This document shows positions 1 to 64,000 of a stretch of 64,000 nt of DNA, piece by piece. The position numbers and the translations under genes are program-made. The number at the start of each line of letters is the position of its first letter. Positions within the stretch are counted from its first letter, which is position 1. Below the pieces are notes generated by a model that searched no databases, was not told the origin of the DNA, and saw only the letters and a list, made by a program, of their open reading frames with translations. Source of the stretch: Oryzias latipes (taxonomy: Eukaryota; Chordata; Actinopteri; Beloniformes; Adrianichthyidae); contig NC_019859.2 in assembly GCF_002234675.1 (NCBI RefSeq), forward strand, positions 4,805,240 to 4,869,239, read 5' to 3'.

Positions 1-1333
1 GAAAATGGAGGAAGTCTGAAAGCTTCCTGATGGAAAACAGTTTCCACGGGCAAAAACATCAAGTCGTTCTTCTTCTATCACTGCAAAAACTGAATTGTAA
101 GAACGTACGAAGACCGTTGTGTTTAAAGAAAATCTGTCTTATTTTCTGTCTTGCAAGACCAAAAAATCGAATCGAAAAAAGCTTTTCAATTGCAAAATAG
201 ATTTTAGGAAAACAAGTCTTGGTTGCGAGAATTTTTTTTCCTAAAATAAGAATTGGATTGATCTTTTTCTTGACCTCACTGGTAAGTAAATGTTTTTGTT
301 TATTAAAAGAAAATCTGCTAATGCCTGGTAAGAACATTTGTCTGATTTCTAAAGCGCCTGTTTTTGCCGTGAAGGGTTTTTGATCTTTGTCTGAGAGTTT
401 GTGTTTAGGAACAACTTTATTAATCCATTTAACCCTAAATCTCACAGATTATTAGCCCAGAACGGGACGTTTTTACCCCACAGGTGACAGAAGGACGGAC
501 ACTGTTCTGTGATCAGATCTAATCTGAATGTTGGCGTCTTGATACGTTTGCAAAAAAAACGTATTTCACTCATTTGCCGTTTCTTTTCTTCTTTTCTCCT
601 CCCTCTCAGAAGGCCTTTTAGGTCTGACATGTTCCAGTTTCTCTCGGTTAATCATTTTCTGCAGCTGGAAAACTACTACAGCATAAAAATAAAGATACAG
701 ATTAATCAGAGTTTATGGCACTTTGACTTTGAGAAATGTGAAACTCAAATTATCTGGATTTTCTCAGGAAAAAAAAAAAACCTCTGTAACTCATGATGAA
801 GTCCCCCTTGTCTTGTGTTTGCTGTCATTTCCCCGGCGTAGCATAAATCACACACAGGATTATAATTTGCCTCTGAGCTAGCGTCGCCTGTTGGCTGTGT
901 CCCTCTCATCCCTGACAGATGGGCCCTCATTATTGTCTGGAATGGTTTGCACTCTCCTTTGCATATGATAAGGTATTGGAAAAAGAAAGAAATCTCTGCA
1001 GTTTACGCAGAGCCGTCCCTGTTCTTCGTGTTTTCGGGCTCTGCCACACTGTAAAAAACAGGCCCCTTAGAAATAAGTCAAACATTTTGACAACATTGAC
1101 AGATTTTCTTTAAGTAGGAATAAAAAAAAAGAAAGAAAGACACTTTTTTATTTTAAGAAAAAAAAATCTAGTTACTCAGACTTATTCTATTAAAGCAAGA
1201 TCATTTTGTTATTGAAAAACTTTTTTGATAAGATTATTTTCTTCCAAACAGAAAATAAGACTTTCTTTTTTGCAGTGCACAGAAAGTGCAGGACGGCGTC
1301 CCACCAAACGCAGAGTCTGCAGAACGTCTCTAC
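1..1333. other. 3' flank or downstream intron of endov, AT-rich
   Basis: AT-rich sequence with poly(A) and poly(T) runs and short spurious reading frames. The following endov coding exon, which should continue the conserved C-terminal part after the PEPIRQ segment, was not recognised here, so it probably lies left of the window. I see no other gene. Confidence 0.4.
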
Positions 1334-1655
1334 CTGTCTGATGGGCTCGGGCACCCGGAAGAGGCAGCAGGCCCGGGTGAGGCGCACGGCTGTGTCCAGG
1401 CTGATCTTGTGGCCAACAGAAACGTACACCGGCTTGGAGCTTTTATCGCAGCTCCGCAGAGCCTGAAAAACAGACGCAAACGTCTCTTTTCGCATTTCAG
1501 CTGTGACTTTTAAAGAGGATCTGGCTTTCAGCGGAGTACCGCCTGATGAAAAGTTTTGCTCGCGCGCCGCTGCCCTTGTTCCTCACCTTTCCCAGCACTT
1601 TGCCTGAGGCGGCGGTGAGTGGGAAGCTGTCTCCTCCTCTGTGTAAAGCAGCAAT
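1334..1655 (-). CDS. endov: Endonuclease V, two internal exons (partial gene)
   Basis: Two minus-strand exons, 1655-1587 (69 nt, 23 codons) and 1462-1334 (129 nt, 43 codons), both phase 0 with AG acceptors and GT donors. The first reads IAALHRGGDSFPL...GKVLGK and the second runs ALRSCDKSSKPVYVSVGHKI through to RACCLFRVPEPIRQ. This matches the C-terminal half of vertebrate ENDOV, including the SVGH-x-(I/M)SL segment whose histidine belongs to the conserved active-site region of the family. Endonuclease V cleaves near deaminated bases; the vertebrate enzyme acts mainly on inosine-containing RNA. The N-terminal exons with the catalytic aspartates should lie at higher coordinates, but none is visible before the assembly gap at 2269. 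The following exon is not seen either. The family call is secure; completeness cannot be judged. Confidence 0.85.
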
Positions 1656-2268
1656 CTGCAGAAGGCAAAGAAAGGGAAGTTAAATTTAAACCCAGCATCC
1701 CAGAACAAACATCAGTAAGGAATGTGACACACCATTAACCTGCTTTCATGAACACTTCGACTCGACATCAGGACAAGAAAACAGAAAACAGCCTGACGTT
1801 TTTGAAGGGATCAAAAGGGTTTTTAAACCAGAAAAACAGTTTTTCCTTTTAACTACTGACAGATTTATGAACAGCTGTAACTAAAAGAATACTTCAACAC
1901 AAAACTCCAAACAGTTCTGGGTCTTGTTAGTTTTTTTTTTTAACAATTCAGTAAAACAGAAAACAAACAAAAATCAAAGCGTAGTTTTTCATTTTATAAT
2001 TTTACTTTAAGTTTAATGGTACAAAAAAAAAAAAAAGAATTTAAAACCAAACCTATAAACATCTTAACAAACAAGAGGGTGTTACAACATCATATGAACA
2101 AACATGGCATGGATTAATACGTATATTTTACAATAGGCAATAGACAAAAAAGGATGAAGACAGGACACAAAAACAACAGCGGAAAAGACACAAACATAAA
2201 AACACACAGTCATAGAAAGACATTTACTGACCCATCCATCCATTTCTCTCAAGCCGCCTTTTCCCTCT
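1656..2268. other. endov intron up to the gap, no exon seen
   Basis: AT-rich, with poly(A) and poly(T) tracts near 1930 and 2022. No upstream endov exon is recognisable on the minus strand. Confidence 0.5.
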
Positions 2269-3268
2269 NNNNNNNNNNNNNNNNNNNNNNNNNNNNNNNN
2301 NNNNNNNNNNNNNNNNNNNNNNNNNNNNNNNNNNNNNNNNNNNNNNNNNNNNNNNNNNNNNNNNNNNNNNNNNNNNNNNNNNNNNNNNNNNNNNNNNNNN
2401 NNNNNNNNNNNNNNNNNNNNNNNNNNNNNNNNNNNNNNNNNNNNNNNNNNNNNNNNNNNNNNNNNNNNNNNNNNNNNNNNNNNNNNNNNNNNNNNNNNNN
2501 NNNNNNNNNNNNNNNNNNNNNNNNNNNNNNNNNNNNNNNNNNNNNNNNNNNNNNNNNNNNNNNNNNNNNNNNNNNNNNNNNNNNNNNNNNNNNNNNNNNN
2601 NNNNNNNNNNNNNNNNNNNNNNNNNNNNNNNNNNNNNNNNNNNNNNNNNNNNNNNNNNNNNNNNNNNNNNNNNNNNNNNNNNNNNNNNNNNNNNNNNNNN
2701 NNNNNNNNNNNNNNNNNNNNNNNNNNNNNNNNNNNNNNNNNNNNNNNNNNNNNNNNNNNNNNNNNNNNNNNNNNNNNNNNNNNNNNNNNNNNNNNNNNNN
2801 NNNNNNNNNNNNNNNNNNNNNNNNNNNNNNNNNNNNNNNNNNNNNNNNNNNNNNNNNNNNNNNNNNNNNNNNNNNNNNNNNNNNNNNNNNNNNNNNNNNN
2901 NNNNNNNNNNNNNNNNNNNNNNNNNNNNNNNNNNNNNNNNNNNNNNNNNNNNNNNNNNNNNNNNNNNNNNNNNNNNNNNNNNNNNNNNNNNNNNNNNNNN
3001 NNNNNNNNNNNNNNNNNNNNNNNNNNNNNNNNNNNNNNNNNNNNNNNNNNNNNNNNNNNNNNNNNNNNNNNNNNNNNNNNNNNNNNNNNNNNNNNNNNNN
3101 NNNNNNNNNNNNNNNNNNNNNNNNNNNNNNNNNNNNNNNNNNNNNNNNNNNNNNNNNNNNNNNNNNNNNNNNNNNNNNNNNNNNNNNNNNNNNNNNNNNN
3201 NNNNNNNNNNNNNNNNNNNNNNNNNNNNNNNNNNNNNNNNNNNNNNNNNNNNNNNNNNNNNNNNNNNN
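2269..3268. other. Assembly gap of exactly 1000 Ns
   Basis: The run is exactly 1000 N. That round number suggests a scaffolding placeholder rather than a measured distance, so the order and linkage of the two sides are uncertain. Confidence 0.99.
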
Positions 3269-3901
3269 GGGAGGCAAAAATCATTAGAAGTGAACCAACG
3301 CCCCCCTCCAGCACTTCCAAGCTCTGACCCATCACGACGTCATTATTAGGGGCCAGAATCAGACATGAAACAAGTCATGCCAGCCAAGCGAGGGCCTGCA
3401 TGTAAATGGGTGAATGGTCTGGGTCAAGTTGGCTTGTAAAGGAAATTCTGACAGGAGGAAGATTTGAGGCATAACAGTAATTTCCCTCAGATTATAACTA
3501 CAGAAATGAACAATGCAGCTCATTTATCCTTTCAGTTTGAAGTAATTTGCATTTCATTTGAATTTGCATTTCATTTCATTTACTTCCATTTGAATGGGTC
3601 AGTTGAATAAAGGAATAAAGCATAAAATAAAAGAAATACAATACAGTCGCATTAGGATTGACGGTCGACAGTATCTGGGACTATCCATGGCACCTTTTGG
3701 GACAGATAAACATCCACACTGACGTTCCACAATGCTAGTTTCACCAAGACTCATATTACCTTTGAAAAAACCCCAGACAAAGCAAAACACTTCCCCAGAT
3801 TTCTGTAGCTTGACTGACCAGCAGGCTCTGCATCAATACTGCATGGAAACTCTGCCTCAAATGGTAATGTGATCAACAAGCTGCACACAAAGAAAGGTGA
3901 A

Positions 3902-3960
3902 AGTATAAGAACAGTACAAAAGTATAAGAATAGTACAAAAGTATAAGAATAGTACAAAAG
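3902..3960. repeat. Short tandem repeat, 20-bp unit, 3 copies
   Basis: The unit AAGTATAAGAATAGTACAAA repeats three times with one substitution (C for T in the first copy). Confidence 0.85.
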
Positions 3961-6900
3961 GCTACTCAGAGCAACAAGTTACAAAAGAATTCCCACAAGA
4001 AAAATAATGTTTTTAAAAGCATAACCTTGGAAATCCTCTGCATTTCACATCAGTTTAATAGATTTCCCATTTTCTGTGTTGCATGACAGCAAAGAACAGA
4101 GGAGTGCACTCAAACTTCACCACTTTCACTGCAGCTAAAGTTATTACTATAAATGGGGGGAAAAAACATTTGCACAAGAGCCATGAACTCTTCCTTTTTA
4201 AAGTGAGAAAATTCTATTGTGGTGGGCAGGAGTGAGAACAAGCTCATGACTGGAAAGCAAAAACAAAAGAGCTCTTGGTCTCTGCGTGCTTTAACACCCA
4301 CTCCTCTCCTTGCAGTGAGCTCCCTGATACAGTGTGCATTGTGATGGCAGAGCTGCTGAGAACCGCCAACTTGGGAAGAGGCGGAACAATCTGCCAAGCC
4401 TGCAGCTGCTGATAATTGTAAGCTCCAAACCATCGGAGAGGTGGTGGTTGGCGCGAGGAAACAGGAAAGAACTATTTCCACGAATGTGAGCAGCAGCTAA
4501 TTGAAAGCAGCAGGATGGCAATCTATTAAGCATTAAAAACGCATTATGAAAATTCCTGTTACGCAAGGAATTGTGGGAATATTAAGGATTACCGCATGTC
4601 ACTAAAATGAAAGAAAGATGCTGAGATGGCTTTGATTTCTTTTTCCCTCTGCTACTAAAATATGATCCTTACTTAAACCTTTTTTTATTTGAAAAAGTTA
4701 TTTTCATTTGAAATGCAGGCTAAAGTCTTGAACCAATGTGGCTCTTAGACACATGTTTCAATTTCCAATCTAACAGAATTGATTAACCATCAGTTTACTT
4801 GTCAAATTTTCATTTTATATTCAATATTGTTTGGTTTTCAAAGCTCTTTCTGTAGAAATAGTGATTAAAACAGAGCAAAGACAGATTTTGTTGTTGTATT
4901 AAAACCAAAATGATGCTAAAGTTTTGCCTAAATAAATACAAATAGCAGCTTTAAAAGAATCTGGTTGAAGAATCTGATGAAAGTAGAGATTGATTTAAAT
5001 TCATAAGTTATGTCCGTTTAATCACTAAATGGACATAATGTCCTAACAGATCTTAGTTACCACACAGATCTGAGTCACACTGTTGGGCGACTGCAGCGTT
5101 TGCCATCTAAGCCGCCTGCTGAGTGCGAGCACGCGTGTGCGAGCACGCGTGTGCGCGCATCCACCTGCGTATGGCACAGGGATGCAGACTGGGGGAGGGG
5201 AGCCGCCGCCACTGCAGCATCTCGACTTTGCAGCGGCGGAAAAGGGTGAATGAAAGCTCCGCTGAGGAATGAATGAAGAAAGCTCCAGAAAGGCCTCATA
5301 GGCTCACAGACTCACGTGGACGTCTCTGTGCAGCCCCCACCCTCCGCAGTGAAATGTGTTCAAAAAAAAGCACACGCTCCGATAAGCTCCTCACTGCAGA
5401 TCATAATTCTTCATTGTTTTTGGCAATCATCATCTGGCACAGTAAATGAATTAGACCCCGCGGGCACAGCTCTGACACACTGATTCAGAGAAGCAGATGG
5501 ATGTTCTCTGGATTTAGAACAGGCAGACCCAGTTCCAGAAAAAGCTGAAGGAAGCACATATGAAAGCAGGAGAAGTTAAAGATTAGAACATTTTAGCCCT
5601 GACATGACATCCTCCTAGGGGCAATATTTACATGATTGCATAGCAACAAGGTTACAGTGCTTTCCTTGGAAATACGTGACTCTGTTTAAACAAGTTTGAC
5701 ATGAAGATGAGCTTTTGCTCGCATCTAAACATGCACCCCTTTTTTTTTAAAGATGCAAGTCTCAGAAAACGGGGAGAAGCTCAGACAGATGAAAACAATA
5801 GACTAAAGCCCAGGGATGCTTTTGCAGCGCAGAACTGGGCTGCAAACGCATTAGGCGGCGCTGAGCACAAATGGGTCAGGAGATAGAAGAACAGACGTCA
5901 TCTCGGCAGGGTCGCTCTGCACGGGACGAGCCTGACCCAGAGAGAGGACGGCAGGGTGGACCTGGTTCAGAAATACAACAAGCCACTTCTGATGAGTCAT
6001 CAATGACAACAACCTGTTAAACAACCATAACAGAAGCAACTGAAAGTAGGTCAGAGAAATAAAACACACAAAAAGGCCACTTGAGGTAGCAGCATGTGAG
6101 CCTGCAAATTACTTAAAATATTTTGTAATTTAACACTTCTTTTAAAAACGACGTCTCCTATGCTTCAAAAATATGTAAGCAATAATTGCTTCAACATAGT
6201 TAAGCAACAGCTTACAAACACGTCTTTTAGTCCAACTTCCTTCAATAGAACAAATTTGCAAGTCAAGATTCTTATTTCAATGTTTCAAGAAAAACATTTC
6301 TTATAGAAAGCCTTGGTTTGGACTGATGGATTTTTTCCATAAACTTTTCTTGAGAAATGAAAAAACCAGAGTAAAACTGTCTACGTACTGTACCAGCTTG
6401 TTATCCAATGAGCTGGCACAATACGATAACTGTACATAAAGAAAAATAATGGGACAAAACCAACAACAGACTCCAACTTCAGTTCATCTGGACTTCTCCA
6501 AGCTGCTTAGTTTGATTTAAACGTTTGTTTGTTTTTTAAACAAAAAAAGAACCCCACATTTTATTTTTTAAATTTTGTATATCGGAATAGAGCTGTGAAA
6601 GAAACGTTTGGAGCAAGATTCGTGAGATTTTCCCCAGCTTCGACATTTCGTACCACGCCTCTTCCAACTAATAAACAGTAGAAAACAGTAGAAAAAGAAA
6701 AAGGAAGAGCCATCCCTCCTTGCATGTTCAGTGTGAACACCAAGGGCTAAACGTGCGTCCAGGACACAGATTTAACGCATTTGTGTAGCGCTTCATACAA
6801 CACGACACAAATGACACAGCTATGTAAATTGAGTCATGCCTGTTATTTCTGCTCCACATTAAACAGCCCTGTATACATGAACTGTATATATGCAATGCAT

Positions 6901-7636
6901 TTCTGCTTTTGTTACACCTTCTCATTAAAGGGCATTTTGTCTCTAAGTGGAAATGTCCCTTGTTGCCAACGGTGCCTAGGAGCCAAGCTCTCATTATACA
7001 AACAAAGCACATCCTATTCATTAGGCTGCAGTAAGTCTACTGAGACAAAGGCCGGAACAGAGCATTTGTGAATGAGCCGCAGAGCTAAATGTTACCATAG
7101 AGAGGGTAAGCTTTGAATCGCTAAATTACCCAGAATCTAAAAATCCATAAAAAATCTGGGTAAAACGATCCTGCCACACCCTTGAAAGACAACTCCTTCT
7201 AGCAACAAAGGGTTTAGACTAGAGTCCTTCATTACTGTAATGTGTATTCATTCAGTTTTCCCTTATGTGACGATGGAACGGCCGGACCTGTTGATTTGTT
7301 CTAGAAGCTGTAGTCCCTCCAGGCCAACAGCAACAACAGGGGCGCTGTGTCGCATTCCACTGTGACTCCCTGAGGACAAGCTTGACATTGTGGGACTGGA
7401 CTGCGCCGGTAATGGCAGCAACCATGGAGACAGAATTTCCTGTTATTGAGATGTGAAGCAGAAAGGAGCGGATGCTGCAGGATGAGGGTTGATGGTTACA
7501 CTACATCCCAATGGAAAGAATGGCTTTGGTTTTATCCAGTTCACTTACAGTCACCTCACCTTCAGCCATCATTTTCTAGTTATTTGTGCTATAGATGGCT
7601 ATCAGAAGTCATCCATCCACCCATTAGCACTACATC

Positions 7637-8215
7637 TAAAGAACCACGCCAATGAAAACTGTGTTTCTAACTTGTGACATTTCTGTGATGATGGAGGACA
7701 TGTATTAAGAAGTTTAGCTTAAAATTGCATATCTGAGTATATCTTTATTCAAACTGTTGTGAATCAGGAACAGACAAAAAACTGTTATAAACAAAGGCAG
7801 GATTGGACCGAGGTAGGACCCAAAAAGCTGGGCGGACCACAAGCTTCCTGCTCTGCTCCATTCTGATGCATCCACTTGTGGACCAATAGATCCATGTGTG
7901 TTCGTCTAAGCTGGCATCTGTTCAAAACTGTACGGCTGGATAGCTCCAACATTGCTCGCCATTTTTGTTGCACAGTCAGGTTGGTGCAGTACGCTAGCGG
8001 GAGAGCATGCAAACAGAGAGTTCAGTATTGGGCGATGGAGAGGTGGACTGGGATTTCTCTGCGCCAACAGACCTGCCCACAACTCCGAGGCAAATTTCTA
8101 ATGAACAACTGCCGTTCCGCAAAAACTAGAAAATGACACAGTTTTTTGTATTTGGGCTAAAAACCGCACAATCATAATTAAGACCACTGGGAACGCTTTT
8201 AAAACGGTTTTAAAA
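7637..8215 (+). mobile_element. TTAA-family nonautonomous transposon, copy 1
   Basis: Starts with the family's 5' end (CCACGCCAATGAAAACTG). It keeps the AATTGCAT...TTTATTCAAA block, the CTCTGCTCCATTCTGATGC block, the TAGCTCCAACATTGCTCGCC block and the AAGACCACTGGGAACGCTTTTA 3' region. The extreme 3' terminus has decayed. Confidence 0.75.
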
Positions 8216-10583
8216 TATTAGTGGATCTTCCAGCACCGATACAGAATGGGTTTGTTTTGAATACAGATGGAACAAAAGAAACAGCCCAATCTCTCCTCCT
8301 CTGAAACTCCGTTTTGGCTCCTACAATAGTGTTAGTGTTTATTAAGACCACCTTAATAAACAAGATTTATTAAGAAGCTCAGCTTGGGACATAACAGCCG
8401 ATTCTGCGACACGTGTCAAGACTTGCACACAAGATTGTTTTGAACAGTTCAAACTGCAGCTGCTTAGGCAGCTTCACATAGCAAAGGAAATCAAGGTAAA
8501 CCTTAACCATTAAAATCCCGCAATTTAAGTCACTAAGCCGATAAACAGGACAAATCCCTCCGATGTTTTTGGAGCTGTGTTTTCTGTGTTACTAAAAATG
8601 CTTCGAATAAAAATAAATCATCATCTACTACAGAACAAATCTTTTAAGATCTTTGCCTTAAAACCTGAAGCAACCTAAAACCAGATGTTGAGACCTTTTC
8701 AAACATCTGTCAGAGCTGAGCAGCTGATCGGGGAAATAACTGCGTCTCATCTGCGCAAACAGAAGGCATTCCAGTCCCAGTTGCGCAGAGGAATGTGGAG
8801 CTTTGGTTTATAGCCCTCTGTGCATAAACTGGCTTTCTAAAGACATAGCAGTGTTTAAACAGGATCAGAGAGCACAGAATTCCTTAAAGCAGAATGTGCA
8901 ATCTGATCTGTCACAGAATGAAGGGGGGGGATGCCAGATTAGAGGCATTTGATAAACAAATTTGGAAAACAAAACTCTCAGCCAGCAGAGTGACATTCTG
9001 TGTCAGTCTGAATGTACATAGTCAGACTATAATAATAACACCCATAAAATAATGAGTTGATTTCATTTTAAAACATCAACGGATCATAAACTACACGATT
9101 AATTCTTAAGAAGCTATTTCTTCACAGTTCTGCTGCAGCCGTGGCACAACAGCTACAGAGGAAACGAGAGTGAAGAAGTTTCATTGGCCTTTTAAGAAGG
9201 AAAAGGGAAAAAAAAGGTCTTGTGACGCACCACCACGTCTGCTCTGCAGTGTCTGCACAAATACTCACTGCAGCAAATAGAGAAAACAGTGAAACGCAAA
9301 GAAAAAGGTTGAAAATCAGAATGCTTTCCAGTTCTCCAGCATCAGCTTCAGACAGTGATACTATTGAGGCAGATCATCAATATGCACCTTGTGTTCCTTT
9401 TCCCCAAATGTAGAACAAATGTTAGCCTGTTACAAATACAAAATACAAATCATGAAAGGTAACTGTTTCTACATCTGTAGAGCCACTGTAGGCACCAGTC
9501 CTATATTTATATCCACGTGTCAGCCTGCTGCTCAATCCAGCCCGTGTTAAGGGGCTTTAGTCTCCCTGCATCCTGCCTGTTGTCAACATAGAAAGCTGAT
9601 TTCCTCTCTGACTAGAACCTTGTGTACTCGATAGAAAAAGAAAAAAGAAGAAGTTGGGCAAATGCTAGCAGCTGACTTCCAGTTGACTGGTCACAATTTA
9701 GGAAATTAAGTAAAAAAAACAATGACACATACAGCAATATTATTAATAAAAAATGTGTGGAAATATAATAAAACCACGCACTGAAAGTATTTACTTAATT
9801 GAGGTCAAACAGCAGCAGTGGCTAAAACTCAAACACTTTTTTAACTTCCAAACTTCCTGCTTATGAAAGCATTCTTTGTTTTTTGTCTTCATAAATAACG
9901 CAAATGTATGGTTTATAAATGCACGAAAAAAATCTATATCCCACAATGATACTGCAAACCCACAGCAGGAGGCAAAATGACACAGTTACAGTCACACAGT
10001 CAGTGTTTAGATGCGCCTGCTGCTGGAGCATGTCACCCGTGAACCCTCTCTATTATCCACCAACATGCTAGCCAAAAGCCCCCGATACGGAGCGAGTGTC
10101 AGCGACACACAGCAGAACAGGCATGCAGATACACACTAGACACACAGAGAACAAAATACAACAACAAAGCAAAAAGGATCTAAGCAAAGACACAAAATGC
10201 ACTGTACACAAACAACCCCATGTGGTCTCTAACAAAAGATACCCTAAACCAACAGGACTGACAGTGACCACAAAAAATGGACTTGTGGCTGACACAACCA
10301 TGTTGCAGATTCAGACGAGAAGTGTGGAAATGTGAAAACACAAAGCTGCATAAAAACTCAAGAGTCCATTATGTGCAACAAGGTCAAACCAACATGCTTT
10401 CCTTCAAGACTCAACAGGACTAAAACAAAAGTGTTTTGAAAATCTCTTTAGAGATCTTAGCTGTAATTGCATAAAGTAAAAGGGCTGCAGCATTTCATCA
10501 AAATCTTCAAACTTGCTGAATTACATAACTCTACACTAAAGGCACGGAAAAGAAAGTTTACACGAAAATAAGATGACACTTAC

Positions 10584-10673
10584 CGCCATCACCAGCTCAA
10601 ACGGATGCTTGTACACCCTCACGGGGGATTGATACTTCTGCACCATGGTGACGACTTCAGTAACACCAACAAC
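10584..10673 (-). CDS. sec14l1: SEC14-like protein 1, first coding exon (partial gene)
   Basis: The minus-strand exon has an AG acceptor at 10675-10674, a start ATG at 10646-10644 in the context CACCATGG, and a GTAAGT donor at 10583-10578. Its 21 codons read MVQKYQSPVRVYKHPFELVMA, the distinctive N-terminus of the PRELI/MSF1 domain of SEC14L1 (the vertebrate orthologue begins almost identically). SEC14L1 couples PRELI, CRAL-TRIO and GOLD domains; it is a cytosolic/Golgi lipid-binding protein and a reported negative regulator of RIG-I. The exon ends in phase 0. No later exon is found in the 7.3 kb to the gap, and endov exons lie beyond the gap, so the gene is cut by the window or the assembly is misjoined. 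The 27 bases before the ATG are 5'UTR. Confidence 0.88.
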
Positions 10674-13254
10674 CTTCACAGAAATAAGAACAATCAGAAA
10701 AGACAGGGAAAATGACTGATCCAGCCATTAAACAAACAGGAAGCAAACATCTAATTTACGCTTCACACAGTTTCTCTAAGAGCCAAACCAATACAATTAA
10801 AACACTTGAGCGATATGCAGTAAAGGACATTTATTGTTTGCCTGCAGGAAAAATTCTCCTGATTGTGTACAGGAAGTAGCTCTCTTAGTCACTGTTCCTT
10901 AGAAAGGAACTGCAGGGATGACTAATCTCGACCTGCGGATTAAGGCTGCATGATATGAGGTTAACTCGCGATGTGTGATATTAGGGATCAATATTACGAT
11001 ATAACATGCGATACATTAACAACCAAAAACATAATTTCCATTTCACTGCAACAGTTTAAATAAGAGTCAGCATAATCTAAATTACACTTCGAATGACCCT
11101 CGTCTAAATAGTATGGAAGCGATTCTGTAGCATAATTAAAAATAAAAGTCAAAACCAGAAATGCTTTTTCATTTTCAAAATGTAACTGCATTTTTTTGAC
11201 CCAAAATTAAAATAAAAAAGAAATCTTTCAAAGTGCTTTTTCATTTTCTTCTTCAACACTTCTTATTCTGTCACTTAATTAAAATGATAATGAAAATGGT
11301 TTATGACATTTCATTTTCAGAAAGTTCTCTGGTAAATGTGTAGCAAAATTCATTTAGAAATGTCTAATTTGACAACTAAAATGGATTATGGAACCGCTTC
11401 CATAACATAGGAGGTAAACATTGGACATTAAAAGGGCTCCATCCGATTGGTCAAAAGCATAAAGGGATTTATTTCATTCGTTAAAATACTTCAAGGTGCT
11501 ATAAAATTGTTTTAGCACCATTAAGGTAACCATTTATCGCACTTTTTGCCATCTTTTGCGATATGTGTATTCCTCAGCTTGATGCTGCATTAAGGATAAA
11601 TTTGTAATTTATTGTGCCGGCCTACTGTGGATGATGTCCCCCTGAGTAACAGATGCAGCATTTCTCACATATCCTATTAAAAAAACTGTGCTGGCTAAAA
11701 AAGCCTTGCACTGCCAGCTAACAGTTCCAAAAATAAAGGTCAGCTGCAGCCTCTGGCAGGTAAACACCACTTAAGGGGATTAAAAAGAGGACAGAACAAA
11801 GAAAAATGTGCTGTTGTTTTTTTTTATTTTAACAAAAAATAAATTCCACACGCTGGATGATCTAATCTGGCTTTTTGGTCATATTCGTCTCCTGAGATGG
11901 GATGGAGGGGGGGGGGGGGGATCCCATAAAAGCCTGTAACGGAATGTTCTAGATGCTTGAAAGGAAGTTGCAAAAAAGAAAAAACCTGTTTGTGCACTTT
12001 AACCAAGCATGAATGCACAAAGAATGACCTAACTGTCAAATGTATTTATTTATCAGCCACAACTGGCTTTGGGATTTATTAGTCACTACATATACTATGA
12101 GCTAAACTTCTGTATAATTACCACAGTAGCCTAGGGTGCAAAACACAAACAAAAACAGTGCATTAAAGAGAGGACAGCACTTTTTTGGGTTTTTTTATTT
12201 AGTTACATTTTGGTCAAAGACATGAAGCTGCAGTTTTTTAATGTGCTTTGCAGTTTGGGGCTAACAGAAATCACCGCAAACAGGCTACTACCCTAATACT
12301 AGCATGTTCTCACCAGCACTGTAACGTTTCTCTAAAAAGCACAGCACTAAGGTGGTACATCGTGATAATTACCGTCATGATTCAGGATCAGACTCAGTCA
12401 GCAACTTCGAGAATAAAAGTCCAAACAACAACAAGACAATTACTTTCGTGAGAAATACTCCTGAGTTGGGTTGCAAGTACTCATCTAAACATGAAAAACA
12501 TATATATGTTTTAATTGTTTTTGCATTTAAGTTTAATAATCAGTTCACGCCGTTGATCTCTGTCGGTTTGAAGAGTTTCTCTGCTCGCATTTATTATATT
12601 TGGTGTAACAGGAACCTGCTGTTTGAACTACTTAAGCCGCGCCTGAAAAATAAACGCTTTGCTAAAACGACCAAAATACACACGTCTGGCACAAAATAAA
12701 TCCGAACAAAATAAAGTAACAATGGATTTTAAACATTTGTAAATAGATTCTATCCATTTCGGTGGTTTCTGTGAAACTAGAACTGTCAATCATGTGGTTT
12801 AGGAGCCAATAAACGTTGTTTCGAGGCTTTGAAAACAATTTACATTCCAAAACGTGTGGTTAAGAATGGTCATTTCACGTAAAAACGTTTAAAGTCTCTA
12901 TTTTTTTGAGTAATGTCCAAATTAAAAAACGAAACGAAACTAGGTAGGTTGCCTTATGCCTAAAATTAAATCAACTCAAGCTTGAATTTTAACATTTGCC
13001 ATTTTCTGTGAACTTGTTACAAACAAACAATGCAACCAAAAACCTCCATTTAAAACACACACACAATTTATTCAGATAAAAAAATTCATTTTAGCGGAGT
13101 TTTCAGCTTTTCTCGTAATTGGGTCAAGAATTCATAGCTAGACACTGAGCTAAGCAGCTCGAGACGGCTAACAGAAAACTAGCTTACAAGCTAACGCTGA
13201 CTTCAGAGAGCGCTCTTAACTTAACAAAAGTCTATTTTTTTTAAATGTACTTAC
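10674..13254 (-). other. sec14l1 intron 1, with one hAT-like element
   Basis: This AT-rich intron lies between the putative 5'UTR exon and the first coding exon. It contains the TIR element at 10942-11624 and a G homopolymer near 11909-11921. No other exon is seen. Confidence 0.6.
10942..11624. mobile_element. hAT-like nonautonomous element (GCTGCAnGATAT type), long copy
   Basis: Left end GGCTGCATGATATGAGG, right end ATTGTGCCGGCCTA, imperfect terminal inverted repeats. Its interior is collinear with the shorter copy at 38951-39334 (shared phrases such as CCATTTCACTGCAACAGTTTAAA and CTTTTGCGATATG-GTATT). Confidence 0.7.
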
Positions 13255-13420
13255 CGAAGACTTGGTAACAAGAAAAACGTTAGGTCGTGTCAGAAGTTGT
13301 TTGGTCCAGAAGCACCGGAATGAACTCTAGCCATCCTTCTCTGCTCTGCTCGTCACTTCGCCGGGTCCGTGGCTACCGATTGTTAGCTTTGTTATGCTAA
13401 CTAGCTGGTCTTGTAACCAG
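13255..13420 (-). promoter_or_regulatory. sec14l1: sec14l1 5'UTR exon 1 and promoter area
   Basis: A strong minus-strand donor (TCTTCG then GTAAGT) at 13255/13254 sits at the edge of a locally CpG-richer block reaching about 13640. That fits a noncoding first exon spliced to the coding exon at 10673. The 5' end of the exon is not determinable; 13420 is an estimate. Confidence 0.55.
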
Positions 13421-16400
13421 ATTATGTCGCAAAACCGCCCAGAATTTTGCTCACAAACGAGCTGCGACAGGTTCCGAACGTCAAAACATCAAGGAGCTCA
13501 GTGATCAATCACGACTTCAGACACAAAGTGAGCCCACACAGGAGGGAGGGCGGCAGAGCCAGAACCCCTCCGCCTCTAGTCTATCTTCTCCTCCTCCTGT
13601 CCTCGCGCGTAGGATGCCGAGGCCCCGCCCCCGTTCTGAAAGGTTTTATTTTTTTCCAGGCCTCGTTCATGAAAATCTGAAGGACAAAATAGCAGAGGAC
13701 AGGCTTCAACTGACCCTCCCCAGTAAAACGAGCTGCTACGTGCAAACAGACAAATAAAGGAGACGTGCACCGACAATTTTGCGAATTCTATGATGCAACA
13801 AGCTCAGTGGCCTTGGGCAGATGTAGATCATATGTTGCTGGGGCAGTTAATTACCCAGGGTGGAATTAGGGTTTCTGCTGAACCCAAAGGTCAGACAGTG
13901 TGTATTATCTCACCATACGTAGTTTGCAAGTGACAATACTTAGCAAAGATGTCACTGACACAAAGAATTTGTTCATTTAAAACCACATTACATGGGGGAT
14001 TTATTATAAATCTGATGATCATACTTTGAGATTTGTGTCCTTATGCTGAAAAAAGAGAGGAGGGCCTGAGATAAAATTCTGTTTGGCACATGGATGTTTC
14101 AAAATTCCGCTGCAATGTGAGCACATCCGTCTTGCACAAGTAATTGGGCGCTTGGCAAAATGCTTCTTGAGCAGCTGTGTGTGGTTTTAGCATTACTCCA
14201 TGCAACTAAAAATCCCTCATTGGCCCAGCTCAGAGCCGTTCTTTCAAATGGGGAAAAAATACTGAGCCGATGCAAAATCTGCATCCCGTTAAATCTCAGT
14301 TTTTTTTTTATATAAGACTCTGAAAAATGCACCATAAATCGCCAAACATACTATTTCATTTGAGGAATAAATGTCACTGGAGTGATAGGCGAACAATGAA
14401 CCGACAGAATTAGCTTCTCAAAAGTCATTTCAGTGATAAGACTTCTTGTGTATGACGTAAATCACACACGTCATCTGTCAAATGGGGGTATTTATCCTAC
14501 CAGCTGTGCGTGTATGGCTGGCAAACAAACCATGCCCAATTATTATTGATGATTTCGCTGCAGTGTGAAGCCAAACCACGAGTGCAGGATCATTCAGTTT
14601 GTTCCGATTCTGTGCCCCAGATGGGGATTAAAAAGATTATCATGTAAGACGCCCATAATAGGTTGCAGAATCTTAAATGTTTTATGCATATTGGCAAAGG
14701 AAAAGGTTCTATCCTTACATGGTTTTAGAGTTATCAGTCCCTCAAGTTACATTTTCTGCATACAGCATTAATGGTATTTGACAAAGAACAGATTGTATTA
14801 AAGCATATATGTTAGATAAAAACCACTGCAATACCCTAAATCCTTTATTTGTGTGGATATTTTCAGTCCTAACCCAAATCATTCATACTCCAATGGACAG
14901 AAATCTTCATAGTTTTTTCACTGTATATCAAAAACTGTTTACATGTCTGTAGTTTGTTGAATATTTTTCATTTTTTAGGAACAGCTGACTGTTTAATGTG
15001 TGAAACTATAGAAGTGAAGGTTGGTGAGCTTTCTCCTTCGACTTGCAACTTACTGAAATTCCATGTTACAGAGTCTCTTAACATTTCGTTTATTAGATTT
15101 AATATGAGTAGAAACCTCCCATCAGTGAAACGAACACATATCCTTACAGTCTGGGTCTTTCAGCTCTCTCATTCCGGCAGGCTTTTATGTTGCTTCACGC
15201 ATCCCCTCATGAATGTGGGAGAGATGCCAAACCCTCAAGTGTAAACGGAGACCGTTCTTTTAATATACAGTTAACCATGCTGATCAGCGACATGTAAGCA
15301 GCTTTCCAAAATAGAGATAGCCCTTCACTCAACATGTATGAGCCACTTTGTACCTGTCAAATTAAAGAGATTGAGCAAAAAAATCAACTTCACAGCTGTT
15401 TTTTTTTCTTTTTGTCTCTCCTGTCTGGATAATTAATTAATACATTAAATATAAAGTACATTAAAGAAGATTTTTAGCACTATTCATCTCCTTAAATGCT
15501 CTCCAGAAGCAATTATTTTAAGGTTTTATGTTTTTAGTTTTTTTGTGCGTAATCTTTCCCATCTGCATTTGTGGATGAAAGCTGCATTGTTACATGGCTC
15601 AACACTGACACCTGCTGGCAGAACAGGGAATGACAAGTAAGATTTCCTGCCTCTACAAACCACTGCTTGTGGTTTTGCTATGTGGCGCTTGAAAATCCCT
15701 AACTTCTGCGTTTAAAAGCTTTGCAGGCATTTAATAAAGAAGATATTTTTTCAAATCATTTTTGTGAGAACGTTTTTGAAACCAATCAAGACTTGAAAAA
15801 ACACCTTTTCAGAGGCGAAGTGCATTTGAAATCCTGGAAATACTTGTTTTACCTGCAGATCCATCTCCCAAGCTGTGTGTCAACCACAATCCTTTCCTTT
15901 TCCCAGTTTCTCTCAACAAGGAGGTACTGTTTTGTTTATTGAAGGATTCAGAAAAGACTGTTTCTAACTCATCGAATACTTTGCTTCTAATATGATACAG
16001 TACACAATATCTAATGGTAAATTACATTACAGCCTATCAGTGGCATGCTTTGTAATCTTAACAAGTTTTATCAATGTCGTATTACATTAGAATTATTAGT
16101 TTCTTTCCCCTGTACTTTTTTCCCCCTGCACTCCCTCGTTGATCTAATGTTTTTGCCACGTCAAAGCTCTGACTCACTGCAGAGGTTTCCCCCCTTCGTC
16201 TGGAAAACTCGGATGTTCCAGGAACAGATTTGAATTTGTGGTTTGGGATTTCAGGATGGAAGCATTTTGACGTTTGCATCTCCGTCATGCCTGTTATGCA
16301 AGCGGCGACACAGCACACAGGATTCCTGTGTAACTACAATCATGACTGTGTCTAAAATGTTGGTAACTTTTGATTTAATACAATTAAAGAGAAGCAAACA

Positions 16401-16444
16401 CTAAAAATTACACTCATTCTTTTGCATCCAAATAACTTAACTAT

Positions 16445-16481
16445 GGTATTGAAGTATGGAGAAACACCATACTTCAATACC
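16445..16481. repeat. Perfect 15-bp inverted repeat (hairpin)
   Basis: GGTATTGAAGTATGG at 16445-16459 is followed by a 7-base loop and its exact complement at 16467-16481. The next 80 bases also contain interleaved TATAGGCT/AGCCTATA palindromes. Confidence 0.9.
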
Positions 16482-16983
16482 AAGTAGCCTATACTGTATA
16501 GCCCATAGTATATAGAGTATACAGCCTACTATAGGCTGTATAGTGGCAGCCTATACAAGCATTATGCTTGTTACTAAAACGAGACAAAAGAAAAATTCAT
16601 GAAGTGCCATATTATGAACACACCCACATTTTATTTTATAAATCAAAGTTACTAAAGTTTACTCATGTAAAAAGATACAATACAATGCCAATAATTTACA
16701 AAGCTACTTTTACAGAGCATGCAAAAAAAGAAGAACATTTACCCAGAAAGAAACATGAACTTTTGTAAGTAGTACAAAAAAAAATATATTCCTGTTTGTG
16801 GGCTGAGGTTGTGAAGTAACAAGAAGAATAAAAAAAGGCAAAATGATGTTACACAATCTAAAAAAAAAGAAAGAAAACGAGAAACCTAATGGGAAGATAT
16901 ACGAAAAATCGTAACTTCATGATGTTTTAGTAGTAGTTTGCCTTTTCATGAACTCTTTTGTGTTTATGTGAATGATTATTATT

Positions 16984-17538
16984 AAAACCTACTCCAATGA
17001 AAACTGTGTTTTTAACATGTTCTTGTGGAATTTTTCTCATAACCGGTACTTAAAGAAAATCAGCTCAAAATTGCATTTCTGAGTATTACTTTATTCAAAT
17101 GGTCATAAATCTGGAGCAGATTGAAAAATTATGTTTGAAAAAGAGCTTACTTGTGACGTCCGCTCTCCCTACCCAGCTCAATTCAGATTCATCAATTTGC
17201 ACAGAAATAGATCCATGAACGCCTTTGATTTCATCGTTTGAGTTGTGTCTGGCTCTACAGCTGGATAGCGTCAATATTTTTGTTGCACCAGCGATGTTGG
17301 GTTGTGGGTTTGAGGGGCTGTAAACTAGCAGGAGAGCGTGTAAACAAAGGGATGATGGGAAGTCAGAGCAGGCTTACTCCACACCGACAGTCCCGCCCAC
17401 ATCTCCAAGGTGAATTTCTGATTAACTACTGCCGCTCTGCAGAAACTATGTCTTTTGACAGAAATGGCCTAATTATAACTAGAAGACCACTGGGAACGCT
17501 TTCAAAAAAGATCAAAAGATGATCAGAGTGGGATTTAA
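16984..17538 (+). mobile_element. TTAA-family nonautonomous transposon, copy 2
   Basis: Nearly full-length: 5' end CCTACTCCAATGAAAACTG, the AACATGTTCTTGTGG block, the exon-like block around 17205-17300, and 3' end GATCAGAGTGGGATTTAA. Confidence 0.8.
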
Positions 17539-18681
17539 AAGTTTAATATGTTAAAATATCGGCATCAAATATTATAAGGTTAGGGGTGGGACTTAATAAG
17601 GTTCTTCTTTTATCCACTCCTTTTTCAAGCACTTTATCATTTTCTGTTTACTATTTTTATTAAACAATTGTATATTTTGTGTTTGAAAATAAAAGAAAAT
17701 CAAATCAACTTAGAAAAAATAGAAAATAGTCATCTTAGTTTTCTGAATGTTTTTTTCATTTTTTTCATGTCCCATCTTTCATATTTTCACTTGACAATTT
17801 TGCAGTTTTCTGTGCAATATGATGCAACTTTGGAATTCAGGTGGGATGATCTGATAAATGACAATATAAAGGCAAAATCTGCAAATAAGTAATGTGTGGC
17901 AAACGTAAAGCAGATGGCACACGTACGTGTGTCCAACCACAGCCGCTCGGCGCTCTTGCGCTGTCCTCAGGAAACGACTCACCCCACGGCAGCAGAAATA
18001 CGCTGCAGGTGTGTTGGAACCGAGAGCAGCAAGAGAGCAGGAAGTGGTTTTCAGCCTCTGACAAGCTGATGTGAGCAGGAAGCTCAGACTCACTAACTGG
18101 AAAAAGTTCTGAACAGTTAAAAGTGCAAACGTGCTGGTCTCAAAAGAGTTAATCCCTTCTGCTTTTTGAAACAGAATTCAGTCTTTTATTAAACTAAACA
18201 CATGTTCCCTTTGGCGCTTCATTGTAATTCAAGTACAAGAAAACTTGTAAGAGCTTCCTTTTCATCTCTGGTGTCAGTTTCCTCCATTTACATAAAGATG
18301 CTTTGACCTAAAAGCAGAACAGGATGAGAGCTAGGAAGGGAAGTATTTAATGAAATCATACAGAGCAGAGAGAAACAAGCAAAAAGTTTAAAACTTTATT
18401 AACTTCCCATCTGTGTTTAGAAAGGAAGCTTTCACTGTGAGAGACTGACATTGACTACAGCAGCAAAGCAACCACAGACAGAGCAGCTACTATAGCATGT
18501 TGTTGCCGGATAACGTTTTTTGCAAGACAGGAAATGAGCGAAGCAGAGAGATAGAACCAGAGAGGACGACTCTGCCTACATTGGCACAAACAACGCTCGC
18601 CATAGCAGCCTGTGAATCAGATCAAACAGGAGTTCATGGACCCTTGAACTGAGAAAGATCCAACCAAGCTTCAGATCTGCA

Positions 18682-21600
18682 ATGGGGACCACCGAGGAGA
18701 AAGGTTCAGAGCCTGCAGCTTTGCCACCATCAAAGGATCAAGGGTTGATAGAGAAGGAGCCTGCAGGGGAGCCGCCGCAAACGTCAGAAACCTCTGACCC
18801 TCTCAACACCTACAAGTGGCACACAGGCTCCAAGGGGGAAGCAAGCAACCTGAAGGAAGAAGGAGATGGAGACGCCGTTTCCTCCGCACCTGCAATGGAG
18901 AAATACCAGAAGGCCGCCAGCAATAAATGGACCAAGATGCAGAACTGGCGCAAAGCCCTGAGCGAGGACACGGCTGGGGACAAAGGCTCCTCTGGGGGGA
19001 AAAACGCAGACGGAACCAAGTCTGAGAAAGGGGCAGCAAGAAAGAACCCCTTCAGACGAGCCCTGTCTGAGCCTCCGGGATCACTTTTTGCAGCTCTGAG
19101 CTCTACCAGCTCAGCTCAGCCAGCGTCCTCCACATCTTCTGCTGCTGCCTCTGAGGCCTCAGGAGCCTCATGTGCTGACCCCTCGCAGAAAGGAAGCGGA
19201 GGAGCGCTCTTCAAGAAATACCTGTGGAATGTAACCCAGAAGCTGAAGAGGCCGAAGCTGCAGACTCGCAGCAGCACTCCGACGTTGTCAGGTAACAGCT
19301 GAAAACCTGGGCCCAGTCACTGAGAGCTGGCTTCACCGCTCAGTTGAAGATTTTCACAATAAATGGACATCTTAAAAAAAGTTTAAATGAATGCTTATAA
19401 TTAGCAGACTGTTCAATCCGTGTGGTTAAACTGTCATTTCCTATTCTCACAACCCAGGTCTTTCAGCAGCACATGGTTGTGGGTGTGGTGGTGTAAGTGA
19501 GACCTTCTCACCAAAACTGTGTCATGAACAAATCTGCATTTATGAGGCAAACAGTAAAAAAGTCCAACTCGGTTAAAAGCAGTAAAGGTCACAACGGCTG
19601 TTTTTGCCACATCTGCCAAATACGATACAGTGAGAATTACAAGAACAGTAACGGAAAACGTTTTTTCTTTCGAAAAGTTTAAATGAGGTAGCAAGAATTT
19701 GAAATGATCAAATTACCTTTTAGATTAAATTAAGAGTAGTAAATCCATCAAAAGATTGACAGTTGCCTTTTCTTCTGAAAGATTAGATCTTACGTTTGTC
19801 TTCATAGAATCTTTCTCGGTTTTGTGGATTCTCGTTTACGTCATGACATCAACTTAAAAAGCCTAAAGGCCTTTTCCGATTTAAAAAAATATTTTGTTGC
19901 TGCTGTTTTTAACATTTTCTTGTAGCATTTTTCTAATGATGGATGACATGTACAAAGAAAATTAAGTATTTCTTTATTCAAATCCCAGTGAAGCAGGATC
20001 AGAGGAAAAAATAAAAGATTGTATGTGTGACGTAGAAAATACTCTGGGCGGGGCGACAAGCTCTCTGCTCCGCTCCATTCTGATCCATCCACTTGCAGAC
20101 AAATAGATCCGTGAATGTCTTTGTTTTGCTCTTCTGAGCTGGAATCTGGATCTAAACTGTACGGTTGGATAGCTCCAATATTGCTTGTTATTTTTGTGGC
20201 ACCGGAAATAGTTTGGGGTTGTGCTAGCAGGAGAGCGTCTAAACAGAGAGCTCTCAACAATGTGGAGGGGAGGAGGGTTGCTCCCTGCCAACGATGCTAC
20301 AACTCAGAGGTGAATTTCTAAAGAACTCCTGCCGCTCTGCAGAAACTAACTGCAGACGCTCGACCTTAAAAAGCATGTCTTCATTGTCATTCTCCTGAAC
20401 AGTTTATCTCCCTTTTCTAGAGGAGTTTGTTCCGCTCCTCTTCACTGTATAACTTTAGTTTATTGGCTTTTCATTTGTAATTATATCTACTGAACTCCAG
20501 AACCCCGGAAGCAGAAAAAAAAAAAAGTGAACACTCTAGATTCACTGGGAGAGAGTGAGGAATTATGGGTAGTTGCAGTTGAACAGCAGGAGCAACTCAA
20601 CTTGGCGTGTCAAAACAGATGACATCAGTAAATTGGAGTGGGCAGATGCGGTGTGAGATAACGTGTCTTAACATAAATGAAACACAACCCAGCGCATGCC
20701 CACATTTCTTCTATGGGTTGAGTAGAAACGACAAAATCCCGACTTCAGACTGAAACCAAACATTTTATAATCATTTACTTTTTACTATTACCTCACTGTT
20801 CATTCCATATTTCTGTCACGTCTTTTTCTGCTCATCATGTCACCATTTGGTTCAATGTTCCCTTAGCAGATCTGCGTGAGGTTGACGCAACATCCGAGGC
20901 CTCCACTGAACTTCCCAGGCAACAATGGGCGCCCCCTCAGGAGGTCCCCCTGTGGGACATCTGCAACTGCATCCTTGAGGATGGACAGATTCTCATCTCT
21001 CAGGAAGACGAGGTACCAGTGCACACATGCAGGCTGCATGACAGAGCAGTGCCCTCTTGCTTCCGTCCAGGTTTCTAATGACTTGTGTCCCCCTCAGCCG
21101 ACGACATGGATCCGGAACCGGGTCAGCAGCTGCTTGTCCAACCCCAGCATGCAGAACCTCGTGGACATCGACTCAGGTTAAGTTCATTTCTTCAGACCGC
21201 GCTGATGCAAAGCGAGAGCTGCATAACTGTCATCGAAGCTCGCTCCAAGCCTGAACACTATCAAAGAGGAAATAGCTGAACGTTTGTTTGTGAGCGTGAC
21301 TGTTAAAATTGCTTCCTCTGGGTGTTTTCTGGAGAAGATAGCATCTTGGGGGAGTATCTTAGAAGAGAGACAGAATCACAGGGGTGGGTTAGGTCACATC
21401 AAGATTCGAAGTCAGTTCGCCTGGATGCTGAGAGGCCTCTCTGCCAAAGCCAGCATCCAGCAGTCACTCCACTGTTTGATCTGTCAAGACAAACACATCC
21501 CAGAAGCTGACGAAGAAGCTGAGAAGTACCTCGACTATTAGACACTGAAGGATGGGATTTGGGCGCTGGATTGTGTGCGGAGGGTCTTTGGGTAAGCTTG

Positions 21601-24600
21601 GAGGTTTCGCTGTCAGAACTGTCAACTCGCTTACTGACTTCAACTTCTAACAGTAGCAGTAAAAATGATTTTGGTGTGATTTTACCCACTGATCTTAAAG
21701 TAAGCATTTACCAAAGTAGGAAACATTTAAACTAATCACGTATTGCAGAAGCTGCCACCCTTAAAAAAAAGAAACAACCCACATCCTGTGTTGATTAAAA
21801 AAAGAAAAACTGTAGGAAATGTCTCTTTCATACAAGCTTGATCAAAAAATGTTTGAGTTTTTTTATACTTTAGGTTATAATGTCAAAAAACATTTTTTTA
21901 ACTTAATTTTTAATGGTTTTTGTGACAAGAAGAAACCACATTTAAAACAACAATCAAAACAGAGTCAATTCTAGGTGCTTCTTGTGTCTCTTTGTTGTAA
22001 AGTGTCCAATTTTTCCACTTCTGGTGTAATTGTGCCTCTTGCAGTCTCAACCTCTATGTTATGTTTCCGTTAGATAGTTGTCGTAAATTGTTGATGTCCA
22101 TTTGATGGGATGGACGCAGTGCCCCAGTTCCTGGTTAATGGTTTTTTTTTTTGCGGCCAGTGACATAACTTTAAATAAGTATTTGTCACTTTGGTGGATT
22201 GAAAACATGTCCAAATAAAACAGTTCTGGTTCCAAAGGAATTGTATATCCCAGCAATGTCAATTTTTTTCAAATTGAAAAAAAGTCCCAACTTGCAGATA
22301 CGTGACAGAGCGTGATATAACTTTTGGTACAAAACTGCACTCTTTCCTCTCAGATCAGAAAGCTACTGCTCATTCTGCTGCCAGAACCGGAACTGCTCCC
22401 AAGTCTTCACAGAGTTGATTTCCAATAACCGCTGATAGTTTAAATCTCTTCATGATGTTGATTCAAATGCTTATCAGATACTCAGATACGGCTCCTAGAT
22501 ATGCAGGAAACAGCTGAAGCTGAGTGAAGCTGCCACTGGCTGCTTCTTGATAAGTTAAGATGTTCCCCCACTGCATTTATGTTACAGCACGTCTTTCTAT
22601 AAAGACCCACTCCGATGAAAATTTTGTTTTGAACATGTTCTTGAGGCATTTTTACGATGATGAAGGACAAAAAGGGCCACAAACTGCCTACTCTGCTCCA
22701 TTCTGATGCACGCTAAATCCATGTAGGTCTTTGTTTTTCCTCACCTGAGCTGGAATCCGGATCGAAACTGTACAGCTGCATAGCTCCCACAGTGCTCGCC
22801 TTTTTTGTCTCACCGCTAATGTTAAGTTGAGTGTGTGAAGGGCTGTGGGCTAGCGGGAGAGCATGTAAACATAGAGCTCTCATTAATGGGTGCAGAATTG
22901 CTTCAGAAAACAACACAGCCCCTAATGCAACAACAAATCAGTAGTTCGGCAACAACCAGACTAACTATCAATATTTTACTTTTCTAAACATTTTAGGAGC
23001 ACCTGTAGGTTATGACTTATAAGTAACAATCTGTTTTCACAAGGCCAGAAGAAAAGTCAACATTTATGGAGAACGGAGACGTTTCAAGTCATTGAACATA
23101 CATATTCTGTCTTAAAAAGCCTTAATTTACTTTGTAATCGAGTGAATGAATTGGTATATTTTGTTGGGGAACAAAAGTAAAAAGAACTATACACAAAATC
23201 CAATCCTGACCAACAACAGAGGTTTTTATTCTGTCTGACGTGTATCATCTGGGCCTTCAGAGTGCAGCCCTGACCATGGGGGCCCCTCGGGCAGCAGTCG
23301 GCCAAAGAGCCAGGATGGCGGAGTGAAGGTGAGTCTGGTCTCCCTTCTGACGTAGTTTCCTGCTGACACAGCACGAGGCTGCACTCATGCTCTCCTTTTA
23401 CCCCAGGGGATGATCAAGCGGCGCCTGGATAAGGTCAAAAGGAACAGCACCTCCCAGCTGATCCCAGCAGGACTCAAAGGAAGCAGGTAGGGCGCACGGC
23501 GATGGTTTTGGAGGAAGAAGAGCCATGGGGGCAGGTTTTAAGAAGATGCGGTTAATATGTTTGACCTGTTATGACCAGGTTTAAAGTGATACCCAGCTTT
23601 TCAGCAAAGAAAGATTACGTCTTTTGAAACATCAGATCAAAAATGTTATTTTTAAAATAATTAGTTACATTCTTTGACACAGCATTTTCTCTTAAGAACA
23701 TTCAAAATCTAAATGAACAGCACCGACAAAAACATTCAACCTTTAATAAGTTATAATGTTTGAAAGTATTTCCTTTTTTCCTCCTTATTCTATTATTCAT
23801 TCACAGGTATGGTTCCCGGGAGTCTGTTTCCATCCCAGTCGGCGCAGTTGGGAGTCTGGATCTGAGCGCTGACACCAGCATGGTCATCAGGCCCGTCCAC
23901 GGCTCCATTTTAGGGGAGAAGTACTGCTTTGAGGTAAGCTTTAGGAACATTTTAACCCAGAATCCCAAGCTTTTTCAAATCCAGGAGTTCGTTTTACAAA
24001 GTTAACTCTACATACACATTCGTATCATGTTTACTACATGCATTTCTGAGAGCCCGTATCTCATTAGCTTGATCCAAACATTCCTTAAAAACCCCTTTGC
24101 TCTATGCCAGCAGTCCCACTCACAACTCAGAGGCAAATTTCTAATAAACTCCTGCTGCTCTGCAGTAACTATGTCCTAAGAAACAACACAGGTTTTTTTT
24201 ATTTGAGCTAAAAACGGTACAATCATAAAGAAAACACCACTCGAAAGGCTTTTACAACAGATCAAAAGATGATCGGAGTGGAACTTTAACAGTGAAAGAG
24301 CAGTCATACTAATTTATTAAACGTTTCAGAAAAAAATCCGATCTGTTCTGACAGTCATGCTGGGTTTTTTATATGGTAAAGGTGATCAGCACGGAGAACA
24401 CCCACTGCTTTGGCTGTTCCTCGGCAGCCGAGCGGGACCGCTGGATTGAAGACCTAAGAAGGGCAGCTCAGCCCAACAAGGTGATCCTCGGCCACTTTTC
24501 TTGTCTGAAACCTTTGACAACATCAAAAAGTCGATTAAAATTTTGACTTTTTCCCTGTAACAGGATAATATTGAACGCACTGAGAACTCCCTGAGTTTGT

Positions 24601-27600
24601 GGGTAAACGAAGCCAAGGATCTGCCCCCCAAGCAGCGTTACTACTGCGAGGTACACCTGGACGGGACCCTGTTCGCACGCACCAGCAGTCGTACTGTTGG
24701 CAAGGCAGCTAACCGCTCCAGCATGCCGGGGGACGCCTCTGCCAAGTCTTCAGGAGGGCCAGGGGCCGGTGGAAGTGGGGTTGGAGGGTGTCAACTCTTT
24801 TGGGGGGAATTCTTTGAGCTCGACAACCTGCCCTCCGTTTCCCAAATCAGCCTGCACCTTTTCCGGGAGGACGACCCAAAGAAAAAGCGCCATTCCAAGG
24901 ATGAGTCAAGCCTGCACCCACTGGGCAGTGTGGCGATATCCATCGCTGATGTTCTGGGAAGGACCTACCAGGAGAAATGGTACCCCATTGTTCCATACAA
25001 AGCTTCAGGCACAGTGGCGACCAAAGAGCTGCTGGGCCCACAGGCCTCTCTCCGCATCAAGGCCCGCTTCCAGAATTTGAAAGTGCTGCCCATGGAAAAA
25101 TATAAAGAGTTTGCAGAGTATGTGACGGTGGATTATGTCGAAATGTGCAAAAACTTGGAGCCACTTCTGAATGTGAAGGAGAAGGAAGAGTTGGCAGGAG
25201 CTCTGGTTCATGTACTCCAAAGTATCGGCAAGGCCAAGGTTAGAGAACAAGACGTGTGAGAAAATATTCTTTAAAGAATTGTCCTAAACATTTCTACCTA
25301 TGCTTCAGGAATTCCTTATTGACCTGGGCAGCGCAGAGGTGGAACGACTTGGAGAGAAGGAAGCGCTGATCTTCAGAGAGAACACACTAGCTACTAAAGC
25401 CATAGACGAATACATGAAGCTGGTTGGCCAGAAGTACCTCATTGACACACTAGGTAGGCTAGTATAATGATAACCAAGGTTTCTTTGTGTTGTTTTTACT
25501 AAAATTTTCTTGTTGATGTAGGAGACTTCATCACTCGACTTTACACCTCGGTGGAGAACTGTGAAGTCGATCCACTTAAATGTCCTGCGGCTGACCTGTC
25601 AAATAACCAGAGACACCTGAGATCCGCCTGTGAGGAGGTGATGCAGAAGATTATTGAGATCCACGGGTGAGAGAAGACAGCTCATCGTAGAGAATAAACC
25701 ACAGAAGGTTTCACGAAGCCAACAACTGACACCAGTTTTGTGCGCAGACCTTTTCCGGAAGAGTTAAACAAGATCTTCTCCAGTTGGATGGAGCTGTGTG
25801 AGGACAAGGGCAGGGCAGAGATTGGCCAGCGCCTCATCTCTGCTTCGCTCTTCCTTCGCTTCCTGTGTCCCGCTGTGCTGAGTCCCTCCCTTTTTGGTCT
25901 GATACAACCCTATCCAGAGCCCCACACTCTACGCACTCTGACCTTAACTGCCAAAGTCATCCAGAACCTGGCCAACTTCACACTGTGAGTAGCTTCTTCT
26001 TCTCTTTGTGGGGTGGCCATGGTACAAAGGTAGACCCGGTCGACCTCTGATCGGCAGATTCCAGGTTCGGTTCCTGCATTGCACGCCCATGTGTCCGAGT
26101 GTCTTTGGTGGTTATAGGTTGATGCCAGTGTAAGGCAGTGGAGCTGGAGGTGTGTGAATGTGTGTGTGTGTATTTGGGTAAATGGGACTGTTTATACAGC
26201 GCTTTGGGCCTCCTAAGAAGGTAGTAAAGCGCTGTAAGTATAGGCCATTTACCATTTTGTGGACAAAAACGTTCATGGAAAATGACATAAATTCCATATT
26301 TTCTTCTTAACTAGGTTCGGAGAGAAGGAAGAGTACATGCTGTTCATGAACGAATTCTTGGAGCAGCACTGGGACGGAATGAGGTTTTTTTTGCAAACGG
26401 TCTCCAATCAAGACACAGAAATCCCGATGACATCTTTCGATGGCTACGTGGATCTGCCGTTACGTCTGGCTGTGCTCCACGGCCTTCTGGTGGGCATCAT
26501 CCACACAAAGGACCAGGTAGGACCAACCAAAATCCAGTTAACAGGGTTCCTTCAAATGAAAAACTTTCCATGGTTTGCTAGCGACACTCATTATACATGA
26601 TGGCACCTATCACTCAACCTGTTCTTTCGTTAGGAAACAATTGAGAAGCTGCATCCTCTGCCTTTGATTCTCAACCACATAGCTGACTCACTTGGCCCTG
26701 AGGCGCCTCGGATTGTCATCAACAGGTATTTAGAGGGCAACATCTTGCACCTTTTCGCATAATGGATGGAGAACATGGAGGTGTTAAATGATCCACTGTT
26801 TACTCTTCACAGCAATACTGAACAGTCTAAGCCAGTTTATGTTCCTCCTAAGGACTTGGGCAAGTACAGCCCTCACCAGTCCTCCATGCAGAAGCTGCCT
26901 CTGGATTCAAAGGGCGTCCGAGACAAGTATGATGTGCATTTCTTTAATTTATATTTGGGAAATTCCAACACACCAGAGCTTTACATTATACAGTATTTTT
27001 CTGACTATAAGTCGCTCCGGAGTATAAGTCGCAGGAAAAAAATTATATAGAAGTCTCACTGGAGTTTGATTCGCACTTCTAGGAGAAACGAGCGATTTTT
27101 CGGAACAATTCCGCCAAGTCCAGCGTGATGCCCCATTTACACCAAACACGATTCACGCATCAAATTCACGTCCGCTGCCTCTTTTTCAACACGCATCCAA
27201 TTCAATGCTCAATGTTTGAACAAAGATGTGCTTATAAACATGACGGTCCAGATGTTAGCCCAGATATGTTTCCATGTCTGCATTCATGAGATCATTCAGT
27301 CTTTTTTTTTATGGGGGTCTTTAACTTCTACTGCAGTAGCTGTGTCTGAACAACGGCACTTTCAGCGGTACTTCCGTGTCTCTGTACTCGGGTTTGATGA
27401 CTTGCTGTCCCGCATTAGTCTTAAGAAGGAAAAAGTATAAACAAGAATAATAATGTATCGATTGCAAATAAGAAAAACATCAAAGTTTTGGAGGAGAACG
27501 ATTCGATTCTCCTCCATGTTTGTTCTGGACTGTCCTACTACGTTGCTGACAGTAGGAAATACACATCTACAGTGCCCTCTAGTGGTTGTCAGTGGCTAAA

Positions 27601-30600
27601 TAACGAATATATGACACATTTTTTTAAGCTCCTGAGTGTAAGTCGGCCAAGCCTGCCAGCTTGTGCAAAACCAACTTATACTGTGAAAAATATATAATAA
27701 AGAAAAGAAGTATTCAATATTCAATTACCACCATTAAAAAAATGAAAAGGTCTGTGTGTGGGTTAAATATTGTTTTATAAAAACACAAAAATATGATAAA
27801 ACATGATCATTTTATTGTTTTAAATGGCTTTTTTGGATTCAATTTGCCCACAATAGTTTCTCTTTTATATATTCCTTAAAGTCCCACTTTAATAATCTTT
27901 TGATCCATTTACAAAGCGTTCCTAGTCGTCTTTTATTTATGATTATGCAGTTTTTAGCCCAAATTTTTAAAAAAAACTTGGGCTGTATTCTAAGACATAA
28001 TTTCTGCAGAGGGGTAATAGTTCATTAGAAATTTGCCTTTGAGTTGTGGGCGGGAATGTTGAGGTGGAGCAACCCCATCTCCCTTCCTTTCACCATTCCT
28101 GACAGCTCAGAACAGGGACCTTGCAGCTCTTTTATTTTATACGTCACAAATAAGATCTTTTCCCAACTGCATTTTTGAGTGAACACTCAGAAATGCAATT
28201 GTAAGCTAAACTTTCTTTACTTATGTCCCCCATCAGCAGAAAAATGCCACAAAAACATGTTAAAAACACCCAAAATATGTTTAGGTTCAGAGTCTGTCTT
28301 TAAAGTGTACTTGAGTTTGTTTCTACACTTTAACCACGCCCATTGGTTGTGTAAGGCCTTATTTCTTAGAAATATTTTTCAACATTTGCCAACTTTCAAA
28401 AAGAATTTTGCCCATTGAAGAATAAATTGCGGGCAATTTTAATGCTGTCGACTCTTCTGTGGTTCCAGGATGACAGAGCAACAGAGAAAACCGATCAAGA
28501 GAACCCAGAGTGCTCCACACAAACGTCCCATTCACCCAAAACAACCCCTGAAGAGGCAGAAAAGCTCTGAAACACTGCCGTCACCCGAGCAGGAGTCAAC
28601 GGCAATGGCCGACCAACCGCAGGAGGCCAACCAGCCAAGCATCTCACCACCACATCCTGTGAGGGCAGGTTTTGGAAAGAATGACCAAGTGTTGCTTGAT
28701 TGTAACTGTAAATGAAAAAAATAAGGGATATTTCTTTGTGGCCTCTCCTCAGAGTGGAACTGTCAAGCGGCCGCCAGCACCAGTTCCCTGGATTATAGTC
28801 AATCCCAACAGGGAGTCAAGTGAGATGAAAGCAGAGAACGAGCAGTTCAATTTACTGGATAAGGTACATCGCACCGCCGAGCCCCAAACGTCACTGAATT
28901 CTTGCATGACTTTCATCCTGACTTGTGCCTGTAATCTAAACCAGCATGCTCAGGAGCTTTCGGAGCTGCGTCTGGGGATCGAACAGGTGACAGAGCGGGA
29001 GCTGGACATGGCGAAGCGCCTGGAGGACTTCATCATCCAAAGCCAGGACCAGAATGCGGTGTTGCAAGCTGAAGTCCAAGAGTTGAGGAACCTGCTAGCT
29101 GTAAGAGAAGAACAGCTGGCTAGCGCCACCTTCAGGTGTGTTTGTGGACCATTAACCTTTTGTTGGGACGATGGTGGATATGAAAAAGTGCTGAGAGAGC
29201 TAAGCGGACAGCTGAATATGAAATTATCATTGACCTCTACTTTATAGACCAAACAATGTGTGCATTGATACGAGGATTCTTCAGATTTGCTGTGAAACCT
29301 TTAATTCGTTTTCGGGATTAACTTCCTCTTGTGTTAGTTTTCTGTCATCAAGTCTTTTGGTGATCTAAAATCAGCTTTAAAATAAAATACAGTGAAATCA
29401 TCATGCAATTTTTTTATGCCGTCTCTTGATTGTCTGCTTAGGCCTACTTTTCCCTGAAATGATTTAGTCTGGGGCCTTTGGCCTTTTTTTGCAGCTTATC
29501 CGTCCATTTCAATTTTAGAAAAATGGTAAAGACTAAAAAAAAAAAAAAATTACATGGATCAAAAAAAGATTGTTGTCATTACTATTACTGATGGTGATTA
29601 TAACACACCTATTTATGGCTTTAACTATGAGTTTAACTTATTTATTTATCAATAATATTACTAATAGTAACATTGAGGGTGCAGGGCTCCGTTTTGAGCC
29701 GTATACATTAGCTCCAAGAAAAGGTCAAAAAAAGGTTTTACTCAGCTATAAAACTTAAATATTAAGACAAATAACAAGTAGAATAAGTCAGAAGTTATTT
29801 AGATAAAGGTTACTGACAAATTCAAAAAGCCAAAAGGTGATGAACAAAGAAAAATGAAGTACTATCACATAAAACACAGGACAGCGGAAGTCGTTTCATG
29901 TTGAGAAGATATTTAGAATCATGTTTTCAAATTTCAGTTTCAGAAAGTTGTTGAACCTTTTTCCTGTTCTCGTCTGTTGCAGATTGGGGGTGATTGAAGA
30001 GGAAAGAGAAGAGGATGAGAGGAAGTTAAATGTTGCTGTTGCAGCAGCCGAGAGAATGAATGTGCTGGTAAGAAAAGAAAAAAGAAAAAAAAGAAGGGGC
30101 TGTGTTTTCTCAACCATCAATGCCTTAGTCACAACTGCCCTTCAGTTATATTGTACAGTCAATGAGGTGTATGACAAATCTCAAGGGAACTGCAAGCCAC
30201 ACACTCCCCTTAAGATGAGGCCGCTCCTCTCTACGACCCTCCACAAAAACCTGCAGCACCCCTTCAGGTCCTTTGGAAACCAGCCTCTAGTGGTCTTTGG
30301 AAGAACTGACATTTTTGGTAGTTTCTGGTCTGCATCAAAGTTTTTGATCAGAAAGTGGGGATTTGGGTCCAAACGTGCTCTATTGCTCTATTTGCCACTG
30401 CCATGCTTGTTGCAATTTACACAGCAGCAACAAAAAAGGGCTATTCCTGTCCTTGGGGGACCGATGAACAAAAGCCTCATGACTTTTACAAGGAAACGGT
30501 GACTTTTTTTTTTAAACACAATTTTGGGTTTCTTTTTTATTTTGTTGCACAGGAGGAGCAGTTTGCAGGCCTGATGAGGGATCTGCAGCAGCTGACAGAA

Positions 30601-30663
30601 GCATCCAAGAGCGGCCAGAATAACACACAGCCCCCCGACAAACAACACATCACCAGCAACTAA
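18682..30663 (+). CDS. rasal3: RAS protein activator-like 3 (SynGAP-type RasGAP), 19 coding exons
   Basis: Exons: 18682-19291, 20870-21012, 21098-21176, 23261-23328, 23407-23486, 23807-23933, 24382-24480, 24564-25238, 25309-25453, 25522-25666, 25748-25984, 26315-26516, 26634-26725, 26813-26926, 28469-28658, 28753-28863, 28945-29135, 29983-30067, 30553-30663. All have GT/AG borders and the phases agree, giving 3504 nt, 1167 aa. Residues 1-300 are a low-complexity N-terminus with the NTYKWHTG and [14 protein letters not shown] motifs typical of RASAL3. The PH domain spans about 355-415 (ends [13 protein letters not shown]), C2 about 410-570, RasGAP about 580-880 with the putative arginine finger R650 in [10 protein letters not shown] and the FLRFLCPA motif near 759. 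The tail has an RTQSAP motif and a coiled coil (about 1040-1150). It should accelerate GTP hydrolysis on Ras at the membrane; in mammals it is mainly haematopoietic. The start ATG is the first in frame. DAB2IP and SYNGAP relatives fit less well. Confidence 0.93.
19292..20869 (+). other. rasal3 intron 1
   Basis: Contains a 5'- and 3'-damaged TTAA-family copy at about 19865-20350; no other exon is seen. Confidence 0.7.
19865..20350 (+). mobile_element. TTAA-family nonautonomous transposon, copy 3
   Basis: Keeps the central blocks, including the minus-strand exon-like frame reading [18 protein letters not shown] at about 20100-20195. Both termini are degraded. Confidence 0.7.
21177..23260 (+). 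other. rasal3 intron 3
   Basis: A 2.1 kb intron with a TTAA-family copy at 22601-22940. A reading frame at 21284-21541 has no recognisable similarity and no splice support. Confidence 0.65.
22601..22940 (+). mobile_element. TTAA-family nonautonomous transposon, copy 4
   Basis: Intact 5' end (GACCCACTCCGATGAAAAT) and central exon-like block, with an internal deletion after the ACATGTTCTTGAGGCATTTTT block and loss of the 3' end. Confidence 0.75.
23487..23806 (+). other. rasal3 intron 5
   Basis: AT-rich intron of 320 bases; nothing else seen. Confidence 0.6.
24105..24289 (+). mobile_element. TTAA-family transposon, 3' fragment (copy 5)
   Basis: Only the last third is present: CAGTCCCACTCACAACTCAGAGGCAAATTTCTAATAAAC-type sequence through to GATCGGAGTGGAACTTTAA, lying in rasal3 intron 6. 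Confidence 0.75.
26008..26255 (+). mobile_element. tRNA-derived SINE in a rasal3 intron
   Basis: Degenerate tRNA-like head with a B-box-like GGTTCGGTTCC, then the fish SINE body ending CAGCGCTTTGGGCCTCCTAAGAAG...AAAGCGCTGTAAGTATAGGCCATTTACCATT. It sits in intron 11, between two exons of the RasGAP domain. Confidence 0.75.
26994..27692. mobile_element. TIR element of the CTATAAGTCGC type
   Basis: Left end TATTTTTCTGACTATAAGTC is matched imperfectly by the inverted right end (CTTATACTGTGAAAAATA). The interior has the phrase CGGAGTATAAGTCGC and a second motif family around 27060-27200. No transposase frame. Confidence 0.65.
27878..28304 (-). mobile_element. TTAA-family transposon, copy 6 (inverted)
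   Basis: Reads TTAAAGTCCCACTTTAATAATC at its left end and is the reverse complement of the family consensus; the exon-like block has been deleted. Confidence 0.75.
29136..29982 (+). other. rasal3 intron 17
   Basis: AT-rich intron with a poly(A) run near 29535; no repeat or exon recognised. Confidence 0.6.
30068..30552 (+). other. rasal3 intron 18
   Basis: 485-base intron. The reading frame crossing it is exon read-through and is interrupted before the last exon. Confidence 0.6.
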
Positions 30664-31251
30664 ATCTTTGCAGAGAGAACTTGTTCAATTAGGTCACTTT
30701 TAGAGGGAAAACAAAACAAAAAAAGCCTGAACTGTGTTTTAACATCTGTGATTTGTATATAAGATGCTTTCAGGAAGCGGATTTACAGGCAGCTGTGACT
30801 CTCTGTTTCAAATATGAAGGGAACGTCCACTGTCTTAAACAGGAAGTTTGAGAAACTCAGTAAGTTTTATGTAAAAATAGGTAGAGAAAAGTTGCAGCTC
30901 ATTGTGGGATTTCTTTTATTCTTTTTTTTACTTTTCACTTGCTGATAAAGAAAAAAAAATACCCATTGAAGCGGAAATACAGGCTTAAAACAGGTGGACA
31001 GAAAAAATTATTTAGTTGTACGGATGACAGGAGGATTATGTTTTGTGTATTATTTGTGACCAAATTTAGATTTTTTTAAACCTGTATGAGTCATGTAATA
31101 ATGTCAGCTTGAGATGCTGGAGATTTCCCATAATGCAGGTGAAATGTGAATGGATTCCAAACTGCAGAAAAAACACTTGCAGGATTTGTGACATCTGTTT
31201 TGGCTTTTGTACACTTGATTCATATGTGGTTGACATGGAAATACCTTTGGA

Positions 31252-31257
31252 AATAAA
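31252..31257 (+). terminator. Poly(A) signal, likely rasal3
   Basis: AATAAA in the phrase GGAAATAAAAAAAAACAA, about 590 bases after the rasal3 stop. It is the first canonical hexamer noticed there. Confidence 0.6.
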
Positions 31258-32700
31258 AAAAAACAATATATTGTTCTTCATGTTTTTGCTGTGGACAAAA
31301 GAACTGGAACTCATGTTTTACTTTTGGTGTTTTTAACATGTTCTTGTGGCATTATTTTAATAAAGGAGGACATATAGAAAGAAACCTAGGCTTAAAATTG
31401 AAATTCAAAGTATTTCCTTACTCAAACTGTTGTGAATTAGGAGCAGATAAAAAAAATGCCATTTGAAAAAGGTAACGTTAAAAATACACCAGGCGGGCCA
31501 CAAACTCCCTGCTCTGCTCCATTCCGATGCATCCCCTTGTAAACGATTAGATCCATGTACGTCGTCATTTACCTCATCTGAAATGTCATCTGGATCAAAA
31601 CTGTATGGCTTGAAAGCTCCAATATTGCTCGCTATTTTCGTTGCACCATTGATGTCAGGTTGGGGTTGTAAACTAGCTGGAAAGAGCTTTCGGCAATAGT
31701 AAGGGAAAGCAAGAGCTGGGTTGGCAATGGACCGCCCACAACTCTGAGGTGACTTTCTAATAAACTACTGCTGCTCTGCAGAAGCTATGTCCAAGAAAAT
31801 GACAGGTTTATTTTTATTTTGGCTCAAAACTGCATAATCATAACTAAAGACCACTGGAGTGGAAATGCTTTTACAATTGATCACACAATTAAAACACAAA
31901 CCAAAACAGTATACAACTAAGGTCCCTCTATAATAGAAGAGCCACTGGACAAAAGTAGCAATTATTTTACAAAATATGCTAAAAACTGTGGTACTTGGGA
32001 AAATATCACTCCACCAACTTCAAATTTAGCACAATGTAGTCACATTTATCACCAATTTTTCTTTACATATGTAGAAAAACATCTCCTATTGGTTTTACTG
32101 ATTATGATATCATCACTGTTCCATATGATAAATATCCAAAAAATTTTAACCAAAAAATGTATTTCATTAAAACAAAATTCAGCACTAAAGCTCCTAAAAT
32201 TTCTGTAAGGCATTTGTCCAAATTAGAAAAAATATTTAAGCTATTTAAATCCACAAATTAAATGTGTAAATTGAGCTTTTTTGCAGTTAAAACCTGTAAC
32301 AAAGATAAACATAATTGTATTTTCTTTTTTTTTTCTTTTTTTTACCTTTACACCGCACCTCGCCCCAGCGTTTCTCTTGAAACATTTTTTCACAAATAAG
32401 CGTTATATGTCACCTATTGTATTTAATTTTCCATTATTTAAATAAAATCTTATATAAATAAAGTTGTAAAAAAAAAAAGGACACTTGACAGAAAATAGCT
32501 CAAAAGGGGTTTCATATTAATCCATACAGATATATTTTCAACAATTATTCCTTCTTGGTGAGTATTGATATGGCTTCGTCATGCTTTTGTTATGTTAAAA
32601 ACTTTGAAAAAGCGATTAGAGTGATTTTTTTTCAGAGGAAAACCAGCTTCCCTCAGCTCACGCAACTGCAAACTGTTGTTTTGAAAACTGTTTTTTGCTG
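31258..32700. other. Intergenic region between rasal3 and trim25
   Basis: Contains TTAA-family copy 7 (31326-31882), then very AT-rich DNA to about 32500 without coding features. Confidence 0.6.
31326..31882 (+). mobile_element. TTAA-family nonautonomous transposon, copy 7
   Basis: Nearly full-length but without the extreme ends. The GTTTTTAACATGTTCTTGTGG block, the ATTAGATCCATGTACGTC block and the AAAGACCACTGG 3' region are present. Confidence 0.75.
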
Positions 32701-33104
32701 CGCGCGCAGCTGCGGAACAGCTCGTGACACACCTTCGATGACGTAGACTTTAGGTCAGGCCACAAAGTTCACGAGACAAACCCGAACGGAAGGGCTTATT
32801 TAACTTTAAAAAAATCATTCCTCGACGACAAAAGGTAAGTGTAAGTGTTCTTCCTCCCTTTTCACGTTAATCCTTACGGATATTTATGCTTTAATTCTGG
32901 TGACGTCAAGCCGAAAGTAAAGGTCGCTGTTTTGTTTACTTGTCAAAATTTTATCTAATATTTGATTATTAGGTGTCAGACCAACGACTTTAAATATGCT
33001 TTTTGATTAAATTGTAATTATGGGGGAATCAAAACCTGCTGGTTTAACTTTGACTTAAGTTTCGTTTCTGTCGCAGATTTGTCGCAACTCTTGCAGCAGT
33101 GTTC
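32700..33104 (+). promoter_or_regulatory. trim25: trim25 promoter, 5'UTR exon and 5'UTR intron
   Basis: A strong donor (AAAAG then GTAAGT) at 32834/32835 and an acceptor ending TCGCAG at 33076 define a likely 242-base intron in the 5'UTR; a second acceptor ends TTGCAG at 33096. A CRE-like TGACGTAG at 32739 and a GC-rich CGCGCGCAGC stretch precede the presumed start site. An imperfect ISRE-like TTTCGTTTC lies at 33060. Confidence 0.5.
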
Positions 33105-36100
33105 ATGATGGCGGAGGAGGCCGACTTTCCCCTGTGCGCTCTGGAGGAGGAGCTGACCTGCTGCATCTGCCTGAGCCCCTTCGACTGTCCGGTCACCATC
33201 CCCTGCGGACACAACTTCTGCCAGGACTGCCTGCTCGCCACCTGGGAGGACGCCAACTTCAGCTGCCCTCAGTGTCGGACCAGCTTCCCGTCCAGGCCAG
33301 AGCTGCAGAAGAACACGGTCCTCAGCTCCGTGGTGGAGGCCTTCAAGCTGAAGTCCTCCAAGAACAGCTCAGCCATCCCGACCGAGCAGGAGAGCAAAGC
33401 TGAGGAGCAGGAGAGCAAAGCTGAGGAGAAGCATGTGGTCCTCTGCGACGCATGTATGGAGGCAGAGGCCTCCAGGACCTGCCTCACCTGCATGGCCTCC
33501 TACTGCGAGGAGCACCTGCGGCCTCACCGGGACAACCCCATTTTCCGCGTCCACAAGCTGAGCGAGCCAGTCGGAAACCTGATGGAGCACATCTGCTCCG
33601 ACCACCACAAGCTGATGGAGCTCTACTGTACAAACCACGACCGTCTGATCTGCAGCTCCTGCCTCCAGCAGGCCCACAAAGGCTGCTCCTTCACCTCCCC
33701 TGAGGAGCAGAGGAGCCTGAAGGAGGTAGCTGTCCCAGTACACAGTATTAGACTTTTACAACTTTGTGGCAAATATGTATTTGTTTGCCCTGATCATCTT
33801 TTGATCCCAGTGGTCTTTTGGTAATGATGATGCCGTTTTTAGCCCAAATCATTTTGTAGGACATAGTTCCTGCAGAGCAACAGGAGTTTATTAAAAAGTT
33901 GCGGGCAGGAGGAGCAGATTCTGAAGATTCTTGGTTAAAGCTTATTTTTGTTTCAGACTAGAAAACATCATCAAATGTCCAACCATTCCTCTGTCTTCAG
34001 GCTGACCTGAAGACCAAGTTGGAGCTCCTGGATGGAAAGATCACAAAGAACGAGACTATTCTCTCTCAAATGACGGTCATGCAAGTCAAGCTGAAGGTAT
34101 TGCAGTAGTGGAGGTCTAGAACACCTCTGGGTCTTTTAGACCGTCATGCTCTCCCTCCCTCCCTCCCTCCAGGACTCGGCCACCAGCAGGAAGAAGACCA
34201 TAGCGGCTGAGTATCAGCAGGTGAGAGACATGCTGACTCGAGAGGAGAGCGAGGCCTCCAACGCGCTGGACCGAGAGGTGGAGAGCGGTCAGATGAAAAT
34301 CCGAACCCTGATGAAGAAGTTCTCTGAGAATGTCGAAAACATGAAGAAAGCCAAAGGGGACATCTGCCGTCTGCTGGGACAGTCCCAAACGCAGAGCTTT
34401 CTGCAGGTAGGACGGCCGCTGACTAGTGTGTTCACCTAGAACTAGAGTATGCAGAGTAGAGCCCTGTGACGTGGTTTTCGTGTCTGCATTGAGCCTCTTG
34501 GACAATTTAGCATTTAACATCCCCTTTATTTTGTTATTTGACCTTTTTATTTATCAAGGCAAACCAGAAAACAAAATCTTATTTTCAACCGTGGCCTGGC
34601 AGAAGGCATCAAGATGACTTTGAGAAGCTTTTCTCTGGAAAAGCTTGATGGGATGAATTGATTTGATGGATGTTATTGACGTTCATATTCTTAATTTTTC
34701 GCAGCTGTTTTTTTTCTGCAATTGAGTTTTGGGCCAGTTTACAAAACAAACAAAAGCTTTTTATTTTATTTTCAATTACGACTTTAAAAACATGTAAATT
34801 TACAAGAAATAACACCAAAGTTGTCTGTTTATGGGAGCCTAGCTTGAAGATGAGCCTTTTGTGAAGCTTTATTTCCGGATAGGTTTCAAAAACAAAGAAG
34901 TTGTGAACCTTTTGGCGACTCAAAATCAGATTAATGTTAGTGTAGCCGGCTTTCTGGGATTTTGTGTCGGTAAAGTGGAGTTTCATATCTAAAACACGGA
35001 GCTCAGAGACACGTTTGGCTGAAGAGGACCAATACTTTATCCTGCCCTGTTCATTCACATACCCAGAAGTCCATCTGTCACCATGAACCTGTCACGTGCA
35101 GAAGAAACACCAAATATACAAAACACCATATAAACAGTTTATTCTGATCGTTGGTCACTGCTGCGCTGGCTTTGCGTCGTTTGTAGACGGTGTGGCGCTC
35201 CAGAGAAAGCTTTGGAGCGCGAAGAGGACCGGTCGCCTGCTCCGCCCGTGCAAAGCAAGTCTCTGAGCAGAGCAGCCGCACTCGTAGCTTCGTGTTTGCA
35301 GCAGGGGTTAGGGTCCTGAGAAACCGTGTAAACAATCCTGTGAATTCATGTCTCCAATCGTGTCCAGACAAAATAAAGGCTGACGTTAGTTCCACATATT
35401 TACGTTCAGTCAAGATGCACATTGCGGCCTTGACCACATGGATTTTAAATGCATCCACGGCTAAATGTTGTTGCTGGCACTTATTAGCCTAACCCTTCTT
35501 TCGGCTCCGTTCCGCCAAGAAAAAAGGCACAGAGTTAAAAAAAAAAGTACGAGCGAACAAGCACGTAATAATAATCATAATAATGATAAAATCACGTTTA
35601 GAAGATCATCTCACTCCACGCTGCAGGTTTGTTTGTTTACAACAGAAATCAATATTTCCTCTTCTGTGGTCGTTTCCGGTATTTTGGAGAGTCCTGCACG
35701 TCCAAATGATTTGTTCCGACCAAAAGTGTGGCGTATGTAAACGTTTGTTATAATCGCATAAGGTTTTTCTGGGACCATGTACACAGTTCAATTCTAATTC
35801 GATCTTTGATCCACTAGTGGTGTCTCACCTGGTTTTATGGCTCCACACCTTCATAAAAAAAAGCTCTTTTAGATGTTAGAAATCTCACCCAGCAGTGTGT
35901 CTGTGATTACAATGAGGTGCATCATGATCCACCCTCTGTCCTGCAGACGTCATTCACACTCCCCCAAGCTGTGAATTTTGAGCCCTACACGCCTCGGGTC
36001 ACCTTGGACTCCAGCAAAGTGATGGCGGCAGAGATTTTTCCTGCTGTGCTGAAGAAACACCTGACGGAAATGTTTGGACATCCTGTTGCAGCGCGGATAG

Positions 36101-39100
36101 AGCTGCTCAAACCGGGTCAGTCTTCAGCTGCGCTGACGGGACTTTTTAAATCCTTTTTAAAAATGTTGTTGGTGAATTCTGTTCAATTTGATCCCAGCGG
36201 TAGCCACGGTCTTTCTTCAAGCTGGTGAGTATTTAGAAATGAAAGTATGGGACGGGTGACCGAATCTGCAAATTCACCCTTTATCATATTAAACTGTAAT
36301 TTTTTCCCCATCATTTTTATTAAAATCCACAAAATGAATTCTGTTAGATCCCACAATGATTTAGAAATGGAGAAATTCTTTATCAATATTTTCTGAAAAA
36401 ATAAAATGTGACTGGATCTTTAATTTTTTGCATGAGTATTGTTGATGATTGTCAGAAATTTAGTTTTTCGAAGACTTGTTTTTTGTACAAAATATTTCTT
36501 TCATTGGGTTTTCTGCAAAAATGGTCACTTCTTGTTTATCTTCACATTATATGATTAAAGTATGAAATGTTTAAAAGCCCCAAATCTATGAGATCAAATC
36601 TGAATAAGCTTAAAGTGAATGAAAAAAAATAATTTGAAAAAAAGACATGGCAAAATATGATTTATATCACAAAATTGCACATTAACCAAAATTTTGTACT
36701 TTTAAAAAATTTAATTTGAATTTGGCAAGTTTTAGCTGTAAAGTTAGGCTATTTTTTTAAGTTGTCAGTATTTCTTCGAATTTAAGTTATTTTTCCTAAA
36801 TTTATTTATTTATTTTTTTAAGTTAGTGTACTTTCTAGTTTAAAACTTATTTTAATTTTTTTTATTTTCAAATAAACATGAGTGTTTTTTTAAATGTACA
36901 ATCTGGTTTTTCATTCATTTTAAGAAAATCCTGATTTGACCCCGTAGTAATCACGAGAAACCATTAAAAATCGTTCAGTTGTGAAGGTTAAACATGAGAC
37001 AAAATACTTCTTTTTTTTTGTCCAAATAATGCATTAAATCAAAATTTCTTAACCAACCCCACAGCCCAGTCATCATGTGGATTTTCCAATGGTTAATGTT
37101 TTATTTTGAAAGAAATCTTAAGCACTATTATTTGTTGTAATGTGGAAAAAAACAAAAACTGTAAGCTTAGGAGTAAAAAAACAATTACATGTATTTCCCT
37201 CGTATTAAATTTTAAATAAAGCATAAAAATATACATAACTGTTGCAAAACAAAACATGCTGTCAAATACGGATGTTTTATTCATTTATATTTAGCAATCC
37301 TGTTTGATTTGGAGGACCTTTTAGTCTATCGACTGTTGAGGGATAATAAAATACTGACGCATGGATTTGTTGTATTTTTTTTTTAGGTGCAGGAGCAGCT
37401 TCTTCTTTATCTTTGACCCCAAAAACATCTCAGCAATTGGGTAACCTATTAAAATAAATAATATTAAATAATTGAGGAATTTTACTCATTTATAATAAAA
37501 TGATTTATAATAACTCACAAGAAAAATGAAACAAAATTGTGAAATTTTATCTAAAAGGATTACTTTAAATGCTCTATTTTTTGTCTTTTTTTAGAGCCTG
37601 GAACTCCCATCCAAACTTCTCTGCCTAAACCAGCCTCAAAGAAAAGATCAAGTAAGAATTGTTTGACTTTAAAAATGTAAGTTAGCATTATTAAATATTT
37701 ACTGATCTTACAGTGCTGTAGCAAAGCAGGGTAGGGGACTTTCTGACATGTTCTTGTTGCATTTTTCTGACGTGGGAGGACCAACATTGAGAAAATTAAT
37801 GTCAAAGTTGCATTTCTGAGAATTTTTTTTTTGATTCAAATCGCTGTAAATCAGGAGCAGACGCAAAAATACGGTTTGAAAAAGATTTATATTTGTATTT
37901 GTGACTAGGCGGGCCACAAGCGCCCTGTTCTTAGCTACTGGGAGGAAAGGGGGGTGGGCAGGGATGCCCCACATACATGGTCTCACCCACAACTGAGAGG
38001 CAAATTCTACTGAACTACTGCCACTCTGCAGAAACTGTCCTAGAAAACGTCATAGGTTTATTTTTGGCTAAAAACGTCATCTTTAAAAGACCACTGGGAA
38101 CTCTTCTACAAAAGATCGAATGATGATCGGCGTTTGACTTTAAACTCCAGACCCTTTGCTTGGATTCTGCCTTAAATAATCCTTTTTACTCATTTTGATT
38201 CATGCCTGTATTTATTTTTTTCCCCTTTTTTAGAAGGCACCAAGTCTTCCGATGCAAGCGGATTGACAAAACGAGAGCTGTCCAAATCCATGGAACACCT
38301 TTTGGACCTGAAAGTACACAAACTAAAGGAGAAAATATCAGGTAGACAACGGGGTTTATTGTCTCGGGTTATAATCTAATCTGGTGGCAGTTCCACACCA
38401 CAGTCTGGGCCAGAATTTCACCTCACAAACAGAACCAGAACTCATTAAAACATCATTTTCAGCCTTTTATATAGCATTGCCTTACATTACTCAGCTGAGT
38501 TTGGATTTCCTGTACACTATTCTGCTATCTTTTGTATTTTCTTTGTACAATGCAGGTTAGTCAGCTTCAACAACGTTATTCGTTATTCTTTTCTAAAATA
38601 ATCTAATGTAGTTTTGAGCTTTGAAATGCAATAAAAGAGCAAGGGGGCAGATGTGGCAAATAGTGGGAATTTTATTACAAATACCAATTTTTTTAATTTA
38701 AACTGCTGTTGTGCCCAATTGAGCTGTTTTTTCTTTTCTCTCCCTCTCAGTTTTGAATGCAGAAATTGCCAAAGACATCGCTTCAGCTGAAAAAAGAAGT
38801 GAGCTCATGAAGTGTAAGTCTTGCAGTGGGGCAAACAACTGTTTGCAAGTTGTCCCACTTCCACAGAGATGCCAGAGGTCTGTAGTGTTAATGACAGAAA
38901 CATTTCAACAGTTGGAGACAGAATGTAGAAGTCCAGGAAATCATATTGTATATGGCTGCACGATATGAGGAAAACTCGCAATATGTGATTTTGGTGATAA
39001 ACATATTGCGATAAGAATATAACTTGCGGTAAATAAACAAAGAGTAAAACAACCAAAAACATCATTCCCATATAATTGCAACAGTTTAAAAATTATACTC

Positions 39101-40792
39101 CAAATGACCCTCGTCAACAGAGAAGGGGAACATCTAACATAATAGGACTCCATCTGATTGGTCAAATGCATAAATTGATTTATTGGATTCGTTAAATACT
39201 TCAAGCTGCCATAAGCTTGTTTTAGCACATTTAAGGTAACCATTTATTGCAATTTTTGCTGTCTTTTGCGATATGCGTATTGCACAGCTTGGTACTGCGA
39301 TAGCGATAAATTTGCGGTATATTGTGCAGGCCTAATATTGTGTAATTTTTAAACAATTTAAGTAGTATAGCAATAATACTAGCGCATGTCTGCCGGCTAC
39401 AGTTTGAAGAGGCTCGGTGCGAAATGTCAAAGCGGTACAAACCTCGCTCCAGACTTTATCTTTCACAGTTCTATTGCGATAAATGAAAGACTTTGTGTCG
39501 TGGAATTCCAGCCGGGCACGAACCGCAATGATTAATTTCTCCTCCATGATTGCTTTTCCGAACATTCGGGACCTCCGTGAATTAAAGCGGTCGTCGTTGA
39601 TTTTTCACTACCAAATCCAGGAGTCGGCCTGTTTTAACTTGCAACGCGTTTTGAACGTAGAGTCGTAAAAAGGCACGTAGCTACACGTCAACGTGACGGT
39701 TTCAAATGCTGAAGCCCGAACGTTTTCATTGGAAGTGGCATTCAAGCGCCCACCTACAATGAAACAGTAACTTGTATAATCCCAATTCATTTTATAGTTT
39801 TACATAGTGTGGAAACACTATAAATGTAGCAAAGACATGTGACCAGACAGTGTGGGAGAATGATCTAATTATGTTCTGAATGAACTTTCTGAAACTACAA
39901 TGTGAATGGATTTACCAATAATTCTTGTTTACTTTTTTTGTACATATATTTTCACTTGATTATCTTGTAAAAAAAATGCAAGGAATCTGGAAAACTCCAC
40001 CTGCACTGTTCAGCACCAGGTATTTGTCTCTGAGTCACACTGGTTGAAGTTTTGATCGACCTTAGGTCAGAGAATTGGATCGTTCACTTGAACCAATATC
40101 GACTACGAAGGGTGTAGTCGGCCACAAATTGTATGAATCAAATCGTGTCAAAATGAATCGCTAGAGACCAAACTCAGCTTTTTTAGTGGGACAACTTTCA
40201 GAACGGATGTTGTGTTCATTACATTTATCCTGTTTTTTTTTTTTTTGTGTCATTCCTTCTAGTTGGCGTTGGTTTCACTTTTGATCCAAGAACAGCCCAC
40301 AAACGCATCATCCTCACCGAAGACTTCACCAAAGCGTCTGTCTCAGATGAGCCCACCAACTACCCAGAATGCCCCGAGCGCTTTGCGCTTTGCTCCCAGG
40401 TACTCTCCTCCAGAGGCTTTATCAGAGGTCGCCACTACTGGGAGTTCCGACTGAGCTGCAACAACTTCATTGGCGTCGGATTGGCTTACGGCAGCCTTGA
40501 CCGCAAAGGCCCCGCCAGTCGTCTGGGACGCAACAACATGTCCTGGTGTTTGGAGTGGTTCAACGTTAAGCTGTCCGCCTGGCACAGCAGTGTGGAGGTG
40601 GTGCTGGTCAACCCGAGTCCCAAGCGCGTAGGCGTGCTGTTGGATTGTGAGGAGGGCAGGGCGACCTTCTACAACGTGGCAGACAGGGCGTATCCCTTAC
40701 ACTCCTTCTCCATACCCTGCGTGGAGGCCGTCTATCCGGCTGTTTGGGCTTTCTCGAGTGGCTCCAGTGTTACTCTGTGCAAGCTGCAGTAA
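33105..40792 (+). CDS. trim25: E3 ubiquitin/ISG15 ligase TRIM25, complete, 9 coding exons
   Basis: Exons: 33105-33725, 34001-34096, 34173-34406, 35947-36115, 37387-37440, 37595-37651, 38234-38341, 38751-38813, 40263-40792; phases agree, 1932 nt, 643 aa (human TRIM25 630). The RING finger (C19-C57, C3HC4, with PCGHNFCQDC) is followed by B-box-like zinc motifs around 118-150 and 168-205, coiled coil about 205-320, a serine/lysine-rich linker about 373-467 and a B30.2/SPRY domain 468-643. The SPRY carries RGRHYWEFRLSCNNFIGVGL and SRLGRNNMSWCLEWFN, very close to mammalian TRIM25. TRIM25 adds K63-linked ubiquitin in RIG-I signalling and binds RNA through linker and SPRY. The ATG at 33105 is used (a second in-frame ATG follows at 33108); the paralogue at 43852 has the same start. 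Position next to dgke supports orthology. Confidence 0.95.
33785..33912 (-). mobile_element. TTAA-family fragment in trim25 intron 1 (copy 8)
   Basis: Inverted 3'-end fragment: GATCATCTTTTGATCCCAGTGG, then GTTTTTAGCCCAAATCA and GACATAGTTCCTGCAGAGC. Confidence 0.7.
34407..35946 (+). other. trim25 intron 3
   Basis: 1.5 kb without recognised exon. The block 35150-35420 is GC-richer and may be an old repeat, but I cannot classify it. Confidence 0.5.
36116..37386 (+). other. trim25 intron 4
   Basis: Very AT-rich, with many T-runs; nothing else recognised. Confidence 0.6.
37652..38233 (+). other. trim25 intron 6
   Basis: Mostly a shortened TTAA-family copy (37735-38146). Confidence 0.65.
37735..38146 (+). 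mobile_element. TTAA-family transposon, copy 9 (internal deletion)
   Basis: ACATGTTCTTGTTGCATTTTT near the start and GATGATCGGCGTTTGACTTTAA at the end; the exon-like centre is missing. Confidence 0.75.
38342..38750 (+). other. trim25 intron 7
   Basis: 409 bases; no repeat or exon recognised. Confidence 0.6.
38951..39334. mobile_element. hAT-like nonautonomous element, short copy, with 8-bp target duplication
   Basis: Ends TATGGCTGCACGATAT and ATATTGTGCAGGCCTA are inverted repeats. They are flanked by ATATTGTA (38943-38950) and ATATTGTG (39335-39342), an 8-bp duplication with one mismatch, as expected for hAT. The interior matches 10942-11624. Confidence 0.8.
39436..39547 (-). pseudogene. 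MADF-domain fragment, Harbinger/PIF-type transposon protein
   Basis: From the ATG at 39547 the minus strand reads MEEKLIIAVRARLEFHDT, continues through SFIYRNRTVKDKVWSEV, and then runs into unrelated sequence. This is the N-terminal half of a MADF (Myb/SANT-like) DNA-binding domain, as carried by the accessory protein of PIF/Harbinger transposons and by many fish multigene families. It lies inside trim25 intron 8. No transposase is visible nearby, so it is a relic. A domesticated short gene is possible but not supported. Confidence 0.6.
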
Positions 40793-42310
40793 AGATGCTG
40801 CATCTGCACGTCCTACTTCATCTGTACACCCCCCATCCCCATTGATAAAGCATTCTTATAAATAATGCAAAGAAATGTGGATATTTGGAAGCAATTGCGA
40901 TTCAATTGAAGCTTTTTAAGTAAGTTTTCATAGATAACTTGGGTTAAAACATAAAAGTACTTGTTGTACAAATATCTAAATCTGATTAAAGTTATCCGTC
41001 GTGTCCAAACTGAGCAGGTTAGATTAAGACAAAAAAAAGATTCAAGTTTATTCGCTTTTCTAAGTATGGAGTAGTAAATCACAAGAGTTTTTACGGGTTT
41101 CTGACTTAAATCTTAGAAGTCCGGGTGTTTGTTTGTTTTTTCTTCCCCCCCATTGTGACCCTAATCCTGTCTCATATCTTCAAGCTTTTATTTTGGTAGG
41201 ACCAGATAAAGCTATAGAAGATGGAGCAACAGTGGTGATCAACACGATGCCTCTGAATCAGCCAGTGGGAAGGCAGTGATGGAGGCTCCTCTCCTAAGCC
41301 ATCACACCAACAGAACCTCGGTCCTTTTTGAGAATAAGACCGGTTCTAAGAGATTCTGGCATTTAAAAGGAATGATCATCATCTCTGCTGTTGTTTTTTT
41401 TACAGCTGCAGAGTGATGAATATGGAAGCTGACTCGTCTGCTTTAGTCACAGAAAATGCGTTTTTCTCCACCTCTAGAGAGCATGTGCGCCTTTAAAACA
41501 CAGAGAAGCATTTCCAGACAAAAGTAAATGTGTATTTATACTGTTTTTGAAATGCACGAGATAAAAAAAGAACGTCATCTTGCTCATACTATCAGGTGAA
41601 GTCAGAACACGGCTGTGGCTGAGCAGGAAGTGGATGATGGCAGAACTGAATCCAGTTTCTCAGACATACATTTGTCTGGTAGACGACTCCCTCTCCACCT
41701 TTGACTTTGGATATTCTTTACTGTCAGAAGCCGCCAACAGCAGGGACACCTACTTATTTTTAGGAACTGTCTCGTGCTGTTCACAACAAACGAATGTCTA
41801 CAGGGGAAAAGGTTGGACTTGGTTCTGCCGTGAACAGAAGAACACACAGTGGGTCCCTTGGAAACATGGGTGTTTCTGCAGGTCGAGACTCGTCAGGGAA
41901 ATGTCACATTTCATTGACTTCCTTAATTTCTTTGTGCTCCTGATTGGAACTGGGGTCTCATAGCTTCTGTTCCCATTGGGGCGTTTACACTCCATCACTT
42001 TAGAAGCTCTGACAGAGGAACGAAAGTGATGGGGCAAAAGTTGAGCGACTGAACCTGGTCGGCGTTTTCTACGCTCGACACATCAATCACGTTTGAGTTT
42101 AATGAGTAACCGTGTGTCTTTGGAGGTGTATTTCATTGGATAAAGAGAATTTGCTTTAATCAGAACACTTAAGACTGCTTTAGCAGGTTCTGTCATGTCA
42201 ACCAAATTTCTATTTGCAGGTGAAATATCGATGTAGATGTTGTAAAATCTTTAATTGTGTTTGATGAAAATAAAACTGTGTTAATTATAAATAAAGGTTC
42301 TATAATGGGA
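40793..42310 (+). other. trim25: trim25 3'UTR (probable)
   Basis: No coding exon or classified repeat. Two AATAAA hexamers lie at its end (42269-42274 and 42290-42295), so a 1.5 kb 3'UTR is plausible. Confidence 0.5.
42269..42295 (+). terminator. Two closely spaced poly(A) signals, likely trim25
   Basis: AATAAA at 42269 and again at 42290, the first canonical signals noticed after the trim25 stop. Confidence 0.55.
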
Positions 42311-42447
42311 AAACCTTTGCTCTCTCTGGGTAATTAGCTCACCTAATTATGGTCCAAAGCAGTCGATGACTGCGAGGACCACATTTTTTATACAGTTGAA
42401 TAACTTTCTGCACCTTTGAGCAAAAATGTGACCCCCAGCCACATTCG

Positions 42448-42740
42448 CGTAAATTCATTCATTCATTTTCTTAACCGTTTATTCCCTTTCGGGGTCACGG
42501 GGTTGACGGAGCCTATCCCAGCCACTTGGGCGTAGGCAAGGGATAACCTGGACAGGTCGCCAGTCTGTTGCAGGGTGGAATATCCTCAGTCACACATCCA
42601 TTCACTCACACACCTATGGCCTCACACAGAAAGGTCCCCCATTGATGTAGTTTTTCAGGTCCCCCAGCCGGGACTTGAACCGGGGGCCTTCTTGCTGTGA
42701 GGCAAGAGCGCTTACCACTGCGTCACCGTGCAGCCCCACA
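42448..42740 (-). mobile_element. tRNA-derived SINE with LINE-like tail
   Basis: On the minus strand the head GGGGCTGCACGGTGACGCAG, AGTGGTAAGCGCTCTTGCCT and GGTTCAAGTCCCGG is tRNA-like with A and B boxes. The tail, seen on plus as TTTTCTTAACCGTTTATTCC and CTTTCGGGGTCACGG, is a common fish LINE 3' end. Confidence 0.8.
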
Positions 42741-43079
42741 TTCGCGTAAAGTCAACAGAATTTGCCCACACCTCGTACCCGGCGGAAAAGGAATTTTGGG
42801 CACAAACGACACCCCACACAAAGACAATGACGTTACAGAGAGTGATTCAGTTAAAAAATGCTTATGGAGCAAAAAAAAAAATATATATATATATATTTTA
42901 AATACAGTAATGAAACTGAATTATTATGGGATGGGAGAACAACCAACAGCTTGGGTCCATTTTGTGGCAAGAGTTGAAAAAAAAAATCAATTACATTTTA
43001 TATGTCATAATTCACTTGACAATGCAATATGATGAAATTGCAAATTGATTGTTGAGAATTGCGTATTTCTCATTTGGCT

Positions 43080-43270
43080 TTTCCCATCAGGGTTCGCCAC
43101 CGCGAAACAAACTCTCCTTCGAGGATGAGCTGCATGGTTAACTTGACGATGTTTCACGCCGGATGCCCATCCTGACGCAACCCTCTCAATTTATCCGGGC
43201 TTGGGACCGGCACAGAAGCAGAGAAGGGAATAGGGAACAGCCCGGATTCCCTGGTTTCACGGACGGAATG
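43080..43270 (+). mobile_element. Fish SINE/LINE relic (GCCGGATGCCC type)
   Basis: Contains TTTCACGCCGGATGCCCATC and ATCCGGGCTTGGGACCGGCAC, phrases of a widespread percomorph interspersed repeat. The class (AFC-like SINE or LINE tail) is from memory. Confidence 0.55.
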
Positions 43271-43499
43271 CGCTGCAAACCAGCACGAGCTAAACTGGCT
43301 CCTATTACTTTGAAATATGACAAAGAAAAATACTTCCAACCCCTTCCCCAGTGCCTTTTCTCTCTCTCAATATTTAAGAATCCGAAGACATTTAACTTTT
43401 TTAATTTTAACAAGGAAAGTGCTGCTTGGGAACTAGTATAGATTCATATTTTTAACAGTAATACATATAAATAATATAGAAATTATTTTTAACAAAGAG

Positions 43500-43851
43500 T
43501 AAATAGAGCCTTCTGTAAATGTTTACGCAGCGCGGAAGGATTTAATTCTCTTTACACCGCAGTCCGGGTGAATCCTCGATTCTGATTGGCTGCTGGGTGT
43601 ACATTAAAAAGTGAAAAACTGACCAGACGGTTCAGGCTTCCGGTAATTTGTGTTGACTCGTTATCGGGCATTATTCCCTTTGTACGCTGTTGAAAAAAAA
43701 CTCTCTTCTTTATTTCGAAGTCAAATTGGTGCCGCTAAACGCCTCGTGACGTTTGTTTGGAGGCGGTTTCCAAACAAGCCGTTAGGTTTCGTTTCTCCCT
43801 CCCTCCCTTGAAAGTGCGTCATCGTCTCTCCGAACAGCAGCAGCAGTTTTC
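43500..43851 (+). promoter_or_regulatory. Upstream region of the trim25 paralogue
   Basis: Local GC rise before the ATG; an ATTGG box-like element (GATTGGCTG) at 43584; and an ISRE-like TTTCGTTTCT at 43787, the same string as upstream of trim25 (33060). No 5'UTR intron is required by the sequence. Confidence 0.35.
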
Positions 43852-46800
43852 ATGATGGCGGAGGAGGCCGACTTTTCCCTGTGCGCTCTGGAGGAGGAGC
43901 TGACCTGCTGCATCTGCCTGAGCCCCTTCGACTGTCCGGTCACCATCCCCTGCGGACACAACTTCTGCCAGGACTGCCTGCTCGCCACCTGGGAGGACGC
44001 CAACTTCAGCTGCCCTCAGTGTCGGACCAGCTTCCCGTCCAGGCCAGAGCTGCAGAAGAACACGGTCCTCAGCTCCGTGGTGGAGGCCTTCAAGCTGAAG
44101 TCCTCCAAGAACAGCTCAGCCATCCCGACCGAGCAGGAGAGCAAAGCTGAGGAGCAGAGCAAAGCTGAGGAGAAGCATGTGGTCCTCTGCGACACATGTA
44201 TGGAGGCAGAGGCCTCCAGGACCTGCCTCACCTGCATGGCCTCCTACTGCGAGGAGCACCTGCGGCCTCACCGGGAGAACCCCACCTTCCGCGTCCACCA
44301 GCTGATCGATCCTGTGGGGGATCTGTCGGAGCACATCTGCTCCGAACACCACAAGCTGATGGAGCATTTCTGCACGGAGCACGGACGTCTGATCTGCAGC
44401 TCCTGCCTCCAGCAGGTCCACAAATCCTGCTCCTTCTCCTCTCCTGAGGAGCAGAGGGGCCTGAAGGAGGTAAGTCTTCCTCCACAGCTCCCATCTGCCA
44501 GCCCGAAGTCAAGTGTCTGATGAAGCCCTCCTTCATCAGTTAAGATGCAATCCCCAGAGCCCCATCCCATCGAAAAGCTCCATAATCATTTCAGTATTTC
44601 AGGAGGGTAAATACTATAACAATAAGAAATTTACAACTGAGCAACAGAAAACTGTGGCTCCTTTCTGTTACTTTTCTGACTTGTATAGATTTTTATGTAC
44701 TTTAAAAAGCTTGTTGTGAACGTGTTCGTATCAAATTCCTGAACATTTGTTGTCAAAAAAATGAAGAAAAAAAGTTTTTCCAAGTTTTACAATCTGAGTC
44801 CCATATTCCTCCTCCAGCAAAATGAGTTGGTAAACAAAACTATGGTTAAAAAAAAAAAAAAGCTGAACAAACAAAAATGTTTCAGTGGCTCCCTTACTGA
44901 CCTGTAGACTTTGTTCCCACACAACAAACATGATTGGTTCTTTTTGTAGTTGTCACAGTACAATAACAGGCAAGAATTGTACTTCCTGATTGAGACCGAT
45001 TTAAAGTCAAATGAACTGGAGCCAAGTCAGTTCAGGGAGTGATCGCTGCATGGCTTGATTCAAGCAATTCATCCCCAGCATGCTGACATACTGGTCTGGG
45101 ATTACATTTAGGGTGTATTCAGACGGGAAAAGTCTGTTAATCCGGTCTGAGAACGCTAAATTTAGTCCGGCTCTAGTCATGAACGTTGCATTTGGACTGT
45201 CGGACTGTCAGCCGGAGAGTTCTGTTCTGGGCCAAAGCTTGTAAACAAAACCATGTGACTAAACATCTGTTTAGTCGTTGGCCAGGAATTGCGAGGGTGG
45301 GGCAAAGTGACGAGAGGAAGAATACTGGATAATGTCTCAACGTTGGTACGACACTTTGTACTTTGGTACGGCGGAGGCATGCTGCAAGGCGGTTACTGAG
45401 GTCCAGTGTTTTTATTTAGACTGCTGAAACTCAGAGCAAACTGGACCTCAGTCTGATTGGAAACGAACCGTTGAAAGATGGGTCAGAGAGCGGTTCCTGG
45501 TCCTGGACCAGGATGTACCGAGACTGAAAATTTGGTCCAGATTATCGAGAGAAACAAATTCTAGCTCAGTTTAATGTGTCCAGTCTGAGTGGACCCCGGG
45601 GGAGGATCGGTGAAAGTTTTTTTTTTTTTTTTTTTTTGTAATTGCCTTCAAAATAATATTAATAACCTTTTGATTGACAGGTGGTCACGTGACCAAACGC
45701 TCTGTTGGTGATGGGTTTCTACTCAAATCGTTCTTGGTTCTTTTTTTGTTTCTGCAGAACGACTTCAGAGCAAAGTTGAGTTTGCTGAACGAGAAGATCG
45801 AGAGGACGGATTCGGTTGTTCTCCAGATAACTGACATGCAGAACAAGCTTAAGGTAACCTTCAGACAAATTCGAGTCAAATGTCCCTACAGCAGCAGGAC
45901 ACATGGATGGGCGTCTTCATTTGGACCATTTTTCCAGGGGGCTGCCAACAGCAGAAAGACGGCGCTGTCGGCTGCGTACCAACAACTGAGGGACGTGCTG
46001 GCTCAAGATGAGCGCGCTGCTCTGCACGAGGTGGACTGCGAGCTGGAGAAGGGTCAGATGAAGCTTCAGCACTTCGCCAAGAGGTTCTCCGAGAACAACG
46101 AGAAGATGAGGACCGCCAGGGAGGACATCAACGAACTGCTGCGTCGGTCCCAGACCACAGCCTTTCTGCAGGTGGAGTTTGTGCTGGAAGGAAACTGCAC
46201 AGAGGAGCAGAACAACGACAAAACTGATGCTGGTTTTTATTTCATGATTGTTTCCAGGCCTCCTTTGAACTTCCAAAGGTCATAAAGTTTGACCCTTATG
46301 CGCCTCGGATCAACCTGGATTCTGAAAGAGTGACAGCAGCACAGAGCTTTGCTGCTGACCTGAAGGGGAGTCTGATGGAGATTCTGTCTCAGCCCTTTGA
46401 GGCCAGACCACCTCTTCTTGGATCAGGTAACCGACTGACTTTCTCTGTTTCTGCACGTCTTGTGTGGAATTGTTCTTTCTCTTGTCGTGACTTCTTCACC
46501 CCTTTTGATGTATATAAATGTGCGAGTAAGCAGCGGAATGTCTGACAAGTCATAAACTGTTGAATGTATATATTTTCCAGGCGATGCTGAAACATCTGGG
46601 TCAGAATCGGAACCTGAAAGTACCGGGGATGAGCCATCGAGTACGTCCTCCTTTCATGAAGAGTCTTCCGGGTTGGGGTTGACGCCATGGTGGCAGCAAA
46701 CGGCTGCAATTATCTACTTAATTTATTGCTGAAAAAAGCCAAATCATTGCAAAAAAGTGGCAACCGCTGAACCTTTTCAACTGGAGCTACGTTCACCCCC

Positions 46801-49800
46801 CCCCTCTGCCAAGCGTGTTAAATCGGCCCCTTCCAATGAAAAGTGGGATTCTGTGTTCAAAGATCTCATCTTCACCCCCAGCTGTGCAGTTTTTACAACC
46901 GTTTGAGCTCTTGCTGCAAGTTGCAGCCATTGAACGCGTGTTGAACGGAAAACCAGATTGAACTTTGACCAATCGGAGACTCCGATTTAGACCCTGTGTT
47001 TGAATGGCCACATGCTTTATACATAGAGGCTCTACGTCTGAATTCCTTCACTATATAGTTCACCAGTTTGTAGTGCTGTCCGAATCTACGACTCCATAGA
47101 AGTTTCCCAGAAGTGTCTGCGAAAAACCAGTGTCCATCAATGGTCACTAGATTGGCGAATATAGACCACAATGCATTGCGTTTGAACAATTTTTGCCCCC
47201 AAAAAGTTTTTTTTTGTAAATAAACCAACATTATTATCTTCATAACTCAGTGATTCATAAATGTTCATCATAAAACATTCGTATCAATGAGATTTTCACT
47301 TTGTGAAATCGATGACGTCATATTTGCAGTTTAAAAAAACAAAGTAGTGGACATGGTGTCCAAATTCCTTTTTAAAATCCAGGGCACTACATCGTCCCAC
47401 ACTGTATAGTTTTCTAGTCGTTGGGGAGTAGGGTGGGAATCAGACACAGCCAGAGACAGAGATCAGTCTTTAAAGTATGCGTAGTTACGTGCGATTGTGG
47501 GAGTTTTGAAGGTAAAAGCCCGACTTACACGTTTACATCCTGTCATTGGAAGTGGGCGGAGTGAACGTAGCTTTAGAGGGGAAGTTCTCGGTCGCCGGCA
47601 TATGTTGATCAGATTTGCTCTTTAATGTTTCAAGTCAATCAAAAGTCATTATCTAACAATTCGAACGGCTTTAGGTTGTTGTAAACGCTGAAGATCTTTG
47701 CTTAAAGTGTTTCGTTTGCTTGATTTTAAAGCCTTTTCAGCACCAGAGCGACCTCAACAGGAAGGAGGTCATCCCGGCCTCAACCATCCCGCCCCTCCGG
47801 CCGTCCACACCATTTACCAGCAGGTTCCATTCCCCATTTACATGCAGCCGCGGCCGTCATGGAATAATGCGCAACACAATCGGTTTGGTCCCTCTAGCTT
47901 TTCAACAGGCCGTCAAAGTGAGTAAAAGACGGCCGCTCCGGCATCTTCACTCATGATTCTACCCCCACAGGCTGCCGGGAATTGTGTTTTTTTTCTTCTA
48001 AAATCCATAAACACAACAGTTGGTCACATCAAATGATGACTTTTAGTAAACAAAAGGATCAAACTGACCACTTGCTTCTAAAAAAAAAGACCTCAGGAGT
48101 CAAACCAATTGGTGGCATGGACTGCATCCCTTTGACTCCATGCATGACATTTTCCCAAAACGCTGCTCCAACTCTGGATTTACAGAGGATGAAATGTTTG
48201 ATTTTTAATTAACAATAAGAACTATGAGGAATTTTCGAATCAAAAATTGCATTTTAAAAAAAGATTTCATGATAAATGGTCCACATTTATATTGCAAAGC
48301 CAATTTACAATGAAATGAAAGATTAAATTTATCCTATTTGGACTAAAATAGAGTTTAGAACAGCAGACAAGGTACAAAAATGACGAAGTGAAGATCCTGA
48401 AATTTTGAATGCACTTTTTTGAAGCTACGACCCCTTTATTTATTTATTAATTTATTTTTACAAAAGTTCATATTTATCTATATTCTCATTTTCGTTTGAT
48501 TTTTTTTTATTTATTTTTTTTAATGGTTCTGTGGCTTTGAACTGTTATGCAGTGGTTTTTTTTTTTGTTTTTTACTTCCTTATTGCATGAAGTAAACAGA
48601 TTTTTCAGCAGACTACTGGCCACTCGTAACACTCGCTGGTGTAAGAAACGGCTTTATAACAAATCCAGTTTCATGCTGAGCGTTTGGTTTTTCGCAGAGC
48701 TGCTCTCCATGAAGTGTGAAATGGTTCGTTAGTGGGCTTCGGCCTGCTGGTAAAAGCAAACTAGCAAAATCTCCACAGTTGCTCCTTTGCCCAAGAAAAT
48801 TAAACTGCATCCACTGCTACCTGGAATAAATAGTTTTTGGGAACACTATACGCCTCATTTACTGCAAAAAAATCCTCAATTTGATCATTTACTAAGTTCA
48901 ATAAGTTATTTTAATTCTCAGATGTGCTTTTTGATTCACTTAACCTGATGGTTAAAGAACCATTCTAACATGTTTTCTGATTATGGAGGGTGGATGGAAA
49001 AAGAAAATTAAGCTTAAAACTGCTTTCTTGTTTTTTTTTTACTTCTTTTTTTTTTGGAATCGTTGGGAATCTGGAACAGGGGAAAATATAATATTTGAAA
49101 AAAGAGCTTATTTGTTACTGAGAACAAACGGAAGCATCCGCTTGTAGACGAATGGATCACGTCTTCGTTTTCCTCGTCCGAGTTGGAATCTGGCTCAAAG
49201 CCGGGCGGCTGGATAGCCCTGGTATTGCTCACCGTTTTTGTTGCAACTGTAATTTTGGGTTGGAGTTGTGAGGGGCTGTAAACTAGCGGTAGAGCACGTG
49301 AACAGATGACTCTCAGCCATAGGTGGCGGGATGGGGGGTGAGGTTGCTCCGTGACAACAGTCCCCGCCCACAACTCGGAGATGAATTTCTACTGAGCTGC
49401 TGCTGCTATGCGGGAACTATGTCCTAAAGATTTTTGATTTTTGGCTTAAAACGGCAAAATCATGATTAAAAAAATCCTACTGGGAATATAAAAATGGACG
49501 CTTTCACAATAGAAAAGGTCTAATTTGAGAATTTTCACTCGCTTTCAGACCCTCATGGAGAAAAGTTTAAGAAACCTTCATCAGGAAGGAAGAATAAGAC
49601 CACCAGCAATCCAGCTCCAAAGGCTCATCAAAACAGGGGAGGAGACAGGAGCCAGCCTCCGAAAAATAAAGGTAAGTCCTTCTCTGTTTGGGGTCTGAAC
49701 TGAAAAAATGTCACATTTAGCTCTCAATGGTTTAAATCAGTCGTTTTCTGCACAAACATTTCTGTTTTTAACCGAGACACTCTGTGGCACAGCCAGTCCT

Positions 49801-51670
49801 TTTATGAGGCTAATTCAGGATTCACACTGTTCTTTGTGGCTTCCTTATAAGGTAATATTATTATTGTGGTAAATTTCCTGGTTTCCTAAAGTATAAGTTG
49901 ATTCCAGCGCCAGCAAAAGTGTTAAATTGAGGACCCCAAAAAAAAAAAAAACCCAGTTTACCGTTCATCTTTAATATTTTGTAGGATTTCCAACATATTA
50001 AATTTCCACTCAAGCATATTTTGAGAAAAGGCAAAAGCTAACTTCGATTATTTCAATGTACCGGTAGTTTATTTTGTGAGACTGGCAGAAGTTTCATTTT
50101 GGAAAACTACCGCATTCTGTTCACCACATCTGTCTGTCGTGACACGTCACGTGACCGTAAGCAGCTGTTCGGACCGCCAAGTTAGTCAACCTCTCCGCTT
50201 AAAAGCAACCAAACATATTTAGAAAGTTTCTCTGGGGAGAAAAGTGTCGGTGAGGAAATGGAAGAAGAGCCTCCGACTCCAAAGGAACAGCTATTTACGG
50301 ACAAAACCGGGAGTTTTCCTCCAAATTCAGATTTATTGAGACAGTTGTTCCCGCGGACCAGAAGCTGCTCGCTGCAGCGACTGACGTTTTAACGTTTCAC
50401 ACACACACATAATAAAGTTGCAGACCAGTGGATTTATGTTTATTATTTTATCCTGCTTTATTTATCCATCATTAAATGTTGGACATGGCTGAAGTTGGCG
50501 TCTGGTTGTTAGTACCCACTCTGTCGTGAAAGGGAAAAATCTTCATCTTAAAGTATAAAGCAGCGGCAAAACGTTTGACAGAGAATAAATATTAAAAGTT
50601 GCTGATTTGTGGAAACTTGTAAAAGTGACATTTAGGAATTTTCTACAGCAAGGGTGACTTAAGCAGACATCTGTTAAGAAACTTTAGCAGAGAAAATTTT
50701 CCTCTGTAAAAAAAAAAAAAAAAATACTCAGTTAATTAAGATTTATGTATAAAAAAAATTAAGATCAATCCTTTTGCCCTGAAAGATGAGTGGAGTCTGT
50801 GTTGAGTTCTCAGTGTTATAATGGTATTCAATGAAATAAAACCTGTAATGTTGTCTTTCTTGAATATCTACAACCTCTGCAAATCAAAAACTTTGTTTCA
50901 GTGAATCTTTGTCATCTGTAAAATATATATATACGTTTTCAGATTTTTATAAACTCAATTTCTTGTGGTAGCTTTTTTATTCTAGGTTTCTCAAAAACCG
51001 GAAGCCTAAAAACAATTTAGCGCCAACCTCCGCTCTGAAATGTTTTTGACATGAAACCGGTCCGTGGTCTGAAAACGGTTGGAGACCGCTGTTTTGAGCC
51101 ATTTTAAAAAGGTTCCCAGTAGACGTTTATCTATAAGTAGGTTATAAAAATAGTTAATTAGAAAATCACCTCTGAGCTGTGGGTGTGATTGTTTGCCCGG
51201 AGCAACCCCGCCCCTTTCCCCATCACCCATAAGTGAGCGTTTCTCGGTTAAGGCGTTCTCCCGCTAGCTTATAGCCCCTCACAGTGCCAACCTAGCATTA
51301 GCGGTGCAACAAAAATGGCGAGCGGTATTGGAGCTATCCAGCCGCACAGTTTTGAGCCAGATTCCAGCTCAGACGAGACAAATAAGGAAAGACATTCATG
51401 GATCTAGTCGTCTACAAGCGATCAAGGATGATCTTCAAAGCAACATGCATATCCAATAAGACTAGGACACCGTTCTTCTACTTTTAACGATTGTAGATAA
51501 GCTGAAAGGACCGTTTCTCTGCAGGAGAGGACAGAAAAGCCCCCAGTGCTTCAGGAGGTCAGAAACCAGCCGCTGCAGGACCGAAATCCACCAAAGACGG
51601 AAAACCCGGCAGCCGTCCTCATTCAGCCAAACCGCCGGGACAACAGCAGCACCATAAGAAGAACAAGTAG
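43852..51670 (+). CDS. TRIM25-like protein lacking B30.2/SPRY, with a basic tail; 8 coding exons
   Basis: Exons: 43852-44469, 45758-45853, 45938-46171, 46258-46426, 46581-46640, 47732-47917, 49549-49671, 51525-51670. All are GT/AG, phases agree, 1632 nt, 543 aa. The first four exons copy trim25 exactly in size (one codon shorter in exon 1): RING C3HC4 at 19-57, B-boxes, coiled coil to about 316, then DPYAPRINLDSE. The remaining 171 residues replace linker and SPRY: an acidic stretch (GSESEPESTGDEPS), a proline/aromatic part (HTIYQQVPFPIYMQPRPSW) and a K/G/P-rich tail (EKFKKPSSGRKNK ... QQQHHKKNK). The tail is intact, with AATAAA 119 bases after the stop, so this looks like a real gene rather than decay. 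It should keep E2 binding and multimerisation but lose SPRY-based target recognition. The tail suggests RNA binding (inference). It lies 3 kb downstream of trim25 in the same direction. Confidence 0.88.
44470..45757 (+). other. Intron 1 of the trim25 paralogue
   Basis: Contains a probable TIR repeat at about 45110-45600 and a T homopolymer at 45617-45640. Confidence 0.5.
45110..45600. repeat. Probable interspersed repeat (GTGTATTCAGACGG type)
   Basis: Starts GGGTGTATTCAGACGGGAAAAG, ends GTCCAGTCTGAGTGGACCCC, and carries GTCCGG/GTCTGAGAACGC phrases that recur in fish interspersed repeats. This is from memory and the ends are not firm. Confidence 0.35.
46641..47731 (+). other. Intron 5 of the trim25 paralogue
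   Basis: Mostly a TIR element at 46785-47572. Confidence 0.55.
46785..47572. mobile_element. Nonautonomous TIR element (AGCTACGTTCAC ends)
   Basis: The first 12 bases AGCTACGTTCAC are repeated inverted at 47561-47572. Both ends also share CCTTCCAATGA-like sequence further in. The terminal phrases resemble those beside the MADF fragment at 39660-39790, suggesting a Harbinger-type relative. Confidence 0.6.
47918..49548 (+). other. Intron 6 of the trim25 paralogue
   Basis: AT-rich; TTAA-family copy 10 fills 48960-49515, next to the following exon. Confidence 0.6.
48960..49515 (+). mobile_element. TTAA-family nonautonomous transposon, copy 10
   Basis: Long copy with the minus-strand exon-like frame (TRAIQPPGFEPDSNSDEENED at about 49150-49225) still open. 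It ends about 33 bases before the exon at 49549. Confidence 0.75.
49672..51524 (+). other. Intron 7 of the trim25 paralogue
   Basis: Contains TTAA-family copy 11 near its 3' end; the rest is AT-rich and unclassified. Confidence 0.55.
51095..51425 (-). mobile_element. TTAA-family transposon, copy 11 (inverted)
   Basis: On the plus strand an ATG-started frame reads MASGIGAIQPHSFEPDSSSDE at about 51315-51380, the best-preserved start of the exon-like module. The 5' terminus is missing. Confidence 0.75.
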
Positions 51671-51788
51671 AAGCTGTGGAACCGTCAACGTCACACTTTC
51701 CACTTAAAATGTTTAAGGCTATCTGCACAAATGGGATCTTAAAATATACTGTTGAACTTGTAAAATGTAATTCACTTTCCTTGTATTA

Positions 51789-51794
51789 AATAAA
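51789..51794 (+). terminator. Poly(A) signal of the trim25 paralogue
   Basis: AATAAA in TATTAAATAAAATG, 119 bases after the stop at 51670. Confidence 0.7.
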
Positions 51795-51980
51795 ATGTTC
51801 TTTTGGCCACTTTATAGTGCTTCTCCTTTTATGTTAAACTTCTTCTTGATCAGGGGTCTCCATTGTGGCCCCTATTTTTAGTTTGAAAAATAAGTACTAA
51901 AGTAAAAAACAACATTTAAAGTAATGTGACTACAGCAACCAATAATGCTCCAACTTTGTAGTTTGACAGTCTGTAGTGGA

Positions 51981-53527
51981 GCAGTCTTTCTACGGCAAAG
52001 AGATCTGCCTTTGAAGGGCAGAGTTCTGCTTACAAAAGCAGAAGGGATTTCTCGTTTAATTTATGTGGCTCAATCTCTACAGGTTAATAACACAGTCTGC
52101 AATACAATTAAGAAAATATATAACTTTATATGGAGAAATAAAACCCACTATATCAGAAAATCTGTTATTTTAAATACGTCTGATAAAGGCGGTTTCAATT
52201 GTATTGATTTCACTGCGCTTAATAATACACTCAAGGTAATCTGGATTAAGAAATATTTCAATAACCCCACATCTATCTGGAACTTTATTCCACATTTTGT
52301 ATTCTCAAAGTCAGGAGGCCTTAACTTCCTGCTATGCTGCAACAACAGTAGTCCAAAAATCCCTTTGAAACTGTCAAATTGTCATCAACGGGTTCTCTTA
52401 GCCTGGGCACTGATCTACAAACCACTTTTCTCCACAGAGTTGTATTATTTGGAATAACTGTAATATTGTCTATAAAAACAAAACTCTGTTTTTAAGTAAC
52501 GGGTTTATAATGGTATAATTTTCCTCAATTATTCAAAGAACCAGGATTATTATATAACCACTCAGAATTCACAATGCAGTATAAAATACCAATGACACCC
52601 AAAGAATCTGCAGTAGTGTTTGATGCCGTAGCGTCTGGGCTTTGCATGTTATTCAGGGGTTTCTCATCCTTTGACCCCAAATCCTCCTGATGCCTTCAAA
52701 TCCCCTCTGGGTAGTTTCTGCTTCACTTCGGCTAAACAGTTGAACTCAAAAATCAGAGCTTTGTTCCAGGATAATTTGCTTTCTGTTCCATCAGCTACCT
52801 TTTATTGGACTAGTTTCACTTCTAACATTGAATGGAAAAAAGTCTGGTCTTTACCACAAAAATACTTCTTAACAAATAGAAATCTCTTTTAAACTCTTGC
52901 ACAGATTTTATCCAGCAAAACATTATTTAACTAAATTTAAGGCCGATATTTCTGCCAGAAACAACCTGAAACCTGCTCACATTTATTCTGGTCTTGTGAA
53001 TTCACATACAAATTGTGGAAAAACATTCACAAATTTATCACCGACTATTTCTGCTGATATACAACTTTATTATAAAAACATACTATTTGGTTTCCATAGT
53101 TTTGATCTCAAAGACTGTGATGCTTTCTTTTGTATAAACATGTTATTTATGGCTAAATTTCATATTCACAAAAGCAAATTTTCCAATCAAAAACCTGATT
53201 TTTGTGTTCAAACTGGAACTGCAGCAATATTTAAACTTCATTTCAGCTTCAAAAAAATACAAAAGCTCAAAAAACAATTGTAACTCTTTTGGACTACTGT
53301 CATAAGTTTACTCTCACATTTTCCCTTTTTTTTCTATGTTTAGTTCTATTTTCTTTATTTTTAATTTTTATTCCCTTTTGTGATTGTTACTCATTAAAAT
53401 CTTAAGGATGTAACATGTTTATTCTGTATTCAGAATTGTAATGTACATTATATGCGCATAAATGTTGCATTTTTTTTGTTCTGCATTTTCAATAAAAAAT
53501 AAAAATAAAAAAGCAGTCTTTCTACGG
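51981..53527 (+). mobile_element. 5'-truncated L1/Tx1-like LINE with perfect target duplication
   Basis: The identical 15-mer GCAGTCTTTCTACGG at 51981-51995 and 53513-53527 brackets the insertion. The body starts inside the reverse-transcriptase C-terminal region (QRDLPLKGRVLLTKAEGISR, later IYNFIWRNKTHYIRKSV and KGGFNCIDF) and is broken by frameshifts and stops at 52457, 52892 and 53283. It ends in an A-rich tail with AATAAAAAATAAAAATAAAA. Known biology: target-primed reverse transcription gives 5'-truncated copies with short target duplications. The clade is assigned from protein motifs only. Confidence 0.88.
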
Positions 53528-53579
53528 TGGCCCTGAAGTGCAAATGTCACCAACAAATCCCTCAACGTGAAGACGTATT

Positions 53580-53735
53580 AAGGACCCACTCCTATGAAAA
53601 TCTGGTTTTTGTGTGTTTAACATGTTCTTGTTGCATATTTCTCATTCTGGAGAACATAAATAAATTATAAGATGAAAGGGCTTTCCAGAGTTTTTATTTA
53701 AATCACGTTGGATCAGGAGAAAAATTAAAACCGGA
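53580..53735 (+). mobile_element. TTAA-family 5' fragment (copy 12)
   Basis: GGACCCACTCCTATGAAAATC start, then GTTTAACATGTTCTTGTTGCAT; breaks off after TTGGATCAGGAG. Confidence 0.7.
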
Positions 53736-54008
53736 TGCTGTCAAAGCTCTGACTTCTATCACGATGTATCCCCAATCTTATGGTTCTATGACCGACATCT
53801 GTTTGCTTTGATTGTTACTCAGTGGTTATATCACCTATTGGTTCTCCGGGTGCGGTTTTAAATTAGTGTATGACTACAAGTCTAGTGAATTAAAGTTGTT
53901 TGAAAAAACAACAACGACGGACTTATGACACAGCAGCAATATCTGGCTGTCTCCTATGAGGCCAGAACAGTCTGACAATTCTGAATTATGAGACTGTTCT
54001 GGCCTCAT

Positions 54009-54043
54009 GTATGTATGGATGGATGGATGGATGGATGGATGGA
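54009..54043 (+). repeat. TGGA microsatellite
   Basis: About eight tandem TGGA units after GTATGTA. Confidence 0.9.
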
Positions 54044-54235
54044 AAAACCGACCGCCGATTAACACAATTTTACGAACAAAAAAGGTAACCTTACAATGTC
54101 AACGGAGATTTGTACAATATTTATATTATAAATGTATAGAGCTTTGCACAACCCATGAACGTTACATGCTTCTTAAAATGTCGCTTTTGGATGGTGGGCG
54201 GAACTGTAGTTTCCCAGCATGCCTTTTTTTTTCTT

Positions 54236-54415
54236 CAGTACAGTACTTCCCACTCGCCACAAGCCCCTCGCAAACCCAAACTAACGTCAGTGTAGGAGGT
54301 ATTCAGTTGCACAGTTTAGAGTCAGATAGTCGCTCAGATGAGGAGAATGAAGACTTCAATGCATCTATTTGTCTGTATGTGGATGATTTAGAATTGGAGG
54401 AGATATGAGGCCCGA
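54236..54415 (-). mobile_element. TTAA-family central fragment (copy 13) with open module
   Basis: On the plus strand it reads VGGIQLHSLESDSRSDEENE, then DFNASICLYVDDLELEEI and a stop. It keeps the exon-like module but none of the transposon ends. Confidence 0.6.
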
Positions 54416-54980
54416 ACAGTTTCACAAGTCTCTGTTCATTAAATAAAGTCCGACTAATGGTGTTCGTAAACTCAGTCCCAGAAATGCATTGAAAAAAAAT
54501 AAAAAAATAAAGCAAAAAAAGGCTCGATCTCACCGGCTTTCTCCCGGTTTATGACGTGCAGATCTCATGGGGGGAAAAAAATCATCCACGCGATAATCCG
54601 TCCTCCAGGAAATGGGAAAATATAATAATCCAGTGTGTGGAGCTTGGAAACGGAGCGGCTCTGGGACATCCGACGTAGTTCTCAGACACGGTCCACCCGT
54701 TGTGTTTCTCTTTTCCTTTTGTTTTTTTACAGCAGCAGGTGTTTTCCCTTGCGTCATTTGATGGGCAGCCTCCCCTCTCATAGACACCGCCTGTTTCTTA
54801 ATAAGGATGCTGGATATCATCATCCAATTAGTGACTTCTTAGACTTCCTACCTTTTTTATTTTCTTACTGCATTTCATTTTGATTTCTGGAAGTTACTCT
54901 TGTTTTCTAAAGTTTCTTTTTTTAACTTGTGTTTAGATTAAAAAAATTGTAGCGTTTTTAATTGTTGTTGCTATCTGTAA

Positions 54981-55176
54981 CCCTTGTGCTATCCTAGGCA
55001 CTTTAACATTGGGAGTTGGGTCATCTAGACCCACTAGACAGTGCTCTGAACCTTTTTTTCTTCAATGTTTTTTGATCTTCACTGGTGTCCATGGATTACA
55101 TGAAATCTTTCCACCTTTATCATGCTAGGGAGAACACGTCAGTGTAAGGGTGGGGTCATCTAAGACAGCACAAGGG
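54981..55176. mobile_element. piggyBac-like MITE
   Basis: Ends CCCTTGTGCTATCC and GACAGCACAAGGG are inverted repeats beginning with CCC. They are flanked by GTAA on the left and TTAA on the right, a slightly decayed TTAA target. Length about 196 bp; no coding capacity. Confidence 0.75.
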
Positions 55177-56682
55177 TTAAAGTTTTTGCGTTAAGTTATT
55201 TGCACTTCAGGGCCAACCTACGGTCCTCTATCGGTTTTATAGACATTTTTCTGCAGTGAAGCAGGCAGGTGTGGAGAAGTCATACTGAAGCTTTGTTCTT
55301 CATTAGAGAAACTTTAGATTATATTCAACTTTTATTTACGGCAACCAAGTTCTCTTCTTCTTGAACTTTGTGCCAAAATGTTCAGCATTTGTTCCAAATC
55401 CAAATTCATACAGGACAGAAAATTAACTCAAAATATGCTCTTTTTGGTTCAACAGGTTCCCCTACTTCAGGTCCAAAGAAAACACAGACACATGGTGCTT
55501 TTGTATGAAAATATTTATGGGAATGTTTTCAGATTCAAAGCCCCCCCCCCTCGTCTTTACATTCATTTCAGTCATTTCTGTTTGTAAACTGCTCTCAAAT
55601 GATTGTTTCCTCAAACACAGAGGTTCTTTGCTCTTCGGTGGAGGCCACACATTGGGATAATACTGTGATTGAAGTGATTTTCATCACATTTCTGACAGCT
55701 AATGTTCCAACAGTGAAGCTTTTTGGTACGACGGCACGAGGAAACTACAAAAACACATGCTTTCGAAGCGAGAGCTGGCGTGGAAATACAGACTATTTCA
55801 TGAGCGTTCAACTGTCACAATAAACCTGACTGTACAGCACACATCATCTTTGAATAGTTCTTCTCAGATGGCTTCGGTTTGCAGTTACATTTAAGCTGAT
55901 TCAGTGTCACAAACCTGTGGAGTAAACAAAGGGCAACAAGACATTCGACAGGAACCACAGGTACAGCTGATCCCTGTTCGGTAAACAGAAATCTGACCTC
56001 CGCACAGGAAAAACAAACCGTGCAGTTTTCCACCTTGAGGCTGTCAGCAGAAGTACAGAAACGGGACAGACGGGCGTCCGCGGCGCGGCGCCACGTTTGC
56101 TGCCGCAGGAGGATGAACCGAGCCTGAGCTCTGCTCCTCTGCGGTCACTTGGCCGTGAAACGGAACGGTGCGGCTGCCATTCCGCCGCTCGTGGAGGACG
56201 TAAAGCGGCGCACCGATGTCAGTGTTTGACTCTTCCCTGCAGAGGTTCGTCCGTCTTCAGGCCAACTCACAAGTGCACATCAGAATTTGGCGTGGCACGA
56301 CACTTTTAGTAAAGTTATGGATTAAAAAATGTTTTCATTTTTATAATCAGACGGTTTTCCTTTTTCTTTTTTAGAAAATTCAACAGTAAAATATTTCTGT
56401 TTTTGAAACAGGCTTTAAGGATTCCCTGTGGATTAGCTGCTGCTCATTTAGAAATGGCTTCGCAGGTCACCTGGACACGGGTGAAGATCCTGATGCCGAC
56501 AGGCCTTCCGATTCAATGAATACAGTGAAGTCTTCAATGGCACGAAGCGTCAGTGCAAATCAACTGCTCTCTGATCGAATTCTCTCCTGGAAACTGCCTG
56601 AGCTCTATGAATACATCCTAGACTGGGAGAACTTAAGCAAGCGAGGAGGAACGACTACGAGGAGTTACGTTTGGGCGAGGGC

Positions 56683-58626
56683 TCAAGTTGGATTCGCCGG
56701 CGACCAGGGGGGTCTGGGAGAATCTTGAGGGGTGAGGCTCTCCGCCTCCGAGGCGCTGGTTTCGTCCTCTTCGTCGTCTGTCTGCTCGGAGCTGTGGTAC
56801 AGCATCAGGGCCTGGGTCTTGTGGGTGATGGTGATGGTGCAGGGACCCTGCGCCCACGGCTCGCCGTCCACCTGCATCGGCATCGTGGAGCTCTTCAGAA
56901 CCAGCTGCAGAGAGGACGGCGAAGAGGGAGCCCCAAACATGACAACAGGGAGCAGCAGCTTCATTTTTATTTTAACACCATCACCTCATACAATTTCTAC
57001 AAAATTTCTCCAAAGCTTTGACGTCACTTCTTATTCCAACAGTAAGAAATATTGAGTTACTTTCAAAGTATAAAAAAAGTAAAAGGGTCCTAGAGCAGCG
57101 GTCTGCAACCTGGGTCTGCGGAGCCACATGTGGCCCTTTGACCCCTCCATCGTGACTCTGTGGTTTTAGGAAAATAAAGTTTTCCATTTAAAAAAAACAA
57201 CTGTAAAGTAAATAAGCTCCTGACTACACTACCCACAATGCTCCAACAGTCAATCAAGCAGTTCGTCTTTAAAGTTTGACAAAGTCGGACTAAAACATTT
57301 TGAAATATTTTTTAGTGCCGGGAACCACAGACAATCCGTTAGACCAGTGTTTTTCAACCTTTTTTGAGCCACGGCACACTTTAACCTTGACAAAAATCCC
57401 GCGGCACACCAGCATCCAAAATAAAAAAAAAGCAAGCAGAAACTCATAGTCTGTATTTATCTACAGCCCCCCCCCGCGCATTCTCACATGCATTTTGGTG
57501 ATAATTGTGGCAGAAAAAGCAGGAAGTTGCAGCTGTTTTTTCTAAAAGATGAAATAAAAGTTAAGTTAAAAAATTGAAAAACTGATGTGTGTTCGTTGTG
57601 GTTTCAAGACGTCTAACAAGGACGACTCATTGTGCGCTGAGGCGCTGTCCCTTTAACCCAATGCATCATGGGAGACACGCGATTAAGCCTTCAAGAATGA
57701 TTGGCGGAGACAGTTAAAGGGGCGGGACTTTTCCGCAAACAGCTTTGGTTGCAGCTAAATCGCGGTACCGTCATTCTTATCAAAATGTCTTTAATAGAAT
57801 CAAATAAACACAAAGAAAAAGGAATTTTACGATTTTTTATATTCCTAACTACTCAGTGTTTTATCAATGTTTTTAGATCAGTTAATGTTCCCACGGCACA
57901 CCTGACCATCTCGCTTACTGGTTGAAAAACACTGGGTTAGAGGTCAGTGAGCACGATTCATCCTTAAGGTGGACGACATCACTAGGCAGATTTTAAGTGC
58001 AAAAGGAAGTCACTAAATTAACCCTGATTTTGGTTTAATTAGCATAATGTAAATAATTCTGGCAGAGATGCACCCGTAAAATAAACCGTTTTTTAATCAG
58101 ATATTACATTTGCTGCATTGAGATTTTTTTCTCTTCACGTCGTATGTTTTAATTTTGCCAAAAACAGATGGATAGATAAATAGATGAATAAAAATTATTA
58201 AAAGAATAATTACCAATTAACAACAGACATTTTAAATAAAACAGGATCTTAAAAAAAAAAAAGAGTTCCACTCCCTCTGGATCAATAGATAAATAATCAA
58301 TAAAATGTTTTTCCTATATTCATCATAATAGTTATAATGACATAAATACTAATGTCTTCTTTTTCCAAAGGTTCAGTCAGACTTTGTGGCTCCTGTTGGG
58401 TTAGGAAAGGCTCTTTAAGAGTTGAAGGTTGCAGACCCCTTCAACCAATTGTGTTTTTGCAAATGAGGTACTTTTCTATATTCCTTAAAATGTTAACATC
58501 TTTAGAAACAAACAGCATTACACCATAAATGATGTCAGTTCAAATCCAATCTAGTGCTGGCCAGAGGCCAGGGACACAAACTGATTCCCTCATTGTCTTT
58601 CAGTGCTCAGCGAGGTAAACAGGAAG

Positions 58627-58668
<42 letters not shown>

Positions 58669-61600
58669 GCGTCTGCCTCACCCTGACAGTGTGCGCCTGG
58701 CCCAGCCGCACAGGGTTGGCCATCTTGACCTGGATCTGTGCGCAGTGGAAGGAGCCGAACACGCCCACCACCTCCAGCAAACCATCGTCCAGCCTGCAGG
58801 GTCACATGGCACTGCTGCTGACTCCCCGTTACCACGGTAACCAAACATCTCACAAGGGGGAAATCAATGCACAGGGGCTGTTTTTCCTCCACCCCCCCCC
58901 CCCACCCCCCATTTAATATTATTTTTAAATATATTTAAACGGTAAGTATTTACAGGTTTCTATCGATGATTAGCAAAACTAAATGTCAAAACTCCCCCAG
59001 TTTTTGCTTTAGTATAAATGTGCAGATCTTACCGAGTGGGGGGGCAGGGTTCATCTCCCATCCCCTCCCAGAGTCTGCAGCCTCCCCCCCAGTAGCCGAT
59101 GTTACAGACGATGATGCCCTCCAGACTGGGCAGCTCCACCCGTTCTCCATCCAGCTCCAGCTGATGCAGAAAAAACACTGTTGTTGTCGTTTTATGAGGC
59201 GGCACAAAAAGCGAGAAGCCGAGGCGCCGTCCGTACAACCGCTCCAACATTGAACACAGCGTGCAGGTTTCTATACGTACACATCGCCGTCTGCATGGTC
59301 AGGCCTCCACTTCCTGTGAAAAGTCTGAGTTCAGTAGCTACTCTAGCTCCTCAGACCGTTTTCAGGCTCTACGTTTAAAACGTGCCGCCGTCGAACACGT
59401 CAGCCGGTCCAGATTGACCAATCAGGGGCTCAGAATGGGGAGTAATGTTTCGGTGGCTAACTGTCAAGTTTAAAATCTCAAATTTGAAAAGAGCAAACTA
59501 TCTGGTGTCACGTTTTTCAAAATAAAGGTCAACTGACATGAGGGTTATCCGCCATCGCAAAAGACTCTAGCAATGAAGCCAACTGTTCTGCTCTGTCATA
59601 ATATAATCAGAATTAAAAGACCGTCGGGAACGCTTTGAAAATAGATCAAAAGATGATCGGGGAGGGACTTTAAATACGAAAGAAAAGTTCCTGTCAGTCT
59701 GAGAAAAGTGTAGAAAGCATTAATGAAAGACCGCTTTGCAGATTTCGTTTAAAGCGGGTTATTTTTAGAAGGCAACTCCCCTTTTCTTTTTTCTAATTCA
59801 TCTGTGGGCTTTTCTCCTTTTTTCTCTGGCCTTTCATTATAGAAGAGTACACGTTTAAATCCATCAATCATTTAGGATGGTAGAGATCAAAGGTGATACA
59901 TACATCCATACAATCCGTCAAGAATTTCAATAAACTTTAAACGTCAAACTAAAACAGAAGTGTACCTCAATCCTCTTATCCAGGTCTTTACATTCCTGCA
60001 CCAAACAATCTCTGGTGCCGTAGAGGAAGTACACGGCCTGAGGGGAGGGGAAAAACCAACAGCCACGGGTTTGCATTCAAATGGACAGACGCGGGCGGTG
60101 GGGGGGGGTTTGGGAATTCAAACGAAGCTCTCCCGACCTTATTTATGATGCGGCTGGAGAAGAAGGAGGGCGTTTTCTCGCGGTGCGCGTGGAAGTTCAG
60201 CGCCATCAGGGCGTCGGGGCCCACGGAGAAGTAGTTGTTCATGGACAGGACCTGAGGCAGATGCACAGACAGGTCAGCACAAAGGCACAAGACACCGAAA
60301 CCGGCACCAACACAGGAAGCAGACCTTTGGTTTACGAAAGTAGACTCCCTTTGAAGCCACCTGAACTTTCCACCTAGAAAGGAAAAAAAAACTCTGATTC
60401 ACAGCTTAAGAAAAGGAAATTGGAGTTTTTAAATAAAGAGGTTTGGGTTTTTTTCAGACCCCACCTGTCCATCTGCACCACTTCAGCATCCAGGATGTTG
60501 CGGAGAACCTGCTCCACGGGAATCTCCCCGGCGTACCCGGCCCCCCACCCCAACGTGTTGGAGAGGTCGTTCCCGGTTCCCAAAGGCAGGATGGTCACTC
60601 TGGGGATAAACTGGTCTTGAGCCTGACGACAAACCCAACGGTAAATCCATGGAAACCTGAGGTCAGAGAAGAAGAGCCCTCACCTCCCCTCCCCTCCTCA
60701 CCTTCAGCTTCATGGCATCGATGGCATCCAGAACCCACCCAACGGTGCCGTCCCCCCCGCACACCAGCACCTGCACCCTGCCGGGGGGCAGGAGGTTGCA
60801 CAGCTGCAGGGCTTTGGTTGGCGGCAGCACGGAGAGGTCAAACACCTGCCAAAGAGAAGGAACCTGAGCCCAGCGAAGGAAACGGGAAGAGCTGGCCTCA
60901 GGCGGAGGAGCTGACCTGAACGGGGTTGAGGACGGTGCGAAACTCTCCCAGCAGGGCCTCCCCCATGTTGTTACCGCTGCGCGTGTTGGCCAAGACCAGG
61001 ATGGGATTCCAGCCACCGCCGCAGGTGGCGCCCAGCTGCACAAACGGTGTTTTAGCCACAGTTTGAGGCACCGCAGGGGGCCTGCATGCGCCGCTCTGGA
61101 CTCACCTTGCTGAACTCGTCTGGGTGGCGGCGGCGGAGCTTGCTGACCTGGTAGAGGTAGTGGGGGGGGATGATGAGGCTGCGGAATTCGCCCAAGTCGC
61201 AAACGTCCGCAGTGGAAAGGCTGTCCATGCAGTCATCGTGAACGGTCGTCTGACACCAGACGCACCTGAAGGGGAAGAGGTTAGACGACCCACACCAAAC
61301 GGCAACTGTCAAGCACAGTGGTGGCAGAGTGGTGGTATGGGGTTCTGCAGCTACAGCCCTTCCTTACTGGGGTGGCCCTTAAAAACAAACACATCCCATC
61401 TGACCACCACATGTGAACGACTGTAAATGTGTATTAAAGGCTAAATTGGGCCTCATATAAACCAAAAAAGAAAAAGCAATACCGTGCCTTTTTGTTTTAA
61501 ATCACCTGTATTAAGCCCCTCCTCACCTGCATGAATCCCCTCCTCACCTGCGTGAATCCCCTCCTCACCTGTCTGAATCCTTTCCTCACCTGTCTGAATC

Positions 61601-62608
61601 CCCTCCTCACCTGTCTGAATCCCCTCCTCACCTGTCTGAATCCCCTCCTCACCTGCGTGAATCCCCTCCTCACCTGTCTAAATCCCCTCCTCAGCTGCGT
61701 GAATCCCCTCCTCACCTGCGTGAATCCCCTCCTCACCTGCAGGAATCCTCCCCTCACCTGCCCAAATCCCTTCCTCACCTGTCTGAATCCCCTCCTCACC
61801 TGTGTGAATCCCCTCCTCACCTGTCTGAATCCCCTCCTCACCTGCCCGAATCCCCTCCTCACCTGTCTGAATCCCCTCCTCACCTGTCTGAATCCCATCC
61901 TCACCTGTCTTAATCCCCTCCTCACCTGTCTAAATCCCCTCCTCACCTGTCTGAATCCCCTCCTCACCTGTCTGAATCCTCCCCTCACCTGCCCAAATCC
62001 CTTCCTCACCTGTCTGAATCCCCTCCTCACCTGCGTGAATCCCCTCCTCACCTGTCTGAATCCCCTCCTCACCTGTCTAAATCCCCTCCTCACCTGTCTG
62101 AATCCCCTCCTCACCTGTCTGAATCCCCTCCTCACCTGTTTGAATCCCCTCCTCACCTGTGGTCGCAGAGCTTGGGCTGCGTCCCGCACTGCTGCTTGCA
62201 CACTGCGCAGTAGCTGGCCAGCGGCACGTTCCCCCGGACCCAGCGGTGCTCCGCGGACCCTCCGGGGCCACACGGGGCCATGATCTCTTTGCACGGCATG
62301 CTGCGGTCCGCCCCGCGCAGGCACTGCTCGTCCACGCACACGCCGCAGCACTCGCAGAAGGCGCCGTGCAGGATGTGCTGGGCGCAGACGCAGCAGTAGG
62401 TGGGCTTGTTGAACAGGTCCGTGTAGTGCCAGCCGTGCTTGCTCTTCCGAAAGAACTCCTCCATGGAGCTTTTCCGCTTGGAGCGCCGCGCGCTGCACCA
62501 CAGAACGAAGGCGACCGGAACCACGACGGCCAGGGAGGTCCAGAGCAGCAGCGGCCATTCCCGCCGGGAGCCGCAGTCGCCCTGCGCCTCTGCCCCGTCT
62601 GAGCTCAT
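56683..62608 (-). CDS. dgke: Diacylglycerol kinase epsilon, complete, 11 coding exons
   Basis: Minus-strand exons in coding order: 62608-62157, 61265-61106, 61035-60916, 60845-60702, 60622-60465, 60373-60325, 60251-60138, 60037-59966, 59160-59033, 58793-58682, 56904-56683; phases agree, 1731 nt, 576 aa (human 567). An N-terminal hydrophobic segment (about 18-38) is the membrane anchor of this isoform. Two C1 zinc fingers follow (about 58-110 and 124-175, the second split by intron 1 at an Arg codon). The catalytic domain has CGGDGTVGW (G274-T278 as the GGDGT nucleotide motif) and [16 protein letters not shown]; the accessory domain has [23 protein letters not shown] and [18 protein letters not shown]. 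The C-terminus ends in an acidic and proline-rich tail. It phosphorylates diacylglycerol, preferring arachidonoyl species, to phosphatidic acid. It is adjacent to trim25, as in mammals. Confidence 0.95.
57096..58440. mobile_element. Outer hAT-like element (GTCTGCAACC ends)
   Basis: Begins CAGCGGTCTGCAACCTGGG with GCGGAGCCACATGTGGC following, and ends GAAGGTTGCAGACCCCT, inverted. It is interrupted by the element at 57345-57934. No transposase frame. Confidence 0.6.
57345..57934. mobile_element. Inner hAT-like MITE (CAGTGTTTTTCAACC ends)
   Basis: CAGTGTTTTTCAACC at the left is exactly inverted as GGTTGAAAAACACTG at the right. Flanks CGTTAGAC and GGTTAGAG share six central bases, compatible with an 8-bp hAT duplication. 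Confidence 0.85.
58630..58672 (-). repeat. CA/GT microsatellite next to the dgke exon 10 donor
   Basis: About 17 GT units on the plus strand; read as CA on the dgke strand it starts about 10 bases inside the intron after exon 10. Confidence 0.95.
59161..59965 (-). other. dgke intron 8
   Basis: Contains a 3' TTAA-family fragment and an unclassified possible repeat at 59250-59480 (GACCAATCAGGGGCT). Confidence 0.55.
59596..59676 (+). mobile_element. TTAA-family 3' fragment (copy 14)
   Basis: AAAAGACCGTCGGGAACGCTTTGAAAATAG-type sequence ending GATCGGGGAGGGACTTTAA. Confidence 0.7.
61503..62160 (-). repeat. 21-bp minisatellite made of 5' splice-site units, dgke intron 1
   Basis: About 31 tandem units of 21 bp (plus strand CCCCTCCTCACCTGTCTGAAT; dgke strand ATTCAGACAGGTGAGGAGG then GG). 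The array begins exactly at the exon 1 donor and fills about three quarters of the 891-base intron. The octamer CAGGTGAG, identical to the real donor context, occurs 30 times including the real site. One unit has CAGCTGAG instead and the last one has CAGGTGAT. Confidence 0.97.
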
Positions 62609-62960
62609 CCCTCTGGCGGGCTTCAGGCGGCGGACACGAGGGAAACCGAGGAAGAGGGCGGTGTGGACGGAACGCGCTGGCGGGAAGGAACGCCGCGTTT
62701 CTCCGGGACGGACATGTTCACGAACACAAACGGGATTCTGACATCACTTGAAAACGGACATATAACGCGAGAAATAAACGGCGCTCCTAAATGCGTACAG
62801 CTAGCTTGGTACCAGCAAAGAGTCTATACACGTCAAGATGATTCACGCTCAAGAGGGAGCATGCGCACTGCGTCCAAACGGAAGAAGCCCGATTCCGGTT
62901 TCCCCCTTCAAAGTAAAAGACCAAAACCAACATAAAAAATAAAAACCAGCAATAACTTAC
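62609..62960 (-). promoter_or_regulatory. dgke: dgke promoter region
   Basis: CpG-rich sequence directly upstream of the dgke ATG, falling off to AT-rich DNA beyond about 62960. No TATA box is convincing. Confidence 0.45.
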
Positions 62961-63049
62961 TGTTAAAGGAAACTATGTCCTTGTTAGATTTACGCCTCCA
63001 CTTTTTTCCTGGAAATAAACCAGGAAATACCAAATGCTTTAATTCTTCT

Positions 63050-63160
63050 AAAGGCAAGGCAAGGCAAGTTTATTTGTATAGCACAATTCATACACAAAGT
63101 AATTCAAGGTGCTTCACAAAACAGAAAAATGCATTAAAATCACAATACATCATAGAAAGA
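63050..63160 (-). mobile_element. Common fish SINE/LINE tail (GCAAGTTTATTTGTATAGC type)
   Basis: AAGGCAAGTTTATTTGTATAGCAC and TTCATACACAAAGTAATTCAAGG-type sequence form a very widespread actinopterygian repeat end. Confidence 0.7.
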
Positions 63161-63304
63161 CCACTGTAGGCAGGTGGCAGAAGGGAGCAAAGTCCCTTTG
63201 ACTCTAATTTAAGAATAGAATTAAAACCAAAAATACTAGCACAGCCTGGTAATATGACTGTTTTTTCCCACCCAACTATAAACGGTGAAAATATTTTTCT
63301 TAAC

Positions 63305-63650
63305 TACCTACCATGTGTTTTTAACATATTCCTCTGATATAAATAAATACATTTTCAGATTACATCTGCATTTCTTAGTACCATTTCTGTTGGCACCACT
63401 ACTGTTTCGGGGTGTGAGACACTAAGCTAGTGAGAGAGCGTGGACACAGAGAGCTCTCAGCAACGGGGAGGGGAAGAGAGGGTGGGGTTGCTCTGCGTCA
63501 ACAGTCCCCACCCACAATTCAGAGGTGAATCTCTTCAGAACGACTGCAGACACTTTCCTAGAAAACACCTGTTTTTTTGCTTGGTTTTTTTTTGGCTAAA
63601 AACGACACAATAACCAAAAGAACATGGGGAGAGAGACTCTAATTTATGCA
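63305..63650 (+). mobile_element. TTAA-family transposon, copy 15
   Basis: Keeps GTTTTTAACATATTCCTCTG, GTGAGAGAGCGTGGACACAGAG, CTCAGCAACGGGGAGG and the GGCTAAAAACGACACAATAA block; internal deletion and lost 3' end. Confidence 0.65.
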
Positions 63651-64000
63651 CGATTTAGTTATTTAGTTTTTCAAATAAAAAACTATTCTATTTGGTGAAA
63701 AATAAATGATGTTGTGCAGATATACATTGTATTTCCCCATTTCAATTTTATTTTTATTTTACACATCTCCTTGAGCACGTGTGTACTCAAATATCAGCCA
63801 GATCGTGTGATAAGGAGCATGTGAATGTGAGAAACTGAGGTGATGGGAAAGAGGCCAGGGATCCAAAAGGTCGGAACGGAAACGGCAGCGATAAACACAT
63901 TTTTCCAGATTAGGAAGAAGAATTTTTTTAAAATCCCATCATACTTCTTTTTTCTTCTTCAAAATTTTAACTCAAAACCCAATCAATTTATAAATGAATT

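Follow-up and report, generated by a model that had tools for sequence, protein, structure and literature searches.

How could a TRIM25-type ligase act once its SPRY domain is gone? The question is raised by a locus of the medaka Oryzias latipes where, within the 64 kb stretch of contig NC_019859.2 that was analysed as a whole (the window), two TRIM25 copies lie in tandem on the forward strand, first gene 1 (33105-40792) and then gene 2 (43852-51670). The original prediction had described the second copy as a tandem TRIM25 paralogue with a RING and a coiled coil, no SPRY and, at its predicted end, a basic tail, and our searches agree. We lean, modestly, towards reading gene 2 as a class-V TRIM ligase that would descend from an old TRIM25 duplicate and be aimed by its disordered, basic tail.

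Gene 1, the upstream paralogue, is a full TRIM25 of nine exons (33105-33725, 34001-34096, 34173-34406, 35947-36115, 37387-37440, 37595-37651, 38234-38341, 38751-38813 and 40263-40792), the last of which encodes the SPRY, whose top match in the PDB is human TRIM25 (E 7.6e-58). Open frames of a diacylglycerol kinase, with C1 and DAGK_cat domains, lie on the reverse strand at 60663-62743 and serve as a synteny marker; we name this gene DGKE by its position. By locus arrangement, gene 2 resembles TRIM25b of the stickleback, described in the available part of the source as an additional copy that neighbours TRIM25a and a DGK gene (PMC10300353). Within 2 kb upstream of the ATG of either gene, no ISRE, GAS or kB consensus was found, which counts against the ligase reading that we favour. 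A 15-nt upstream match common to both genes was dropped from consideration; in gene 1, it resembles the pyrimidine tract of a splice acceptor.

From its start codon (ATG at 43852), gene 2 opens with an exon for the RING, B-box 1 and B-box 2 (43852-44469), followed by two coiled-coil exons (45758-45853 and 45938-46171, with 14/32 and 38/78 residues identical to gene 1, together 52/110) and by an exon holding the end of the coiled coil and the start of the linker (46258-46426; 26/56 identical). At 618, 96, 234 and 169 nt, against 621, 96, 234 and 169 nt in gene 1, and with equal phases, these exons confirm the predicted agreement with trim25 in size and phase. The C3HC4 ligands of the RING are present, and both B-boxes align to human TRIM25, interrupted only by a gap of one residue in B-box 2. 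Their Pfam scores, 23.5 and 20.8 bits, do not reach the curated cut-offs (27 and 24.1). The coiled coil matches TRIM_CC at E 7e-4, and its 19.9 bits fall short of the curated 30. Full-length human TRIM25 is the top PDB match of the whole product (E 1.3e-59, residues 9-387), and among known structures TRIM25, a class IV TRIM, is the closest to its RBCC. As in human TRIM25 and gene 1, a lysine-rich stretch follows the coiled coil.

In exons 2-4, the two copies differ by a dS of 1.29, which is near saturation, and a dN of 0.39; amino-acid sites there have changed less between the copies than synonymous ones, and the tandem duplication looks old. Codons 1-139 show no synonymous difference from gene 1 in 88.3 sites, a feature absent from the original prediction. 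The alignment of this tract has 2 mismatches in 417 aligned nt and one 3-nt indel, and the match to gene 1 trails off about 12 nt upstream of the ATG. The RING/B-box exon is intact, and since its first two thirds are synonymously identical to those of TRIM25, we infer a recent gene conversion, with a tract at 43840-44268 (edges approximate) that is common with about 33093-33524 of gene 1.

Unlike TRIM25, gene 2 has no PRY/SPRY, the C-terminal part expected of class IV TRIM25, that Pfam could find in its product. The RBCC is followed instead by a predicted tail of about 168 residues in which Pfam finds no domain at E up to 1, and the predicted product, an RBCC and then no known domain, is of class-V form. 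The tail would be encoded by an acidic, Ser/Glu-rich exon 5 (46581-46640), a Pro/Gln/His-rich exon 6 with an aromatic patch (47741-47917), a basic exon 7 (49549-49671) and an exon 8 (51525-51670) for the basic C terminus, all on the forward strand. These exons have GT/AG sites and a frame that stays open to a TAG at 51668-51670, and 115-119 nt past the stop an ATTAAA and an AATAAA poly(A) signal overlap (51785-51794). The predicted intact stop and nearby poly(A) signal are therefore present, and the canonical splice sites and consistent phases across eight exons are confirmed. Exon 6 has three acceptors, all in frame, at 47741 (TTTTCAG, site score -0.34), 47747 (about 2.7, as derived from the difference between chains) and 47732 (TTAAAG, -1.87). 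It probably starts at 47741 or 47747 rather than at 47732, a shift of 9 or 15 nt, so that the tail, predicted at 171 residues, would have 168 or 166.

The predicted tail, 7.7% hydrophobic, is basic, with a net charge of +17 over its last 89 residues, and is probably disordered. No relatives were found elsewhere in the genome, and none were confirmed in viral contigs with the 57-residue exon-6 part as the query. Homology to the gene 1 linker was rejected (no similarity; 526/1000 shuffles score as well), as was homology to the SPRY (125/1000 shuffles as good). The claim that the linker had been replaced holds for sequence similarity but not for exon structure, as exons 5-7 share with the gene 1 linker exons, four in number, both their entry in phase 1 and a length that is a multiple of three. 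A diverged linker, with the SPRY exon lost, is thus equally possible as the origin of the tail.

Exons 5-8 might also, in part or as a whole, be intronic sequence that reads as exons by chance, with exons 1-4 forming a functional or decaying RBCC fragment that has another 3' end, a reading that we consider improbable. Of 198 control windows (overlapping, non-genic or antisense, and of the same length), 53 contain a four-exon chain that scores as well on splicing, and so do 6/500 dinucleotide shuffles. Splice sites and phases, which had been taken to argue for a functional gene, are therefore insufficient alone, and the splice-chain score was rejected as too weak a proof of the tail. The 198 windows replaced a first control set (35/127 real windows reaching the observed score) because some windows of the earlier set covered real genes; a GC-content term brought no improvement, with 69/198 windows reaching the score. 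A chain search run without the earlier model nonetheless returns the same exons as the best, apart from the start of exon 6, which speaks against a chance reading.

Codon usage, trained on the two genes, was rejected as support for the tail and counts against it, with -0.039 in the predicted frame versus 0.142 in the other open frame. Third-position GC is 0.46 in the tail versus 0.78 in exons 1-4. Among random intron concatenations, 2/20000 are stop-free and 17/20000 score as high on codon usage. This atypical usage favours a chance reading, as do the lack of tail homologues and the 6 of 85 distinct control chains that reach the codon-position bias of the tail. Composition, on the other hand, supports the tail independently of splicing. 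Codon-position information in the predicted frame is as high in only 1/1000 stop-free shuffles, T being nearly absent from codon position 2 in exons 5 (0/19), 7 and 8, and the hydrophobic fraction (0.078-0.079) is as low in none of 1000 shuffles and none of the 85 control chains (minimum 0.226). Exons 2-4 of gene 2 alone match the coiled-coil structures of human TRIM25 (E 1.6e-4) whereas those of gene 1 do not reach E 1, which gives gene 2 little resemblance to a decaying relic.

If gene 2 is a class-V ligase, as we prefer, its protein would dimerise, antiparallel, via its own coiled coil and would catalyse the transfer of ubiquitin, perhaps ISG15, with the same RING as TRIM25. The flexible basic tail might then find targets in place of the SPRY, most likely RNA or ribonucleoprotein, and the predicted RNA-directed E3 with a basic tail is possible. 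Mammalian TRIM25 is described, in the available text, as binding RNA via a lysine-rich linker motif and the SPRY (PMC9253567), and lumpfish TRIM25b as induced by poly(I:C) (PMC10300353, available part); both count for a ligase guided by its tail. A statement in the part of PMC12115990 at hand, that the 7K motif is no independent RNA-binding element without the SPRY, counts against it. In antiviral or RNA regulation, gene 2 would most likely work as an E3 of its own; a decoy in RIG-I signalling is less likely.

A role as a regulator or decoy of TRIM25, in which a coiled-coil heterodimer would dampen or redirect SPRY-dependent substrate recognition, strikes us as unlikely. Gene conversion has left gene 2 with the RING of TRIM25, the coiled-coil exons are of common ancestry and equal length, and heterodimers can arise between related TRIMs whose central regions resemble each other. 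Such heterodimers reportedly require, however, that the central coiled coils be alike (PMC12115990, in part, for both statements), and with fewer than half of the residues of exons 2-3 identical, the predicted pairing with TRIM25 is uncertain. The best known client of the SPRY, RIG-I, is probably missing here: only two loci with a RIG-I-type C-terminal domain were found in the genome, and medaka is reported, in the available part of PMC7582293, to be without RIG-I, which makes a RIG-I decoy unlikely. Regulation through RIG-I is weakened further by the binding of zebrafish TRIM25 to RIG-I through the SPRY (PMC6901795, available text). Least credible by far is an alternative transcript whose SPRY exon would come from a distant downstream site or by trans-splicing, the tail being only one isoform: a review does mention fish TRIM25 isoforms or splice variants (PMC13030082, in part), but the window holds no second SPRY (best tblastn match outside the query's own exon, E 0.95), and among the 150 genome matches that were scored, out of 173 candidates, those that come next are on different contigs or, on the same contig, over 1.8 Mb off, at no more than 43% identity.

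Copies of trim25 that lack the SPRY are already known in fish, as far as the available portions of the sources go. Zebrafish trim25like is described as a TRIM25-derived gene that has lost its C-terminal domain, in the context of class-V TRIMs (PMC3137616), and by that description gene 2 is alike. For the lumpfish, complete domains are attributed to TRIM25a alone, which implies that TRIM25b is incomplete; TRIM25b is placed on another chromosome than TRIM25a, yet their Ensembl numbers are close (PMC10300353). In salmon, the name 'TRIM25b' denotes something else, namely a homeolog located on another chromosome (PMC12234341, in part). The tail of gene 2 looks new, and in the literature covered, mostly outside subscription journals, we recognised no description of the medaka gene or its tail.

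It is tempting to speculate, though we hold it doubtful, that gene conversion keeps the catalytic heads of two ligases identical as their dimerisation and targeting parts diverge, one ligase using a SPRY and the other an RNA-binding or condensate-forming tail, which would give an RNA-guided TRIM25-type ligase in a fish without RIG-I. The RING of gene 2 has stayed identical through gene conversion, most other parts having diverged, and the gene offers a natural experiment on the action of TRIM25 without the SPRY, in a laboratory fish that probably lacks RIG-I. It could thereby test whether ligases of the TRIM25 type do RNA-linked work without RIG-I.

Gene 1, the upstream complete TRIM25 (33105-40792, plus strand), has nine exons and encodes a RING, B-boxes, a coiled coil, a linker and a PRY/SPRY, and its SPRY is closest to that of human TRIM25 in a search of PDB structures (E 7.6e-58). 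Gene 2, the tandem paralogue, starts at 43852 on the same strand in the gene model. Its exons 1-4 agree with those of trim25 in size and phase as originally predicted (618/96/234/169 nt versus 621/96/234/169 nt in gene 1, with equal phases), and its proposed lack of a SPRY held as well, as none besides that of gene 1 was found within the 64-kb window. A diacylglycerol kinase (DGK) gene, identified by its C1 and DAGK_cat domains, lies 3' of gene 2 on the minus strand; in fish, DGK is described as a known neighbour of TRIM25 (PMC10300353). The region of this kinase gene contains a tandem repeat (61502-62160; 21-nt unit, 31.4 copies, 89% match).

The RBCC core of gene 2 is intact, and the structure nearest to its product is full-length human TRIM25 (E 1.3e-59, residues 9-387). 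The RING ligand pattern is complete and both B-boxes can be aligned to human TRIM25, the second with a single-residue gap; Pfam scores for B-box and coiled coil fall under the curated cut-offs. Exons 2-4 of gene 2 alone match TRIM25 structures (E 1.6e-4), whereas the same exons of gene 1 (34001-36115) retrieved no TRIM25 structure at E 1, so the coiled coil seems more diverged in the full-length gene than in the SPRY-less one. Between the copies, exons 2-4 have a dN of 0.39 and a dS of 1.29, making amino-acid changes per site rarer than synonymous ones, although this dS approaches saturation and a pairwise ratio cannot tell which copy is constrained. Such a dS indicates that the duplication is old.

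Beside these strongly diverged exons stand near-identical 5' parts, at about 33093-33524 in gene 1 and 43840-44268 in gene 2. Across the first 139 aligned codons there are no synonymous differences in 88.3 sites, two nonsynonymous differences and one 3-nt indel; dS is 0.27 in the following 67 codons. Upstream of the ATG the resemblance persists for only about 12 nt, and the longest local match in intron 1 is 17 nt. The simplest reading is that a recent gene-conversion tract covers RING and B-box 1.

Beyond the core, exons 5-8 of gene 2 (46581-51670) encode the predicted tail. A search for the highest-scoring chain of four exons downstream of exon 4, run independently of the original prediction, gave the same exons with one difference, a start of exon 6 at 47747 rather than 47732; the latter acceptor is the lowest-scoring of three in frame and was excluded by the score threshold of the search. 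Canonical splice sites and consistent phases had been taken to argue for a functional gene, but they are by themselves weak evidence, because chains scoring as high occur in 53 of 198 overlapping control windows (same-length, non-genic or antisense) and 6 of 500 shuffles. Introns 6 and 7 carry the arms of a 139-nt inverted repeat (49168-49306 and 51244-51382, 77% complementary), possibly a dispersed repeat.

Composition speaks more directly to coding. When the bases of the tail were shuffled 1000 times without creating stops, one shuffle reached its codon-position information (z 5.5). Codons with T in second position are almost missing from exons 5 (0/19 codons), 7 (1/40) and 8 (0/48) and less depleted in exon 6 (9/58), counts obtained as printed fractions multiplied by codon numbers. 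The hydrophobic fraction is 0.079, a value below that of all 85 distinct control chains drawn from the 198 windows (minimum 0.226) and of all 1000 shuffles. Against a coding tail, codon-position information was equal or higher in six of the 85 control chains, five of which (those listed) are minus-strand chains in part antisense to exons of genes 1 and 2, and codon usage departs from that seen in exons 1-4. A second frame is likewise open across all four exons, with a better codon usage score than the predicted frame and a hydrophobic fraction of 0.25. On balance, we consider the tail likely to be real. A genome search found no relatives elsewhere, all four matches at E up to 10 being the tail's own exons.

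SPRY-less TRIM25 copies are already known as a kind of gene, since zebrafish class-V TRIMs, trim25like included, are reported to have arisen by frequent C-terminal domain loss (PMC3137616), and an extra TRIM25b is described both in stickleback, where it accompanies TRIM25a and DGK on group XVI, and in lumpfish, whose TRIM25a is the only copy to have complete domains (PMC10300353). Lumpfish TRIM25b is reported to rise after poly(I:C), with a log2 fold change of 0.64 after 6 h and 0.82 after 24 h (PMC10300353). Reported copy numbers in fish differ widely, from an earlier view of one trim25 per teleost (PMC2657112) to 54 copies counted in large yellow croaker (PMC4383535); for pufferfish, one account reports no trim25 (PMC3137616). 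A medaka trim25 cDNA clone is on record (PMC4599741) and could be either copy. Our literature search found no description of the gene 2 tail or of its conversion tract.

Regulation through RIG-I is unlikely, because a genome search found four matches to the RIG-I-type C-terminal domain at only two loci (counted by domain only; a diverged third could have escaped), as many as MDA5 and LGP2 would give by themselves, and because RIG-I is reported to be absent from medaka (PMC7582293). In zebrafish, it is the SPRY part that is reported to bind RIG-I (PMC6901795). We favor a different role, in which the gene 2 product would act as a dimeric E3 whose targets are picked by the tail. The tail begins acidic and carries a net charge of +17 across its last 89 residues, and its composition suggests disorder. 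The RNA binding reported for mammalian TRIM25 involves the SPRY and a lysine-rich motif in the linker (PMC9253567), although that motif is said to be ineffective by itself (PMC12115990); by this analogy, our best guess is that the target of the tail would be RNA.
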